64,000 nucleotides of DNA from assembly GCF_002261185.1 (NCBI RefSeq), contig NZ_NEVQ01000003.1:248001-312000 (forward strand), given 5' to 3'. Positions 1 to 64,000 of the stretch are shown in pieces. The translations under genes were made by a program, and so were the position numbers. The notes below the pieces were generated by a model that did not search any database, was not told the origin of the DNA, and was given only the letters and a program-made list of their open reading frames with translations. Within the stretch, counting starts at the first letter, position 1, and the number at the start of each line of letters is the position of its first letter. This stretch comes from Bordetella genomosp. 4. GTDB taxonomy: Bacteria > Pseudomonadota > Gammaproteobacteria > Burkholderiales > Burkholderiaceae_B.

Positions 1-558
1 AGGGATATTGATCAGGAAAATCCAGTGCCACGACATGTAAGTGACCATAAACCCCCCCAGCGGCGGCCCGATGACAGGCCCGAGCAAGGCGGGGATGGAC
101 AGGAACGACATGGCTTTGAGCAGGTCTTGCTTGGGCACCACGCGCAGCAAAATGATACGGCCGACCGGCACCATCATCGCCCCGGCAATCCCCTGGGCAA
201 TCCGGGCCAGCACCAGGTGGATCAGATTCTGCGACAGCGCGCAGGCTACCGAACTGAGGGTGAACAGGGCGATAGCCGCCATGAACACGCGCCGGGCGCC
301 ATAACGGTCGGCGGCCCAGCCGCTGACAGGGACAAAGACCGCCACCGCCAGCAGATAGGAGGTGATCGCCACGTTCAGCCGTACTGCCGTCGATCCCAGC
401 GCCTGAGCCATCGCCGGCAGCGCGGTCGCCACCACGGTGGAGTCGAGCATCTGCATGAACAGCGCGCATCCCACGATAAAGGGGATCATTCGGGCTGCGC
501 GAGTGGTGTCCTGGGCAGAATCGGGTGGCGAGGCAGTACTGGCGGATTCGGAGGGCAT
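1..558 (-). CDS. DHA2-type MFS drug exporter, N-terminal part (cut by window edge)
   Basis: The first 186 residues of a 14-TM type major facilitator exporter run off the left edge of the window. The start at 558 is followed by a short polar tail and a first membrane segment. It carries the multidrug-exporter motif LDSTVVATALP (residues 38-48) and the loop 2-3 motif GWAADRYGARR (80-90), which is the usual MFS motif A. The family (EmrB/QacA-like) uses the proton gradient to expel hydrophobic compounds across the inner membrane. It diverges from the DUF3460-scpA-panC genes, with about 100 bp between. The substrate cannot be read from the sequence. Confidence 0.9.
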   Translation of the reverse strand, partial: MPSESASTASPPDSAQDTTRAARMIPFIVGCALFMQMLDSTVVATALPAMAQALGSTAVRLNVAITSYLLAVAVFVPVSGWAADRYGARRVFMAAIALFTLSSVACALSQNLIHLVLARIAQGIAGAMMVPVGRIILLRVVPKQDLLKAMSFLSIPALLGPVIGPPLGGFMVTYMSWHWIFLINIP

Positions 559-654
559 GTCGGCGAGAGGTTCGGGGGCCTGTCGATTGTAACGCCGAGT
601 TTTGGCCGGGCTGAAGTAAACTTGGGTTATCCGTAACCTGTTGACGCTGGTGTC

Positions 655-843
655 ATGGCCAAGAACTACGAATCCGAAATCACTCTCTTCCTCAAGGACT
701 ACAAGGCATCGCACCCCGATGTCGAGCAGCGCCAGCTCGAAGGGCGTGCCCGTCTCTGGGACAAGCCGCAGGATCCCGAGCTTCTCGAAGGCTTTCGCGC
801 CGCTCGCGTGCCGCAAAAGCCTTACGTGTACCAAGCCGACTGA
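655..843 (+). CDS. DUF3460 family small protein
   Basis: A 62-residue charged, soluble protein (MAKNYESEITLFLKDYK...) with no signal peptide or membrane segment. It matches my knowledge of DUF3460, a small betaproteobacterial family of unknown function that usually precedes scpA. It stands 31 bp upstream of scpA, which fits a shared transcript. The motif GRARLWDKP near the middle is typical of the family. No biochemical role is known to me and none is proposed. Confidence 0.85.
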   Translation: MAKNYESEITLFLKDYKASHPDVEQRQLEGRARLWDKPQDPELLEGFRAARVPQKPYVYQAD

Positions 844-874
844 TCTCAGTCGGCGACGCTCGTAACGCGCTCGA

Positions 875-1762
875 ATGCCCTCCAAACCGCCGGTTTCCGG
901 CGATGCAATGGCCGCTCTGGTGGAACCCCCGGTAGACAGCACGCCTGATGTCGTCGATACCGTCGCGTTCGCACGTCTGTACGGCGAGCCGCTGTTTCAG
1001 CTGCCCACCGATCTGTACATTCCGCCGGATGCGCTGGAGGTCTTCCTCGAGACTTTCGAGGGTCCGCTTGACCTGCTGCTGTATCTGATCCGCAAGCAGA
1101 ACTTCAACGTGCTCGACATCCCGATGGCGGATGTCACGCGTCAGTATCTGTCTTATGTCGACCAGATCCGCGTGCACAACCTCGAGTTGGCGGCCGAATA
1201 TCTGCTGATGGCGGCCATGCTGATCGAGATCAAGTCGCGCATGCTGCTGCCGGTCAAAAAGACCGACACCGGCGAAGAGCCCGAGGATCCGCGAGCCGAA
1301 CTGGTACGCCGCCTGCTCGAATACGAGCAGATGAAACTGGCCGCCCAGAAGCTCGATGCCATGCCTCAATTGGGCCGGGATTTCAAAAGCGCTCAGGCCG
1401 TGGCGGACATCAGTTTCGAACGCATGCAGCCCGAGGTCAATCTCGATGATCTGCGTGCGGCATGGGCCGATATTCTCAAGCGCGCCAAGCTCAATCAACA
1501 CCATCACATCACTCGCGAACAGCTCTCGGTGCGCGATCATATGACGCACATTCTGCGCCGTCTGAACGACGTGCGGTTCATGGAATTCGGCGAACTGTTC
1601 ATGGAGCGCATCCTCGAAGGCGCGCCCGTCGCCGTGGTGGTGGTGCACTTTATCGCCATGCTGGAACTGGCGCGCGAATCGCTTCTGGATATCACTCAGG
1701 CCGAGCCCTATGCGCCCATATACGTGCGCCTGGCCTATACCAGCGTTGCCGCCGCCGCGTGA
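875..1762 (+). CDS. scpA: Segregation and condensation protein A
   Basis: ScpA is the kleisin subunit that bridges the SMC dimer and binds ScpB in chromosome condensation and segregation. The 295-residue protein has the family core FLETFEGPLDLLLYLIRKQNFNVLDIPM... beginning near residue 60, and a C-terminal winged-helix region. The poorly conserved N-terminal 55 residues make the start uncertain: ATG at 875 or an in-frame ATG at 908 are both possible. scpB is not adjacent. It lies between DUF3460 and panC, a common betaproteobacterial arrangement. Confidence 0.92.
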   Translation: MPSKPPVSGDAMAALVEPPVDSTPDVVDTVAFARLYGEPLFQLPTDLYIPPDALEVFLETFEGPLDLLLYLIRKQNFNVLDIPMADVTRQYLSYVDQIRVHNLELAAEYLLMAAMLIEIKSRMLLPVKKTDTGEEPEDPRAELVRRLLEYEQMKLAAQKLDAMPQLGRDFKSAQAVADISFERMQPEVNLDDLRAAWADILKRAKLNQHHHITREQLSVRDHMTHILRRLNDVRFMEFGELFMERILEGAPVAVVVVHFIAMLELARESLLDITQAEPYAPIYVRLAYTSVAAAA

Positions 1763-2638
<876 letters not shown>

Positions 2639-2726
2639 GTCCGAGGCGGCCGCCGTCGCGCGCATGGTATGCCCCGGCCGCTCCCGGTTTGCCGTTCATC
2701 CTGAGGACCTGGCGCGCCGCTTGGGT

Positions 2727-2773
2727 ATGCTCAGACAGTGTGAGCATTTTGTCCCGCCTGTCAGGACTGACAG
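2727..2773 (+). promoter_or_regulatory. Two adjacent inverted repeats between panC and the LuxR-type gene
   Basis: The first repeat is ATGCTCA (2727-2733) with TGAGCAT (2741-2747), followed by a short T run to 2750; it could be a weak terminator for the panC transcript. The second is CTGTCAG-GA-CTGACAG (2758-2773), a compact perfect palindrome about 65 bp upstream of the small LuxR-type gene. It could be an operator, perhaps for that protein itself. Function is inferred from position only. Confidence 0.35.
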
Positions 2774-2838
2774 TTGTTGGGACTGCGTATGCCCTGGCAG
2801 ACTCTCTTGCAATATTGCGATGCACAAGAGAGCTACCG

Positions 2839-3072
2839 ATGTCGAATTCCGCTGCGCTGCCCATTACTGCGGCTCGTTTATTGACTCCTCGCGAATGCGA
2901 GGTCGCGTCATATCTGGCGACGGGGCGGCCTAACAAGGTCGTCGCGATTGAATTGGGTATTTCATTGCGTACGGCAGAGGCGCACCGGGCACGCATTTTC
3001 CGCAAACTAGGCGTGCGCAACACGGTGGAGCTGGCATGCAGCCTGTGCCGTCATGGCGGCTGTCGCAGATGA
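2839..3072 (+). CDS. Small LuxR-type (GerE) HTH regulator
   Basis: A 77-residue protein made almost entirely of a LuxR/FixJ-type DNA-binding domain: LLTPRECEVASYLATGRPNKVVAIELGIS then LRTAEAHRARIFRKLGV. The four-helix GerE pattern is complete, including the recognition-helix T-x-x-x-H-R. There is no receiver or autoinducer domain. The start at 2839 follows AAGAG at 2826-2830; an upstream in-frame start (2689) would add about 50 residues of unlikely sequence. It converges on the PIG-L gene. Single-domain LuxR proteins are known, but the target of this one is unknown. Confidence 0.8.
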   Translation: MSNSAALPITAARLLTPRECEVASYLATGRPNKVVAIELGISLRTAEAHRARIFRKLGVRNTVELACSLCRHGGCRR

Positions 3073-3157
3073 CTGCAGGCTTGCCGTGCTGATTGCGCGG
3101 TGCCTGGCGATTGCAAACCCGCAGCGGCGGCGAGTTGATCGCCCGACCGCTCGTGGA

Positions 3158-5194
3158 TCACTGTACCGTGGCGGCCGGCGCGGCGACGGTACTCACCGCA
3201 GACGTTGCCAGCATGCCGGATTCGTTTGCCGCCATACCGATAAATGGTCCGCCGCCAGCCTCGGGCAGGGCGCCAATGGCCGTCGCTGTTGCCCAAACGC
3301 CCTCACGGTTGCGCGCCATCACCTGGTACGACTGTACGCGCCCGGCGCTGCGGGCCACGACATACAGAGTTCCGTGTAGCGAGCGCATGGCCGGCAGCGA
3401 GGCGGCTTTGGCTTCCAGTTGAATGGCCTGTCCATCGTCAATCAGCCAGAGCGGTCCATCCTGGCGTTCCAGCACGGCGACGAGGACTTCACCGTCGTGG
3501 TCCAGGCCGATAGCGGGTTTGCCCACGTAGCTCACGCCCAGATCGGTGATGGCGGCCCGGCGTACCTCTGCAACATCCGCCTTATTGGCGGCCTGGGGCG
3601 CAGGCTGAATGATGCGCACGAGGTGACGACTATCCCGGTCGCGCAAGTACAACTCTATCTGCCCTTGGCTATTGCGTATTGCGGCCAATCCGCCGTCGCT
3701 GACAGGCGAGGGCACGCGTTGCCAGGGGCTCCAGCTCAAGGCTGGCTCGGGGCGTTGGGCGCTCATGTACACATGGCCCGCTCGATCGGCCGCGAAGGCA
3801 ACGAAATGGTTGTCGGGCGTTTTGGCAATAGCGGCGTTGCCGCGCGCGTGAGGCAAGGCAGGCAGCGCCTGCCACGCGGACCATCCGCTATCCAGGCCTT
3901 TGAGGGCCGTCCAGTAATACAGGCCATCGTTGCCCATGGCGATAGCGGCCGCGTCGCCATTGGGCGCAACAGCGGGAGAACGGGTCACTCGCAGGCCCGC
4001 CATGGCCTGCCAGCCTTTCCAGGATCCGTCGCGGTTTTGTTTGTTGACCCACAGCCCGCCCAAGGTATCGCGAGCAAAGAGGCCTGCCGTTGCATCGGGA
4101 TAAGCAAAGGACACGAGCGGCCCGGCAGTGCGTCCGCCCAGGGTATTCCATCGATGGTTGCGGCCATCCCACATATTGACGGCGTCGTTGTTTTCGCCTG
4201 CCGCAAATAACATCAGGCCTCCTTGGGAGTCTGAAAACAGGTCGGGCGCCACGTCGTGGCGCGACACATAGTACGAGCGTTTCACCCACGCCGCCGCGGG
4301 GCCGGCCGGCTCCTGGCATCCCTGCTGTCCCGAGCAGTAGTGGTAATCGTCCCAGGCATAGCGCCGGAAGATCTCGGATTTGATGGTGGCTTCGGCGTCG
4401 GCCAGATTGGCCTCGTGTTCCTGGCTGGGATAGTCGATATAGCCCGTTTCCGCATAGTTGCCGGGGGCTTGGGCAATCGCCTCGCGGACTAGCCTGGCGC
4501 TGGCAATGTGATCAGGATGCCCATGGCCCGCGCAACGCCAGCACAGTTGGGTATAGGGCACGGCAATGGTGTCGTCCAGATGGCGCACCGTGGTCGGGTT
4601 GTATCCGGTGATGATATTGGCCAACGTGCGCACCAGTTCATCGCGCGTGTAGACGTCGTGATAGGGGCCCAGCGTGTCCGCAGTCATATTGGCGACGGAC
4701 TCCATACGGCTCAACGGCGTCAGGCTGCCCCAGCCTTTGCCCAGCCAGGGGTCTTTCAGGCGCATGTGCCACAGCTGCACATGCGGGTTGCCTTGCAGGG
4801 TAAAGCGCGCAATATGATAAGTGCCGACTTGCACCGTGTCTTCTTTCCATAGGTCGGGCTGCTTGGCCATGTAGGCATAGGCGGCGCGCACGCCGCGCTC
4901 GCGGCCCAGCATATAGCCTTCGCCTTCCCCGGCATCGCTCGCGGTCAGATATACCACTTGCACACAGGCTCCCGCCTGAATGTTCGACGCAATATCGGGG
5001 TTCATGAACAGCAAGTCGTCGTCCAGATGAGCGACAAACGTCAGGTCTTTAACGCCGTGACATTCGCTCAACGAGGGCGGGGCGGGCGAGATGAGTTCGG
5101 GGGCGGCATACGCCTGGGAAAAGATCGCAAACCCGGCCAGCCATGGCAACACGAGGCGCATGGCGCGAGCAGCGCTGACGAGGATGGAATGCAT
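3158..5194 (-). CDS. Secreted PIG-L-type deacetylase fused to a C-terminal propeller-like domain
   Basis: The 678-residue protein begins with a signal peptide (residues 1-30, cut at AYA/AP). Residues about 45-300 are a PIG-L/LmbE deacetylase: HLDDD at 56-60 and HGHPDH at 224-229 give the zinc ligands and catalytic Asp expected for a metal-dependent N-acetylglucosamine-type deacetylase. Residues about 315-660 contain repeated segments ending in W-x-x-W (GSWKGWQAM, SGWSAWQAL, LSWSPWQRV), as in bacterial lectin-like beta-propellers. The protein should act in the periplasm or outside the cell on a sugar or glycan. The exact substrate is unknown. It stands alone, converging with the LuxR-type gene. 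Confidence 0.8.
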   Translation of the reverse strand: MHSILVSAARAMRLVLPWLAGFAIFSQAYAAPELISPAPPSLSECHGVKDLTFVAHLDDDLLFMNPDIASNIQAGACVQVVYLTASDAGEGEGYMLGRERGVRAAYAYMAKQPDLWKEDTVQVGTYHIARFTLQGNPHVQLWHMRLKDPWLGKGWGSLTPLSRMESVANMTADTLGPYHDVYTRDELVRTLANIITGYNPTTVRHLDDTIAVPYTQLCWRCAGHGHPDHIASARLVREAIAQAPGNYAETGYIDYPSQEHEANLADAEATIKSEIFRRYAWDDYHYCSGQQGCQEPAGPAAAWVKRSYYVSRHDVAPDLFSDSQGGLMLFAAGENNDAVNMWDGRNHRWNTLGGRTAGPLVSFAYPDATAGLFARDTLGGLWVNKQNRDGSWKGWQAMAGLRVTRSPAVAPNGDAAAIAMGNDGLYYWTALKGLDSGWSAWQALPALPHARGNAAIAKTPDNHFVAFAADRAGHVYMSAQRPEPALSWSPWQRVPSPVSDGGLAAIRNSQGQIELYLRDRDSRHLVRIIQPAPQAANKADVAEVRRAAITDLGVSYVGKPAIGLDHDGEVLVAVLERQDGPLWLIDDGQAIQLEAKAASLPAMRSLHGTLYVVARSAGRVQSYQVMARNREGVWATATAIGALPEAGGGPFIGMAANESGMLATSAVSTVAAPAATVQ

Positions 5195-5341
5195 GAAGGA
5201 GTCGGCAGCCGATAACTCGATGCCGAAGGGGCAGGCATCGCATGCCGCGCCCTCCAGTCACACGATGCCAGCGGCACAGGGAGAGGGTGCGCGGCGAGTG
5301 TAGCCGGTTGCCCGCCGTTGCGCTATCGGGTGTTGCTATGA

Positions 5342-5371
5342 GACAGCAGGTCTAGGGATATCCCTGCTGTC
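5342..5371. other. Inverted repeat between the lipoprotein and PIG-L genes
   Basis: GACAGCAGG (5342-5350) pairs with CCTGCTGTC (5363-5371), with an inner AGGGATATCCCT palindrome. It lies 20 bp past the stop codon of the NlpE-like gene on the minus strand. There is no T run, so a rho-independent terminator is not certain; it may only stabilise the 3' end of that transcript. Confidence 0.3.
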
Positions 5372-5391
5372 AGGGGCCTGATGCCGGGATG

Positions 5392-6129
5392 TCAGGGGCA
5401 CTTGGGCGCGGGCTGTTGCGACAATTCGTCGATGGGGTCCAGGTCGGGCTGGCGCGTCAAGCTGTAGTTCAGGTTGGGGGTGACGCCCAATACCGATCTG
5501 ACACGCAGCACGTTATTGGCCGCGACGACGAATTCCACGCGCTGATTACCGGAAGCATCCGCCAGGAACACTCTAGGCGGCCGTTCGGAGGTCACATCCC
5601 AGCAGCCTTGTTCGGTCGAGGGCGTGGCTTGGTTGCCGGCGTTGTCCAGATAGGCCGAACGGCTGCGCCAGCGGCCGTTGGGGGCCAAGGTCAGTGTGAC
5701 GCGCTGGGCGGCGCATTGCGCCGATGGCGACATGCACGGCAGCGTGCCCATATAGGTCTGAGCCTGAGGCACGAGCGCATGAGCCGCAGCCGAGGTACTG
5801 CCCGCGGCGGTGGCGGCGGCTTCCGCCTGAGCGTCGGCGACGGCGGCTTGCTGAGCTGCTTGCTCCGGGGTCGGAGCGGGCTTGCGAGGCTGGCCCGGAG
5901 GCGTGGCTTTCAGCTCGATCTGCAGTTGCGAGGGGGCCTGAACCAGAGGCAGGTAGCCGGCTCCTTGCCCTTGGTATTGCGCATCTGTGACAGTGCTCTC
6001 TCGGGGTGGGTTGTAGTATCCCTCTGAGCGTTGCTGCGCGCAGCCGGCAGCCATCGTGGCACCCGCCAGGACGGTCGCGATCAGAATCAGGGAATTTCGG
6101 CGAAACGGAACAGGCGCGGAATCGGACAT
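5392..6129 (-). CDS. NlpE-like lipoprotein
   Basis: A 245-residue lipoprotein. The start at 6129 gives a signal peptide with lipobox ATMAAGC (Cys30), so it should be lipid-anchored in the envelope. A low-complexity Ala/Gln/Pro stretch spans about residues 85-130. The C-terminal part (YMGTLPC..., then TLTLAPNGRWRSRSAYLDN and QGCWDV) resembles the NlpE N-terminal domain, which in enterobacteria senses copper and surface stress. Whether it signals here is not known. It diverges from pilD. Confidence 0.75.
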   Translation of the reverse strand: MSDSAPVPFRRNSLILIATVLAGATMAAGCAQQRSEGYYNPPRESTVTDAQYQGQGAGYLPLVQAPSQLQIELKATPPGQPRKPAPTPEQAAQQAAVADAQAEAAATAAGSTSAAAHALVPQAQTYMGTLPCMSPSAQCAAQRVTLTLAPNGRWRSRSAYLDNAGNQATPSTEQGCWDVTSERPPRVFLADASGNQRVEFVVAANNVLRVRSVLGVTPNLNYSLTRQPDLDPIDELSQQPAPKCP

Positions 6130-6308
6130 GGCAGATGCAGCATGAATAGTGAGTATGTCCCGAATTCTACGCATTTATGTGCGCCTCCGATACGGCTGGA
6201 TGAACGATGGCGCGTGGCCGAATGGTCACGTCCCGGTTGAACAATTTCCCGCATGCCGGAATAATGGCGCCTTTCCTGGTGAGCCCTCGCGGCCGTGTTC
6301 TGATTGCT

Positions 6309-7181
6309 ATGTGGCACACCTTTGCTATCGATCCTGCCTGGGCTGTCGCGCTGGCTGCCGTGTTGGGCTTGTTGGTTGGCAGTTGGCTGACTGTCGTCGG
6401 CCATCGCTTGCCGCGGATGATGGAACGCGACTGGCTGCAGCAGGTCCAGGAATCCCAACAAGGGCAGCAGGACAGTCTCTCTGATGTCTCCGACGTAGTG
6501 CCTGGGCGTTCTTCCTATAACTTGTGGCGGCCCGGCTGGCATTGCCCGTTCTGTGCGGCGCCGGTGCGGGGCTGGCGCCGCGTACCGCTCGTGGGTTGGG
6601 TCCTTGCCCGCGGGCGCTGTCAATCATGCCGACGCAATATCGGCTGGCGCTACCCGTTGACCGAGATCTTGACCGCCTTGCTGTTCGGTTTATGCGCATG
6701 GCGTTTCGGGCCCACGCCGATTGCCCTATGTGCCATGGCGCTATGTGCGGCGCTGGTGGTGCTCTCGTGGATCGATTTGCAGACCAGCCTGCTGCCCGAC
6801 GCGATCACCTTCCCTCTGGTATGGGCCGGGTTGTTGATCAACCTCAATGGCGCCTTGGCACCTCTGCCGCTGGCGGTGTTGGGCGCGGCGGTGGGCTATG
6901 TCTTCTTGTGGCTGCTGTTTCACATGTTTCGTTTGCTGACAGGTCGCGAGGGCATGGGCTATGGCGACTTCAAGCTGCTGGCGGCATTGGGGGCTTGGTT
7001 CGGCTTGGCGGCGCTTCCCTCGTTATTGCTGGTGGCGTCGCTGACCGGGGTGCTAGCTGCCGGATGTCTGCGCCTAACGGGCCACGCGCAGCGAGGCCAG
7101 GCATTGCCTTTCGGGCCCTACCTGGCGCTGGCAGGGGTTGTGGCGTTGTTTGCAGTGGCGGGGCGCTCTGCGTGGTTCTGA
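6309..7181 (+). CDS. pilD: Type IV prepilin leader peptidase/N-methyltransferase
   Basis: PilD cuts the leader of type IV pilins and type II secretion pseudopilins and N-methylates the new end, in the inner membrane. From the start at 6309 (290 residues) it shows GLLVGSWLTVVGHRLP in the first membrane segment, the four-cysteine zinc loop (Cys79, 82, 104, 107), and catalytic aspartates in WID (156) and GYGD (220). An in-frame ATG at 6264 is an alternative start. pilB and pilC, its usual partners, are not in the window; coaE and zapD follow, an order seen in many betaproteobacteria. Confidence 0.93.
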   Translation: MWHTFAIDPAWAVALAAVLGLLVGSWLTVVGHRLPRMMERDWLQQVQESQQGQQDSLSDVSDVVPGRSSYNLWRPGWHCPFCAAPVRGWRRVPLVGWVLARGRCQSCRRNIGWRYPLTEILTALLFGLCAWRFGPTPIALCAMALCAALVVLSWIDLQTSLLPDAITFPLVWAGLLINLNGALAPLPLAVLGAAVGYVFLWLLFHMFRLLTGREGMGYGDFKLLAALGAWFGLAALPSLLLVASLTGVLAAGCLRLTGHAQRGQALPFGPYLALAGVVALFAVAGRSAWF

Positions 7182-7322
7182 GCGCAGGGCGCGCCAAGCC
7201 ATCTCGCGCTGAGGGCGCGGGCGTTGCTGCCGAACATACCTGCAGCGTATGCTGTCCTCGAACATGCAGGTCCGTCGCTTGCCGCGGCCTGGTAATGAGC
7301 AACACTCTCTGGGTGACTTAGT

Positions 7323-7970
7323 ATGTACAAAATCGGCTTGACCGGCGGGATTGGCTCCGGCAAGACGCGGGTGGCGGATATGTTGGCCGAATGGGGCGCA
7401 GCGTTGGTCGATACCGATGCCATCGCCCATGCCCTGACCTCGCCGGGCGGAGAGGCGATGCCCGGCATCATCGCGGCGTTCGGGGGCGAGGCCGCGAACG
7501 CTGATGGGTCGTTGAATCGCGGCTGGATGCGGGACCTGGTGTTTCGCGAACCGCAGGCTCGTGCGCGCCTGGAAGGCATATTGCATCCGCTCATCGGCCT
7601 GCATACCGAGCGTGCCGCGGCGCAAGCCCAGGGCGTGTACCTCGTGTACGTCGTCCCATTATTGGTGGAGTCGGGGCGTTGGCGTGACCGGGTTGACCGC
7701 ATCTGCGTCGTCGATTGCGACCCGGAAACCCAGGTCGCCCGGGTGCAGGCACGCAGCGGGCTGACGGCGGAAGCTATCCGGCGTATCATGGCGGCACAGG
7801 CCGCGCGGGCTACCCGGCTGGCGGCAGCGGACGATGTCATCGTGAACGATGGTGCGACCACTGCCAAACAGTTGCGCGCGCGGGCAAAGGCTCTGCACGA
7901 CCGCTGGTGCCACATGGCGGCGGCATCGCGCCGGCCGCACTGTAGTGGTGTGGACGGCTTCCCTGAATAA
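7323..7970 (+). CDS. coaE: Dephospho-CoA kinase
   Basis: CoaE adds the 3'-phosphate to dephospho-CoA, the last step of CoA synthesis. The 215-residue protein has the P-loop GGIGSGKT (residues 8-15) and the following D-T-D of VDTDAIAH, the CoA-binding region VYVVPLLVESG, and the lid-type R-residues further on. Length is normal for the family with a slightly longer C-terminus. It sits between pilD and zapD; 141 bp separate it from pilD. Confidence 0.96.
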   Translation: MYKIGLTGGIGSGKTRVADMLAEWGAALVDTDAIAHALTSPGGEAMPGIIAAFGGEAANADGSLNRGWMRDLVFREPQARARLEGILHPLIGLHTERAAAQAQGVYLVYVVPLLVESGRWRDRVDRICVVDCDPETQVARVQARSGLTAEAIRRIMAAQAARATRLAAADDVIVNDGATTAKQLRARAKALHDRWCHMAAASRRPHCSGVDGFPE

Positions 7971-8010
7971 TCCGGCCCACGGGCCGATCACCAACAGGCC
8001 TGTAGCAAGC

Positions 8011-8763
8011 GTGATTCTTTTCGAATATCCATTTAACGAACGCATCCGAGCCTACCTTCGGCTGGAATATCTATTCGATAGGCTTTTCTTTTTCGCCGGC
8101 GAAGGCGACCCCCATCACCACCAGATCGCTGTCTCGACCTTGTTCGACATCCTGGATGCCACCGAACGGGCCGACGTCAAGACCTCCGTACTGCAGGATC
8201 TCGAGCGCCAACGCATGGCGCTGGTCGCGTTGCGCGATCACCCAGGTGTCGCTCAGGACGCCCTGGAGGCCATGCTGGGCGACATGGAGCGTACCGTCAG
8301 TGCACTGGCGGGCCAAGGCCGTGCCGGCCAGCCCTTGCGCGAAAACGAATGGTTGATCAGCCTGCGCGGTCGGCTGGCCGTCCCCGGCGGCGCCACCCAG
8401 GTCGATATGCCGTCCTATCATGCGTGGCAACACAAATCCGAGGCCGACCGTGCCGCCGATCTGCAAGCCTGGATCGCCCCGCTGCGGCCTTTATACGATG
8501 CGGTCGCCATGGCGCTGCGTTTGTTGCGAGAGTCCGGCCGCCGCACCGATATCGTGGCTGAGCAGGGCGGCTATCAGCAGATGCTGGCGGGCAAACTATT
8601 CCAACTGTTACGTGTCTGGGTGGACCCTGCTCGAGGTGTTTTTCCGGAAATCAGTGCGAACAAGTACATGATCTGGATCCGCTTCTCGTCCCAGGACGGC
8701 GATGCCAAACCGCAGCAAGTGGCCAAAGATATCGAGTTTCAGATGTCGCTTTGCAGCGCCTAG
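8011..8763 (+). CDS. zapD: Cell division protein ZapD
   Basis: ZapD (DUF1342, YacF) cross-links FtsZ filaments at the division ring in the cytoplasm. From the GTG start at 8011 the 250-residue protein begins ILFEYPFNERIRAYLRLE, the conserved family N-terminus, and ends KDIEFQMSLCSA. Reading further upstream would add residues that overlap coaE and are not family-like. It follows coaE by 40 bp. The zinc-binding YacG gene that often follows zapD is not present; instead an RND operon begins after 119 bp. Confidence 0.93.
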   Translation: MILFEYPFNERIRAYLRLEYLFDRLFFFAGEGDPHHHQIAVSTLFDILDATERADVKTSVLQDLERQRMALVALRDHPGVAQDALEAMLGDMERTVSALAGQGRAGQPLRENEWLISLRGRLAVPGGATQVDMPSYHAWQHKSEADRAADLQAWIAPLRPLYDAVAMALRLLRESGRRTDIVAEQGGYQQMLAGKLFQLLRVWVDPARGVFPEISANKYMIWIRFSSQDGDAKPQQVAKDIEFQMSLCSA

Positions 8764-8882
8764 CTTTCCATATAGGTCTGATATCTGTTGCGGCGTATTT
8801 CAGTTCGGTTTTGAGGACATGGCAATTCCACGGACTTAGGGGACAATATCGGCTCCCGACGTTCGTCTGTGCTTGACCTCCT

Positions 8883-10184
8883 ATGCCTGAAAGCCGATCT
8901 GCCACGCCTCGCCGCAAGACCCTTTGGGTCGTCATCATCCTGCTGGCAGTCGCCGCTATAGTCGCATGGTGGGTGTTTAACAAGCCTGGCGAGCAGAAGG
9001 CGTCCACGCAGGCTGCGCAACGGGCCAATGGCGGTGGACGTGGCGCGGGCGGCGGGATGCGCGGCATGGGAGCGGGCGCGATGCCGGACACGCCGGTGCG
9101 TGTCGCGGCAGCGTCGACGCAGACCATCGATATCGTACTGCGCGCACTTGGCACCGTGACCGCGTACAACACCGTGACCGTACGCAGCCGCGTCGACGGA
9201 GAATTGATCCGGGTAAATTTCAATGAGGGCCAACGCGTCAAGGCGGGGGATCTGCTGGCGCAGATCGATCCACGCCCCTACGAGGTGGCACTGGCGCAGG
9301 CCCAAGGCCAACAACAACAGAACCAGGCGTTATTAGCGAATGCTCGGCGCGACTTGCAGCGTTATCAGACCTTGTTCAAGCAAGACTCCATCGCGCGTCA
9401 GCAGCTCGATACGCAAGCAGCATTGGTCCGTCAATACGAGGGTACGCAGAAGGTCGATCAGGCTGCTGTCGACGATGCTCAACTGCAGTTGAGCTATACC
9501 CGCATCACCGCACCGATCAATGGCCGTTTAGGCCTGCGCAAAGTCGATCCGGGTAATCTGGTTTCGACCGGCGACACCGAAGGACTGGTCGTGATCACGC
9601 AGACTGAGCCTATCGCGGTCGTGTTTTCTTTGCCTGAAACGCAATTGCCAGAGGTGTTGGCGCAGGTGCGCCAGGGCCACACTTTGCAGGTACAGGCCTA
9701 CGATCGTGCCGATGAAAAAGTGATTGCCACAGGGCAGCTGGAAACCGTGGACAATCAGATCGACATCACCACGGGTACCGTCAAGCTCAAGGCGCGTTTC
9801 GACAACAAGGACGATCTGTTATTTCCCAATCAGTTCGTCAATGTGCGGTTGTTGGTGCAAACACGCGACGATGCGACAGTGATCCCCACCGCGGCCGTGC
9901 AGCAGGGATCGGCAGGGCCTTTTGTATTCCTGATGCGTGATGACAATACCGTCGAGGTCCGGCAAGTACAGTTGGGGCCCATCAACGGTGACCGTGTGGC
10001 GGTCAATCAAGGCCTGGTGCCTGGGGATCGCGTCGTCATTGAGGGCACTGATCGATTGCGTACCGGAGCGAAGGTAAGCATCGTGACGGGCAACGCGACC
10101 ATTCCCGCGACCCCTGGCGAGGCCATGGGCACAGGGCCGTCAGGGCGTCCCGCTCAAGGTCAATCTGCAACGAAGACGCCGTGA
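8883..10184 (+). CDS. mdtA: RND efflux periplasmic adaptor (MdtA/MuxA type)
   Basis: The 433-residue membrane fusion protein links an inner-membrane RND pump to the outer-membrane channel. It has an uncleaved-looking membrane anchor ([20 protein letters not shown], residues about 14-33), a Gly-rich linker, the barrel-sandwich half-motifs ([14 protein letters not shown] and [17 protein letters not shown]) and a long coiled-coil between them. Its stop overlaps the start of the first permease by 4 bp. It is the first gene of a four-gene unit; no regulator gene is adjacent. Confidence 0.93.
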
Positions 10185-13100
10185 GTCTCTCTCGTCTGTT
10201 CATTCTGAGGCCGGTTGCCACCACCTTGTCGATGGTGGCAATCCTGATCGCCGGCTTTATTTCCTATCGCTTGCTGCCGGTATCGGCCCTGCCGGAGGTC
10301 GACTATCCCACGATTCAGGTGGTGACTCTGTATCCGGGGGCCAGTCCAGACGTGATGACCTCGTTGGTGACTTCGCCTCTGGAGCGCCAATTTGGACAGA
10401 TGCCGGGGCTGAACCAGATGTCGTCGACCAGTTCGGGCGGCGCATCGGTGATTACGCTGCAATTCAGCCTGGACCTGGCTCTGGATGTGGCCGAGCAGGA
10501 AGTGCAGGCGGCGATCAACGCCGCGTCAAATCTGCTGCCCAGCGATTTGCCGGTGCCGCCCATCTATAACAAGGTCAACCCGGCCGACGCGCCCGTCATG
10601 ACTTTGGCCATCAGCTCTCCGACCATGCCGCTGCCGCAGGTGCGCGATCTGGTCGATACCCGGATGGCGCAAAAGCTCTCGCAGGTGCCGGGGGTGGGGC
10701 TGGTCAGCGTGGCCGGCGGCCAGCGGCCTGCCGTGCGTATTCAGGTCAATCCCGTTGCGTTGGCCTCGACCGGCATGTCATTGGGGGATTTGCGCACGGC
10801 TGTGGTGGGCGCCAACGTCAATCAGCCTAAGGGTAATCTGGACGGGCCCGAGCGCTCGACGACGATCGATGCCAATGACCAGTTGAAGTCTCCTACCGAG
10901 TACAACGATCTGATCATTGCCTATCGCAATAATGCGCCGGTGCGCCTGTCCGATATCGCGACCGCCGTGTTAGGCGCCGAGGACGTTCGCCAGGCGGCCT
11001 GGGCCGGCGGCCAGCCGGCGATTCTGTTGAATGTGCAGCGGCAACCCGGCGCCAATGTCATTGACGTGGTGGACCAGATTCGCGCCATGATGCCGCAGTT
11101 GCAGGCATCCATGCCTGCAACGCTGGACCTCTCTGTGGTTTCCGATCGAACCCAGACGATCCGTGAGTCCGTGGCGGACGTGCAGTTCGAATTGTTGCTG
11201 GCCGTGGCTCTGGTCGTGATGGTGACCTTTGTCTTTTTACGGAGCTTGACTGCCACGGTGATCCCGAGCGTGGTGGTGCCGCTGTCGTTGGTGGGCACCT
11301 TCGGCATCATGTACTTGGCGGGCTTCAGTATCAACAACCTGACGCTGATGGCGTTGACGATTGCCACCGGGTTCGTGGTGGACGATGCCATCGTCATGAT
11401 CGAAAACATCGCCCGGCACCAGGAGGAAGGCGAAACGCCGATGCAAGCCGCGTTGAAAGGCGCCGCACAGATCGGCTTTACCCTGGTGTCGTTGACCTTC
11501 TCGTTGATCGCCGTACTGATCCCCCTGTTGTTCATGACCGAGGTCGTGGGCAGGCTGTTTCGCGAGTTCGCCATTACCTTGGCGGTGGCGATACTGATTT
11601 CACTGGTGGTGTCGCTGACGTTGACGCCGATGATGTGTGCACGGCTGTTGCGTCCGGAATCGGAGCATCGCTATGGACGCTTTCACCGGACGACGGGCGC
11701 GTTTATCGATAGATGCATCGCCGGCTATGACCGTACGTTGCAGTGGGTGCTGCGCCATCAACCACTGACACTGCTGGTGGCGTTGGTGACATTCGCGCTC
11801 ACTGTGCTGCTGTATATCGCGATCCCCAAGGGTTTCTTTCCGCAGCAAGACAGCGGCATGATCCAGGCGATCACTCAGGCGCCGGCCTCGATTTCGTTTA
11901 CGGCGATGGCCAAACGCCAGCAAGAGGCCGCACAAATCATCCTGCAGGATCCGGATGTCGAGTCCGTGTCGTCGTTCATCGGCGTAGACGGCACTAACGC
12001 CACGTTGAATAGCGGCCGCATACAAATCGCGCTGAAACCAAACAAGGATCGCGATGCCGATCTGGCGACTATCAGCCAGAGATTGCAGGACGCCTTGGAA
12101 GACCATTTTGGATCACCGGGAACGACCGCGTCCGGCCGCGATGCTTCAGAGGCTGCGGCAACACTCCGGCCCGCCACGGCGACGCAACCGCCGCTGACGG
12201 TATATATGCAGCCGGTGCAGGATCTGACCATCGAGGATCGCGTCAGTCGCACGCAATATCAGATGACATTGTCCAATCCGGACATCGACGTGTTGGCCGA
12301 GTGGGCCCCCAAATTGGTCGAGCGTTTGTCTGCGCTGCCGGAAGTGACGGACGTGACCCACGATCTGCAAAACGACGGCTTGCAGACCTGGGTCGATATA
12401 GACCGCGATGCGGCGGCACGTCTGGGCATTACGACCTCAGCAATCGACGAGGCGCTGTACAACGCCTTTGGCCAGCGGCTGATTTCGACCATCTTTACGC
12501 AGTCCAATCAGTATCGCGTGGTGCTCGAGGTCTTGCCGCAATTCAGCAAATCGCCTGAATCATTGAACCAGGTGTACCTGACATCCGAGTCGGGTACCCA
12601 AGTTCCTCTGTCGACGGTGGCGCACATTTCAGAGGGGCACACCATGCTGGCGATCAGCCGGCTGGATCAATTCCCGATGACGACGCTGTCGTTCAATCTG
12701 GCGCCGGGCGCATCGCTATCGGGTGCGGTCGAGGCGATTACGGCAGCAGAGGCGGAAATCGGCATGCCGGCAGGCATCGAGACGCGTTTTCAAGGGGCTG
12801 CGCTGGCATTCCAGAATTCGTTGTCCAGCACGCTATGGTTGATCCTGGCTGCGATCGTCACGATGTATATCGTGCTGGGGGTGCTGTACGAGAGCTACAT
12901 CCACCCGATCACCATTCTGTCGACCTTGCCTTCGGCGGCGGTGGGGGCTCTGCTGGCCTTGATGATCAGCGGTACGCAGCTCGATATGATCGGGATCATC
13001 GGCATTATTCTGTTGATCGGCATCGTCAAGAAAAACGCGATCATGATGATCGACTTTGCGCTGGAGGCCGAGCGCAAGCGCGGGCTCGCGCCCAGAGCCG

Positions 13101-13357
13101 CCATACACGAGGCGGCCTTGCTGCGTTTCCGTCCGATCCTGATGACGACGCTGGCGGCATTGTTTGGCGCATTGCCGCTGATGCTATCCACCGGTACGGG
13201 GGCCGAGTTACGCCAGCCTCTGGGTCTGGTCATGGTCGGTGGACTCTTGTTGAGCCAAATCCTGACGCTCTACACCACGCCGGTGATTTATCTGATGTTT
13301 GACCGTCTGGCGCGACGAGGCCGAGGCCGTGCGCGTGTCGCGGCGGAGCAGCCATGA
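10181..13357 (+). CDS. mdtB: RND efflux permease, first of two (MdtB/MuxB type)
   Basis: A 1058-residue inner-membrane proton/drug antiporter subunit. Translation starts at GTG 10181, overlapping the adaptor gene. It shows the family opening [20 protein letters not shown], the proton-relay pair in TM4 ([14 protein letters not shown], about residue 400) and the [11 protein letters not shown] segment after the first half. MdtB and MdtC paralogues work together as a mixed trimer in MdtABC and MuxABC pumps, which export bile salts, novobiocin and similar compounds in known hosts. Substrates here are unknown. Confidence 0.94.
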
Positions 13358-16300
13358 TCCTGTCGGCGCCGTTCATCGTTCGTCCGGTTGCCACCGTACT
13401 GTTGTGCCTGGGGATGGTGTTGGCAGGCGTACTGGCGTTTCGCTTGCTGCCTGTCGCGCCGCTGCCTCAAGTCGATTTGCCGATCATTTCCGTGTCGGCC
13501 AGTTTGCCGGGCGCGAGTCCCGAGACGATGGCCTCCAGTGTGGCGACACCATTGGAGCGTTCTCTCGGCAGCATTGCCGGCATTACCGAAATGACTTCGC
13601 GTAATTCGCAGGGGTCCACGCGCATCACGCTGCAATTCGACCTGAGCCGTGATATCAACGGCGCCGCCCGTGATGTACAGGCGGCCATCAATGCGGCGCG
13701 ATCGCTTCTGCCCACGGGGATGCGCAGCAACCCCACCTATCACAAGGTCAATCCCTCGTCGGCGCCCATCATGGTGCTGGCCATGACGTCGGGCACATTG
13801 AGCCAGGGCAAACTGTATGACCTGGCCTCGACGATCGTGGCGCAAAAACTCGCTCAGGTAAATGGTATCGGCGAGGTTACGGTAGGCGGCAGTTCCTTGC
13901 CCGCGGTGCGCGTCAATTTGATTCCCGGTGCATTATCCAGTCGTGGCGTGTCGCTGGACGAGGTGCGCACGGCCTTGAGCGAAGCCAACGCCAACAAACC
14001 CAAAGGCATGATCGAAAGCGACGAGTATCACTGGCAAATCATGGCCAGCGATCAACTCGATCGAGCCGAACAGTATCGGCCCTTGATTGTGGCGTGGCGC
14101 GACGGATCCGCTATCCGGCTATCGGACGTGGCGACCGTCGAGGACTCGGTCGAAGACCTGTTTCAGACGGGCTATTACAACGATCGTAATGCCATTCTGA
14201 TCATCATGCGACGCCAGGCCGACGCCAACATCATCGAGACGGTAGAGGCTGTGCGTGCGCAATTACCGCAGCTCTCGGCGCTGTTGCCGGGTGATGTCGA
14301 TCTGACCGTTGCACAAGATCGCACGCCGAGTATCCGCGCCTCATTGCACGAGGCCGAGCTCACGCTGGTGGTCGCGGTCGGGCTGGTGATGCTGGTGGTG
14401 CTGCTGTTCTTGCGGCATTGGCGTGCTGCCCTGATCCCCAGCGTGGCAGTGCCGGTCTCGTTGATTGGCACCTTTTGCATCATGTATTGGTGCGGCTTTA
14501 CGTTGAATACGATTTCGCTGATGGCGTTGATCGTGGCCACCGGCTTTGTGGTGGACGATGCCATCGTGGTGCTTGAGAACATCATGCGGCATATCGAGCG
14601 TGGAGCATCGCCATTGCGGGCAGCCTTGCGGGGATCGCGTGAGGTCGGCTTCACGGTGTTGTCGATGAGCCTGTCGCTGGTGGCCGTGTTCATCCCGATC
14701 CTGTTGATGGGCGGCGTGGTCGGCAGGTTGTTTCGCGAGTTTGCCGTGACCTTGTCGGCTTCTGTCATGGTATCGATGGTCGTGTCATTGACATTGACGC
14801 CCATGATGTGCGCCCAGCTGTTGCGTCAGCAGGCCCTGGAACAGCGGACGCCAGGCCGGGTGTCGCGAATGCTCGAGTCATTCTTTGAGGCATTGCTGCG
14901 CGGCTATCGTCGATCGTTGTCGTGGGCGTTGGCGCATGGGCGTTTGATGTTGGTGCTGCTGGCGGTGACTATCGGCTTGAACGTGTACCTGTATGCTGCT
15001 GTGCCGAAGGGATTTTTTCCGCAGCAGGATACCGGGCAGCTGATAGGAATTTTTCGCGTGGACCAGGGCACGTCGTTTCAAGCCATGGTTCCCAAGCTCG
15101 AGTACTTCCGCAAAGTCATCATGGCCGACCCAGCGGTGGCGAGTATTACGGTTCATGCGGGCGGCCGTGGCGGCAGTAACAGCAGCTTTATGATGATCCA
15201 GCTCAAGCCGCAGGACGAACGACGAGCCAGCGCGGTCGATGTGGTGAACCGCCTGAGAGGGCAATTGCAGAGTACTGCTGGCGCACGCGTCTTCTTGATT
15301 CCGCAGCAGGATATCTTTGTGGGCGGCGGGCAGGGTAGCGGTTCGTACGACTACACGCTGTTGGCCGGAGAGCTGTCGCTGCTGCGCACATGGACACCGA
15401 AGGTCAGGCAGGCCATGGCCGCGTTGCCTGAGCTGACGGATGTGGATTCCAGCGTTGAAGACAAAGGCCGACAGGTCAATTTGATCATTGACCGCGAGGC
15501 GGCAACGCGGCTGGGCATCAACATGTCCGATATTTCTGCGGTGTTGAACAACTCGTTCAGTCAACGCCAGGTTTCGGTAATGTATGGGCCGTTGAATCAG
15601 TATCGCGTTGTGTTGGGGGTGGATCAGCGCTTTGCCCAGGATGCCGAATCGCTCAAGCAGGTGCATGTCATCACGAGCGACGGGTCTCGTGTGCCGTTGG
15701 CGGCTTTTGCGCGATTTGAAATGGGCAATGCGCCATTGAGTGTGCAGCATAATGGCTTGTTTGCTGCTGACGAGATCTCTTTCAATCTCGCCCCTGGTGT
15801 GTCACAAGACCAGGCGATACGCGCGATCGATGCTGCAGTCGCACGCATTGGGCTGCCTTCGGATCAGATCCAGGCCGGCTTTCTCGGCACGGCCGCGGCG
15901 CAGCAGGCCTTGCAGAGCCAGCAGCCTTGGCTGATTCTGGCCGCGCTGGTCACGATGTATATCGTGCTGGGGATTTTGTACGAGAGCTTTGTGCATCCCT
16001 TGACCATTCTGTCGACGCTTCCGTCTGCCGGTATCGGTGCACTGTTGGCGTTGATGCTGGTGGGCAGCGAGTTCACGGTCATCGCCTTGATAGGGGTGTT
16101 TTTGCTGATCGGCATTGTCAAAAAGAATGCCATCATGATGGTGGATTTCGCCCTGGATGCGGAGCGCAGGTTGAATCTGTCGCCGCGCGATGCGATTTTT
16201 GAGGCCTGCCTGACGCGATTCCGACCCATTATGATGACCACGATGGCGGCGATTTTCGGCGCGCTGCCATTATTGCTGGCCACGGGGGCAGGTGTAGAAA

Positions 16301-16470
16301 TGCGCCAGCCTCTGGGGGTGACGATCGTAGGTGGTCTGATCCTCAGCCAGATTTTGACGCTGTACACCACGCCTGTGGTCTATCTTTATCTGGACCGCTT
16401 CCGTTTATGGGCTCGCCGCCGTGCTGCACGTCGCACGATAGGCCCGCAACCTGATGTAGAACGCCAATAA
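13354..16470 (+). CDS. mdtC: RND efflux permease, second of two (MdtC/MuxC type)
   Basis: A 1038-residue RND permease that overlaps the previous gene by ATGA (13354-13357). It opens with [20 protein letters not shown], carries the TM4 motif [14 protein letters not shown] (about residue 400) and [11 protein letters not shown], and ends with the usual TM12 region. It is a clear paralogue of the preceding permease, as expected for a heteromeric pump. The overlaps imply translational coupling and balanced amounts of both subunits. Confidence 0.94.
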
Positions 16471-18011
16471 TGAGTCGCGCATCGTTTTCTTCTTTATCGC
16501 TTCGGTTTGGCCGAACGGCCGATGTACGCCTGTCGCGTTTGACTGTGGCCATGACGTGTTGCGCCCTGTTGGCCGCGTGCGCGGTGGGGCCGGATTATCA
16601 GCGTCCCGAGATCGATGTGGGCGAAGGGTATAGACAAGCTCAGGGTCAGGCGTCTGTACCATCCAGTTCTGGGATGCAGGGCGATGGCGCTCAGGCTCAA
16701 TCCCCCAATGGCGCCGTCCAGACTGACGGCTGGACTCCTGCGAAACCGAGGGACACGGTTGAGCGTGGCGCATGGTGGCAGATATATGGCGATACCACCC
16801 TGAATGGTCTGATGGACCAGCTGAACGCATCGAACCAAACCATCGTGCAAGCCGAGGCCAACTACAGGCAGGCACAGGCTCTGGTACGAGGCGCGCGCGC
16901 CAGTTTTTTCCCTACTGTAGGGACGAGTGCCGGCGCGACACGGTCGGGGTCGGGCAGCGGATCGACCAGCAGCACTGGCAATGATTACGACCTGAGTGCA
17001 TCGGTCAGTTGGGAGGTCGACATCTGGGGGCGAGTGCGTCGCCAGGTCGAGGCCAGCCGTGCTGAGGCCCAGGCCAGTTTTGCGGATTTGGCGAACACCC
17101 GGCTGAGTACGCAGTCGTCGCTCGCGCAAAACTATTTTCAATTGCGCGTGCTGGATGAGCAAAAGCGATTGCTGGAGTCGACGGTAGCCGCCTATGAGCG
17201 CTCGTTGAAATTGACGCAAAACCTCTATGACGCCGGCGTTGTCGGTAAATCGGATGTGACCGTGGCGTTGGCCCAATTGGAGGGCACGCGCGCCCAGTTG
17301 GTGGATCTGGAATGGCAGCGTGGTCAGTATGAGCATGCGATCGCCGTGCTGATCGGCTTGGCGCCCTCGCGCTTTACGCTGCCGGAGCAACCTTTCGCGC
17401 AGGTGATTCCGCAGATTCCTGTGGGATTGCCATCGCAATTGCTGGAGCGGCGTCCCGACGTCGCGTCGGCTGAGCGTTTGACGGCAGCAGCGAATGCCCA
17501 GATCGGTGTGGCGCAGTCGGCGTGGTTTCCCGATCTGACGTTAAGTGCCAATGGCGGATTTCGCAGCGGCGAGTTTGCGCAATGGCTGACGGCACCGGCG
17601 CGTTTCTGGTCCCTGGGGCCGGCGTTGGCGTTGACCTTGTTCGATGGCGGTGCCCGGCAGGCGCAATTGGAACAAGCCCGAGCAGCCTACGATGCCCAGG
17701 CCGCTGCGTATCGCCAGACAGTATTGAGCGCCTTGCAAGAGGTTGAAGACTATCTCATCCAATTGCGGGTGATGGGGCAAGAGCAGGTGGTGCAGCATCG
17801 GGCACTGGAAGCGGCGCGGGAGTCGTTGAGGTTGGCTCGGAATCAATATCGGGCTGGGACGATTGACTATCTGGATGTGGCCACGTTGGAAACGGGGGCA
17901 CTGAACAGCGAACGGACGGCGCTGACGTTGATGGCTAATCGGCTGACGGCTAGCGTGCAGTTGATTGCGGCGCTGGGTGGGGGATGGGAAGGGGGTGTTG
18001 CTGAGGAATGA
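16470..18011 (+). CDS. Outer-membrane efflux lipoprotein (OprM/NodT family)
   Basis: The 513-residue protein is the exit duct for the preceding pump. The signal peptide ends in LLAACAVGPDYQRP; Cys37 is the lipidation site. Residues about 100-300 and 310-500 form the two outer-membrane efflux protein repeats (for example SWEVDIWGRVRRQVEASRAEA and LLERRPDVASAERLTAAANA). Its ATG uses the last base of the permease stop (TAATG). The 3' end is unusually G-rich and the composite repeat element begins 9 bp after the stop codon. Confidence 0.93.
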   Translation: MSRASFSSLSLRFGRTADVRLSRLTVAMTCCALLAACAVGPDYQRPEIDVGEGYRQAQGQASVPSSSGMQGDGAQAQSPNGAVQTDGWTPAKPRDTVERGAWWQIYGDTTLNGLMDQLNASNQTIVQAEANYRQAQALVRGARASFFPTVGTSAGATRSGSGSGSTSSTGNDYDLSASVSWEVDIWGRVRRQVEASRAEAQASFADLANTRLSTQSSLAQNYFQLRVLDEQKRLLESTVAAYERSLKLTQNLYDAGVVGKSDVTVALAQLEGTRAQLVDLEWQRGQYEHAIAVLIGLAPSRFTLPEQPFAQVIPQIPVGLPSQLLERRPDVASAERLTAAANAQIGVAQSAWFPDLTLSANGGFRSGEFAQWLTAPARFWSLGPALALTLFDGGARQAQLEQARAAYDAQAAAYRQTVLSALQEVEDYLIQLRVMGQEQVVQHRALEAARESLRLARNQYRAGTIDYLDVATLETGALNSERTALTLMANRLTASVQLIAALGGGWEGGVAEE

Positions 18012-18046
18012 TGGCGTTGGTGCGTGAGGGTGGGGTTCTATTGGTC

Positions 18047-18094
18047 GTCGAGCCGAGGCAATCGGCCCGGCCGGGCCGATTGCCTCGGCTCGAC
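18047..18094. repeat. Perfect 48-bp palindrome (emptied left hairpin of copy 1)
   Basis: The 48 bases form a perfect palindrome with centre GCCCGGCCGGGC. In copy 2 the same arms (27507-27536 and 27639-27668) are 30 bp each and enclose a 102-bp module. The 12-bp centre occurs once in each arm of copy 2, so one recombination or slippage event between them would remove module plus one 12-mer and give exactly this palindrome. Confidence 0.85.
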
Positions 18095-18195
18095 TAGCGA
18101 CAACTAGAGCTCTCTGCACCGCTGGCACGACTGTCTTGCTTGGCGTTTTTCTGCAGCCGCGTTGGTATGGAGAAAGATCTTGCAGTGCGGCTTTC

Positions 18196-18218
18196 GGCGA
18201 GCGCCCTGCGCGCTCACC
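18196..18218. other. CCTGC-loop hairpin, left unit of copy 1
   Basis: GGCGAGCGC and GCGCTCACC (one C-A mismatch) enclose CCTGC. The right unit carries a hairpin with the same loop on the opposite strand but a different stem (18497-18531). The identical sequence occurs in copy 2. Confidence 0.6.
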
Positions 18219-18496
18219 TCAAGCGATCGGTCCGGGCATGCGACGGGGTGGCGTGGTGCTTGGTTGGAAGATCTGCTTGGCTGCGAGTGAGGCTTGCGGC
18301 GATGATGCGCAGGGCAGCTTTTCCGGCGGCGTATCTAGCATGCGCGTGCCCGGAATCAGCGTTCCTCGCCGCAGACATGATTTGCGCTCACCAGGAGCGC
18401 GCTACAACGAGTGCCATACGTGGCATTACGTCAATGTGACTCGAGAGATCTTTTGTCGAGTAACGGTGCCACAGCCTGTGCATGCAGATCCCGAAC

Positions 18497-18531
18497 GCGA
18501 TTCACGGGTGTGCAGGGCACCCGTGAATCGC
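18497..18531. other. 14-bp hairpin with CCCTGCA loop, right unit of copy 1
   Basis: GCGATTCACGGGTG (18497-18510) pairs perfectly with 18518-18531. In copy 2 (28073-28107) three stem positions differ; two of them changed on both sides and still pair. On the minus strand the loop reads CCCTGCA. Confidence 0.75.
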
Positions 18532-18656
18532 AGCCCTGCAAGATCTTTCTCTTCACCCAGGCTGATGCAAAAAAATGCCAAGCAAAAAAGCCGTGCCAGC
18601 GATGTGATGAGCTTGAGTTACTGCGAGTCGATGCGGGGCAGTGGCTGCGTGGGGGC

Positions 18657-18759
18657 GCCTCGTGGCCGAGTGGAGCGGACACCGTAGGGAGCGCGCAGGC
18701 GCGGACGAGGTGAGCGAACACGGTGTCCGGCGCGCAGGGCGCCGGACCGACCACGTGAA
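18657..18759. repeat. Insert module inside the right hairpin of copy 1
   Basis: A 103-bp module between perfect 30-bp arms. It has the fixed ends GCCTC and GTGAA, inside which lie 5-base complementary segments (GTGGC with ACCAC, one mismatch), and an inner hairpin GTCCGGCGC (18725-18733) with GCGCCGGAC (18739-18747). Related modules are at 28233-28334 and, reversed, 27537-27638. Confidence 0.8.
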
Positions 18760-18855
18760 GCCCCCACGCAGCCACTGCCCCGCATCGACGCCCATAAGCA
18801 CCAAACCCTCACACTCCAAGACACTCTACCTAAACAAACGACAACAAAACCCCCA

Positions 18856-19818
18856 CTAAATCAGCCCCCGAATCCCCGCAATGCCATGCGCCCCATGCCG
18901 GCGCGCCTCATCCAGGGTATCGACAGACTGCCCTCCCAGCGCATACACAGGCAGCCCGGCATCCCTATTGCCGGCAACAAAACCATCCCATCCCATACCA
19001 GCTTGCCCCGGATGCGAAGGTGTTTCCAACACTGCTCCCAGCACAGCAAAATCCGCGCCCATTTCGCGCGCATGTACGATCTGTGCATTGTCGTGGGCTG
19101 ACACGCCGACTAAAGCGCCTTCGGGCAACTCCGGCCGCGTATGTAACGCCGCTGCATCGTTCGTGCGTAAATGCACCCCGTCGGCCTGACGCCACCAGGC
19201 TGCAGGATGCGCGCTGTTGATCAGCACACGAGCACCCGCAGCGTGGCACAGTTTGACGATGGTCTGCACGGCGTCGCGCAGCGATGTGGCTCCAGGGCCA
19301 TCAGGCCAATCCGGTTCACGGACTTGTACGAGCTTCAGGCCTCGTGCCAGCGCACGCTCCAGGCGCTCGAGAAATGCGGGCAACCCCGCACGCCCGCCGA
19401 TGGACGTGATGCCATAAGCGTTGGGCAACTGCAGCCAACGCAACGGCGGCAGGGTGGCTGGCAGCAGATCGCCGACACTCGACGCCTCGGCGGGATTGAC
19501 CCACTCCAGGCGTTGATTTTCCAGACTGCGCGGCTCGCCTTTCCAGCCGGTGACTTGGCAAAATGCCAGCCGAACGGTGGTGTGAGGATAGGCGTGCACA
19601 TAAGTCACCCACGGCACCGCCTGCGTGACTTCGATACCGATTTCTTCTTGCAGCTCGCGCGCCAATGCTTGCAGCACGGTCTCGCCGGGCTCGAGTTTGC
19701 CGCCGGGCAGTTCCCACCAGCCCGCCCAAGGTTTGCCCTCGGGCCGTTGTCCCAGCAGGAGTTGGCCGTCGGGCCGCAGAATCAGGCCCGCAGCGACGTC
19801 TATGATGCCGTCAGACAT
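18856..19818 (-). CDS. Nudix hydrolase fused to a ThiE-like domain (MutT family)
   Basis: The 320-residue protein begins with a Nudix domain of the MutT type (box G40 to I62, GGKLEPGETVLQALARELQE... with the R-E-x-x-E-E metal-binding core), which cleaves oxidised or other nucleoside diphosphate derivatives such as 8-oxo-dGTP. Residues about 150-320 are a thiamine-phosphate-synthase-like barrel (ARGLKLVQVREPDWPD, VLINSA, GVHLRTND, GVSAHD, VLGAVLETPSHPG). This fusion is widespread in proteobacteria; the second domain need not be a true ThiE, and a separate thiE lies at 43761-44456. The start at 19818 overlaps the end of the DUF815 gene by 8 bp. The 3' end faces the composite repeat. Confidence 0.9.
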   Translation of the reverse strand: MSDGIIDVAAGLILRPDGQLLLGQRPEGKPWAGWWELPGGKLEPGETVLQALARELQEEIGIEVTQAVPWVTYVHAYPHTTVRLAFCQVTGWKGEPRSLENQRLEWVNPAEASSVGDLLPATLPPLRWLQLPNAYGITSIGGRAGLPAFLERLERALARGLKLVQVREPDWPDGPGATSLRDAVQTIVKLCHAAGARVLINSAHPAAWWRQADGVHLRTNDAAALHTRPELPEGALVGVSAHDNAQIVHAREMGADFAVLGAVLETPSHPGQAGMGWDGFVAGNRDAGLPVYALGGQSVDTLDEARRHGAHGIAGIRGLI

Positions 19819-20677
19819 GGCGTGCCGCCCAATCGCGGGCAAATTGATACGCCACCCGGCCCGAGCGTGAGCCGCGTTCCAGCGCCCATTGCAACGCCTC
19901 CGTGCGGCTGGACTCGATCTGATCCGCGGGGCAGTTCAATTCCTCCAGCCAGTGATACACGATATCCAGATAGTCATCCTGTTTGAACGGATGAAATGAC
20001 AGCCACAGCCCGAAACGCTCGGACAGCGAGATTTTTTCCTCGACGGTTTCGCCCGGATGAATCTCGCCATCGGCCTGGTGCTTGGCCTGCAGGTTTTCGC
20101 TCATGTATTCCGGCATCAAGTGACGCCGGTTGGACGTCGCATAGATCAGCACGTTGTCGCCCGATGCCGACACCGAGCCATCCAGCACTGATTTCAGGGC
20201 CTTGTAGCCGGCTTCGCCTTCCTCGAAAGACAGGTCGTCGCAGAACACGATATAGCGTTCGGGACGCGCCGCGACCAGCTCGACGATGTCGGCCAGATCG
20301 CCCAGGTCGGATTTGTCGACCTCGATCAAACGCAGCCCTTGGTCGCCATAGGCGGCCAGCATGGCCTTGACGAGCGAGCTCTTGCCCGTGCCGCGCGCGC
20401 CGGTCATCAGCACATTGTTGGCCGGCTTTTTCTGCAGAAATTGACGTGTGTTCCGGTCGATGATGCCCTTCTGGCGTTCGATGTGCTGCAGATCGGTCAT
20501 GTCGATGCGGGCGACATGCCGCACGGCATCCAGCCAGCCGCGTGCACCGCGTTTGCGCCAGCGGTAGGCATGGGCGGACCAATCAATCTCGGGCGGTGCG
20601 GCGGGCAGCCAGGCTTCGAGCTGGGCCAGCACGCGTTCGGCACGTTCGATCAGAACGGAAAAATCAGCAGCACTCAC
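19811..20677 (-). CDS. DUF815 family AAA ATPase
   Basis: A 288-residue cytoplasmic ATPase with Walker A GARGTGKS (residues 93-100) and a Walker B-like IVFCDDLSF. An N-terminal segment of about 85 residues precedes the ATPase core, and LIYATSNRRHLMPE follows as a sensor-like strand. DUF815 proteins are conserved in bacteria next to argJ and mutT in betaproteobacteria; their role is not established. The gene is probably cotranscribed with the Nudix-ThiE gene, with which it overlaps. Confidence 0.88.
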   Translation of the reverse strand: MSAADFSVLIERAERVLAQLEAWLPAAPPEIDWSAHAYRWRKRGARGWLDAVRHVARIDMTDLQHIERQKGIIDRNTRQFLQKKPANNVLMTGARGTGKSSLVKAMLAAYGDQGLRLIEVDKSDLGDLADIVELVAARPERYIVFCDDLSFEEGEAGYKALKSVLDGSVSASGDNVLIYATSNRRHLMPEYMSENLQAKHQADGEIHPGETVEEKISLSERFGLWLSFHPFKQDDYLDIVYHWLEELNCPADQIESSRTEALQWALERGSRSGRVAYQFARDWAARHV

Positions 20678-20749
20678 GTCGGTATTTCCTGCAGGGGCAA
20701 CAACAAGACAACAAGGGCACGAGATTACGCGCCCTCAGCGATCAATGTA

Positions 20750-21976
20750 TCAAGAGCGGTAATCGGCGTTGATGCTGACGTACTCGTGCGAGAAATCGCA
20801 GGTGTACACGGTGTCAGCTGCCTGGCCACGCGCCAGCGCGATGCGCACGGTGATTTCCGCTTGCTTCATGACACGCTGGCCGTCTGCTTCTTGGTAGTCC
20901 GGATTGCGGCCGCCGTCTTTGGCGACCAGCACGTCGTCCAGCCAGAGGCGCAGCTTCGAGACGTCCAGGTCGTCTACGCCGGCGTAGCCGATGGCAGCCA
21001 GGATGCGGCCCAGGTTGGGGTCGGAGGCGAAAAACGCCGTCTTCACCAGCGGCGAGTGGGCCACCGAGTAAGCGATTTTCAGGGCTTCTTCGGTGGTCAG
21101 GGCTTCTTCGACGCGTACGGTCATGAATTTGGTCGCGCCTTCGGCGTCGCGCACGATCTTCTGTGCCAGGTCCAGTGCGGCCGCAGCCAGCGCATCGCGC
21201 ACGGCGGCATAGTGCGGATCAGCCTCGGAAGTGATCTCCACGCCCGATTGGCCGGTGGCAATGATGATGAACGAGTCGTTGGTGGACGTGTCGCCGTCGA
21301 CGGTGATGCGGTTAAACGATTGGTTGGCGATTTCCAGGGCCAGCTTGCGCAGCACCGGTTGGGCGATGCCGGCGTCCGTGGCCAGGAAACTCAACATGGT
21401 GGCCATGTTCGGGCGGATCATGCCGGCGCCCTTGCTGATGCCGGTAAAGGTGACGGTCTTGCCGTCGATCTGCTGGCGCTGCGAGTGGATCTTGGGCTGC
21501 GTGTCGGTGGTCATGATGCCGTGGGCGGCGTTGAACCACTCGTTCGGGCCCAGGTTGCCCAGGGCCGCGGGCAGGGCAGCGGTCAGGCGATCCAGGGGCA
21601 GGGGCTCGAGAATGACGCCGGTCGAAAACGGCAGGATCTGCTGGGCGGGTACGTTCAGCAGCTTGCCCAGGGCCACGCAGGTGTCCTGGGCCTTTTTCAG
21701 GCCCTCGGCCCCGGTACCGGCATTGGCGTTGCCGGTATTGATCACCAGGGCGCGGATCGGGCCGCCCGCGGCCAGATGGGCTTCACAGACCTGCACCGGT
21801 GCGGCGCGGAAACGGTTGCGAGTGAACACGCCTGCCACATTTGAGCCAGGCGCCAGCTGGAAAACGGTCAAATCACGTCGGTTGGCCTTGCGGATACCGG
21901 CTTCGGTAACGCCGATGTCTACGCCGGCAACGGGAAAAATATCGGACTCGGAGGGGATCTGCAGGTTAACGGCCAT
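20750..21976 (-). CDS. argJ: Bifunctional glutamate N-acetyltransferase/amino-acid N-acetyltransferase
   Basis: ArgJ moves the acetyl group from N-acetylornithine to glutamate and can also acetylate glutamate with acetyl-CoA, in arginine synthesis. The 408-residue proenzyme self-cleaves before the Thr of [14 protein letters not shown] (Thr193), giving the alpha and beta chains; this site is intact. The start at 21976 ([10 protein letters not shown]) is chosen over an upstream in-frame ATG because homologues begin here. It is followed on the minus strand by the DUF815 gene after about 70 bp. Confidence 0.96.
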
Positions 21977-22043
21977 GACTTCGTCTCTGTGGCGGGGCAA
22001 AAAGGATCTCGGGAACCCCACCTGTCAGGCGGGGGCTCCACGT

Positions 22044-22071
22044 ATTATCCCACCATCGCGTGACGGGCCAA
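22044..22071 (-). promoter_or_regulatory. Candidate argJ promoter
   Basis: On the minus strand TTGGCC (22071-22066) and GATAAT (22049-22044) are 16 bp apart, about 70 bp before the argJ start. Between them and the gene lies a GC-rich hairpin (about 22013-22040, GGAGCCCC pairing with GGGGTTCC). Sequence match only. Confidence 0.35.
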
Positions 22072-22190
22072 GTGAGCGCCCCGGGACGCTCCGGTTTCTA
22101 CCGGGCGCGGGTACGGCTCGGATCTGGAAGATTTCAGGCATTGCGCCTCAGGCGCCCGCGAGACGGCGGCGCCAGTGTGCCCGATCGCGA

Positions 22191-22679
22191 TCAGCGATCG
22201 TGTTTGCGGGTAGCGACGACTTGCAGTTTCAACTCGCCTAGGGCCTGATACAAGGCATCACGATGATCCTCGGGCAGATCGGCGAACATCCCTTTTACCC
22301 AGCCCTCGTGCGCACGCGCCATGCGAGCAAACACCCGGCGGCCCTGCGGTGTGAGTTTCAGGACAGAACTGCGCCGGTCGGTTTCGACCTTGGTGCGCAT
22401 GACTAAGCCTTCTTTCTCGAGCTGGTCGGTGATGCCGGTGATATTGCCGTTGGTGACCATCATCCGGCGCGACAGCTCGCCCATTTTCATGCCCTTGGGC
22501 GCGCGTTGCAGCTGCGCCATCAGGTCAAAACGGGGCAAAGTGGTATCGAACTCGGTGCGCAGGCGGCTGCGAATCTCGGACTCGATCAGATTGCAGCAAG
22601 TCAGCATGCGCAGCCATAGGCGCAACGCATGGTGATCATCGGGCGCAGCGCGCGTTTCCAGGTCAGGCGTGTCGATCAT
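22191..22679 (-). CDS. MarR family repressor, likely controls the importer and aromatic operon
   Basis: A 162-residue winged-helix regulator. The MarR core spans about residues 30-140: PRFDLMAQLQRAPKGMKMGELSRRMMVTNGNITGITDQLEKEGLV, followed by the wing TKVETDRRSSVLKLTPQG with the conserved D-R. Members of this family commonly repress aromatic degradation genes and release DNA when a CoA thioester or acid binds. It diverges from the ABC importer. An imperfect palindrome (22730-22749) lies between them, and a related one covers the promoter of the monooxygenase gene (28452-28469). The link is inferred from these sites and gene order. Confidence 0.9.
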   Translation of the reverse strand: MIDTPDLETRAAPDDHHALRLWLRMLTCCNLIESEIRSRLRTEFDTTLPRFDLMAQLQRAPKGMKMGELSRRMMVTNGNITGITDQLEKEGLVMRTKVETDRRSSVLKLTPQGRRVFARMARAHEGWVKGMFADLPEDHRDALYQALGELKLQVVATRKHDR

Positions 22680-22723
22680 GATATGGCGCAGAGCGAGTCT
22701 CGGTAAAAACCCTAGTCTTGTCT

Positions 22724-22752
22724 TGCCAGATACTTTAAACCTAAACTATGAG
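22724..22752 (+). promoter_or_regulatory. Probable MarR operator and importer promoter
   Basis: ATACTTTA-AACC-TAAACTAT (22730-22749) is a palindrome with one mismatch and a 4-bp spacer. It fills the gap between TTGCCA (22724-22729) and TATGAG (22747-22752), spaced 17 bp, a possible promoter towards the importer. The inner 12 bases AAACCTAAACTA recur at 28458-28469. Confidence 0.6.
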
Positions 22753-22866
22753 ACACGCTAGTCCTGTTTGTGTCGTCCGGGAGATGTGCTCAGGTCAGCG
22801 ACAGCCGTTTCGCATTCGCATTCCCTTATAAAAAACATCCGCCGCCCGCGGCGCAGGAGTACCACG

Positions 22867-24030
22867 ATGCGTTTCATGACTTCTTTGGCGGCTGCAATGG
22901 TGCTGCTGCCAGCCCTCTCATCCGCCGATCCCGTCAAGGTCGGTATTGCTAATGATATATCGGGTCCGTTTTCTGCGCTTGGCGCCGAGGCGCGCGACGG
23001 GTTCAATCTGGCGATCAAGCAGTTGGGCGGCAAGCTGGGCGGCCAGCCGGCCGAGTTCCTGCAAACAGACATGGGCGGCAACCCCGATCAGGCGCGCCAA
23101 CTGGTGTCCCGCTACATCCAGCGCGACAAAATCGATTTCTTTACCGGCCCCATCGGCTCGAACGTCGCGCTCGCAGTGGGCCCCGCGTTGTTCGCCGCCA
23201 AGGTACCTTATCTCTCCAACAACCCTGGCCCGAGCCAGTTTGCTGGCGAGCGCTGCAATCAATACTGGTTCGGCACCTCGTATCAGAACGACGCATTTCA
23301 CGAGGCCGCAGGCAAAGTCGCCGCGGACAAGGGCTTCAAGAAAGTGCTGATCATGGCGCCGGACTATCCGGCAGGCAAGGACGCACTGACAGGATTCAAG
23401 CGCGGCTATAAGACTGACGTCGCCGAAGAGGTCTACACCAAACTCGGCCAGCTCGACTACGCTGCCGAGTTGGCGCAGATCCGTGCGGCCAAACCGGATG
23501 CGGTCTTTATCTTTTTGCCGGGCGGCATGGGCATCAATTTCGTCAAGCAATTCGTCTCGACAGGTCTGTCGCAAAGCGTCAAACTCATCGGTCCGGGTTT
23601 TTCGGCTGACGAGGATGTGATCCAGGCCGTTGGCGACCCGATGCTGGGCATGTTCAACACGGCGCAGTGGGCTCACGATCTGGATGTGCCGCAAAACAAG
23701 CAGTTTGTAGACGCTTTCCGCAAAGAGTATGGCGGCCGTTATCCGTCCGTCTATGCGGCGCAGGCCTATGACGTCATCATGGCCATGGACGCTGCAGTGA
23801 AACAGGCCGGCGGCAAAGCCTCTGACCGCGAAGCGATCGTGGCGGCACTCGCCAAGGCCGATTATCCCTCGGTGCGCGGCAAGTTCACCTACGGCAAAAA
23901 CCATTATCCCATTCAGGCCTACTACCTGCGCGTGATCGAAAAAGACGGCGAAGGCCGCATCACCAACAAGCTGATAGGCAAGGTATTTGACGACTATCAG
24001 GACGTGTACGTGGGCCAGTGCAAGCTGTAG
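22867..24030 (+). CDS. ABC importer substrate-binding protein (branched-chain amino-acid type)
   Basis: A 387-residue periplasmic binding protein of the Peripla_BP_6/LivK type. The start at 22867 follows GGAG (22856-22859); residues 1-20 are a signal peptide (MRFMTSLAAAMVLLPALSSA). The mature part begins DPVKVGIANDISGPFSALGAEARDG, the usual opening of this family. Members next to aromatic degradation operons bind benzoate-like acids, and this gene heads an importer that shares an operator with such an operon. The ligand is therefore inferred to be an aromatic acid such as 2-aminobenzoate. Confidence 0.92.
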   Translation: MRFMTSLAAAMVLLPALSSADPVKVGIANDISGPFSALGAEARDGFNLAIKQLGGKLGGQPAEFLQTDMGGNPDQARQLVSRYIQRDKIDFFTGPIGSNVALAVGPALFAAKVPYLSNNPGPSQFAGERCNQYWFGTSYQNDAFHEAAGKVAADKGFKKVLIMAPDYPAGKDALTGFKRGYKTDVAEEVYTKLGQLDYAAELAQIRAAKPDAVFIFLPGGMGINFVKQFVSTGLSQSVKLIGPGFSADEDVIQAVGDPMLGMFNTAQWAHDLDVPQNKQFVDAFRKEYGGRYPSVYAAQAYDVIMAMDAAVKQAGGKASDREAIVAALAKADYPSVRGKFTYGKNHYPIQAYYLRVIEKDGEGRITNKLIGKVFDDYQDVYVGQCKL

Positions 24031-24063
24031 CCATGTAAGACACCCCGCGGGCCGGAGTACTTG

Positions 24064-24978
24064 ATGACGCTAGTGGTCGAGCAGTTGCTAAACGGCCTGC
24101 AGTTCGGGCTGATGTTGTTTTTGATTGCCGCCGGGTTGACCTTGGTGTTCGGGATCATGGACATCATGAACCTGGCGCACGGTTCTTTGTATATGGCGGG
24201 CGCCTATGTCGCAGCCGAGACTATGCAACGCACCGGTTCTTTTCTCGCTGCGGTCCTGGTTGCCGCATTGGCGACGGGGGTAGTGGGCTTGGTGCTGGAG
24301 CGCCTTTTGATACGCCGCCTCGCTGTGCGCGATCACCTGGCGCAGGTTTTGGGCACGTATGCCGTTATTTTGATTGCCAATGATCTGGTCAAAATGATCT
24401 GGGGCCCTGCGCCGGTGATGTTGAATTTGCCGGCCGCTTTATCCGGGCCCGTGCGCTTGCTGCCCGATCTGATGTATCCCGCCTACCGGTTGATGATCAT
24501 TGCTTGCGGGCTGGCCGCGGCGGTCGGTCTGTACTGGTTCGTGACGCGTACCCGCGCTGGCGTGTTGGTGCGGGCAGGCGCGTCCAATCGGCAAATGGCG
24601 ACACTGATGGGCGTGCGCGTACCGCTGCTGTTTCTAGGGGTATTCACCATCGGCGCCATGTTGGCTGCGGTGGCAGGCGCACTGCTGGGGCCAATCACTG
24701 CGGTGCAAGTCGGGATGGGCGAAGAGATCCTGATTCTGGTACTGGTGTGCATTGTGATTGGCGGCATCGGGTCGATACGAGGCGCATTTGTCGGGGCCTT
24801 GTTGGTCGGGATGGTCGATACCGCCGGCCGGGCGTTTCTGCCCATGCTGTTGCGCGAGGTGTTGCCGCCCGCGATGGCGTCCAGCCTGGCGGCGACGCTC
24901 GCGGCGATTTCCATTTATCTGCTCATGGCTGTGGTGCTGGTATTCCGGCCGGCTGGGCTGTTTCCGGCACGTGGGTGA
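24064..24978 (+). CDS. ABC importer permease (LivH type)
   Basis: A 304-residue membrane protein with about eight hydrophobic segments and the LivH signature LNGLQFGLMLFLIAAGLTLVFGIMDIMNLAHGSLYM at the N-terminus, and GMGEEILILVLVCIVIGGIGSIRGAFVGALLVG near residue 230. The ATG at 24064 is preferred to a TTG at 24061 because it is better spaced from GGAG (24054-24057). It follows the binding-protein gene and is tightly linked to the second permease. Confidence 0.93.
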   Translation: MTLVVEQLLNGLQFGLMLFLIAAGLTLVFGIMDIMNLAHGSLYMAGAYVAAETMQRTGSFLAAVLVAALATGVVGLVLERLLIRRLAVRDHLAQVLGTYAVILIANDLVKMIWGPAPVMLNLPAALSGPVRLLPDLMYPAYRLMIIACGLAAAVGLYWFVTRTRAGVLVRAGASNRQMATLMGVRVPLLFLGVFTIGAMLAAVAGALLGPITAVQVGMGEEILILVLVCIVIGGIGSIRGAFVGALLVGMVDTAGRAFLPMLLREVLPPAMASSLAATLAAISIYLLMAVVLVFRPAGLFPARG

Positions 24979-24981
24979 GCG

Positions 24982-25938
24982 ATGCGCAAAGCAATCATAG
25001 GCAGTTGGATCGTGCTGTTGGCCTTGGCGATATTTCCGCTGGTGGCCGAGGCGATGGGACTGGATTTCTATGTGTCGGTCGTACGCCGTGTGCTGATCTA
25101 CGCAGTGGCGGCGACGAGTCTGAATTTGATCCTGGGATACGGCGGCATGGTGGCGCTGGGGCATGCCGCGTTTTTCGGCGCGGGAGCTTATGTCGTCGGG
25201 ATTCTGGAGTCCTATGGTGTTCAGGCGGGACTGATCGTCTGGCCTGCCGCCGCTGCGCTGGCAGGCGTTCTGGCATTGCTGATCGGTGCCGTATCTCTGC
25301 GCACGCGCGGGGTCTACTTCATCATGATCACCCTCGCTTTTGCGCAGATGGTGTATTACGTTTTCATCTCGCTGCGTCAGTATGGGGGAGAAGACGGCCT
25401 GAATCTGGCGGGGTATTCGTCCTTGCCCGGCGTGGACCTGGCTGACAGCAACAGCTTTTATTACGTCGTCCTGGCGTTGTTCGCCGTGTTGATGTGGGCT
25501 TTTGGGCGGTTGGTGAATTCGCGATTCGGAACTGCGCTGCAAGGGATACGCGAAAACGAATCGCGTATGGAGGCACTGGGCTATCCCGTATTTCGATTGA
25601 AGCTCGCGGCCTTTGCCCTCAGCGGCGCCGTGGCGGGATTGGCGGGGGCGTTGCTCGCCAATCACAACCTGTTTATTTCGCCTAGCCTGATGCATTGGAC
25701 GCAATCAGCCAATCTGCTGGTCATGGTGCTGGTGGGCGGCATAGGTCTGCGTTACGGTGGCGTAGCGGGTGCGGTGGTGATGCTGGCGCTGGAGGAAATC
25801 CTGCGCATGTGGACGGAATATTGGCATCTGCCGCTGGGGATCTTGTTGCTGTGTGTGGTATTCGGAGCGCCGCGTGGTCTGGCGGGCCTGGTCGCGCCGT
25901 GGTTTGCAGGGGCGGCGGTGCGAGGAGGCCGGTCATGA
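24982..25938 (+). CDS. ABC importer permease (LivM type)
   Basis: A 318-residue inner-membrane protein. The core AATSLNLILGYGGMVALGHAAFFGAGAY (about residues 38-65) is the LivM family signature, followed by the SLRTRGVYFIMITLAFAQM segment that contacts the ATPases and by ALQGIRENESRMEALGYPVFRLKLAAF. It starts 3 bp after the previous stop and overlaps the next gene by ATGA, so translation is probably coupled. Confidence 0.93.
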   Translation: MRKAIIGSWIVLLALAIFPLVAEAMGLDFYVSVVRRVLIYAVAATSLNLILGYGGMVALGHAAFFGAGAYVVGILESYGVQAGLIVWPAAAALAGVLALLIGAVSLRTRGVYFIMITLAFAQMVYYVFISLRQYGGEDGLNLAGYSSLPGVDLADSNSFYYVVLALFAVLMWAFGRLVNSRFGTALQGIRENESRMEALGYPVFRLKLAAFALSGAVAGLAGALLANHNLFISPSLMHWTQSANLLVMVLVGGIGLRYGGVAGAVVMLALEEILRMWTEYWHLPLGILLLCVVFGAPRGLAGLVAPWFAGAAVRGGRS

Positions 25939-26750
25939 TTGATGTGGCAAAAACCTCGGCGCCTGTGTTGCAAGCGACCGGCCTGGTTCGCCGTTTTGGC
26001 GCGTTGCTGGCGACGGATCATGTTTCCTTGTCGCTGGTGCCTGGCGAAATCCATGCGCTGATCGGCCCCAACGGTGCGGGCAAATCCACCTTGATCCATT
26101 TATTGTCCGGGACCTTGCCGGCCGATGAAGGTAGTCTGGTGTTGGGCGGCGTCGATGTGACGCGTCTGAATGCGCACCAGCGCGTAGCGGCCGGCTTATC
26201 GCGTTCGTATCAGATCACGAATATTTTCAAGTCGTTCAGCGTGCTCGACAATCTATTGCTGGCGGCGCAGGCTCATGCGGGCAGCAGTTTCCGCTTCTGG
26301 AAGCCGCGCTCGGCCGATGCGGCGCTGTACGACACCGCGCATGCACTGGCCCGTCAATGTGCCATCGACGAGGCGTTGCTGGATCGTCCCGCTGCAACCT
26401 TGCCGCATGGCGAGCAGCGCAAGCTCGAGTTTGCCCTGGCCTTGGCTGCCAGGCCGAGCGTGTTGTTGTTGGACGAACCTATGGCGGGCATGGGGCCTGA
26501 TGAAACACTGCGTTTGACCGATCTGATCGAGTCGATGCGGGGGCAGGCCGCCATGCTGTTGGTGGAACACGATATGCAAGCAGTATTCCGTCTGGCTGAT
26601 CGTATCTCGGTGCTGGTGTATGGACGCGTCATCGCGACGGGAACGCCGGAGGAGATCCGCACGAACCCAGAAGTGCGCAAGGCCTACCTGGGTGACGATG
26701 ATGCCTCTCACGGTGGAGTTGCACGTGTACAGGAGCAATCGCCATGTTGA
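25935..26750 (+). CDS. ABC importer ATP-binding protein (LivG type)
   Basis: A 271-residue ATPase with Walker A GPNGAGKST (about residues 43-51), a signature-like LPHGEQRKLEFALAL in place of the common LSGGQ, Walker B VLLLDEPMAGMG and switch His in LLVEHDM. The GEQRKLE form of the signature is normal for LivG-type subunits. It pairs with the LivF-type ATPase to drive the importer. Start overlaps the LivM-type gene and its end overlaps the next gene. Confidence 0.94.
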   Translation: MIDVAKTSAPVLQATGLVRRFGALLATDHVSLSLVPGEIHALIGPNGAGKSTLIHLLSGTLPADEGSLVLGGVDVTRLNAHQRVAAGLSRSYQITNIFKSFSVLDNLLLAAQAHAGSSFRFWKPRSADAALYDTAHALARQCAIDEALLDRPAATLPHGEQRKLEFALALAARPSVLLLDEPMAGMGPDETLRLTDLIESMRGQAAMLLVEHDMQAVFRLADRISVLVYGRVIATGTPEEIRTNPEVRKAYLGDDDASHGGVARVQEQSPC

Positions 26751-27448
26751 GTATGCGCGCGGTCGAAAGCGGCTACGGGGCCAGCCAGGTGTTGTTCGGG
26801 GTGGACCTGGATATCAATGCGGGTCAGGTAGTCACGTTATTGGGACGCAATGGAATGGGCAAGAGCACCCTGTTGCGTACGATGTTCGGTCAGTTGCCGT
26901 TACGGGCGGGCAGTATTCGTTTTGCAGGCCAGGATATTGGCGGCTGGGCGCCGGATCGTATTGCCCGCGCGGGGTTGGCGATTGTGCCGGAGGGGCGGCA
27001 GTGTTTTCCGAATCTGACGGTGCGGGAGCATTTGACGGCATTTGTCGCGGCGCGTAATCCTGATATCGAGGCTCCTTGGACGGTTGACCGAGTTTTTGCG
27101 CTGTTTCCCCGGCTGAAGGAGCGTGCGGGCAATATGGGGAATCAGTTGTCTGGTGGCGAGCAGCAAATGCTGGCGATCGGGCGGGCGTTGGTGACGAATC
27201 CCAGACTGTTGATCCTGGATGAGGCGACCGAGGGACTGGCACCGTTGGTGCGTGAGGAAATCTGGAATTGTGTGGCTACGTTGAGAGAGGCGGGGCAGAC
27301 GATTTTGGTGATTGATAAGTACGTGGAGAGGCTGCTGGGGTTGGCGGATTATCACGTAGTGCTTGAGCGCGGGCGGGTGGTTTGGACAGGGGATTCTGAG
27401 GCGTTGGATGGGGATCGGGGGGTTTGGGAGCGGTATTTGGGAGTTTGA
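26744..27448 (+). CDS. ABC importer ATP-binding protein (LivF type)
   Basis: A 234-residue ATPase with Walker A GRNGMGKST, signature LSGGEQQMLAIGRAL and Walker B LLILDEATEGL. It is the last gene of the five-gene importer operon. The final 60 codons are strikingly rich in G in the third position compared with the front of the gene, as is also seen at the end of the efflux lipoprotein gene, and in both cases the composite repeat element follows closely. Confidence 0.94.
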   Translation: MLSMRAVESGYGASQVLFGVDLDINAGQVVTLLGRNGMGKSTLLRTMFGQLPLRAGSIRFAGQDIGGWAPDRIARAGLAIVPEGRQCFPNLTVREHLTAFVAARNPDIEAPWTVDRVFALFPRLKERAGNMGNQLSGGEQQMLAIGRALVTNPRLLILDEATEGLAPLVREEIWNCVATLREAGQTILVIDKYVERLLGLADYHVVLERGRVVWTGDSEALDGDRGVWERYLGV

Positions 27449-27536
27449 AAAGGGGCGGTGTCGGAGAGTGGTCGTGGTTTTGCGTGAGGGTGGGGTTCTG
27501 ATGGTCGTCGAGCCGAGGCAATCGGCCCGGCCGGGC

Positions 27537-27638
27537 TTCACAAAGTCGGTCCGGCGCGCGGGCGCCGGACATCGTGTTCGCTCGTCTCGTCCGCGCCTGC
27601 GCGCTCCCTTCGACGTCCGCTCCACTCGACTTTGAGGC
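27537..27638. repeat. Insert module in the left hairpin of copy 2
   Basis: A 102-bp module, reversed relative to those in the right hairpins but in the same direction relative to its own unit. Read on the minus strand its variable 5-base ends are AAAGT and ACTTT, perfectly complementary. It keeps the inner GTCCGGCGC/GCGCCGGAC hairpin. Confidence 0.8.
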
Positions 27639-28072
27639 GCCCGGCCGGGCCGATTGCCTCGGCTCGACTAGCGGCAACTAGAATTCTCTGCACCGCTGGC
27701 ACGGCTTTCTTGCTTGGCGTTTTTTCGCAGCCGCATTGGTAAAGAGAAAAATCTTACGGTGCTGCTTTCGGCGAGCGCCCTGCGCGCTCACCTCAAGCTA
27801 TCGGTCCGGGCATGCGACGGGGTGGCGTGGTGCCTGGTTGGAAGATCTGCTTGGCCGTGAGTGAGGCTCGCAGCGATGATGCACAGGGCAGTTTTTCCGG
27901 CGGTATATCCGTAGCATGTCCGTGCTCTGAATTAGAGTTCCTCGCCGCAGACATGATCTGAGCTCAACACGATCGCAACATAACCATTGCCATGCGTGGC
28001 ATTACGTCAATGTGACTCGAGAGATCTTTTGTTGAGTAACGGTGCCACAGCCTGTGCATGCAGATCCCGAAC

Positions 28073-28107
28073 GCGATGAGCGGGTGTGCAGGGCACCCGG
28101 TCATCGC
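28073..28107. other. 14-bp hairpin with CCCTGCA loop, right unit of copy 2
   Basis: GCGATGAGCGGGTG (28073-28086) pairs with 28094-28107 except for one G-G mismatch. Two of the pairs are swapped relative to copy 1 with pairing kept. Confidence 0.7.
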
Positions 28108-28232
28108 AGCCCTGCAAGATCTTTCTCTTCACCCAGGCTGATGCAGAAGAATGCCAAGCAAAAAAGCCGTGCCAGCGATGTGATGAGCTTGAGTTACTGC
28201 GAGTCGATGCGGGGCAGTGGCTGCGTGGGGGC

Positions 28233-28334
28233 GCCTCGTTGGCGAGCGGAGTGGATGTCGAAGGGAGCGCGCAGGCGCGGACGAGACGAACGAACGCGGT
28301 GTCCGGCGCCCGCGCGCCGGACCGCCAACGTGAA
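28233..28334. repeat. Insert module in the right hairpin of copy 2
   Basis: A 102-bp module with fixed ends GCCTC and GTGAA. The variable ends are GTTGG and CCAAC, perfectly complementary but different from those of the other two modules. Confidence 0.8.
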
Positions 28335-28379
28335 GCCCCCACGCAGCCACTGCCCCGCATCGACGTCCAATAGCACTAA

Positions 28380-28396
28380 CCCCCCCCCCCCCCCCC
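28380..28396. repeat. Run of 17 C upstream of the aromatic operon promoter
   Basis: Seventeen consecutive C at the outer end of composite element copy 2, about 30 bp upstream of the -35 box of the promoter at 28427-28455. Runs of this length are prone to slippage. In Bordetella, C runs in fim promoters cause phase variation (known); the same effect here is only a possibility. Confidence 0.7.
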
Positions 28397-28426
28397 TCCC
28401 TACCGAAACCCCACACACAAAGTCCC

Positions 28427-28469
28427 TTGCACGAATCTTCCCCCAGATATATAGTTGAAACCTAAACTA
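28427..28469 (+). promoter_or_regulatory. Promoter and MarR operator of the aromatic-acid operon
   Basis: TTGCAC (28427-28432), 17 bp, TATAGT (28450-28455) is a near-consensus sigma-70 promoter, with a start expected near 28462. The palindrome TAGTTGA-AACC-TAAACTA (28452-28469, one mismatch) covers the -10 box and start point, a place where a bound repressor would block RNA polymerase. It shares AAACCTAAACTA with the site before the importer. Confidence 0.75.
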
Positions 28470-28535
28470 ATTGATCGCCAGGCAATAGCAGCAAAAACCA
28501 CCTGGCAAAGAGCCGGTTTCACGGAGTCATGTGTC

Positions 28536-30971
28536 ATGAAAATTGTCTGCCTAGGAGGCGGCCCCGCTGGTCTGTATTTCGGGCTGCTCATGAAATTGCA
28601 GAACCCTGCCAACGAAGTGACCGTGATCGAACGCAACCGGCCGTATGACACGTTTGGCTGGGGCGTGGTGTTCTCTGACGCCACGATGGACAACCTCCGG
28701 CAGGCCGATCCAGTGTCGGCGCAGACCATAGGCGATGCGTTCAATCATTGGGACGACATTGAGATCAATTTCAAGGGACAGAGCATCCGCACCAGCGGGC
28801 ACGGATTCATAGGCATCGGCCGCAAGAAATTGTTGAATATCCTGCAACAGCGCTGCGAAGACGTCGGCGTAAAGCTGGTGTTTGAAACTTTCGTGCAGGA
28901 TGACCAAGCCGCGGCGCAGCAGTATGACGCCGATCTGGTGATCGCCTCCGATGGTCTGAATAGCGTCGTGCGCACCCGCTACGCAGACACGTTCAAACCG
29001 GATATCGACACGCGCCGTTGCAGGTTCGTGTGGCTGGGAACGACCAAGGTTTTTGATGCATTCACCTTTGCCTTTGTGCAGACCGAGCACGGCTGGTTCC
29101 AGGCGCATGCTTATCGGTTCGAGGACGGACTGTCGACGTTCATCGTCGAGACACCCGAGGAAACCTGGCAGGCCGCTGGCATAGGCGAGATGAGCCAAGA
29201 GGAAGGCATCGCCTTTTGCGAAAAGCTGTTTGCGCCCTGGCTGGACGGGCATCGATTGATCAGCAATGCCGCCCACCTGCGTGGCGCCGCAATCTGGATC
29301 CGTTTCCCGCGCGTGATCTGCAATACCTGGGTGCAGTGGAACACACTCGATACGCCGCGCGGCGAGCGCCGAGTACCTGTGGTGTTGATGGGTGATGCGG
29401 CACATACCGCACATTTCTCGATCGGCTCAGGGACCAAGCTGGCGCTCGAGGACGCTATTGAATTGGCGCGCTGCCTGGGAGGCGCAGAAGGTGGACTGGA
29501 GCAAGGCCTGCAGCATTATGAGGATGTGCGCAGCGTCGAGGTGCTAAAGATTCAAAACGCTGCCCGTAACTCCACCGAATGGTTTGAGAACGTGCAGCGT
29601 TATGCGGACCTGGACCCGGAGCAGTTTGCCTACTCGCTGTTGACGCGTTCGCAGCGGATCTCGCATGAGAACCTGCGCCTGCGTGATCCTGCCTGGTTGA
29701 ATGGCTATGAGAGCCGTCTGGCGCAGCGTGCAGCAATGCAGGTCGAGGGCGTTACTGAGGCGGCTGGCGTGCATAGCGCAATGCGCGCTGCGGCTCAGGT
29801 TCCTGAGGTCGGCGCCGCATCGGACAACATTTCCTCCACTGCAGCCCCGTTGCCGATGCTCACCCCGTATCGCGTGCGCGGCACCACACTGAAGAACCGC
29901 ATTGTCGTTTCCCCCATGGCCATGTATTCCTGCGTGGATGGCGTCCCCGGCGAGTTTCATCTGGTGCATTTGGGAGCCCGCGCGCTGGGCGGCGCAGGCC
30001 TGGTCATGGTCGAGATGACATGCCCGTCGCCCGATGCACGCATCACGCCGGGATGCCCTGGACTATGGAACGACGAGCAGGGTCAGGCGTTTGGTCGTAT
30101 CGTGGATTTCGTGCACGCCAACAGCGATGCGCGCATCGGGATACAGTTGGGCCACGCGGGCCGCAAAGGTTCTACGCAGTTGGGCTGGCAGCAGATGGAT
30201 CACCCGCTGCCAGACGGCAACTGGCCGCTGTTGTCGGCTTCCGCGTTGCCTTATTTACCGGGCATTTCTCAGACGCCGCGTGCAATGACGCGTGAGGATA
30301 TGGATCGCGTGCGCGATGACTTCGTCGCGTCGGCCCGGCGCGCGGCTCAGGCCGGGTTCGATTGGCTGGAATTGCACTGCGCCCACGGCTATTTGCTGTC
30401 CAGCTTTATTTCGCCTTTGACCAACCAGCGCGATGATGAGTACGGCGGCAGCCTGGAAAATCGATTGCGCTATCCGCTGGAGGTATTTAACGCGGTGCGC
30501 GAAGTGTGGCCTCAGGATTTGCCGATGTCCGTGCGTATCTCCGCCCACGATTGGGTCGAGGGAGGGATCACCGCGGACGATGCGGTAGCGATCGCACGGC
30601 ACTTCAAGGCAGCCGGCGCGGACATGATCGATTGCTCGTCAGGCCAGGTCAGCCCGGATCAACACCCCGTATACGGCCGCATGTATCAGACGCCCTTTGC
30701 GGACCGAGTGCGTAACGAGGCGGGCATTCCCACGATCGCAGTCGGCGCGATTTTCGAGGCCGATCATGTCAATGGCATCATCGCCTCGGGCCGTGCGGAT
30801 CTGTGCGCGCTGGCTCGCCCGCATCTGGCCGATGCGGCATGGACATTGCGAGAGGCTGCGCGCGTCGGTTACCGTGATACAGCGTGGCCGAAACAGTATG
30901 CGGCAGGCAAGCGCCAACTCGAAACCAACTTTGAACGCGCTGCACTGATGGCGCAATTGGATGTTAAATGA
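28536..30971 (+). CDS. Probable 2-aminobenzoyl-CoA monooxygenase/reductase (FAD monooxygenase-OYE fusion)
   Basis: An 811-residue two-domain flavoenzyme. Residues 1-400 are a FAD-dependent hydroxylase (GGGPAG at 7-12; [22 protein letters not shown] near 290-310). From about residue 440 it is an old yellow enzyme/NADH:flavin oxidoreductase ([48 protein letters not shown]). This fusion is typical of 2-aminobenzoyl-CoA monooxygenase/reductase of Azoarcus evansii, which hydroxylates and dearomatises the ring, and is often named salicylyl-CoA 5-hydroxylase in databases. RidA and beta-oxidation genes downstream favour the aminobenzoate route. The start at 28536 follows ACGGAG (28521-28526); an upstream start at 28455 lies inside the operator. 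Confidence 0.87.
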
Positions 30972-31759
30972 ACACGTCTACCGGCGTATTGGATGGCCGC
31001 CATGCCCTGGTGACGGGCGGCGCACGCGGTATAGGCCTGGCCTGCGCGCAGGCCTTGCAGCAACGTGGCGCAACGCTGACCTTGCTGGGGCGTGACCGGG
31101 TCGCACTGGATGCTGCCGTGGCTGCCTTAAGCAAACATGGCAAGGTCAATGCCGTGGTCGCCGATATTGCTGACGAAGCCTCGGTGCGGACAGCCTTCGA
31201 ACAGGCCGCACAGCATGGCGGTACCGTGGATATCCTGGTCAACAACGCCGGGCAGGCGGTCAGTCAGCGATTCGATCGCACCGACGCGGAAACATGGCAG
31301 TCCATGCTGGCGGTGAACTTGACCGGTACCTATCACTGCACGCAAGCCGCGCTGTCAGGTATGTTGGCCGCCGGATGGGGACGAATTATCAACGTCGCCA
31401 GCACGGCAGGCTTGATCGGCTATCCCTACGTCAGTGCTTATTGTGCAGCTAAGCATGGTGTGGTCGGCCTGACTCGCGCATTAGCGCTGGAGTTGGCGCG
31501 CAAGGGCATCACCGTCAACGCGGTTTGCCCGGGGTTCACCGAGACCGACATCGTGCGCGATGCCGTGAGCAATATTGTCAGCAAGACGGGCCGCTCTGCG
31601 GAAGCTGCGCGCGATGAGCTGGCTGCCCGCAATCCACAAGGCCGTCTGGTGCAACCCGCAGAGGTTGCCGAGACGGTCGCCTGGCTGGCCCTGCCGTCAT
31701 CGTCATCCATCAATGGCCAGGCCATCGCCGTCGATGGCGGCGAGGTCATGCCAGGCTGA
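30968..31759 (+). CDS. Short-chain dehydrogenase, likely 3-hydroxyacyl-CoA type
   Basis: A 263-residue SDR with the NAD-binding TGGARGIG (residues 16-23), the NNAG strand, Ser in NVASTAG and the catalytic YCAAK near residue 160. It overlaps the monooxygenase gene by 4 bp. In the Azoarcus aminobenzoate clusters a dehydrogenase of this kind accompanies the monooxygenase, so a 3-hydroxyacyl-CoA oxidation role is plausible. Specific substrate not provable here. Confidence 0.85.
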
Positions 31760-31813
31760 AACCTTTAACCTATTTCTATCCCAACGATACGTCGCGGATT
31801 AGCAGGAGACATC

Positions 31814-32671
31814 ATGACCGAAGCATCCACAGAGCACACCATGAAACATCATCGCCGTCCGTATGCAAACTATGCGGCACGGACTTTCCTGTGGGAGGTG
31901 TCAGCGGATGGCAAGGTTGCGACGATCACCTTGAATCGCCCCGAACGCAAGAATCCGTTGACGTTTGATTCGTATGCCGAGCTGCGGGATCTGTTTCGTA
32001 GCCTGTGCTATGCCACGGACATCAAAGTGGTCGTGGTAACGGGGGCCGGGGGTAATTTCTGCTCGGGCGGCGATGTGCACGAGATCATCGGGCCGTTGAC
32101 CAAAATGAGTATGCCGGAGCTGCTGGATTTCACCCGGATGACGGGCGATCTGGTCAAGGCGATGCGTGCTTGCCCACAGCCGATTGTGGCGGCCGTGGAC
32201 GGTGTATGCGCGGGCGCGGGAGCAATGATTGCTTTGGCATCGGACATGCGTCTGGGAACGCCGGCGGCGAAGACCGCTTTCCTGTTCACGCGGGTAGGGC
32301 TGGCCGGGGCGGATATGGGAGCTTGCACCTTGTTGCCTCGGATGATCGGCCAGGGGCGCGCATCCGAGCTGCTCTATACCGGACGCTCCATGAACGCAGA
32401 AGAAGGCTCGCAGTGGGGATTCTTCAATAGCCTGCACGACAGTGCGCAGTTGTTGACGGCAGCGCAGACGCTGGCCGCGCAGCTGGCCGCCGGCCCGACG
32501 TTTGCTCATGGCATGACGAAAAAACTGCTGCATCAGGAATGGAATATGGGTGTGGACGAGGCGATCGAGGCCGAAGCCGAAGCACAAGCCATCTGCATGC
32601 AGACACGCGATTTCCACCGGGCATACGAGGCGTTCGTAGCCAAGCAGAAACCGGTCTTCGAAGGGGATTGA
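31814..32671 (+). CDS. Enoyl-CoA hydratase/isomerase family protein
   Basis: A 285-residue crotonase-fold protein. The oxyanion-hole segments are present: [19 protein letters not shown] (about residues 75-93) and [20 protein letters not shown]. Start at 31814 is preceded by AGGAG. It likely hydrates or opens the ring of the dearomatised CoA thioester in the pathway encoded by this operon; the exact step is inferred from operon membership. It ends 1 bp before the next start codon. Confidence 0.88.
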
Positions 32672-32672
32672 G

Positions 32673-33842
32673 ATGGCGGACACGTCGTGGCTGGACTGGC
32701 CTTTTTTCGAGGACCGTCATCGCGAGATGGCTGCCGAGCTGGAGGCGTGGTGCGTCGACGCCCTGGCCGATATCGATCATCATGATACGGACGAAGCATG
32801 CCGCCGATTAGTCGCTGCATTGGGACAGGCGGGCTGGTTGCGTTATTGCGTACCGGCAGGTCCCGACAATACGTGGGGCGGCGCCTTGCCTCAGGTTGAC
32901 TCGCGCATGGTCTGCATTTTGCGCGAGACGCTCGCACGGCATGAGGGATTGGCAGATTTTGCGGCGGCGATGCAGGGACTGGGCAGCGGCGCGATTGCGC
33001 TGATGGGCTCAGACTCGCTGCGTCAGCGTTACTTGCCCAGAGTGGCCGGCGGGCAGGCGATTGCCGCGTTTGCGCTGTCGGAACCGGAGGCCGGTTCCGA
33101 TGTGGCAGCGCTGTCTTGCTCGGCGCGACTTGACGGCGATCACTATGTGCTCAACGGCGCCAAGACGTGGATTTCCAACGGTGGTATCGCGGACTTTTAT
33201 TGCGTCTTTGCCCGGACCGGCGAGGCGCCGGGTGCGCGAGGCATCTCCGCGTTTGTGGTGGATGCCGACACGCCGGGATTCAGCGTTTCCGAACGCATTG
33301 ACGTGATTGCACCGCATCCCTTGGCGACACTGACGTTCGATAACTGCCGTATTCCTGTTGCGCAACGCTTGGGCGAACCGGGGCAGGGATTCAAGCTTGC
33401 CATGATGACGCTCGATATTTTCCGTGCGTCAGTGGCCGCCGCTGCGCTCGGTTTTGCGCGTCGGGCGCTGGACGAGGGTTTGTCGCGCGCTCGCGAGCGT
33501 CGCATGTTCGGCCAGACGCTGGCGGATTTGCAGTTGACGCAGGCGGCGCTGGGCGACATGGCGACGGCAATCGATTCTGCTGCGCTGTTGACGTATCGCG
33601 CCGCCTGGTTGCGTGACGTCAAAGGGGTGCGCACGACACGAGAGGCTGCGATGGCCAAGATGGCCGCTACCGAGTCGGCGCAGACGGTCATCGATCGTGC
33701 TTTGCAAATGTTCGGGGGCGCCGGCGTGGTATCGGGCGTGCCCGTCGAGAAACTGTATCGAGAGATCCGCGCCTTGCGCATTTACGAGGGCGCGACGGAA
33801 GTCCAAAAACTCATCATCGCCAGAGAGCTGCTTAAAGACTAG
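32673..33842 (+). CDS. Acyl-CoA dehydrogenase
   Basis: A 389-residue flavoprotein of normal family length. It has the family signatures [17 protein letters not shown] (about 130-146), the W-I-S-N-G substrate loop, and near the end [33 protein letters not shown], where the Glu of YEGATE is the usual catalytic base region. It should dehydrogenate a CoA thioester in the ring-derived pathway and pass electrons to ETF. It is nested tightly between the hydratase and ligase genes. Confidence 0.9.
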
Positions 33843-33887
33843 CCCACTAGCAACGGCAGCCCATCATCGCATCGCAAGGGGAACACC

Positions 33888-35528
33888 ATGGAACGCTCCG
33901 CTCATCTGGATACTTTCGCAAGAGACCATCTGCCTCCGCCCGAGCAATGGCCCGAATTTCTGCTTGACAGCCCTGATGTGAACTATCCCGAGCGCATGAA
34001 TTGCGCCGCGGAACTCGTCGACGCGGCGGTGATGGCCGGACGTGGCGACCGTATTGCGCTGCGCTGGCGTCAGGGCGACCAGATCGAGACCATGACGTAT
34101 GCCGAGTTGCGAGCGCTGAGCAATCGGATCGCTCACGTATTGACCGAGGATATGCGGTTGGTCCCGGGCAATCGTTTGCTATTGCGTGGCCCGAATAATC
34201 CGATGATGGCCGCCTCGTGGCTGGCCGCCATCAAGGCCGGCCTGGTCACTGTGCCGACGATGCCGTTGCTGCGTTCCAAGGAACTGAAACAGATCATCGA
34301 GAAAGCACAGGTGACGGCGATGCTATGCGACGTGCAGTTGCGTGACGAGGCCGAGCATTGTTTGCAGCAGGATCATGAACATTACTGCGAGCCGCTACGT
34401 CAGATCGTGCTGTTTAACGATAGCGCGCCGGATTCGCTGGATGTGTTGGCGCAGGCTAAATCCGATGACTTCACTGTCTGCGATACGGCTGCTGATGATG
34501 TGTGCTTGATTGCGTTTACCAGCGGCACGACGGGCATGCCTAAAGGATGCATGCATTTCCATCGCGATGTGCTGGCCATGTGCGATCTGTTTCCTCGCCA
34601 TGTCATCAAACCCGGGCCCGACGATATTTTCTGCGGTACGCCGCCCTTGGCGTTCACATTCGGTTTGGGTGGCCTGTTGTGTTTTCCGTTGCGCGTGGGC
34701 GCCAGTGTGGCGTTGGCGGAAAAACTCAATCCCGATGCATTGATGGCCCTGATCCAGGATTTTCGCGCGACGATCGTGTTCACCGCGCCGACCTTCTATC
34801 GTCAGATGGCGGGTTTGGTCGGCAAATACGACATCAGCTCGTTAAAGAAAAGCGTGTCCGCAGGCGAGGCCTTGCCTGACGCCACACGTGAGTTATGGAG
34901 AAACGCGACAGGCATCGAGATGATCGATGGGATCGGCGGCACCGAGATGATCCACGTGTTCGTCTCCAGCCCGCCCGATGAAATCCGCCCCGGAGCCATA
35001 GGCAAGGTCGTGCCAGGCTATGTGGCCTGCGTGGTGGATGAAGACATGCAGCCTGTGCCCAACGGCACCGCAGGACGTTTGGCGATCAAGGGACCGACGG
35101 GATGCCGTTACCTGGCAGATGATCGTCAAAGCCGCTTTGTGCAGCAGGGGTGGAATCTGCCGGGCGATACCTTTATACAAGACGACGACGGCTATTTCTT
35201 TTACCAGGCCCGCAATGACGACATGATCGTCTCGGCGGGGTACAACATTGCCGGACCCGAGGTCGAGGATGCGCTGCTGCATCATGAAGCCGTGGCCGAG
35301 TGCGGCGTTGTAGGCGTGCCGGATGACGAGCGCGGTCAGATCGTGAAAGCGTTCGTGGTGCTCAAGCCCGGCTACGAAGCGAGCGACGAGCTGGTAAAGG
35401 CTTTGCAGGCTTTTGTAAAAGCGACGGTGGCCCCCTATAAGTATCCACGCGCGATTGAGTTCGTGGAGGCCCTGCCGCGTACCGAAACCGGGAAACTGCA
35501 ACGCTTTGCGTTGAGGCAAAGAGCCTGA
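33888..35528 (+). CDS. Aromatic acid--CoA ligase (2-aminobenzoate/benzoate type)
   Basis: A 546-residue AMP-forming acyl-CoA ligase. The phosphate-binding loop FTSGTTGMPKGCMHFHRD (about 207-224), the adenylate motif NGTAGRLAIKGPTG, and the C-terminal PRTETGKLQRF with the catalytic Lys are intact. The MHFHRD and GLLCFPLRVGA segments resemble benzoate- and 2-aminobenzoate-CoA ligases. It would perform the entry step, making the CoA thioester used by the monooxygenase four genes upstream. Confidence 0.88.
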   Translation: MERSAHLDTFARDHLPPPEQWPEFLLDSPDVNYPERMNCAAELVDAAVMAGRGDRIALRWRQGDQIETMTYAELRALSNRIAHVLTEDMRLVPGNRLLLRGPNNPMMAASWLAAIKAGLVTVPTMPLLRSKELKQIIEKAQVTAMLCDVQLRDEAEHCLQQDHEHYCEPLRQIVLFNDSAPDSLDVLAQAKSDDFTVCDTAADDVCLIAFTSGTTGMPKGCMHFHRDVLAMCDLFPRHVIKPGPDDIFCGTPPLAFTFGLGGLLCFPLRVGASVALAEKLNPDALMALIQDFRATIVFTAPTFYRQMAGLVGKYDISSLKKSVSAGEALPDATRELWRNATGIEMIDGIGGTEMIHVFVSSPPDEIRPGAIGKVVPGYVACVVDEDMQPVPNGTAGRLAIKGPTGCRYLADDRQSRFVQQGWNLPGDTFIQDDDGYFFYQARNDDMIVSAGYNIAGPEVEDALLHHEAVAECGVVGVPDDERGQIVKAFVVLKPGYEASDELVKALQAFVKATVAPYKYPRAIEFVEALPRTETGKLQRFALRQRA

Positions 35529-35569
35529 GGCAGGATATGGAGCAGGTTTCACCCCTAGGATCGACGGCG

Positions 35570-36004
35570 ATGTCAGGACAGCCTTTTATCAGCGAAGTCA
35601 ACGTACGTTTTCGGCATTGTGACCCCGCCGGTATCGTGTTTTATCCGCGCTATTTCGAGATGATCAACGATTTCGTCGAGGAATGGTTCGATAAAGGGAT
35701 GGGTTTGCCGTTTCACACCCTGCATGTCGGGCGCCGCATCGGAACGCCGCTGGCATCGGTGCAATGTGATTTTTCCGCGCCGAGCCGTTGGCATGAGACC
35801 TTGCGCCAGGAACTGATTGTGCGCCGTATCGGCGGCGCGTCGTTCAGTGCCGAAGTGACTTTCTTCGGGCCCGATGGCGGTGTGCGGCTGAAGGCATCGC
35901 TGACCATCGTCACGGTGGACCTGGATCGTATGCGATCTACCGCGATTCCCGATGATTTACGCCTGCGTATGCGAGAGTTTTTAATCGCAAAGCCGTCGCA
36001 GTAA
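35570..36004 (+). CDS. Hotdog-fold acyl-CoA thioesterase (4-hydroxybenzoyl-CoA thioesterase family)
   Basis: A 144-residue thioesterase. RFRHCDPAGIVFYPRYFEM contains the catalytic-type Asp of the 4HBT family. The start at 35570 (MSGQPFISEV) has AGGA 9 bp upstream; an ATG at 35537 would add 11 residues. A thioesterase beside a CoA ligase and CoA-dependent monooxygenase may free CoA from dead-end intermediates, or release a free acid product. The latter would fit a salicylate-like route, so it leaves some doubt on the substrate. Confidence 0.85.
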   Translation: MSGQPFISEVNVRFRHCDPAGIVFYPRYFEMINDFVEEWFDKGMGLPFHTLHVGRRIGTPLASVQCDFSAPSRWHETLRQELIVRRIGGASFSAEVTFFGPDGGVRLKASLTIVTVDLDRMRSTAIPDDLRLRMREFLIAKPSQ

Positions 36005-36077
36005 GACAATCGTGCTTTCGATGACAGCCGCCAGCCATAGCGGCGGCGTTCGAGGTTTTTAATAAGAGGATGATTCC

Positions 36078-36482
36078 ATGAAGATTTTGCAACCGCCCGA
36101 CTGGATGCCGCCGCGTGGCTATTCGAACGGAGTGATGACGCAAGTCGCGGTCGGAGACCGGCTGGTATTTGTCGGCGGGCAGGTGGGATGGAATGGCCAA
36201 CAGCAATTTGAGACGGACGACTTCGCCGGACAAGTACGGCAGGCGTTGCTGAACGTGATGGCGATATTGGCCGAAGGCGGCGGCAAGCCGGAGCACATCG
36301 TGCGCATGACATGGTATGTAAAGAACAAGCGCGAGTACGTGGCGTCCTATCCGGAAATCGGCAAGCACTATCGGGAAATTGTGGGCCGGCATTTCCCGCC
36401 GATGAGTGCGGTTGAGGTCGCAGATCTGGTCGAGGATCGGGCCAAGGTAGAGATCGAGGTGACAGCGGTGATTCCGGCCTGA
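36078..36482 (+). CDS. RidA/YjgF family protein, possible imine deaminase
   Basis: A 134-residue protein of the Rid family, whose archetype hydrolyses reactive imines/enamines to ketones and ammonia. It has VGDRLVFVGGQVGWN near residue 30, the central AEGGGKPEHIVRMTWY and the C-terminal FPPMSAVEVADLVEDRAKVEIEVTAV; the Arg that binds the carboxylate in RidA is at the R of VRM. As the last gene of the operon it could release the amino nitrogen of the aminobenzoate-derived intermediate (inference). Start is preceded by AAGAGG. Confidence 0.87.
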   Translation: MKILQPPDWMPPRGYSNGVMTQVAVGDRLVFVGGQVGWNGQQQFETDDFAGQVRQALLNVMAILAEGGGKPEHIVRMTWYVKNKREYVASYPEIGKHYREIVGRHFPPMSAVEVADLVEDRAKVEIEVTAVIPA

Positions 36483-36513
36483 TCAGCCGTCTAGAGACGG
36501 GTCAACATACCGG

Positions 36514-36556
36514 CACCGGCAGCATTGCGCGCGGATCGAGCGGCGCATTGCCGGTG
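36514..36556. terminator. Stem-loop between convergent RidA and LysR genes
   Basis: CACCGGCA (36514-36521) pairs with TGCCGGTG (36549-36556). A smaller hairpin CCGTCT-AG-AGACGG precedes it at about 36487-36500. They lie between two convergent genes, as a transcription barrier would. No long T run, so this is a tentative call. Confidence 0.4.
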
Positions 36557-36583
36557 TGTGGGCCTTGCATTTTGATTGCCAGG

Positions 36584-37480
36584 CTAACGCCTGGACTCCA
36601 CTTTTTCCGCCAGCAGGTCGTATAGCAGCCGCGCGACGGGGTTGAGGTCCTTGCCCCGGGGATGTATCAGCCCAATGGTTCGCGTGATTGTGGGATTGCG
36701 CAGTGTGATGCTGACCAAGGTGTCATGGCCTTTGGACGGCATGGCCAGTCGGGGGACGACGCCGATTCCGAGGCCGGCTTCGACCATGCTGACCAGCGCC
36801 GGTACATGTTGTACTTCGCAGAAATGGCGCGGCCGCTGTTCACTGCGCGCGAGCGCCTGGTCAATCAGAAAGCGGTTGCCGCTGCCTTGTGCGAGCGTGA
36901 TATAGGCGTGATGAGCCAGGTCTGCCCAATTGATGGACCGCCGCTTGGCCAGGGGATGTGCGCGGCTGACTGCCGCGACAAAGGGCTCCTCGAGCAATGG
37001 CTTGAACTCGATCTCTGCATCGTTGGTGCCGATGTAAGTCAAGCCGAAATCAGCATCGCCACGCGAGACTGCCGTTAATACCTGCGACGAGGATTCGTCG
37101 ATGATGCGGATCCTGATGCGCGGATAGCGCGCATGGTATTCACGAATCACGTCGGGTAGAAAGTATCCGACAGCCGACGGTACGCAGGCGATGGTCACCA
37201 TTCCCGATAGCCGTTCGGCCACGTCTTGAATGCCGACCAACGCATTTTCCAGTTCGTTCAGAACGTTCCTGGCTCTGGGAACAAAACCGCGTCCTATCGT
37301 GGTCAGTTCGACTTTTCTAGTGGTTCTTGTAAACAGTTGGACGCCAAGCGCGTCTTCCAGTTTGTCGGCGCGTCGCGATAGCGCCGATTGTGAGAGGTGC
37401 AACGCCTCGGATGCTGCTCGAAAGCTTCCTAAATCAGCAACGGCCAAGAAAGCGCGCAGATCGGCAAGATCGAATTTCAT
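36584..37480 (-). CDS. LysR-type transcriptional regulator
   Basis: A 298-residue LTTR. The N-terminal winged helix (DLRAFLAVADLGSFRAASEALHLSQSALSRRADKLEDALGVQLFTRTTRKVELT) is complete, followed by the two-lobed effector domain. It diverges from the Bug operon with 108 bp between, the usual arrangement for a regulator of that operon. The intergenic region holds small inverted repeats (for example CGCAGA-N6-TCTGCG near 37555-37572), but no clear T-N11-A site was fixed. Confidence 0.93.
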   Translation of the reverse strand: MKFDLADLRAFLAVADLGSFRAASEALHLSQSALSRRADKLEDALGVQLFTRTTRKVELTTIGRGFVPRARNVLNELENALVGIQDVAERLSGMVTIACVPSAVGYFLPDVIREYHARYPRIRIRIIDESSSQVLTAVSRGDADFGLTYIGTNDAEIEFKPLLEEPFVAAVSRAHPLAKRRSINWADLAHHAYITLAQGSGNRFLIDQALARSEQRPRHFCEVQHVPALVSMVEAGLGIGVVPRLAMPSKGHDTLVSITLRNPTITRTIGLIHPRGKDLNPVARLLYDLLAEKVESRR

Positions 37481-37588
37481 GCGTTTTGGACAAGAATAGA
37501 TCGAATTTTTGCACTTTACTCCATTCTGCAGCCTGGGAGACGATAGCTCCCGTCGCAGAGAACGGTCTGCGAGCGAGGAGACAAACCA

Positions 37589-38581
37589 ATGACGCTTTTA
37601 CGCAGAAAACCCCTGCGCCGATGGGCACGGCTTGCCGGGATTTCTATATTGATCGGTGCGACGGCGGCGGCAAACGCGGGCGAGTGGCCCGAGCGGCCTA
37701 TTCGATTGCTCGTCCCTTATGGGCCTGGCGGCAGTTCAGACGTGGTCGCGCGGGCAGTTGCCGCAGAAATGTCGCGTGACTTGGGACAGCAAGTCATCGT
37801 GGAAAACAAGGGTGGAGGCCAGGGAACGATTGCCACGACTGAAGTCGCCCGGGCCAATCCGGATGGATACACCTTGATTTTGGGGCATGTGGGGACGTTG
37901 GCGGTCAATCCCAGCATGATGCCGAAACTGAACTACGACCCGCGCCGCGATTTCGCACCGATCGTTTTGCTGGCCAAATTGCCTATGGTCTTCGCCGTGG
38001 GCGGCAATGTACCGGCAAAGACTTTGCCCGAGTTTGTTCAGCTGGCGCGATCTAAACCTGGCGAGATCAATTACGGGTCCGCAGGTAATGGCAGTGCCGG
38101 GCATCTCGCATTCGAGATGCTGAAAACGGCGGCAAAGATCGACGTGGTTCATGTGCCTTATCGAGGTACCGGCGCGCAGGTAAACGACTTGTTGGCAGGC
38201 AATATCGACGCCGCCGCAGCGGGAACGCCAGGGCTGTTGCCGCACGCCCAGGCGGGCAAGATCCGAATCGTGGCAGTGGGATCAGCAGCCCGGCTTTCTG
38301 TGCTGCCTGATGTGCCCACTGTGGCTGAACAGGGATATCCGGGTTTTGAAAGTTCGCAGTGGTTTGGCCTCTTGGCACCAGCAGGAACCCCAGACCCCGT
38401 TATCAAACGACTGCACCAGGCGGCTGTGCACGCGCTTGACACCGACGCGGTCCGAAACCGCCTGGCTCACGACGCAAGCGAACCATCCGGTGCGGGTCCC
38501 GCCGAATTCGCGGCTTTTATCGACGCGGAAGAACAGCGATGGGGCCGGGTCGTGAAAGACGCGCACCTCTCTATTGAATAA
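37589..38581 (+). CDS. Bug/TctC family periplasmic binding protein 1
   Basis: A 330-residue extracytoplasmic binding protein of the Bug family, greatly expanded in Bordetella and relatives. The signal peptide ends near ANAGEWPERPI (about residue 28). The family motifs PIRLLVPYGPGGSSDVVARAVA, ENKGGGQGTIATTEVARANPDGYTL and GSAGNGSAGHLAFE are clear. Bug proteins bind small carboxylates, usually for tripartite tricarboxylate transporters; no tctA or tctB gene is in the window, so the membrane partner must be elsewhere if it is used in transport. Confidence 0.93.
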   Translation: MTLLRRKPLRRWARLAGISILIGATAAANAGEWPERPIRLLVPYGPGGSSDVVARAVAAEMSRDLGQQVIVENKGGGQGTIATTEVARANPDGYTLILGHVGTLAVNPSMMPKLNYDPRRDFAPIVLLAKLPMVFAVGGNVPAKTLPEFVQLARSKPGEINYGSAGNGSAGHLAFEMLKTAAKIDVVHVPYRGTGAQVNDLLAGNIDAAAAGTPGLLPHAQAGKIRIVAVGSAARLSVLPDVPTVAEQGYPGFESSQWFGLLAPAGTPDPVIKRLHQAAVHALDTDAVRNRLAHDASEPSGAGPAEFAAFIDAEEQRWGRVVKDAHLSIE

Positions 38582-38615
38582 ATCAAGACAGCGTACCCAT
38601 CCAGGAATATTCAGC

Positions 38616-39665
38616 ATGACTCAAGCACGAGAAAAGATCGTTGTACAGGAAGCGCAATTAACGGAGCTCGGCATCCGAGCCTTCGAAGGGCTCGGATTAC
38701 CCCATCAAGATGCGGTGGATGTGGTTCGGATTCTCGTGCTGGCAGACTTGTTTGGGCTCTCCACCCACGGTTTGTCGCGCATCGAGTCCTATGGTGAACG
38801 CCTGCAGCTGAGCGGGATCAATGCCCGTCCAAATATTCAAGTGACCAGCCCCGCGCCTGGGTTGCGATTGGTGGCCGGGGATAATGCCGTTGGCCCTCTG
38901 GTGGGAATGCATGCGTTGCGGGCTGCCATGCAGGCGGCAGAGCAGTGCGGCGTTGGGATCGCGTTTGCACGGCAGAGTAATCATTTCGGGCCGATTTCGC
39001 CTTATGGCCTGATCGCGGCTGAGGCCGGATTTGCCAGCATCATAGGCAGTAACGCGACCACGACCATAGCCCCATGGGGAGGAACGGATGCCCGCGTGGG
39101 CAATAGTCCGATTGGCTTTGCCGTTCCCAACCCTGGAGGAAACCCTTTCCTGTTGGATATGGCCATGAGTGTTGTCGCCCGAGCGAAGATTCGCAATGCC
39201 CTGAAAGCGGGCGCCGCGATTCCGGATACCTGGGCAACTGATGCCTTCGGTCGGCCGACGACGGATCCTAAGCAGGCGCTAGATGGTTTCCTGCTGCCTA
39301 TCGGCGGACACAAAGGCTACGGCCTCGCGTTGATGGTGGATCTCTTTGCCGGATTGCTGTCCGGCGCGGCCTATCTGACGCACGTGAAATCATGGGTCGA
39401 TGCGCCAGACGAACCGCAGAATTTGGGGCATTTCTTTCTCTTGATTGATGCCAAGAGGCTGGGCTCGACGCAGTGGCTCACGGACAGGATGAATGATTTC
39501 GCCTCCATTTTGCATGACAGTCCTCCTGCAGATGCCGAGAGGCCAGTTATTCAACCGGGCGACATCGAGTTGTCCAGATTGAAAGCGCAACGAGCGGACG
39601 GGATTGCCATCGAGCCAGAGGTGCTGGCGTTATTGCGCAAGCATGCGGGTGAGCTGGCCGCCTGA
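38616..39665 (+). CDS. Ldh2 family malate/lactate/ureidoglycolate-type dehydrogenase
   Basis: A 349-residue NAD(P)-dependent 2-hydroxyacid/2-oxoacid oxidoreductase of the Ldh_2 (MDH2) family. SNHFGPISPYGLIAAEAGF contains the catalytic His; NATTTIAPWGGTDARVGNSPIGFAVP and the late GGHKGYGLALMVDLFAGLLSGA are family marks. The start at 38616 has AGGAA upstream. It likely reduces or oxidises the small acid bound by the flanking Bug proteins. Substrate unknown. Confidence 0.88.
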   Translation: MTQAREKIVVQEAQLTELGIRAFEGLGLPHQDAVDVVRILVLADLFGLSTHGLSRIESYGERLQLSGINARPNIQVTSPAPGLRLVAGDNAVGPLVGMHALRAAMQAAEQCGVGIAFARQSNHFGPISPYGLIAAEAGFASIIGSNATTTIAPWGGTDARVGNSPIGFAVPNPGGNPFLLDMAMSVVARAKIRNALKAGAAIPDTWATDAFGRPTTDPKQALDGFLLPIGGHKGYGLALMVDLFAGLLSGAAYLTHVKSWVDAPDEPQNLGHFFLLIDAKRLGSTQWLTDRMNDFASILHDSPPADAERPVIQPGDIELSRLKAQRADGIAIEPEVLALLRKHAGELAA

Positions 39666-39693
39666 GTGTGGCGGCGTATAGAGGAGACAGGCG

Positions 39694-40671
39694 ATGAAGA
39701 AAAAGAGTCTATGTTTGAACGCGGCTTTAGCCGCAGGGCTGATGATCGTCTCCGGTGCCGCCGTGGCCGATTACCCGGATAAACCCATCCGGATGATAGT
39801 GCCCTACGTCGCGGGCGGTGCCGCCGATATCACCGCGCGAGTGCTAGCCGCACAGATGTCTCTCGAGCTCGGCGGCACGATCGTTGTGGAGAACAAGCCG
39901 GGAGCCAATGGCATGATCGGCACCGATATGGTCGCCAAGTCTGCGCCGGACGGCTATACCTTGCTGCTCGATGCGAGTGGTCCGCTCGTCGTCAACCCTT
40001 CGCTTTACCAAAAAACGCCATACGATCCCGTCAAGGATTTTGCTCCTATCAGTCAGATCACGAGCTACCAGTATGTGCTGGTCGTACCCGAACAGTCGTC
40101 GATTCACGGTCTTGACGAACTTATTGCAGCCGCAAAGGAGAAACCCGGTGCTATGACTTATGGCTCCGCCGGTATCGGTGCCGGCGGGCATTTGGCCGGG
40201 GAACTGTTGGCGATGCAGACCAAGACCGAGCTTTCGCACATTCCCTACAAAGGCAATGCGCAGGCATTGACGGATGTCCTGGGTGGCCAACTTTCTTTCA
40301 CCTTTGATACGGTGGTCACCGCCACGCCCTATCTGCGTACGGGAAAACTGCGCGGCTACGCGGTATCCGGTCCCCACCGGGCAGAAGGGCTTCCCGACAT
40401 TCCCACGATGCAGGAGCTAGGCTACAAGGATTTCGTGGTGACACAGTTTCAAGGCCTCTTGGCGCCGGCCGGTACAGATCCGAAAATCATTGCGAAGCTG
40501 CACGACGCCGCCGTGCGCGCCGCAAAACATCCTGAAGTGGTTCGCAAACTGGCGACCGACGGCGGCAACGAGATCGTCGCAGGAGCGCCCGAAGCGTTCG
40601 CACAGCAGATACGCGAGGATCTGCTGCGCTATCGGCAACTGATTCAAAATGCTCATGTGAAAGCGGAGTAA
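39694..40671 (+). CDS. Bug/TctC family periplasmic binding protein 2
   Basis: A 325-residue Bug protein with a signal peptide cut near AAVA/DYPDKPI (about residue 25). It shows PIRMIVPYVAGGAADITARVLA and ENKPGANGMIGTDMVAKSAPDGYTL, and SAGIGAGGHLAGELL. It is a distinct family member, not a recent duplicate of the one at 37589: the two differ along their whole length. Having two Bug genes flanking a dehydrogenase in one operon suggests two ligands or two stages of sensing and uptake. Confidence 0.93.
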   Translation: MKKKSLCLNAALAAGLMIVSGAAVADYPDKPIRMIVPYVAGGAADITARVLAAQMSLELGGTIVVENKPGANGMIGTDMVAKSAPDGYTLLLDASGPLVVNPSLYQKTPYDPVKDFAPISQITSYQYVLVVPEQSSIHGLDELIAAAKEKPGAMTYGSAGIGAGGHLAGELLAMQTKTELSHIPYKGNAQALTDVLGGQLSFTFDTVVTATPYLRTGKLRGYAVSGPHRAEGLPDIPTMQELGYKDFVVTQFQGLLAPAGTDPKIIAKLHDAAVRAAKHPEVVRKLATDGGNEIVAGAPEAFAQQIREDLLRYRQLIQNAHVKAE

Positions 40672-40674
40672 ACG

Positions 40675-41445
40675 ATGTATCAGATCGATATTCTTGTGCA
40701 GGGATACCCCGGTCGTGCCGTCTGCCACGGTGGACTGGGTTGGAGCACCAGCACGTTATTGCGCGCAGCGGATCGCAAGATCCTGGTTGATGTGGGGGCC
40801 TTCGGTGTGCGCCATCTGCTCAACAAGCAATTGCATGCTTGTGGTGTCGATGCGTCAGAGATCACGGATGTGGTGCTGACGCACGCCCATTACGATCACG
40901 CTGTGAATTTCACGCTTTTCCCCAATGCCACCGTTTGGATCGGGGAACGGGAACTCGACTGGGCATCAAAACAACCTCCCGGTTTCAATCCCTTGCCCGA
41001 ACTGTATGTGCGAGAGCTGACACAGTTGGCCCGCGTCAAGCGCCTGCATCACAACGAAACGTTTATCCCCGGCATTACAGCGATCGCCGCGCCGGGGCAT
41101 ACCCCGGGGCACCTCCTGTTTTATGTGGAAGACGAACGCCAGCCCGTGCTGTTTACCGGAGACGCAGCAAAGAATCGCGCGGAGTTGATATCCGGCCTTG
41201 TCGTGGATACAGGGGACGTCGCAGCGAGTCAAGCAAGCGTGGAACAGATCTGGACGCTGTGGCGCCGTCGGCCTAATACGTTGCTCGTGCCGGGGCATGA
41301 TGTGGGAATGGTTTTGAATGATCAGGGCATGCCCGAATACGTGAGTGAACGCCACGCAGCCATTAACGCGTGGTTCGGTGATGATCTGGAACCTATGCAG
41401 ATCGATCTTTGCTGTCAGCCGCGATTACAACGATTTTCCGTTTGA
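40675..41445 (+). CDS. Metallo-beta-lactamase-fold hydrolase
   Basis: A 256-residue cytoplasmic MBL-fold enzyme. THAHYDH (about residues 67-73) gives the HxHxDH metal site; further ligands are in GHTPGH and FTGDAAKN, and a late PGHD. This domain hydrolyses thioesters, lactones and similar bonds in other family members. It begins 3 bp after the second Bug gene, so it belongs to the same operon; perhaps it opens a lactone or thioester of the transported acid (guess). Confidence 0.87.
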   Translation: MYQIDILVQGYPGRAVCHGGLGWSTSTLLRAADRKILVDVGAFGVRHLLNKQLHACGVDASEITDVVLTHAHYDHAVNFTLFPNATVWIGERELDWASKQPPGFNPLPELYVRELTQLARVKRLHHNETFIPGITAIAAPGHTPGHLLFYVEDERQPVLFTGDAAKNRAELISGLVVDTGDVAASQASVEQIWTLWRRRPNTLLVPGHDVGMVLNDQGMPEYVSERHAAINAWFGDDLEPMQIDLCCQPRLQRFSV

Positions 41446-41468
41446 ATTATCACTTGGCATTTTTCTCT

Positions 41469-42209
41469 ATGACTATTGATCCGAATGTCGTTTCTTCCTT
41501 CACCCCTACCGGCCGTTTACGCGCGTCTATCAATCTCGGTAATCCCATTCTCGCGAATCGAAATGCGGCGGGTGAGCCGGTGGGCGTGTCTGTAGACCTC
41601 GCTGGTGCGTTTGCCCGGAGTCTCGGCGTGGAGCTGGAGCTGGTGGTGCTTGATAGCGCCGGCAAATCGGTAGATACGGTGACAGAAGATCGAGCCGATA
41701 TCGGTTTTTTTGCCATCGATCCGAAACGTGCGGCGGGGATATGCTTTACCGATGCCTATGTGCTGATCGAGGGGGCCTATCTGGTCCGTGATGACTCGCC
41801 GTTACGGCACATGGACGAGGTCGATCGCGCGGGACATCGTGTGACGGTAGGCCAAGGCAGTGCCTACGATCTGTTCTTGTCTCGCGAATTAAAGCACGCG
41901 TCTATCACGCGGGCAGCGACTTCTCCGACCGTTGTGGCAACCTTTTTGGCTGATGGGACCGAGGTGGCAGCCGGGGTCAAGCAACAACTTGAGTCGGATG
42001 CGCGCCACTATGGCGGATTGCGTTTGCTTGAAGGAAGCTTTATGACCATTCGCCAAGCGATGGGGCTGCCGCGCGGACGAGGAGAGGACGCTGCAAAAGT
42101 GCTGGCGAGCTTTGTCGAAGAAATGAAGCGCAGTGGATTTGTTGAGGATGCGCTGAAACGTCATGGCATACAGGGGGCAGCTGTGGCCCCAACTGCGGCC
42201 TTGGCCTGA
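41469..42209 (+). CDS. Solute-binding-like protein (SBP_bac_3) without signal peptide
   Basis: A 246-residue protein resembling amino-acid ABC binding proteins: GRLRASINLGNPILANRNAAGEPVGVSVDLAGAFARSLGVELELV, then ADIGFFAIDPKRAAGICFTDAYVLIEGAYLVR. The ATG at 41469 gives no signal peptide, and the segment upstream overlaps the hydrolase gene. It may therefore be cytoplasmic, acting as a sensor or ligand carrier rather than a periplasmic receptor. No permease or ATPase genes are adjacent. It is the last gene of the LysR-flanked operon. Confidence 0.8.
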   Translation: MTIDPNVVSSFTPTGRLRASINLGNPILANRNAAGEPVGVSVDLAGAFARSLGVELELVVLDSAGKSVDTVTEDRADIGFFAIDPKRAAGICFTDAYVLIEGAYLVRDDSPLRHMDEVDRAGHRVTVGQGSAYDLFLSRELKHASITRAATSPTVVATFLADGTEVAAGVKQQLESDARHYGGLRLLEGSFMTIRQAMGLPRGRGEDAAKVLASFVEEMKRSGFVEDALKRHGIQGAAVAPTAALA

Positions 42210-42276
42210 GTCCGATGTCATCAGGCCATCTACGTTCAGTAGACGGACTGATGACGTTGCGATGTTTCCTCAGGCC

Positions 42277-43560
42277 TTAGGCCCGCATTCCCGCAAAAAC
42301 TGCCTCGGCTGCGTCCAACGTCGCGTCGATCACTGCGTCATCATGCGTGGCCGAGACAAAACCGGCCTCAAAGGCCGACGGCGCAAAATGCACGCCACGA
42401 TCCAGCATGGCGTGGAAGAAATGCTTGAACGCTTCGCCGTCGCTGGCGGAAACCTCGGTGAACGAGGCGGGGACAGTCTCTCGGAAATACAGGCCGAACA
42501 TGCCGCCCACAGAGTCGGCCGAGAAAGTGATATTCGCAGCTTGGGCGCGCTGGCGCAGGCCGTCGACCAGGCGCGTCGTCTGGGTTGCCAGGCGATCATA
42601 GAAACCCGGCTCGCCAATCAGGCGCAAGGTGGCCAGACCAGCGGCGACCGCGACAGGGTTGCCCGACAGGGTGCCTGCCTGGTAGACGGCGCCCAGCGGA
42701 GCCAGATGTTCCATCAGGTCGGCGCGGCCGCCCAAGGCACCGACGGGCATGCCGCCACCAATGACTTTGGCCAAGGTCGTCAGATCGGGTTTGATGCCGG
42801 TCAGACCCTGGACGCCTTGGGGGCCCACACGAAAACCTGTCATGACTTCATCGAAAATCAGAACGGCGCCATGTCGCGTGCACAGATCCCGCAGGCCCTG
42901 CAGGAAGCCATCGGCAGGTTTGATCAGGTTCATGTTGCCGGCGACAGGTTCTACGATGACGCAGGCAATGTCGGTGCCGTGTTGGGTAAATGCGGCTTCG
43001 ACGGCAGTGAGGTTGTTGTATTCCAGAGTCAGCGTGTGCGAGACAAACTCAGGCGGCACGCCAGCAGAACTGGGATTGCCCAGCGTCAACAAGCCCGAGC
43101 CGGCTTTGACCAGCAGGCTGTCTGAATGGCCGTGATAACAGCCCTCGAATTTGACGATCTTGGCACGGCCGGTTGCGCCGCGAGCCAGGCGGATAGCCGT
43201 CATCGTGGCCTCGGTACCCGAGCTCACCAGGCGGACTCTGTCCAGAGACGGCAGGCGTTCGATCAAGGTTTCGGCCAGCTCGATCTCGGCCTGGGTCGGT
43301 GCGCCGAACGACAAACCCCCTAGCGCAGCTTCGCGCACGGCTTCGACGACTTCGGGATGGGCGTGGCCCAGGATGGCCGGCCCCCAGGAACCGACGTAGT
43401 CGATGTAACGGGTGTCTTCCTCGTCCCACACATAGGGCCCTTGGGCGCGCTTGATAAAGCGCGGTGTGCCGCCCACCGAGCGGAAGGCGCGTACGGGTGA
43501 GTTGACGCCGCCAGGAATGCTGCGGCACGCACGATCAAAAAGTTGGGCGTTGGTGGACAT
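42277..43560 (-). CDS. hemL: Glutamate-1-semialdehyde 2,1-aminomutase
   Basis: HemL turns glutamate-1-semialdehyde into 5-aminolevulinate for haem. The 427-residue PLP enzyme has the opening [22 protein letters not shown], the PLP Asp in [12 protein letters not shown] and the PLP Lys in [19 protein letters not shown] (about residue 265). The start at 43560 is the standard family start. A terminator-like hairpin with a T run lies only 14 bp upstream of the ATG on the same strand. Confidence 0.96.
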
Positions 43561-43573
43561 AATGTTCTTGAGG

Positions 43574-43597
43574 AAAAAAGCGACGCGTCTACGTCGC
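43574..43597 (-). terminator. Intrinsic terminator-like hairpin in front of hemL
   Basis: Read on the minus strand, GCGACG-TAGACG-CGTCGC is followed by TTTTTT (43579-43574). It would end the thiDE transcript, but it stands so near the hemL start that hemL mRNA beginning upstream must pass through it, so it might also act as an attenuator. Confidence 0.65.
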
Positions 43598-43760
43598 GGC
43601 ATGATGATGGGCTGGTTCAGCCTTTAGGATATACCCAATGGGATATTTCCATGCGCGATGCCCCGGGACTGGCCGGCAAGGCGGACCAGGTGTCCATGAC
43701 GGCTCGTACGGCAGCGAGGCTGACCAGGCGGAACGCATGTCATCCTCTTGCTGCGGGTCA

Positions 43761-44456
43761 TCAGGCGCTGAACGGCGCAGCGCAGGTTTGGGCTGCCGCC
43801 TTGATATCAGGAGCCTCGAACAGCCCCGTGATCACCGCGATACTGTCTGCTCCCGCCTGGGCCACCTGAGGTGCCAGGGCAGGGGTGATGCCACCGATAG
43901 CGACTACAGCAGCGCGCGCCACGGTTGTTGCCGAGGACGCCGTCGCTGCGGTCACCGGTTCGCGATCCGCGGCATGACGTATCGCCAATTCACGAGCCTG
44001 TGCGAGCAGGCTCAAAGGCGCTTGCACTGCTTGTGGCTTGGTGGGCGAGGAAAACACCGCGCCAAACGCGATGTAATCCGCACCCGCATCGAGCAACTGA
44101 CGCGCCCGATCCAATTCGTTGTAGCAGGACGCGCCCAGGATCAGGTCGGGCCCGGCATCCGCACGCGCCTGCGCCAGATCACCGTCGTCACGGCCCAGGT
44201 GTGCGCCATCGGCGCCGACTTCCAGGGCCAGACGCCAATGGTCATTGATCAAAAATACGACGCCGAGCGCGCGGCATAGCGGCGCCAGTGCGCGAGCCTG
44301 AGCCGCACGCTGTTCAGGGGTGGCGTTCTTGCGCCGCAGTTGCAGGGCACGCATGCCGCCCTCGGCAGCGGCGCGCACGGCATCCAGCAATCGATCCGTG
44401 TCGTCCCATTCAGGGGTAACACCGTAGAGTCCCGACGGAAAGCGTAATGTGGTCAT
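43761..44456 (-). CDS. thiE: Thiamine-phosphate synthase
   Basis: ThiE couples HMP-pyrophosphate to the thiazole phosphate. The 231-residue TIM-barrel protein has LQLRRKNAT, FLINDHWRLALEVGADGAHLGRDD (diphosphate/metal site), GASCYNELDRARQLLDAGADYIAFGAVFSSPTK and VAIGGI. A short Ala/Thr-rich insertion near residue 170 lengthens it slightly. It overlaps thiD by ATGA. Length and active-site residues indicate an active enzyme. Confidence 0.93.
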   Translation of the reverse strand: MTTLRFPSGLYGVTPEWDDTDRLLDAVRAAAEGGMRALQLRRKNATPEQRAAQARALAPLCRALGVVFLINDHWRLALEVGADGAHLGRDDGDLAQARADAGPDLILGASCYNELDRARQLLDAGADYIAFGAVFSSPTKPQAVQAPLSLLAQARELAIRHAADREPVTAATASSATTVARAAVVAIGGITPALAPQVAQAGADSIAVITGLFEAPDIKAAAQTCAAPFSA

Positions 44457-45262
44457 GGGGTGCCTATCCGATTTGGAATCCGCCGGCCCATTCCCGCCAG
44501 GAAGGCGGCTGCCAGGGCCTGGTCGGCGTGGTGCAGGGCTTGTTCGACCGCCTTGGGCATGTCCAGCCCCTGTGCCAGCATGGCGGCAGCTGCCGCGGCA
44601 GCGACGCCGCCTGTGTCGGCATTGCGCTCAGGAGGCGCCTGCCATGGCAATGTGACGGTTTGTCCTTCGGGGCCCAGCAGTACATTGCCATGATGTCCGG
44701 GACGCACGGGAGCGCCCAGCACCAGCGCCCACTGCGCGCCGCCTGCGACCAGCGCGTGCATGGGGCTGGGCGCGTCGCCGATGTTGATTTCGCCATCCGC
44801 ATGCCATTGCGCCAGGCGCATGTGCTCGACCACCACCAGGTCGGTTTGAGGCAGCACCAGCTCCAGGGTGGCGGCCAGCAGGTCTTGCGCGTCGTCCTCG
44901 GCGGCCACGTCCTGGGCCGGCAAACCGCGTTGGCCCAGGTGCAGCACCAGCGGCACCTGGCTATAGTCTGCGGCGATCTGCGCCACCACGCTGGCCGTCT
45001 CGGCACTGTAAAGTCCACCGACTTTAATCGCTTGTACCGGCATGTCTTCGAGGAGGCAGCGCGCTTGGTCGTCGAGCAATTCGGGTGAAATCGGCTGGAT
45101 GTCTTCGATTCCGGCAGTATCCTGCACGGTAAGGGCCGTCGCCGCGGCCAGCCCGTGGCAGCCCAGGCGGGCACTGGTCACGGCGTCGGCGGGGAGTCCG
45201 TCGGCGCCAGAGGGGTCAACCGGCCCGAAAATCAGGATGAGAGGGGGAGTCACAGAGGTCAA
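44453..45262 (-). CDS. thiD: Hydroxymethylpyrimidine/phosphomethylpyrimidine kinase
   Basis: ThiD phosphorylates HMP twice for thiamine synthesis. It is a ribokinase-fold kinase with ILIFGPVDPSGADGLPADAVTSARLGCHG near the N-terminus, the DPSGADG form replacing the usual DSGGGAG. Its C-terminus carries NADTGGVAAAAAAAMLAQG as the anion hole. No ATG fits: TTG at 45262 or GTG at 45253 are the likely starts; an ATG at 45346 would add an unlikely leader. The enzyme is of the short betaproteobacterial type. No TPP riboswitch was found upstream. Confidence 0.85.
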   Translation of the reverse strand: MTSVTPPLILIFGPVDPSGADGLPADAVTSARLGCHGLAAATALTVQDTAGIEDIQPISPELLDDQARCLLEDMPVQAIKVGGLYSAETASVVAQIAADYSQVPLVLHLGQRGLPAQDVAAEDDAQDLLAATLELVLPQTDLVVVEHMRLAQWHADGEINIGDAPSPMHALVAGGAQWALVLGAPVRPGHHGNVLLGPEGQTVTLPWQAPPERNADTGGVAAAAAAAMLAQGLDMPKAVEQALHHADQALAAAFLAGMGRRIPNRIGTP

Positions 45263-45422
45263 ATGCTGCGTGAAAGACGGGATTTTGTCCGATCGCACGA
45301 CGGCAAATCGGGCAACCCCTATTGGGTTTCGGTAAGATTGCCCCATTCTAATGGATGCGGCTTACGCTTTGCCCGTCGCGGGCGCGTCGGCCGCCAATTG
45401 ATGTAACAGAGAAAAGAGAACT

Positions 45423-45587
45423 ATGCGTACTTGGATGTGTTTAATTTGTGGCTGGGTATACGATGAAGAATCTGGCTTGCCAGAAGAAGGCATTGCGCCA
45501 GGCACCCGCTGGGAAGACGTCCCGCCGAATTGGGTCTGTCCCGAGTGCGGCGCCCGGAAAGAAGACTTTGAATTGATGGAAATCTGA
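45423..45587 (+). CDS. Rubredoxin
   Basis: A 54-residue iron protein: MRTWMCLICGWVYDEESGLPEEG..., then WVCPECGARKEDFELMEI. The four cysteines in CxxC (6 and 9) and CPxC (39 and 42) bind one iron; the spacing matches bacterial rubredoxins, which carry single electrons. The start at 45423 follows AGAGAA. It diverges from thiD and precedes algH by about 50 bp, an order common in Burkholderiales. Its redox partner is not indicated. Confidence 0.93.
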   Translation: MRTWMCLICGWVYDEESGLPEEGIAPGTRWEDVPPNWVCPECGARKEDFELMEI

Positions 45588-45636
45588 ACGTGCGGGCAGC
45601 CCGGCTGTCCCCGTCCAGCCCCAACAAGGGGGTGTT

Positions 45637-46251
45637 ATGACCGACGAGCACTACGATACGCATGCTGATGGCGCGGACGACGATACGTCCCAGGCACCGG
45701 CCACCGATTTTTCCAACCAGTTCCTGATCGCCATGCCGCAGATGGTCGAGGGTAATCTGGCTGGGTCGGTCATCTATATTTGCGAGCATACCCAGCGCGG
45801 GGCGCTGGGATTGGTGATCAATCGCCCTACGGACCTGACTTTGTCCGGTTTGTTCGAGCGTATTGACCTGAAACTCGAAATCCAGCCGGTGAACGATACG
45901 CCGGTCTTCTTTGGCGGCCCGGTGCAGACAGATCGCGGATTTGTCCTGCATGCGCCTGCCGGGGACTACAGCTCGAGCATCAAGATGGGCGACCTGGCCC
46001 TGACGACCTCGCGTGATGTGCTGCAAGCTGTTGCCGATGGTAACGGACCGGCGCGCATCCTGGTGACACTCGGTTATGCCGGGTGGGGCGCTGGCCAACT
46101 CGAAAGCGAAATGGCCCAGAATGCCTGGCTGAGCGTGGGCGCAGATGCCAAAGTCATCTTCGATGTCCCGCCCGAAGACCGCTACCCCGCGGCGCTGAAA
46201 CTGCTGGGCGTAGACCCCGTCATGCTGTCCGGCGGTGCGGGGCATGCCTGA
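45637..46251 (+). CDS. YqgE/AlgH family protein
   Basis: A 204-residue soluble protein of the UPF0301 family. The family core FSNQFLIAMPQMVEGNLAGSVIYICEHTQRGALGLVINRPTDLTL begins near residue 26 and is followed by VFFGGPVQTDRGFVLH and VTLGYAGWGAGQLESE. An acidic tail of about 25 residues precedes the core. Biochemical function is not settled; AlgH is named from alginate regulation in Pseudomonas. The stop overlaps the ruvX start. Confidence 0.92.
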   Translation: MTDEHYDTHADGADDDTSQAPATDFSNQFLIAMPQMVEGNLAGSVIYICEHTQRGALGLVINRPTDLTLSGLFERIDLKLEIQPVNDTPVFFGGPVQTDRGFVLHAPAGDYSSSIKMGDLALTTSRDVLQAVADGNGPARILVTLGYAGWGAGQLESEMAQNAWLSVGADAKVIFDVPPEDRYPAALKLLGVDPVMLSGGAGHA

Positions 46252-46639
46252 GGAAACCCTGCTGGCCTTCGACTTCGGAGAAAAGAAAATAGGTATCGCC
46301 ATCGGGAACACCTTGACCCGGCAAGCACGGCCGCTCGAAATCATTTTCTCCGAAGTGCGCGATGCCCGATTTGGGCGCATTGCCCAATTGCTCGAGGAAT
46401 GGCAGCCCCAACGCGTGATCGTGGGGTTGGCATTGGCCTCTGACGGCGGGGAACAGCCCGCCACCGCCCGCTGCCGGCGTTTTGCCAATCAGCTCCACGG
46501 CCGTTTCGGCTTGACAGTGGAGCTTGTCGACGAGCGTGGCTCCAGCATGGAGGCCCAGCAATTACTGGGCACGAACGAGCCCGACGACGCGATGGCCGCC
46601 TCGGTCATCCTGCAACGCTATCTAGATGCCTTGCCTTGA
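46244..46639 (+). CDS. ruvX: Holliday-junction resolvase-like / pre-16S rRNA nuclease YqgF
   Basis: A 131-residue RNase H-fold protein. LLAFDFGEKKIGIAIGN (near residues 6-22) holds the first catalytic Asp; VELVDERGSSMEA and DDAMAASVILQRYL hold the other acidic residues. The family processes the 5' end of 16S rRNA. The start at 46244 overlaps the YqgE stop by 8 bp. In related genomes pyrR and pyrB follow; here plsC follows. Confidence 0.92.
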   Translation: MPEETLLAFDFGEKKIGIAIGNTLTRQARPLEIIFSEVRDARFGRIAQLLEEWQPQRVIVGLALASDGGEQPATARCRRFANQLHGRFGLTVELVDERGSSMEAQQLLGTNEPDDAMAASVILQRYLDALP

Positions 46640-46684
46640 CCACTATCCGCTCGTACAGCGAGGCGTTGCCCCTACTGTAATGAG

Positions 46685-47521
46685 ATGCCAGCAAGCAATC
46701 ACAGGTATGATGCTGGCCGGCCGCCAGTCCGCCCCGTGGGAGGGCGCGACGATGGCCTGGGAGTCCTGAACTTGTCTTTGCTCAAGTTTCCACGCATCGT
46801 TCTGCGTCTGATCCTCGTGGTGCTGTGGATCATTTTTGGCTTGCTCTGCGTAGGCCTTGTCTATCCCTTTCTGGGTTTGTCTGCGCGTGCGCGGCTAAAT
46901 CGCTTCTGGTCTCGCTGGCTGATGTCGTTTTGCGGCATTCGCGTGGTTGTCAGCGGTCAGCCCCTGCTGACCGGCGCGGTTCTGTGGGTCGCCAACCACG
47001 TATCCTGGATCGACATCTTCGTCGTCAACTCCGTTCGCGCCACCTCGTTCGTGGCCAAAAGCGAGATCCGCAGCTGGCCTGTCATAGGTTGGCTCGCTGC
47101 AGGCGCCGGCACCCTGTTCATCGAACGAGGCCAACGCCATGCCGTGCACGCCGTCGGCGAAGCCGTCCAGGCGCGCTTTCAACAAGGCGAGGCCGTCGGC
47201 TTATTCCCCGAAGGCACCACCAGCGAAGGCGACACCGTACGTCCCTTCCACGCCAGCCTTTTCGAGCCTGCCCGCGTAGCCTGTATCCCGATCCAGCCCG
47301 TCGTCCTGCGTTTTCTGCAACACGGTCAGCGCAGTCCCTTGGCCGCCTTCGTCGGCGAAGAAACCCTCGCCACCAACCTCTGGCGCGTCCTGGGGGCCAC
47401 AGGCCTCTCGGTCGAAGTCGAATTCGTCGCCCCGCTGGCCACGCAAAGTCCTGACGGTACTCCCGTCACCCGATTGGAAATCTCCAAACACGCCCGTTCC
47501 GCCATCGCCGACCGCTTATAA
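46685..47521 (+). CDS. plsC: 1-acyl-sn-glycerol-3-phosphate acyltransferase
   Basis: PlsC adds the second acyl chain in phosphatidic acid synthesis at the inner membrane. The 278-residue protein has a hydrophobic N-terminal anchor (about residues 35-62), NHVSWID (catalytic NHx4D, near residue 101), FIERG and FPEGTTS. The true start may be later than the ATG at 46685, since residues 1-30 are polar and unlike homologues. It stands alone between ruvX and the convergent apaH. Confidence 0.9.
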   Translation: MPASNHRYDAGRPPVRPVGGRDDGLGVLNLSLLKFPRIVLRLILVVLWIIFGLLCVGLVYPFLGLSARARLNRFWSRWLMSFCGIRVVVSGQPLLTGAVLWVANHVSWIDIFVVNSVRATSFVAKSEIRSWPVIGWLAAGAGTLFIERGQRHAVHAVGEAVQARFQQGEAVGLFPEGTTSEGDTVRPFHASLFEPARVACIPIQPVVLRFLQHGQRSPLAAFVGEETLATNLWRVLGATGLSVEVEFVAPLATQSPDGTPVTRLEISKHARSAIADRL

Positions 47522-47591
47522 CTGCGGGCGAGACCCCGTCCCTGCTCGGCGCCGAAGAACTCACCCTCCGTCCGACGAGCCCCCACCGGGG

Positions 47592-48431
47592 CTATTTCTC
47601 CACCAACGGATCCCGAAACTGCGAGCACTTGATCTGCACGAGCTTGCGATCCTGTAACCGCATAGCTGTCAGTTCCCCGCCCCAGACGCATCCCGTATCC
47701 AGGCAGATCACGTCCGGCCTCACCAGCAACCCCAGCGTAGACCAATGCCCGAATACGACCGTCACATCCCGAGTCTGCCGCCCCTTGACGTCAAACCACG
47801 GTACCAACCCCGCAGGCCAGGCCCCCGGCGCCACTTTGGTATTGAACTCCATATGCCCACGCGGAGTGCACAACCTCATGCGCGTCAACGCATTGATGAT
47901 GACCCGCAGGCGTTTTCCCCCCGTATGGCCATCCTTCCACTGCCTCGGCTCATCGCCGTACATCTTCTGCAGCGCCTTTTGCCAATTCGGCCCGCGCAAC
48001 ATGGTTTCGACTTCGCCGGCGAGCGCCAATGTCTTGGCCACATCCCATTTCGCCAGAACACCGGCGTGCACCAGCAAATGATCATGTTCAAAATGCGCCA
48101 GCGGACGAAAGCGCAGCCAGTCGATCAGTTCCTCAGCATCCGGCGCATTCAGAATCTCGTCGATAGTGTCCGATTTGGAGGGCTTGCGCACCCCGGCTGC
48201 CGCCGCCAGCAAATGCAGGTCGTGATTACCCAGCACGGATATCGCGCGATCACCCATCGCGATGATGCGCCGCAGGCTGGCGAGCGACTGCGGTCCACGA
48301 TTGATCAAGTCACCTGCGAACCAAAAACGCGCATCCGGCTCACTACTGATATCCGGATGGGATAGCAACTGCTCAAGCGGCGCGCAGCAACCCTGTACGT
48401 CGCCAATCATCCAAATGCTGCCGCCTGTCAT
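47592..48431 (-). CDS. apaH: Symmetrical bis(5'-nucleosyl)-tetraphosphatase
   Basis: ApaH splits Ap4A into two ADP and so limits this alarmone and removes Np4 caps from RNA. The 279-residue metallophosphatase has [16 protein letters not shown] and GNHDLHLL, the three PPP-family metal blocks, in the first 75 residues. ATG at 48431 overlaps the stop of lptG (ATGA), so the two genes are translationally linked. Confidence 0.95.
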
Positions 48432-49606
48432 ACGGGATTTTTTCTCCAAGGCCAACGCGTTTGTATAAGACGCGTCGTCGCGTGCCGATATTCCATCAAG
48501 CTGAGTGCGCCCAGCGCCACTAACACGGCCCCGACGTTGGGACCCAAGGCGGTCAGCCAGGGCGGCCAGCGGCTCAGCATACCGACGTTCAGCGCCAGCT
48601 GATTCAGCATGAAAAAGCCTACGCCCAATAGAATCCCCACGAACACCTTGGCGCCCACGCCGCCTCGGCGCGTCTGCATAAAGCCGATCGGTGCCGCGAT
48701 CGTGATCATGACAAATAGCGTAAAGGGATAGGCGACCTTGCGCCAGAGTGCGACGATCTGGCGGCTGGCATCGAGCTGGTTCTGGTTCAGATAGTCGATG
48801 TAGTCCAGCAAGGTGTTCAACGACATGCGCTCGGGCGTCAAGACACGCGCCAACAGGCGATCAGGACTGAGCGTCGTGTCCAATTCGCGTTGTGCAACCT
48901 TGGTGACTTGAGCAGGCAACGTGGTCGGCTGCTTGGCATTGGCCAACGCCTGGGCCGCCGCGTCATCCAGATGCGTTTCGGCTACGTCGTGCAGCACCAG
49001 TTTGTCGTTGGTAAAGGAACCTGTCGCGGCCTTGGACAGCGTTGTCAATTCCTGGCCAGGTTTGAACTCATACAGTGTCACCCCTTCCACATCGCCGTTG
49101 GCCAGCAGCGTGGCAATATTGATGATCCGGGTGCCGCCATTGCGAGTTGGTTCCTTGAACCAATAGCCGCTGTCCATGCGGGCGCCACTGGCCTTGCCGC
49201 GGAACATCAGGCTGGCTTCGCCGCTTTTGATTTCAGCGGCCGGGGTGACAAATTCGGACAGCAGGGTGGCGCCGATGACCAGGGGCAGCGTGATGATCCA
49301 CAGCATGCCCAGCAACCGCATGCCGCTGACTCCCGACACGCGCAGGATGACCAGTTCGTTACGCTGGGCGAGGCCCGCCAACGCCAGAATGGCGCCGATC
49401 AGCAAGCCGATGGGCAGCAGGTCATAGAGGCGTGTGGGCAAGGCGAGCGCCTGCATGTATAGCAGGGCGAGCATGCTGAATTTGTCACCGACGTTGTCCA
49501 GGTCGTCGACCAACGCGAAGAACGTGAAAAGCCCCAGCAGAGCCAACAGGACCACTGCACAAGAGCGAAAAATTTCGCGGGCCAGATAACGACGGGCGGT
49601 ACGCAT
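48428..49606 (-). CDS. lptG: LPS export ABC transporter permease LptG
   Basis: LptG forms, with LptF and LptB2, the inner-membrane complex that extracts LPS. The 392-residue protein opens [31 protein letters not shown] and has the first three membrane spans up to residue 120, a long periplasmic jellyroll region and three C-terminal spans (about 305-375). The usual neighbour lptF is not in this window. It is paired with apaH and preceded on the minus strand by mtgA. Confidence 0.92.
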
Positions 49607-49718
49607 GAAATATAAGTCGAGCGTGGGGATACGCGTAAACGTGAAAGCTTACCAAAATCGCTCAGTCTGCCGGGGATGTTTTGCATCGACGGACCGAGAT
49701 AGAAGGTTTCCCCTGGTG

Positions 49719-50453
49719 TTAAGGAATGTCAACCAGTCGCATACGGCGCGTCAATGTAGCCGTACGTGAATTCAGGTAACTGGTGTTGCGGTGTTTGTCG
49801 TAGTAACGCGGATTGGGCAGCATCGCTGCCAGACGGGCAGACTGTGAGACCCCCAGATTGCCGGCGCTTGTCTTGTAATAGTGGCGTGCAGCAGCCTCGG
49901 CCCCAAAAACGCCTTCGCCCCACTCGGCCACATTCAGATACAGCTCCAGAATACGCTCTTTGGACATGACGTGCTCGATCATATAGGTCAGCACCAGTTC
50001 CTCGCCCTTGCGCACATAGCTGCGCGAGCTGGACAGAAAGAGATTCTTGGCCAGTTGCTGCGTAATGGTCGACCCGCCGCGCATTTTGCCGCCGCCTTTT
50101 TCTGCCTGGCGTTGGTTGTATTCCCATGCTTTGCGAATCGCATCCCACTCGACACCATCATGTTCTGTAAAGTTGGCGTCTTCTGAGGCGATGACTGCGC
50201 GCTTTAACGACGTGCTGATCTTGTCATAGGGAACCCACTGATACTGCAGCTCGGCATTCGGATTGGTGTCGCGCAGCCGCGATAGTTCCTGACGCATGAC
50301 CGCGCTGCTGCCGGGGTCCCGGTAGGCATACCAGACCACCAGGCAGAACATCCACAGCTGATAAATGATCAGCAGGCACAACAGGGCCATCAGGCTGGCT
50401 CCGATCACCCGGCCCCAACGAATTCGGCGAATAGTCGAGTTGCGCGTCGCCAT
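49719..50453 (-). CDS. mtgA: Monofunctional biosynthetic peptidoglycan transglycosylase
   Basis: MtgA polymerises lipid II glycan chains. The 244-residue protein has a signal anchor (about residues 14-38), then the GT51 domain with catalytic Glu in ASEDANFTEHDGVEWDAI, GGSTITQQLAKNLFL and ERILELYLNVAEWGEGVFGAEAAARHYY. All five GT51 motifs are present. It follows aroE closely on the minus strand. Confidence 0.95.
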   Translation of the reverse strand: MATRNSTIRRIRWGRVIGASLMALLCLLIIYQLWMFCLVVWYAYRDPGSSAVMRQELSRLRDTNPNAELQYQWVPYDKISTSLKRAVIASEDANFTEHDGVEWDAIRKAWEYNQRQAEKGGGKMRGGSTITQQLAKNLFLSSSRSYVRKGEELVLTYMIEHVMSKERILELYLNVAEWGEGVFGAEAAARHYYKTSAGNLGVSQSARLAAMLPNPRYYDKHRNTSYLNSRTATLTRRMRLVDIP

Positions 50454-50459
50454 CCGGGG

Positions 50460-51320
50460 TCAGCCCTTGGCCAACAGTGCAGCGCGCAACGTGGCGAGCA
50501 CCGGCGCCGGGTCGGGGCGTACCCCATGCCAGATCAGGAAGCTCTCTGCGGCCTGGCCAACCAGCATGCCCAGGCCGTCGGCAGTGCGCGCGGCGCCATC
50601 GGCAGTCGCCTGTTGCATGAACGCGGTGGGCGTGGCGGCATACATCATGTCGTAGGCCAGCGCATTGGCGGCATAGAGACCGCGCGGCAGATCAGGCGCC
50701 GCACCTTGCAGGCTGCTGGCGGTGGCATTGATGACGAGATCCCAGCCGCCTGCTGTGCCAGCCTCTGCCAGGGCGCCTGCGGTGATGCGGGTGTGAGGCG
50801 TTGCGCCGGCAGGCCAGGACGCGACCAATTCGTGAGCGCGCGCAGCGGTGCGGTTGACGATATGCAGTTGGGCGCAACCCTGATCGGCCAAGGGCTGCAG
50901 CACGCCTCGCGCGGCGCCTCCGGCGCCAACCAGCAAGACACGTGAGCCCGCCAGGGTGACCCCGAGCCGCAGCAGGTCTCCCACCAGGCCAACGCCATCG
51001 GTGTTGCAGCCGTGCCAGGCGTTATCTTGCAGCCATAGGGTGTTGACCGCACCTGCCAGGCGAGCGCGTTCGCTCAGATGGGCGCGGGCCAATTCAAAAG
51101 CCTCTGCTTTGAATGGTACGGTGACGTTCAGCCCCAAGCCGCCTTGTTCACGAAAGGCTTGCACGGTCGCTGCGAATCCATCCACTGGCGCCAACAGAGG
51201 TTCGTATTGCAGAGGTTTGCCCGTCTGCGCCGAAAACAGCGCGTGAATATGAGGCGATTTGCTATGCGCCACGGGGTTGCCGATGACGGCGTAGCGGGGG
51301 AGAGAGCTGGACGGGGTCAT
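50460..51320 (-). CDS. aroE: Shikimate dehydrogenase
   Basis: AroE reduces 3-dehydroshikimate with NADPH in the shikimate pathway. The 286-residue enzyme shows HSKSPHIH (shikimate binding), LNVTVPFK with the catalytic Lys, NTDGVGLVGDL and the nucleotide-binding VGAGGAARGVL followed by NRT. It ends 6 bp before mtgA. aroQ of the same pathway lies at 57114. Confidence 0.95.
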   Translation of the reverse strand: MTPSSSLPRYAVIGNPVAHSKSPHIHALFSAQTGKPLQYEPLLAPVDGFAATVQAFREQGGLGLNVTVPFKAEAFELARAHLSERARLAGAVNTLWLQDNAWHGCNTDGVGLVGDLLRLGVTLAGSRVLLVGAGGAARGVLQPLADQGCAQLHIVNRTAARAHELVASWPAGATPHTRITAGALAEAGTAGGWDLVINATASSLQGAAPDLPRGLYAANALAYDMMYAATPTAFMQQATADGAARTADGLGMLVGQAAESFLIWHGVRPDPAPVLATLRAALLAKG

Positions 51321-51417
51321 CTGCGTTATCTGGGTCGAGGGCTTGGCTGGTTCGTCGGGCCGGATGCTGCGTCGGCTTATATAGGTAGGTGGTTCAAGGG
51401 GGTAGCTTACGCAAAAA

Positions 51418-52317
51418 TCATGGGGCCTGGGTTTGCAACGTGTCGTTGACGAAATGCCAGGTCCGCGTAATGACCAGGATATCCGTCTCGCTGGCGATGT
51501 CGGCCGGTAACGGCGGGAAAGGCGACGCCAGCTGCACGATACGCCGCGCCGCCTGATTCAGCACGGCATGTTGCGAGGGCCGATCGATGTCGACCGACGC
51601 GACGCTGCCGTCAGCGCGGATGGAAACGGTAATTTGCAGCGAACCATATAGCCGGCCGCGTGCCTCGTCCGGATAATGGCGGGTACCGATGGCCTCGACG
51701 CGCGAGCGCCAACTGTCCAGATACGCGGCATAGTGCGAGGCCTGTGCCGACGGCGCGACGAAGGTCTTGCGCGGTTGCGCGTTATAGGACTGGATGCGTG
51801 AGGCCAGTGTGGCAATCTGGGCGTTCTGCACGACTCCTGGCTGCTCGTGCACGTCTTCGCCATCTACCGTGGCGTCGGGCCAGGGGTATACCGATTGGCG
51901 CTCGGTGCCGACGGTGACCTGGGACTGCAATTGGGTCAGCAGCCGCATTTGTTCGGCCTCGAGCTGGGTCTGGCGCTTGCGCATGGCCTGCAGCACGATG
52001 GTCTCGGCCGAATCCCCGGTACGAGGCAGCGGCGTGGCAGCGACGCCGCGCTCGGCGTTGCCGCCGCCGTCTACCTGATTCTGTGCAATGACTTGCGCCT
52101 GCGCCGGGGCCAGCTCGGTGCGGGCGTTGACCAGCGTGATCTCCAGCGGCGCCTGCTTGGGGCGGCTGGCAGGGGGCGTGCTCAGACGCCACGCCAGCGC
52201 GCCAGCGTGCAGCAAGAGCGAGATCGCCAGGCCGATCCGCAGATAGTGCTGGGCGGGCGCGCCAAACCAGCGCAATAAACCGCCTCGCGTCGAGTACAAA
52301 TCAACAGAACGTCGCAC
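51418..52317 (-). CDS. TonB-like energy transducer/cell envelope protein
   Basis: A 299-residue protein with an N-terminal cytoplasmic tail, a single membrane helix (IGLAISLLLHAGALAWRL, about residues 27-44), a long Gln- and Ala-rich periplasmic linker and a C-terminal TonB domain (GTRHYPDEARGRLYGSLQITVSIRADGSVASVDIDRPS). The domain form is that of TonB C-terminal proteins of betaproteobacteria. exbB and exbD are absent nearby. It probably links inner-membrane energy to an outer-membrane partner, not identified here. Confidence 0.85.
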   Translation of the reverse strand: MRRSVDLYSTRGGLLRWFGAPAQHYLRIGLAISLLLHAGALAWRLSTPPASRPKQAPLEITLVNARTELAPAQAQVIAQNQVDGGGNAERGVAATPLPRTGDSAETIVLQAMRKRQTQLEAEQMRLLTQLQSQVTVGTERQSVYPWPDATVDGEDVHEQPGVVQNAQIATLASRIQSYNAQPRKTFVAPSAQASHYAAYLDSWRSRVEAIGTRHYPDEARGRLYGSLQITVSIRADGSVASVDIDRPSQHAVLNQAARRIVQLASPFPPLPADIASETDILVITRTWHFVNDTLQTQAP

Positions 52318-52331
52318 GGGGGCATTTTAGA

Positions 52332-54221
52332 TCAGGCAGGGTTTGCCGGACCTACATATCGGCAATCCAGCTCTAATCCCAACTCGTCAAAACCGAGAAT
52401 CTCGAGCTCTACCGCTGCGCCGCGCTCGAGCTCGGGCAGGCCTCCAACTCGTGTGACGAGCGGCGCATTACTGAGGCGGACCAGATCGTCTCGCAATACA
52501 TTCGCCACGACGCGGGTGATGCCTTGTTGTTGGAGCCAGCGCAGGCACCAATAGCGTTCCATGCTGTTCTGGAAATCGTTCCAGGCGGCATATTGCGCGT
52601 CAAAGGCGCCGATGATGGCGAACAGGTCGGCATCGCGCGGTTTGAAAGGCGCCACCAGGCGCGCCGATACGCCGTGTTCCACGGCGGCGATCAACTGCCA
52701 TTGGTTGACCAGGTCGACATAGCGGCGCAACGGCGACGTGCTCCAGGCATACTGCGGTACCCCGATTGCCTCGTGCGGCAAGGCCTGGGTACTCATGCGC
52801 ACCCGGCCGGCTTGTTGCGACCGGTAAATGCCGGGCACGCCGTGTTGGTTCAACATGCCGCCCCACAGGTTGTTGGCCAGGATCATGTATTCGGCGACCA
52901 GGCGATCCAGCGGCGCGTTGCGCTGACGAGGCACCAGCCGTACTGGCGTGTCAGGGTCGTCTGGATCGCCGTCCAGGTAAAAGCTGTACTCGACCCGCGA
53001 GTTGTTTTCGGGCTTGCCGCGGACTGTATCGCGCTGCGCCGACAGCGCCATGGCCAATTGCCAGAGCGGGCGCATCCAGTGACCATAGGGCAGGGGCGCG
53101 TCGGGATCATTCAACATGGCCTCGGTGATCTGACCATCCAGCTCGTTGTGGCGCAGATTGGCGCGCAACACGACGCGTTCTATCCGCGTTTCGGATTCGG
53201 CGATTTCACCAGTTGCCGGGTCTGCGGTCACATAGAGAGACAGGGCAGGGACTTCGCGCCCCGCGTCCAGGGAAAATGCCTGGATCACATGGTCCGGTTG
53301 CATAGGGATTTTCTCGCCCGGCATGTAAACGGTGGACAGACGAGCGCGCGCCAGTTTGTCCAGGTCGCTATCGCGCGTGACGGACAGGCCGGGGGCGGCC
53401 ACGTGAATGCCCACGCGGATTTTCCCATCGGGCAGCGACGTCACCGATAGCGCGTCATCGATCTCTGTGGTGGTGATGTCGTCCACGGAATAAATTTCCG
53501 CATCCGCCAGCGGCAGGTCGCGCGCAAGCGGGGGAAGGGGCGTATCCGGAAAGCCCGTACCGCGCGGGAAATGGGTGGCCAGAAAACGGCGCTTGTGCAG
53601 GGCCAGCGCATGCGGCCATGCGCCCAATTCCAGCAACAGGCGGTCCGGGCTTTTCTGCAGCCTGGCGCACGCCGCGTCCAGCGCTTTCCATTGCATGCTG
53701 TTCTTGTCGGGGCGAATCAGCAGCGTTTCTGCGACTTGGGCGATCTCGCTGGGCAGGCGGCCCGCGGCCATGTCATCGACCCATTGCTGTTGCTGTTCAG
53801 CCTGTTTCTGCTTCTTTTCCAAGGCAGCCAGCGCTGCCGCCAGGATATCCGGCGGGGCGGGGCGGTAGGTGCCTTTGCCGCGGCGGTGAAAATACGCAGG
53901 CGCGCTGTGCAGGCGCATCAGCAAGGCGGCGCGCTCTACCGCGGTGGGGGTATGACCAAAATAGTCAGCGGCCAGTGCTGAGGAGTCGAATTCCTCTTGC
54001 GGTGCACATTCCCACAGGAACTGCAGATCCAGCGCTTCCGCATCTTGCGCGGCTTGCGCCATCAGCGCGCCCGGCGCCGGCTCAGCAAAAGTGAACAGGA
54101 CATTGGCGCGTTTGATCTTGCTGCGCTTGCCCGATTCTGACTCCACCTGCAGGCTGGCGTCGGTTTCCGACATGATATTGCCAGCCTTGAAGCCGCCGTC
54201 TTCTTCGTAAAACACGTACAT
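52332..54221 (-). CDS. RNase II family exoribonuclease (RNB domain)
   Basis: A 629-residue RNB-domain protein. The RNB core starts near residue 235 with DAEIYSVDDITTTEIDDALSVTSLPDGKIRVGIHVA, where the aspartates bind the catalytic Mg. It continues with STVYMPGEKIPMQPD, YSFYLDGDPDD and APLRRYVDLVNQWQL-type segment. The protein lacks a clear C-terminal S1 domain such as in RNase R; the tail is short. It likely degrades RNA 3' to 5' in the cytoplasm. It forms a minus-strand unit with the TonB-like gene, 14 bp away. Confidence 0.88.
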   Translation of the reverse strand: MYVFYEEDGGFKAGNIMSETDASLQVESESGKRSKIKRANVLFTFAEPAPGALMAQAAQDAEALDLQFLWECAPQEEFDSSALAADYFGHTPTAVERAALLMRLHSAPAYFHRRGKGTYRPAPPDILAAALAALEKKQKQAEQQQQWVDDMAAGRLPSEIAQVAETLLIRPDKNSMQWKALDAACARLQKSPDRLLLELGAWPHALALHKRRFLATHFPRGTGFPDTPLPPLARDLPLADAEIYSVDDITTTEIDDALSVTSLPDGKIRVGIHVAAPGLSVTRDSDLDKLARARLSTVYMPGEKIPMQPDHVIQAFSLDAGREVPALSLYVTADPATGEIAESETRIERVVLRANLRHNELDGQITEAMLNDPDAPLPYGHWMRPLWQLAMALSAQRDTVRGKPENNSRVEYSFYLDGDPDDPDTPVRLVPRQRNAPLDRLVAEYMILANNLWGGMLNQHGVPGIYRSQQAGRVRMSTQALPHEAIGVPQYAWSTSPLRRYVDLVNQWQLIAAVEHGVSARLVAPFKPRDADLFAIIGAFDAQYAAWNDFQNSMERYWCLRWLQQQGITRVVANVLRDDLVRLSNAPLVTRVGGLPELERGAAVELEILGFDELGLELDCRYVGPANPA

Positions 54222-54312
54222 AATTCGTCCATCGAGCGCGCGGCGTCATCCGCGCAGACCTATCTTGAAAGCACATTCCGGACCGGGCGTCGCACAGTCC
54301 GTCGCTGCGAGT

Positions 54313-54341
54313 AAGGAACCTGAATCGGCTCGCTGTTCCTT
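54313..54341 (-). terminator. Stem-loop downstream of yqiA
   Basis: AAGGAAC (54313-54319) pairs with GTTCCTT (54335-54341). It lies between yqiA and the RNase gene; no T run, so the call is weak. Confidence 0.25.
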
Positions 54342-54361
54342 GAGCGCAGGCGCTTGGTTGT

Positions 54362-54958
54362 CTAGTTTGAGTCCAGTCCAGCGAACTCCAGCACCTCGGG
54401 TAGCCATTGTGCAAAATCCGACAGCCCATGATCGCTGCCTGGGACGATGCGTTGGCGGCAACCCGCATAGCGATCACGCATTTCGCGCCAATCGAGCACT
54501 TCGTCACCCGTGGCGGCTATCAAAAAATAGCGCTCCGGCTGAGTGATGGCGGGCACGTACGCGGTGGATAACTCGTCCACATACTCGGCCCGAAACTCGA
54601 ATGGGGCGTCGGAATGATACAGGCGGTGGTGGCCGACCTGTGTGGCCAAATCGCGCGGCGCCTCGACCGCGGGATTGAGCAGCACGGCTTTGCAGTTCAG
54701 TTGTTCGGCGAGCCAGGTGGCATAGTAACCGCCCAGCGACGAACCAATAATCGTCAGGTCGCGAGGGGAGACGGCCGTTGCCAATTGGCGCTGCGCCAGG
54801 TCCATAGCCAAGTCCAACGCGGCTTTGGGGCTGGCGGGCAACTGCGGGCATTGCCAGTCGCGCTCGCCCGCTTGGCCGCGATCGGCCAGCGTTTGCGCCA
54901 TCAGCCGGGCCTTGAACGACTCCGGCGAGGAACGAAAACCGTGCAGATACAGAATCAT
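54362..54958 (-). CDS. YqiA/YcfP family alpha/beta-hydrolase esterase
   Basis: A 198-residue alpha/beta-fold hydrolase of UPF0227. MILYLHGFRSSPESFKA opens the fold; the nucleophile Ser lies in GSSLGGYYATWLAEQ (about residue 73) and the late PGSDHGL supplies the His. YqiA of E. coli is a short-chain acyl esterase. The 24 bp to mpl suggest one transcript. Confidence 0.88.
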   Translation of the reverse strand: MILYLHGFRSSPESFKARLMAQTLADRGQAGERDWQCPQLPASPKAALDLAMDLAQRQLATAVSPRDLTIIGSSLGGYYATWLAEQLNCKAVLLNPAVEAPRDLATQVGHHRLYHSDAPFEFRAEYVDELSTAYVPAITQPERYFLIAATGDEVLDWREMRDRYAGCRQRIVPGSDHGLSDFAQWLPEVLEFAGLDSN

Positions 54959-54982
54959 GATGAGTCCTGGCCGTGCCGTGCC

Positions 54983-56365
54983 TCAGTGCGTGGAGCCGGC
55001 GCGTTGCGCCAGTGCATCGAGCAGCTTGCCGTGTACGCCTCCGAAACCGCCGTTGCTCATGACGAGGACGTGGTCGCCGGGACGTGCTGCCTGGGTGACC
55101 GCGGCCACCAGAGCTTCCAGATCATCATAGCTGCTGGCGCGCGTTCCCAGCGGGGCCAGGACCTCGTCGGGGTTCCAGCCCAGCGCGTGCTTGCCGCTGC
55201 GCGCGCCAAAGCAGAATACTTGATCGGCCAATTGCAGCGATTCGGGTAAACGCGCCGCCATGGCGCCGAGTTTCATCGTGTTCGAGCGCGGCTCCAGCAC
55301 GGCCAGAATGCGCGCGTCACCGACCTGGCGGCGCAGACCCGCCAGGGTCGTTTCAATGGCGGTGGGGTGATGCGCGAAATCATCATAGACCTTGACGCCA
55401 TTGGCCGTCCCGCGCAGTTCCATACGGCGTTTGACACCGCCGAATCGGCTGAGCGAGTCAATGCCATCGGCAGGATCCACACCGGCATGTTCGGCAGCTG
55501 CCAGCGCCGCCAAGGCGTTCATCCGATTGTGTTCTCCGCCCAATGCCCAGCGCACGGTGCCCAAAGGCCGTCCATCGCGCAGCACCTCAAAGGCGCCATC
55601 CGCATCCGCCGGGCCGGCTTGCCAAGCGCCATCGGCGCCAAAGCTCACCGTTTCTGACCAGCAGCCGCGTGCAATGACACGGTCCAGGGCCTCGGATTTT
55701 GTAGGCAGCACAATACGGCCCGAGCCGGGGATGGTGCGAACCAAATGATGAAATTGGGTCTCGATCGCCGCCAGGTCGGGAAAAATATCGGCGTGATCGT
55801 ATTCCAGATTATTCAGAATGGCCGTGCGGGGACGGTAGTGCACGAATTTTGAGCGTTTATCGAAAAACGCCGTATCGTATTCGTCCGCTTCAATGACAAA
55901 CGGCCGTACGGCCGGATCGTAGCGAGCCGAGACCTTCAGATCATTGGCTACGCCGCCAATCAGAAAATTGGGATGCCGCTCAGTCGCCTCGAGGATCCAG
56001 GCCAACATGGAGCTGGTCGTGGTTTTGCCATGCGTGCCGGCGACTGCCAGTACATGGGCGCCAGGCAGAATATTGTCTCCCAGCCATTGCGGTCCCGACA
56101 CGTAGCGCGCGCCGGTATCCAGAATGGCTTCCATGAGCGGATTGCCGCGCGTGACAACGTTGCCGACGACATATAAATCAGGCGACAGTGACAGCTGGTC
56201 CGCGCCGTATCCCTCGATCAGCTCAATGCCTTGCTCGGCCAACTGAGTGCTCATCGGCGGATAAACAGCAGTATCGCAGCCCGTGACGCGATGTCCGGCC
56301 GCGCGTGCGATGAGCGCCAGGCCACCCATGAAAGTGCCGCAAATACCAAGAATGTGCAGGTGCAT
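54983..56365 (-). CDS. mpl: UDP-MurNAc:L-Ala-gamma-D-Glu-meso-DAP ligase
   Basis: Mpl re-attaches the recycled tripeptide to UDP-MurNAc in murein recycling. The 460-residue Mur ligase has the Rossmann-like start HLHILGICGTFMGGLALIAR, the P-loop AGTHGKTTTSSML (about residue 110), the KFVHYRPRTAILNNLEYDHADIF middle segment and VYDDFAHHPTAIETTL. It is of the mpl rather than the murC type because of the IGGVANDL and FFDKRSKF segments. Confidence 0.93.
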   Translation of the reverse strand: MHLHILGICGTFMGGLALIARAAGHRVTGCDTAVYPPMSTQLAEQGIELIEGYGADQLSLSPDLYVVGNVVTRGNPLMEAILDTGARYVSGPQWLGDNILPGAHVLAVAGTHGKTTTSSMLAWILEATERHPNFLIGGVANDLKVSARYDPAVRPFVIEADEYDTAFFDKRSKFVHYRPRTAILNNLEYDHADIFPDLAAIETQFHHLVRTIPGSGRIVLPTKSEALDRVIARGCWSETVSFGADGAWQAGPADADGAFEVLRDGRPLGTVRWALGGEHNRMNALAALAAAEHAGVDPADGIDSLSRFGGVKRRMELRGTANGVKVYDDFAHHPTAIETTLAGLRRQVGDARILAVLEPRSNTMKLGAMAARLPESLQLADQVFCFGARSGKHALGWNPDEVLAPLGTRASSYDDLEALVAAVTQAARPGDHVLVMSNGGFGGVHGKLLDALAQRAGSTH

Positions 56366-56434
56366 AGATCATCTCCTCGGGCGCATTGTAGAGGGTGGCT
56401 GCCCCAAGGCGTCACCTGAGGTTATGATCAGGCC

Positions 56435-56977
56435 ATGAATCGTCGTCTCTTTCTTTATGCCGGAGCCGCGGTAGCGGCTGCCGCGGCGGGGGGCTATGCC
56501 TATCGCGCGCGTCAATCTTCCTCCGCGTCTGCCGCCGCCCCGGGGCCGGTCGCTGCTGACCCGCTTGCCGCGTTGCGCACGCTGTCCTTGCCTGATCTGG
56601 ACGGCAAGCCGCACCGCATCGACCAGTGGCAAGGGCGTCCGGTCGTGGTGAATTTCTGGGCCACTTGGTGTGCGCCATGTGTCAAAGAGATGCCCGAGTT
56701 GCAATCTTTGCAAGAAAAATACCCCAAAATTCAATTTGTGGGGATCGGCGTTGATAAAGTTGCGAACATGCGGCAATTTCTCCAAAAAGTGCCGGTTTCA
56801 TACCCTCTCTTGGTGATGGAGGCTGGGGCTATTGATACCCTGCGAACGCTCGGTAATCCGGCAGGGGGGCTGCCATTTACCTTGGTTTTCGATGCAAATG
56901 GCGGCATTAACCGTAAAATACTGGGCCAAATCCAATTTGATGATCTTGACCGCACGCTAAGCAGTCTGGCCGCATGA
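56435..56977 (+). CDS. TlpA-like membrane-anchored thioredoxin-fold protein
   Basis: A 180-residue protein with an N-terminal anchor (NRRLFLYAGAAVAAAAAGGYAY) and a periplasmic thioredoxin fold from about residue 45. The active site is WCAPC (WATWCAPCVKEMP). The cis-Pro loop is LPFTLVFD. TlpA-type reductants keep cytochrome c or other periplasmic thiols reduced; the partner here is not shown. It diverges from mpl by about 70 bp. Confidence 0.9.
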   Translation: MNRRLFLYAGAAVAAAAAGGYAYRARQSSSASAAAPGPVAADPLAALRTLSLPDLDGKPHRIDQWQGRPVVVNFWATWCAPCVKEMPELQSLQEKYPKIQFVGIGVDKVANMRQFLQKVPVSYPLLVMEAGAIDTLRTLGNPAGGLPFTLVFDANGGINRKILGQIQFDDLDRTLSSLAA

Positions 56978-57113
56978 TTCCGTACCTGCCACAAGATGCC
57001 GTATAACGTTACTTTGCGACAATCTGTTGGACAAATGGTGTGAATAGGCGTAAAAAGGCGGTTTATCGACTGTTTTGCCGACACTTTGCGGCAGGTTTTC
57101 TGGCGCGACGCTC

Positions 57114-57548
57114 ATGGCGCAACACATCCTGGTATTGCATGGCCCCAACTTGAACCTGCTGGGTTCACGCGAACCCCATATTTACGGCAGCTTGACGCTG
57201 GCGCAAATCAATCAGGGATTGGAATCCTTGGCCGGGGAGTTGGGCGTAGGGCTTACCGCATGGCAAAGTAATCACGAAGGCGCATTAGTGGATCGCATCC
57301 AGGCTGCTCGCCAGGATGGGACCGACTTTATCGTCATCAACGCGGCGGCATATACCCATACCAGTGTGGCGTTGCGAGATGCGTTGGCGGCGGTCGCAAT
57401 TCCTTTTATTGAAGTACATTTGTCGAACCTGTATAAACGCGAGCCATTCCGGCAGCATTCCTATCTGTCTGACTTGGCCGTGGGCCTGATCAGCGGCCTG
57501 GGCGCAGACGGCTACGAGGCAGCAGTGCGCTATGCGGCGCGGCATTAG
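57114..57548 (+). CDS. aroQ: Type II 3-dehydroquinate dehydratase
   Basis: AroQ makes 3-dehydroshikimate. The 144-residue protein begins [21 protein letters not shown], with the lid Arg/Tyr region, then [29 protein letters not shown] and [20 protein letters not shown]. The catalytic His lies in the last segment. Starting at 57114 gives the standard length. A 120-bp gap leads to accB, which commonly follows aroQ. Confidence 0.96.
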
Positions 57549-57669
57549 TCAATGCCGCATGTCGTCTGCGACGTGGCAGTCTCAGTATTTTCCTAACTTT
57601 ATATACACATACGATGCAGCGCGGTCCTGTTGAAGGCGCGTTGTCAACATTAATCGGGAAGCAGCTTCT

Positions 57670-58128
57670 ATGGATCTCCGAAAACTCAAGACCTTGATCG
57701 ATTTGGTAGCTGAATCGGGCATTGCCGAGCTTGAAATCACAGAAGGCGAAGGCAAGGTTCGTATCGTCAAGTTCTCGCAGACCCTGCAACCGGTGGCTTA
57801 CCATGCCCCCGAAGCAGCCGTCGCACCCGCTCCTGTCGCCGCAGCGCCCGCGGGCACTGCCGCACCGGTTGCCGAGGCCGCTCCGGTCGTGCAAGGCCAT
57901 GTGGTCAAAGCACCGATGGTCGGTACTTTCTACCGAGCACCGAATCCGGGCGCCGCTCCCTTTGTCGATGTCGGCCAGACCGTCAAAGAAGGCGATCCCC
58001 TGTGCATCATCGAAGCCATGAAGCTCCTCAATGAAATCGAAGCCGACAAGTCCGGCGTCATCAAAGAGATCCTCGTCGAAAATGGCGAGCCCGTCGAATA
58101 CGGTCAACCGCTGTTCGTTATTGGCTGA
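57670..58128 (+). CDS. accB: Biotin carboxyl carrier protein of acetyl-CoA carboxylase
   Basis: AccB carries biotin between carboxylase and transferase in malonyl-CoA synthesis. The 152-residue protein has [30 protein letters not shown], an Ala/Pro linker at about 55-80, and a biotinyl domain with the biotinylated Lys in [11 protein letters not shown] (about residue 118). The gap to accC is 8 bp. Confidence 0.96.
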
Positions 58129-58136
58129 TTGCTCCT

Positions 58137-59483
58137 ATGTTTGAAAAAATCCTGATCGCCAACCGCGGCGAGATCGCGCTGCGCATTCAACGCGCTTGCC
58201 GCGAACTCGGCATCAAGACGGTGGTCGTGCACTCCGAGGCCGACCGCGACGCCAAATACGTACGCTTGGCCGATGAGTCTGTGTGTATCGGGCCGGCGCC
58301 GTCGCGCGAAAGCTACCTGAGCATGCCGGCCATCATCTCGGCGGCAGAAGTCACCGACTCCGAGGCTATTCACCCGGGGTACGGTTTTCTGTCCGAGAAT
58401 GCCGATTTCGCCGATCGTGTCGAGAAAAGCGGCTTTGTCTTTATCGGACCGCGTCCCGAGACCATACGTCTGATGGGTGACAAGGTCAGCGCCAAGCGCG
58501 CCATGATCGAGGCCGGCGTGCCGGTGGTGCCGGGCTCCGAAGGCGCCTTGCCCGACGATCCCCAAGAAATCCTGCGCGTGGCCCGCGAAGTCGGCTACCC
58601 CGTCATCATCAAGGCGGCTGGCGGCGGCGGTGGCCGCGGCATGCGCGTGGTCTACACCGAGGCGGCCCTCTTGAACGCCGTCACGATGACGCGTTCCGAG
58701 GCGGGTGCGGCCTTCAACAATCCCGAAGTCTACATGGAGAAATTCCTCGAGAATCCTCGCCATGTGGAGATCCAGGTGTTGGCTGATGGCGGACGTAACG
58801 CTGTCTGGCTGGGCGAGCGCGACTGCTCCATGCAGCGCCGCCACCAGAAAGTCATCGAAGAAGCTCCGGCGCCCGGCATTGCGCGCCGCCTGATCGAGCG
58901 TATCGGCGATCGTTGCGCCGATGCTTGCCGCAAGATGGGCTACCGTGGCGCGGGCACGTTCGAGTTTCTCTACGAAAACGGCGAGTTCTATTTCATCGAA
59001 ATGAACACCCGTATTCAGGTCGAGCATCCGGTCACGGAACTGATCACGGGCATCGATCTCGTACAGCAGCAGATACTCATCGCCTCGGGCGAAAAGTTCC
59101 TGTTGCGTCAGCGCGATATCCAGTTCAAGGGCCATGCCATTGAATGCCGCATCAACGCCGAAGACCCGTTCCGTTTCGTGCCCAGCCCGGGCCGTATCAC
59201 CAACTGGCACACGCCGGGCGGTCCTGGCGTGCGTATCGATTCGCACGCCTTTAACGGTTATTTCGTGCCGCCCAACTACGATTCGATGATCGCCAAGGTC
59301 ATCACGTATGGCGATACGCGTGACCAGGCATTGGCTCGCATGCGCATCGCGCTGTCCGAAATGGTGGTAGAAGGCATTTCCACCAACATTCCGTTGCATC
59401 GCGAGTTGCTGCAAGATGCCCGCTTCGTCGAAGGCGGCACCAGCATTCACTACCTTGAGCACAAGCTGGCCCAGCGCCCTTGA
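58137..59483 (+). CDS. accC: Acetyl-CoA carboxylase biotin carboxylase
   Basis: AccC carboxylates the biotin of AccB using ATP and bicarbonate. The 448-residue ATP-grasp enzyme shows [20 protein letters not shown] loop [14 protein letters not shown] and [16 protein letters not shown] with the catalytic Glu/Arg. It is 8 bp from accB. A perfect intrinsic terminator follows within 8 bp of the stop. Confidence 0.97.
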
Positions 59484-59490
59484 TGCCAGG

Positions 59491-59514
59491 CGGGCCCTCG
59501 TGGCCCGTTTTTTT
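59491..59514 (+). terminator. Intrinsic terminator of accBC
   Basis: CGGGCC (59491-59496) and GGCCCG (59502-59507) enclose CTCGT, followed by seven T. It ends where the tandem repeat below begins. Confidence 0.85.
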
Positions 59515-59657
59515 GCCGCCGGGCCGCCCCAAGGCAAAAACGCCCCCCTGGGGGGCAGCAAGCCGAAGGTGCGGCGTGGGGGCTTTTTTGCCGCCGGGCC
59601 GCCCCAAGGCAAAAACGCCCCCGGGGGGGCAGCAAGCCGAAGGCGCGGCGTGGGGGC
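59509..59657. repeat. Two tandem GC-rich units (75 and 74 bp), with a degenerate third
   Basis: Units at 59509-59583 and 59584-59657 differ in only a few places (for example GCCCCCCTGGGG against GCCCCCGGGGGG). Each holds TTTTTGCC pairing with GGCAAAAA, so each unit can form another hairpin. A degraded remnant with TTTTTGCC and GGCGAAAA follows to about 59688. From memory, units of this kind occur in many Alcaligenaceae and Comamonadaceae genomes; this was not checked here. Confidence 0.85.
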
Positions 59658-59740
59658 CATTTTTGCCGTCGCCCGCGCTTTAGGCGAAAATGCTCCCTCT
59701 TTGGCTGCAAACCGGCAGACTTTTTCTGGAATACATCGTC

Positions 59741-60661
59741 ATGCGTGAACTCGTCCTCCATTGTCTCGAGGCGCAGGCCGAGGCGCTATCTGACGCACTG
59801 CTCGAAGCCGGCGTCCTGTCGGTCTCCGTCGAAGACGCCGATCTGGGCACCGAGGCTGAACGCCCCTTGTTCGGCGAGCCAGGTACAGAACCCGACGTCC
59901 AGGCATGGGATCGCAACCGTGTCGTCGCGTTGTTGCCTGATGGGGCCGACCCGGCGCAGGTCTACGAGCAAGCCACGGCCGAGGCCGGGCTGGATCCTAT
60001 CGAGCTTGGTGGCTGGTCGCTGCGCGATGTCCCCGATGCTGATTGGGTGCGGCTGACGCAATCCCAGTTTGGCCCGATTCACATCGGCGAACGCATCTGG
60101 ATTGTGCCCAGTTGGCATCGCGATGATCACGCTGTGTCGGCCGCCGCGACGCAGGCCGACGATGCGATTCATATTGAATTGGACCCCGGTTTGGCATTCG
60201 GCACGGGCAGTCACCCCACGACCCATTTGTGTCTGGCGTGGTTGGAGACCGAGTTACCCGCAGGCGCGACCGTCCTCGACTACGGATGCGGATCCGGGAT
60301 TTTGGCCATCGCCGCCCGTAAATTGGGCGCCGGACCGACCGATGCAGTCGATATCGATCCTCAGGCCGTGCAAGCGACGGCGGACAATGCTCGCGTGAAT
60401 CAGGTGCAATTGCAGGCGCTGTTGCCAGATGGATTGGCCGAAGGCACGTATCAGGTCGTTGTCGCCAATATTCTGTCCAACCCGCTGAAGGTGCTGGCGC
60501 CGATGTTGGCGGGGCGCGTGGCGCCAGGCGGCAAATTGGTGCTGTCCGGTGTGCTCGAACGCCAGGCTGAAGAAGTCGCCGCTGCCTATGCGCCGTGGTT
60601 GACGATGTCGGTTTGGCAATCCCGGGACGGTTGGGTTTGCCTGCACGGGCAGAAAAGCTGA
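59741..60661 (+). CDS. prmA: Ribosomal protein L11 methyltransferase
   Basis: PrmA trimethylates L11 of the ribosome with AdoMet. The 306-residue protein starts with MRELVLHCLEAQAEALSDALLEAG at 59741; an upstream ATG (59690) lies in the degenerate repeat and would add 17 unlikely residues. The AdoMet site is TVLDYGCGSGILAIAARKLGA (about residue 180), preceded by LDPGLAFGTGSHPTTHLCL, and followed by VANILSNPL. Confidence 0.95.
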   Translation: MRELVLHCLEAQAEALSDALLEAGVLSVSVEDADLGTEAERPLFGEPGTEPDVQAWDRNRVVALLPDGADPAQVYEQATAEAGLDPIELGGWSLRDVPDADWVRLTQSQFGPIHIGERIWIVPSWHRDDHAVSAAATQADDAIHIELDPGLAFGTGSHPTTHLCLAWLETELPAGATVLDYGCGSGILAIAARKLGAGPTDAVDIDPQAVQATADNARVNQVQLQALLPDGLAEGTYQVVVANILSNPLKVLAPMLAGRVAPGGKLVLSGVLERQAEEVAAAYAPWLTMSVWQSRDGWVCLHGQKS

Positions 60662-60684
60662 GCCGTGACGAGCAGGACATCGCC

Positions 60685-61755
60685 ATGGCCATGACGACTC
60701 GTTGCCCACACTGCGGTACCACCTTCAGGGTGGTGCCAGACCAGTTGCGAGTACGCAATGGCTTGGTGCGTTGTGGAGAATGCGCGACAGTATTCGATGG
60801 CCGAGCATGTCTGGTAGCCCAGATCCCGGGCGGGGTGCCGGCAATGCCAACACCCCCCGTAACGATGCCTAGCGAGGTGTCCGGGAGATTAACTCCGCCA
60901 GAGCCAGCACCGCCAGCCGTCTTGCGAGGCCGATCAGACATTGCAAGGCATGATCCTTATGTGGACAAAGGCGGTGCCGACGAAGACGACGAGGACAGCG
61001 AGCGGGAGGTGCAGGCCGATCCTGAGTCTGTCCAGCACTATACGGCGCGTCATGTAGACCAGGACGAGGTGGTCTTCAGAATAGGCGAGCGGTCCGCTGG
61101 CATGGATGGGGATGATGACGTCGACCCGCGGGATGAGCCGGACGATCACGGACGTACTGCGGTTCTGGGAGAGTCGCGTACGCGTTATCACGGCACAACC
61201 GATGTGGGCCGCGCACCGCCAGAGTTCCTGGATTCGGATCATCAAGCACGCCGGTCGTTCTTGCGCAGCTTGTGGGGTTATGCCTGCGTCCTGGGGCTGT
61301 TGCTGCTCGCTGCGCAATTGATTTTTGTCTATCGTTCCAGCATTGCGGACATGGCGCCTCAATTGCGTCCGCTGCTTGTGCGTCTGTGCGAGCCGCTAGG
61401 GTGCGAGGTGGGCTACGCGCGGCATATCGACCGTATTGCCATTACCTCATCGTCGCTGCAGCCGCCTGCTGGTCACGCCGGTGCGCCGCAACAAGAGGCT
61501 GTGACAAAGCTGGTGCTGCGCGCATCGCTGCGCAACCGCTACGATCAGCCGCAGCCTTGGCCGGCCTTGCGCCTGGATCTGAGCGACCTTTCCGATACCG
61601 TGGTGATACGTAAAGTCTTGCTGCCCGAAGATTACCTGCCTAAAGGGCAGACGCAGCGTCCGTTTGAGGCCGGCGCGGAACTCAACATCGCTGTGCCCAT
61701 CCAGGTGAGCGGCCCGCACGTCAACGGTTTTCAGCTCCATAAGTTTTTTCCTTGA
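60685..61755 (+). CDS. Zinc-ribbon/DUF3426 membrane protein
   Basis: A 356-residue protein. The N-terminus (TTRCPHCGTTFRVVPDQLRVRNGLVRCGECATVFDGR) is a four-cysteine zinc ribbon. A long Glu/Asp-rich linker follows (about 90-185), then a membrane helix (YACVLGLLLLAAQLIFVY, about 197-214) and a DUF3426 domain outside the membrane. Start at 60685 has AGGA 7 bp before. Such proteins follow prmA in many betaproteobacteria; function unknown. Confidence 0.88.
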   Translation: MAMTTRCPHCGTTFRVVPDQLRVRNGLVRCGECATVFDGRACLVAQIPGGVPAMPTPPVTMPSEVSGRLTPPEPAPPAVLRGRSDIARHDPYVDKGGADEDDEDSEREVQADPESVQHYTARHVDQDEVVFRIGERSAGMDGDDDVDPRDEPDDHGRTAVLGESRTRYHGTTDVGRAPPEFLDSDHQARRSFLRSLWGYACVLGLLLLAAQLIFVYRSSIADMAPQLRPLLVRLCEPLGCEVGYARHIDRIAITSSSLQPPAGHAGAPQQEAVTKLVLRASLRNRYDQPQPWPALRLDLSDLSDTVVIRKVLLPEDYLPKGQTQRPFEAGAELNIAVPIQVSGPHVNGFQLHKFFP

Positions 61756-61767
61756 AGGATAATCAGC

Positions 61768-62709
61768 ATGACGGCTTCTGTTCTGGTTTGCGGGTCGATG
61801 GCATTCGATACCATCGCGGTATTCGAAGGACGCTTTAAAGAGCACATCCTGGCCGATCGCATCCAGTCGCTCAGCGTATCGTTTCTCGTGCCCACGATGC
61901 GCAAAGAGTTTGGCGGCTGCGCTGGCAATATCGCCTACAACCTGAAGCTGCTAGGTGGGCAACCGGTACCGGTGGCCACGGTCGGTGACGATGCCGCAGA
62001 CTATATCGAGCGCTTCAACAAACTGCAGATCGATACCTCGCGGTTGCGCGTCATGCCTGGCACGTTTACGGCTCAGTGCTTTATTACGACTGATCTGGAT
62101 GACAGCCAGATCGCCGCTTTTCACCCCGGCGCGATGGAGCTCTCTGCCCAGAACGATCTCACCGGCGCGAAGGCGGCTTGGGCGATCGTCGCGCCTGACG
62201 CCAAAGCAGGCATGTTTGCACACGCCGAGCGCCTGCACGCAGCGGGAATCCCATTCATCTTTGATTTGGGCCAGGCCATGCCGCTGTTTGACGGCGCCGA
62301 TCTCGAGCGTATGCTGGGCCTGGCTCAGGTGTTGACGGTCAATGATTACGAAGCCGGCGTCATCGAGCAACGCACAGGCCGCAGCATGGAGCAGATCGCG
62401 GCCCAGATGCAGGCCGTCGTGGTGACACGTGGCGCTCAAGGGTCGACGCTGTTGACGGAAGGCACTACCGTACAGGTGCCGCCCGTGCAGGCTGCTGCTG
62501 TCGTCGATCCGACTGGCTGCGGCGATTCGCACCGTGCGGGCTTACTATATGGGCTGACTAGTGGCTGGAACTGGCTGGACAGCTGCCGTTTGGCGAATGT
62601 GATGGGATCGATAAAAATCGCTTCACGCGGCCCCCAGAATCATGCGCCCAGCCGGGCCGAGATCGATGCGCAATTGCGCGCGGCCTATGGAATCAGTCTG
62701 CCTGCCTAG
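61768..62709 (+). CDS. PfkB family carbohydrate kinase (adenosine kinase-like)
   Basis: A 313-residue ribokinase-fold kinase. It opens SVLVCGSMAFDTIAVFEGRFKEHIL and has KEFGGCAGNIAYNLKLLGG, typical of PfkB members that phosphorylate ribose-like or nucleoside substrates. The anion-hole/catalytic segment is DPTGCGDSHRAGLLYG (about residue 250), where relatives have GCGDA-aromatic; the catalytic Asp is present. Adenosine or a related sugar is plausible, not shown. It follows the DUF3426 gene by 12 bp. Confidence 0.85.
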   Translation: MTASVLVCGSMAFDTIAVFEGRFKEHILADRIQSLSVSFLVPTMRKEFGGCAGNIAYNLKLLGGQPVPVATVGDDAADYIERFNKLQIDTSRLRVMPGTFTAQCFITTDLDDSQIAAFHPGAMELSAQNDLTGAKAAWAIVAPDAKAGMFAHAERLHAAGIPFIFDLGQAMPLFDGADLERMLGLAQVLTVNDYEAGVIEQRTGRSMEQIAAQMQAVVVTRGAQGSTLLTEGTTVQVPPVQAAAVVDPTGCGDSHRAGLLYGLTSGWNWLDSCRLANVMGSIKIASRGPQNHAPSRAEIDAQLRAAYGISLPA

Positions 62710-62877
62710 GAACTCGGTGTTCCGAAGCCAGTCAAACTGCAGATCGTCTTGCGGGTAGGGATGGAAGTTTGAGATTATTTGCGGTGCAGCACTGCTCGAT
62801 ATGGCTTTGCCGCCCTGTTTAAGCGTTACAGAGTTCGACTAAAGGCCGTTCAAAAGTTGCACGCTGTTTCGCACCCG

Positions 62878-62905
62878 TTGTTTCCGGCCAATGCCGGGGT
62901 ATTAT
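62878..62905 (+). promoter_or_regulatory. Candidate promoter of the glycine-zipper lipoprotein gene
   Basis: TTGTTT (62878-62883) and TATTAT (62900-62905) are 16 bp apart, 38 bp before the ATG at 62944. The remaining part of the 62710-62877 gap shows nothing recognisable. Confidence 0.45.
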
Positions 62906-62943
62906 CCGTAAAATAATTCGTGGTTACCGACCAAGGAGTCCAC

Positions 62944-63447
62944 ATGAGCCAAACCCTTTCTACTTCTGTCATCGCACCCCGTGCGGGCCGCTGGCTGGCC
63001 GTGGCTGCCGTCGTGACATCGATAGCGCTGCTGGGCGGGTGCGCGAATCGCAGCGCCTCCAGTTCCGTCTATAGCTACGATCAGGCACAGCGAGAGCAAA
63101 TCGTGCGCAATGGCACGGTGACGAGCGTGCGTCCGATCACTATCGAAGAAGACAAATCCAGCGGTGTCGGTATGATTGCCGGCGGCGCATTGGGCGGTGT
63201 CGCCGGTAATGCAATCGGCGGTGGCACGGGGCGTGCCATAGCCACCGTGGGCGGCGCGATCTTGGGCGCACTCGCGGGGAATGCCGTAGAAAACCGCGCG
63301 AACCGCGCTTCGGGCTTGGAAATCACCGTCCGCCTGGATAACGGTGAAACCCGCGTCGTTGCCCAAGAAGCTGACACGCCGTTCAGCGTCGGGCAGCGTG
63401 TACAGGTGATCAGCGGCGCAGGTCCGACGCGCGTCGCCCCGTATTGA
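62944..63447 (+). CDS. Glycine-zipper outer-membrane lipoprotein (SlyB/Pcp type)
   Basis: A 167-residue lipoprotein: the signal peptide ends in ALLGGC (Cys34-type lipobox). Residues about 75-118 form a glycine zipper (GMIAGGALGGVAGNAIGGGTGRAIATVGGAILGALAGNAVE), followed by a small beta domain (LEITVRLDNGETRVVAQEADTPFSVGQRVQVISG). The pattern matches SlyB/PcP, which stabilise the outer membrane and respond to stress. It is followed by a bidirectional terminator. Confidence 0.9.
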   Translation: MSQTLSTSVIAPRAGRWLAVAAVVTSIALLGGCANRSASSSVYSYDQAQREQIVRNGTVTSVRPITIEEDKSSGVGMIAGGALGGVAGNAIGGGTGRAIATVGGAILGALAGNAVENRANRASGLEITVRLDNGETRVVAQEADTPFSVGQRVQVISGAGPTRVAPY

Positions 63448-63463
63448 TTTAACAGGCCCCAAA

Positions 63464-63493
63464 AACAACGCCCACCTTTTGGTGGGCGTTGTT
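63464..63493. terminator. Bidirectional terminator
   Basis: AACAACGCCCACC (63464-63476) pairs perfectly with 63481-63493 across a TTTT loop. The A run on its left gives a T tract on the minus strand. It separates the convergent lipoprotein and YggT genes. Confidence 0.85.
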
Positions 63494-63520
63494 CATTTAC
63501 GGACAGATCTGAGCCTAGCG

Positions 63521-64000
63521 TCAGACACCGATCAAGCTGAAGGTCAGGCGAGACAACATCATCAATACGATCTGCGCCAGGATGAACAGCACCAGCGGCG
63601 AAAAATCGATGCTGGTGCGGCCGGGCAGAATACGGCGTATGGGCTCGAGCATCGGCGCAGTCAGCGTTTGCAGTAATGGCATCAGCGGCGACAAGGGATG
63701 TACCCACGACAGCACCGCCTGCAGAAACGTCAGCCAGACAATGACGTTCAACGTCCACTTTGCCACCAGCAATATCGATGCGCCCAGCGCGGCGGGCCAT
63801 AAGGCGGCAGGAATCAGCGTGTGCGCAGCGATCAGCCACATCAAAATCAGATAGAGCAGGGCGGTCAACCAGGCCGCGACCAGGCTCGACCAATCCAGGG
63901 TATTGCCGGCAGGGACGAGTTTGCGGATGGGCAGCACCAACCAGTTGGTGACTTGATAAACAGCGCGAGACAGCGGATTGAACGGGTGCAGTCGCACCGC
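63521..64000 (-). CDS. YggT family membrane protein, C-terminal part (cut by window edge)
   Basis: The last 159 residues of an inner-membrane protein. It has two YggT repeats, each with a paired helix and the motif FNPLSRAVYQVTNWLVLPIRKLVP or HPLSPLMPLLQTLTAPMLEPIRRILP. Reading is open to the window edge, and the family normally has a further helix before this point, so the GTG near 63997 is not the true start. YggT proteins are linked with osmotic stress and membrane integrity; function not settled. Confidence 0.9.
   Translation of the reverse strand, partial: AVRLHPFNPLSRAVYQVTNWLVLPIRKLVPAGNTLDWSSLVAAWLTALLYLILMWLIAAHTLIPAALWPAALGASILLVAKWTLNVIVWLTFLQAVLSWVHPLSPLMPLLQTLTAPMLEPIRRILPGRTSIDFSPLVLFILAQIVLMMLSRLTFSLIGV

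What the first reader, a model, noticed from the sequence alone, without database searches (positions are those of the whole stretch)
18021..18810. Composite inverted-repeat element of about 0.8 kb, built from two inverted units around a unique centre
The region between the convergent efflux lipoprotein and Nudix genes is one elaborate structure. Left and right halves are inverted copies without gaps: arm (30 bp, 19 matches), spacer (25 bp, 14 matches), then a 72-bp block (18120-18191 and 18530-18601, 58 matches). The outer flanks also match in inverted form. The centre has no inverted partner. No frame is conserved and no transposase is present. It is larger and more layered than REP, ERIC or ordinary MITE elements known to me, and I do not recognise it.
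Basis: seen in the sequence. Interest (0 to 1): 0.85.

Follow-up and report, generated by a model that had tools for sequence, protein, structure and literature searches.

The report
Giant repeated DNA hairpins scarring neighbours
The 0.8-kb mirror-image sequence belongs to a family of giant DNA hairpins, found dozens of times in its genome between converging genes and apparently undescribed, and the DNA beside these hairpins has lost C on one strand in a fading gradient, as if they were places where the chromosome breaks and is repaired again and again.

Summary
The element (18036-18800) is one of 40 places, at least 38 copies, in its genome; 25 of 29 copies with both flanks visible lie between convergent genes. 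It is a truncated copy: undeleted A copies are about 0.9 kb, with 16-bp terminal inverted motifs, a hairpin of about 165 bp at each end and inner hairpins whose stems change with compensation. One full copy folds as a giant hairpin (-555 kcal/mol as RNA, z -18.9). Relatives occur in the genus (Bordetella-like; inferred) and in other Alcaligenaceae. The gene pair lacks it in relatives (63 bp between stops in G007).

New here: flanking DNA carries a strand-asymmetric gradient. Read toward the element from either side, GC skew falls from +0.68 to near background within about 1 kb; C is lost by C>T and C>G. It recurs in a second genus, is low at empty orthologous sites and short palindromes, and appears where the neighbouring gene points away. 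This resembles the published signature at meiotic DNA breaks.

Best reading: recurrent breakage or single-strand exposure at giant palindromes (inferred). How copies are inserted is unknown.

The parts
18036..18800 (.). whole element, window copy (A subfamily, internally deleted)
   Evidence: terminal motifs at both ends; alignment with 9 other A copies; genome search
18036..18051 (+). left terminal inverted motif TTCTATTGGTCGTCGA
18785..18800 (-). right terminal inverted motif TGCTTATGGGCGTCGA (on - strand)
18047..18094 (.). collapsed left end hairpin: perfect 24+24-bp palindrome; 8 of 9 other aligned A copies hold about 115 bp more here (L009 has lost it too)
   Evidence: (I3)
18627..18790 (.). 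right end hairpin unit (about 165 bp)
   Evidence: sequence, (I2), fold
18120..18191 (+). 72-bp inner block, left
   Evidence: 58/72 with the right block
18530..18601 (-). 72-bp inner block, right, inverted
18199..18215 (.). inner hairpin 1, stem exchanged with compensation between copies
18497..18531 (.). inner hairpin 2, near-constant loop and compensated variable stem
   Evidence: (I7)
17836..18035 (+). left flank with inward G/T-rich, C-poor strand, including the 3' end of the efflux gene
   Evidence: skew +0.50 over 10-150 bp
18801..19000 (-). right flank, the same gradient on the - strand, including the 3' end of the Nudix/ThiE gene
   Evidence: skew +0.51
16470..18011 (+). outer membrane efflux protein gene (PF02321), convergent neighbour
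18856..19842 (-). Nudix + thiamine monophosphate synthase fusion gene, convergent neighbour
27496..28375 (+). second, full-length A copy in the same window (G000:C19:275.5-276.4 kb)
   Evidence: flank skew +0.64/+0.49

Best explanation
A multi-copy, non-coding giant-palindrome element: 16-bp terminal inverted motifs, a hairpin of about 165 bp at each end, inner hairpins and a centre; two-arm copies away from contig ends measure 0.78-0.92 kb. It is tolerated or placed mostly between convergent genes. SHOWN: family, anatomy, location, empty and filled orthologous sites, stem compensation, and a strand-specific loss of C (C>T, C>G), with a few A>G, in the flanks, which fades over about 0.5-1 kb and exists on both sides in mirror orientation. 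INFERRED: the inverted halves fold into a hairpin or cruciform during replication; the structure is cut or blocks the fork; 5' strands are resected on both sides; the exposed 3'-ended strands (exactly the inward-reading strands) suffer cytosine and some adenine damage that is fixed by copying or translesion synthesis. Repeated over evolutionary time this makes the gradient. Repair or template switching between arms and between copies would also keep stems paired and copies within a genome alike. How new copies are inserted is not known.
For: 40 places, at least 38 copies, in the genome. 25 of 29 fully flanked copies convergent, against 18 of 171 other gene pairs in the same loci and 12 of 54 in the window. 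Gradient over 64 ends: GC skew +0.68, +0.44, +0.39, +0.27, +0.24, +0.15, +0.10, falling to about +0.03 beyond 700 bp; 108 control gene 3' ends are near flat; per-end test p = 1.8e-17. Second genus: 6 two-arm elements of G013, +0.58, +0.56, +0.38, +0.37, +0.26, with near-flat controls. Gene-direction test: 8 ends whose neighbour points away (all 8 genes with Pfam hits) show +0.75, +0.47, +0.41, +0.23, +0.14, then about 0. Orthologous genes: higher skew where the element or another large palindrome is present than where absent. Polarised third positions within 150 bp: C changed 55 of 62 (C>T 27, C>G 24), A>G 4 of 4, G changed 7 of 47. Length dependence: palindromes under 60 bp near 0, at least 400 bp 0.21-0.54. 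Published precedent for spectrum and strand sense at human meiotic breaks (PMC7615360, passages). A Mre11/Rad50-like gene pair is encoded.
Against: No break, single-strand or repair data exist here; the mechanism is read from composition. Curated SbcC and SbcD cut-offs are not reached; the Mre11/Rad50-like pair is distant. Skew is weaker and shorter in other same-genus genomes (31 ends: +0.40, +0.24, +0.17, +0.16, +0.07), and four relatives with an element at the g190 site have only 0.13-0.24 in the last 100 coding bases and negative values at 100-300. At ends pointing away the skew at 100-200 bp rests on three of eight ends (L093R, L241L, L241R), and L075L is near zero or negative from 50 to 150 bp, whereas at ends pointing in it reaches about 500 bp, so transcription may add to it. 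Some copies show no skew inside the neighbouring gene (L056_L +0.02, L059_R -0.16, L073_L -0.11, L086_L -0.25, L090_L -0.15). On the side where a one-arm copy shows no terminal motif the skew is +0.03 (5 ends). Two of six palindromes of at least 400 bp in G002 average under 0.1; relatives with palindromes of 103 or 136 bp farther off (L244, L246) show 0.13 and 0.01. Parsimony rests on 4 genes and few A sites.
Confidence: 0.55

Rival explanations
1. Transcription-coupled damage: RNA polymerase runs into the giant hairpin, R-loops form, and the displaced non-template strand is deaminated.
For: Most flanking genes point at the element and there the gradient is longest.
Against: At 8 ends whose neighbouring gene points away the inward strand is the template strand, yet it is on average the C-poor one. 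First 50 codons of those 8 genes, third positions pooled: G 0.25, C 0.43, A 0.22, T 0.11, against G 0.31, C 0.34, A 0.14, T 0.21 in 136 control genes.
Confidence: 0.2
2. Selection: the element is a two-way transcription barrier, and the C-rich outward strand of the flanks is kept as Rho-utilisation sequence that stops antisense transcripts leaving the element.
For: Convergent placement (25 of 29) and C-rich, G-poor outward strand. Strong RNA fold.
Against: The gradient fades smoothly over about 0.5 kb and acts at wobble positions; Rho sites are about 80 nt (recalled). Skew rises with palindrome length and accompanies palindromes without sequence match in G002 and G007.
Confidence: 0.15
3. Insertion preference: elements land in sequence that was already G/T-rich.
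For: Filled sites in this genome have G/T-rich borders on average.
Against: Orthologous gene ends at empty sites are mostly not G/T-rich: G007 and G002 at sites L082, L083, L084 (-0.20 to +0.23), seven relatives at the Nudix gene (-0.06 to 0.17) and seven at the LivF gene (0.01-0.24).
Confidence: 0.05
4. Ordinary large MITE: non-autonomous transposon moved by a host transposase through the 16-bp ends, with the gradient an unrelated by-product of its sites.
For: Terminal inverted motifs, multi-copy, lineage-specific filled and empty sites.
Against: No target-site duplication seen by eye; no Y1 transposase in the genome; no coding copy noticed among those examined. Other transposases with these ends were not searched for.
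Confidence: 0.3

Closest known systems
REP / BIME / REPIN with RAYT
   Same: Palindromic, intergenic, repeated, two inverted units; one relative (G006) carries short palindromic repeats plus a Y1-transposase-like frame (read by eye) between this very gene pair.
   Different: REPs are 20-40 bp (PMC3733652, abstract and passages); this is about 0.9 kb. No Y1 transposase match in the genome. The GTGTCWGACAC core is absent from the window and 305 kb of flanks.
Bacterial MITEs (NEMIS/Correia, ERIC, RUP, YPAL)
   Same: Terminal inverted motifs, no gene found, folds strongly.
   Different: MITEs are 70-300 bp (PMC3733652, passages); no TSD seen here.
Caulobacter CIR intergenic repeats
   Same: Two long inverted arms joined by a linker (PMC2229807, passages).
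   Different: Listed there among elements of about 100-200 bp; methylation-site motif not examined here.
BRE, the 90-bp Beta-proteobacterial repeat of Bordetella; stem-loop families Bor-1 and Bor-2
   Same: Repeated, intergenic, structured or GC-rich, Bordetella.
   Different: BRE is 75-91 bp, often tandem (PMC3110155, passages); Bor-2 is a 167-bp model with 17 copies (PMC2267715, passages).
Mutation footprint of meiotic double-strand breaks in humans
   Same: C>N and A>N on the forward strand of one flank and the complement on the other, with C>G, C>T and A>G (PMC7615360, passages).
   Different: Programmed breaks in a eukaryote, flanks of 2 kb; here a bacterium, at palindromes, over about 0.5 kb.

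Membership tests
REP/REPIN (RAYT-mobilised) | short (20-40 bp) palindromic unit | tested here: not met
   end units of about 165 bp, two-arm copies 0.78-0.92 kb
REP/REPIN (RAYT-mobilised) | RAYT (Y1) transposase in genome | tested here: not met
   PF01797: 0 matches in own genome, 5 of 14 control genomes positive
MITE | terminal inverted repeats | tested here: met
   16-bp motif matched with up to 3 edits at 64 ends with at least 300 bp of flank; a few of these matches look spurious (e.g. L072 right, L088 right)
MITE | target-site duplication | tested here: inconclusive
   none visible by eye in the flanks printed; flanks may be too mutated
MITE | related autonomous transposon | not tested
   only the Y1 family was searched
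MITE | size 70-300 bp | tested here: not met
   21 two-arm copies away from contig ends, 0.78-0.92 kb
BRE | 75-91 bp repeat of given sequence | not testable with these tools
   sequence not in the text seen; size and layout differ
Rfam RNA family | gathering-score match | tested here: not met
   0 matches in window
DNA-break hotspot (works like) | mirror-image strand-asymmetric C>N and A>N flanks | tested here: met
   the A>N part rests on few sites
DNA-break hotspot (works like) | physical breaks or RecA loading | not testable with these tools
   needs END-seq or ChIP-seq

The most novel reading that the evidence does not exclude
Bacterial chromosomes in this family carry dozens of natural break-and-repair hotspots: giant palindromes between convergent genes that break or go single-stranded so regularly that the exposed 3' strands of the flanking genes have been stripped of cytosine for hundreds of base pairs. 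Palindromes longer than about 400 bp tend to do this whatever their sequence, and repair from other copies keeps the family alike.
Probability: 0.42. Interest if true: 0.9.

Novelty: new variant of a known kind. Interest (0 to 1): 0.77.

Why it matters
Long palindromes are known in the laboratory to be broken or lost in E. coli (recalled; listing). Here a wild genome keeps dozens of imperfect giant ones, and their flanks appear to record their history as base composition. If right, it gives a sequence-only read-out of natural DNA-break hotspots in bacteria, ties a human germ-line mutation signature to a bacterial process, and shows that repeats can reshape the coding ends of their neighbours. 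It also bears on assembly: 11 of the 46 contig ends of this genome lie in or within 200 bp of a copy.

Tried and rejected
Known-family route: Rfam gathering, blastn in plasmids and phages, viral contigs by core pattern: nothing. RAYT mobilisation: no Y1 family match. Canonical SbcCD: SbcC best hit is 40 bits, in a 1184-aa frame (probably Smc, recalled), SbcD 46 bits, both under the cut-offs; a distant Mre11/Rad50-like pair was found instead. Target-site duplications: none seen by eye. Coding: ORFs in the element are overlapping frames through hairpins; no family test was run on them. RNA-level function: stem compensation is strong (18 cells changed on both sides, covariation 0.491 against 0.112 shuffled), but only one G-U cell and three unpaired cells occur among 108 in 9 distinct rows, which fits DNA copying between arms better than RNA selection (inference). 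The core-pattern scan gave 20 stretches; six (three actinobacteria, one Gemmatimonadetes, one Methylobacterium, one Gemmiger) are taken as chance hairpins, and none of the 20 was examined further. The g208 orthologues were left out of the parsimony for low identity. Gene calls are by longest-ORF greedy choice; L060_L, L061_L and L070_R were judged by eye to be miscalls and dropped from the pointing-away set of nine; of the nine pointing-away ends I kept only the two of L241, because L226_L, L232_L and L160_L read as convergent and the other four do not lie at a clear element end. Copy number: clustering used the larger rows only, whose list was cut off; a late check found that of the 11 contig-end places only L071 could be the other half of a listed copy, hence at least 38. 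An earlier count said 7 two-arm copies in G013; one search shows 6. A Pfam scan of the 36-aa frame inserted in two copies gave nothing.

Full report
WHAT IS THERE. The window copy runs from 18036 to 18800, between inward-facing terminal motifs TTCTATTGGTCGTCGA and TGCTTATGGGCGTCGA. It folds at -484 kcal/mol as RNA against -352 +/- 7 for 20 shuffles. A full copy (L006) folds at -555 kcal/mol as RNA (z -18.9) and at -305 kcal/mol as DNA (z -15.6), nearly end to end.

FAMILY. A search of the window's own genome (5.53 Mb, 23 contigs) gave 162 matching pieces; clustering the larger listed rows gives 40 places, 29 internal and 11 at contig ends. Of the 11, only L071 could be the other half of a listed copy, so there are at least 38 copies; the list was cut. 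Eleven rows match most of the window copy: the copy itself and ten at 87-94%, one of them cut by a contig end. Comparison of copies shows two subfamilies, A and B. Two-arm copies away from contig ends, 21 in number, span 0.78-0.92 kb, undeleted A copies 0.89-0.92 kb; eight one-arm copies span 0.32-0.46 kb. Alignment of ten A copies shows the anatomy: terminal motif, end hairpin, 72-bp block, inner hairpin, centre, inner hairpin, inverted block, end hairpin, terminal motif. The window copy and L009 have lost most of the left end hairpin. A second, full A copy lies in the window at 27496-28375.

COMPENSATED STEMS. The inner hairpins occur with near-constant loops and many different stems that remain paired: 22 distinct sequences among 56 finds (the finds include both inner hairpins). 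On the 9 distinct 31-base forms, 97.2% of cells pair against 77.5% shuffled, 18 cells change on both sides against 6.0, and the covariation score is 0.491 against 0.112. Only one cell is G-U, so I infer copying of one arm from the other at DNA level rather than RNA selection.

DISTRIBUTION. Among 61 genomes (own included), 16 match at E <= 0.001: 9 of 9 of the genus (two of them, G001 and G004, by one weak match each), 6 others in the same family and one marginal match (E 6.8e-4) in another family (at most 8 candidates per genome were scored). A scan of 84,980 species genomes with the core hairpin pattern gave 20 stretches, including Bordetella sp. 02P26C-1 (contig lengths equal to G007), Allopusillimonas ginsengisoli, two Pollutimonas, Candidimonas, and a MAG labelled B. 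parapertussis. The window genus is therefore Bordetella or close to it (inference). A closed genome of another genus (G013) has 11 places, 6 of them two-arm, 0.74-1.08 kb. No match in phage, plasmid or viral collections.

WHERE IT SITS. Of 40 places, 29 have both flanking genes visible. The greedy gene call gives 23 convergent; two more (L060, L061) are convergent on reading the sequence, so 25 of 29. Background is 18 of 171 other neighbouring pairs in the same loci, or 12 of 54 greedy pairs in the window, some of them miscalls. Of the 11 places at contig ends 9 have the visible gene pointing at them. In G013, 5 of 6 two-arm copies are between convergent genes.

FILLED AND EMPTY SITES. At the window site G007 has 63 bp between the two stop codons and no element; G002 has 137 bp. 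G008 and G005 have short palindromic repeats there and G006 has such repeats around a Y1-transposase-like frame (my reading); in G003 and G004 another gene lies there. So this gene junction repeatedly takes up palindromic repeats. Another junction (g190, L080) holds an element in G000, G002, G003, G005 and G008 and none in G001, G004, G006 and G007, apart from a 44-bp match in G004. There the G002 copy is nearer to the G003 copy at the same site (81% over 476 bp) than to another G002 copy (77% over 277 bp), so it is old there; but the G000 copy is 94% like a G000 copy at another site and only 71% over 175 bp like G002's. That means homogenisation or replacement within G000.

THE GRADIENT. Reading toward the element from either side, over 64 ends: GC skew +0.68 (0-25 bp), +0.44, +0.39, +0.27, +0.24 (100-150), +0.15, +0.10 (200-300), +0.07, +0.08, +0.05 (500-700), +0.03, and +0.01 to +0.03 beyond 1 kb; T-over-A skew +0.28 falling likewise. 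The first 15-20 bp may belong to the element. Controls, measured back from stop codons: 108 gene 3' ends more than 1.5 kb from a copy give +0.09, +0.06, +0.04, -0.01, +0.02. The 24 convergent gene ends of the window were also near flat, though that set included ends of spurious frames in or beside the elements. Per end, 25-200 bp: mean 0.264 (64 ends) against 0.022 (95 control ends, maximum 0.22), p = 1.8e-17. By class: A 0.325 (21), B and contig-end copies 0.202 (32), one-arm copies on a side with a terminal-motif match 0.326 (11) and on a side without 0.032 (5). Second genus, two-arm copies: +0.58, +0.56, +0.38, +0.37, +0.26, +0.17, +0.16, with 33 control ends near flat (+0.12 in the first 25 bp, then about 0); one-arm copies pooled show none. 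Other same-genus genomes: weaker, +0.40, +0.24, +0.17, +0.16, +0.07 over 31 ends, and a mixed set of nine pointing-away calls +0.20, +0.07, +0.30, +0.21.

ORTHOLOGUE TEST. In five flanking genes compared across the genus, last 100 coding bases: Nudix own 0.31, seven relatives without the element -0.06 to 0.17; LivF own 0.63, seven without 0.01-0.24, G007 (whose contig ends there) 0.48; LivG own 0.52, six without 0.07-0.18, while G007 and G002 have other large palindromes there, with no match to this family, and 0.43 and 0.30; g190 own 0.53, four relatives with it 0.13-0.24, four without -0.09 to 0.07; g208 own 0.66, eight without 0.11-0.23. In one search empty sites of G007 and G002 range from -0.20 to +0.24, and the G007 site that shares the element with L081 gives +0.41 and +0.33. 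(LivF and LivG are recalled names for ABC-transporter ATPases.)

SPECTRUM. With element-free relatives as outgroup and four genes, third positions within 150 bp of the stop: C>T 27, C>G 24, C>A 4 of 62 C; A>G 4 of 4; G changed 7 of 47. At 450-1000 bp: C changed 61 of 133, G 36 of 121. With element-free relatives as focal, within 150 bp: C>T 23, C>G 37, C>A 1 of 317 C; G changed 35 of 227. So C on the inward strand is nearly erased next to the element while G is spared.

GENE DIRECTION. Eight ends have a neighbour pointing away (6 in G000, 2 in G007), all eight genes with Pfam hits. They show +0.75, +0.47, +0.41, +0.23, +0.14, -0.01, +0.04; one end (L075 left) is near zero or negative from 50 to 150 bp, and at 100-200 bp three ends carry most of the signal. 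In their first 50 codons third positions are poor in G and rich in A and C against 136 control genes. So the affected strand follows the element, not the coding strand, though the reach is shorter than at ends pointing in.

LENGTH. In 400 kb of G002, 360 kb of G007 and the window, palindromes under 60 bp have mean inward skew -0.009 (34), 0.007 (25) and -0.006 (2); 60-150 bp 0.054 (10) and 0.034 (2); 150-400 bp 0.040 (3, G002); at least 400 bp 0.208 (6), 0.372 (1) and 0.536 (2). G002's six include family and other palindromes, and two of them average under 0.1.

MECHANISM. A break inside the element followed by 5' resection leaves on the left the + strand and on the right the - strand single: exactly the C-poor strands. 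PMC7615360 (passages) reports at human meiotic breaks C>N and A>N on the forward strand of one flank and the complement on the other, with C>G, C>T and A>G attributed to deamination and translesion synthesis. The agreement in strand sense and spectrum is why I prefer this reading to R-loops or selection. Whether breaks, stalled forks or cruciform processing expose the strand is not known. The genome encodes a Mre11/Rad50-like pair (371 and 876 aa) but no SbcC or SbcD over the curated cut-offs.

PRIOR WORK. Searches listed no paper that I recognised as describing such an element or gradient; the library lacks most subscription journals. Papers seen in passages: PMC3110155, PMC3733652, PMC2267715, PMC2229807, PMC7615360; in listing with start of abstract only: PMC4245961, PMC3315005, PMC2817692, PMC3116915.

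Noticed in passing
window 27496-28375: A second full-length copy of the family, between a LivF-like gene and a flavin oxidoreductase gene in the same direction, one of the few non-convergent copies.
   Followed up: yes
L055:1-195 and L069:4704-4828: Two B copies are interrupted at the same spot of an end hairpin by the same foreign sequence (99.5% over 190 bp) that opens a frame resembling an IS110-type transposase start (by eye, recalled; Pfam scan of 36 aa empty).
   Followed up: partly
L116 (G006), between the orthologues of the window's two genes: Array of 33-bp GTGTCAGACACC palindromes around a Y1-transposase-like frame (read by eye) at the same gene junction.
   Followed up: partly
L253 (G007) and L257 (G002), downstream of LivG: Other large palindromes, with no match to this family, also accompanied by inward G/T skew.
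   Followed up: partly
G000 contigs C1, C3, C4, C9, C10, C14, C15, C17, C21: 11 of 46 contig ends lie in or within 200 bp of a copy.
   Followed up: partly
L208, L209, L211, L214 (G013): One-arm copies, some beside short tandem repeats, without the flank gradient when both sides are pooled.
   Followed up: no
L222:1394-5207 (G000 C16): Distant Mre11/Rad50-like pair (371 and 876 aa), below the SbcCD cut-offs.
   Followed up: partly
L093:4521-4940 and L241:4727-5137: Related cupin genes in two species each have an element just upstream and a G-poor coding strand.
   Followed up: partly
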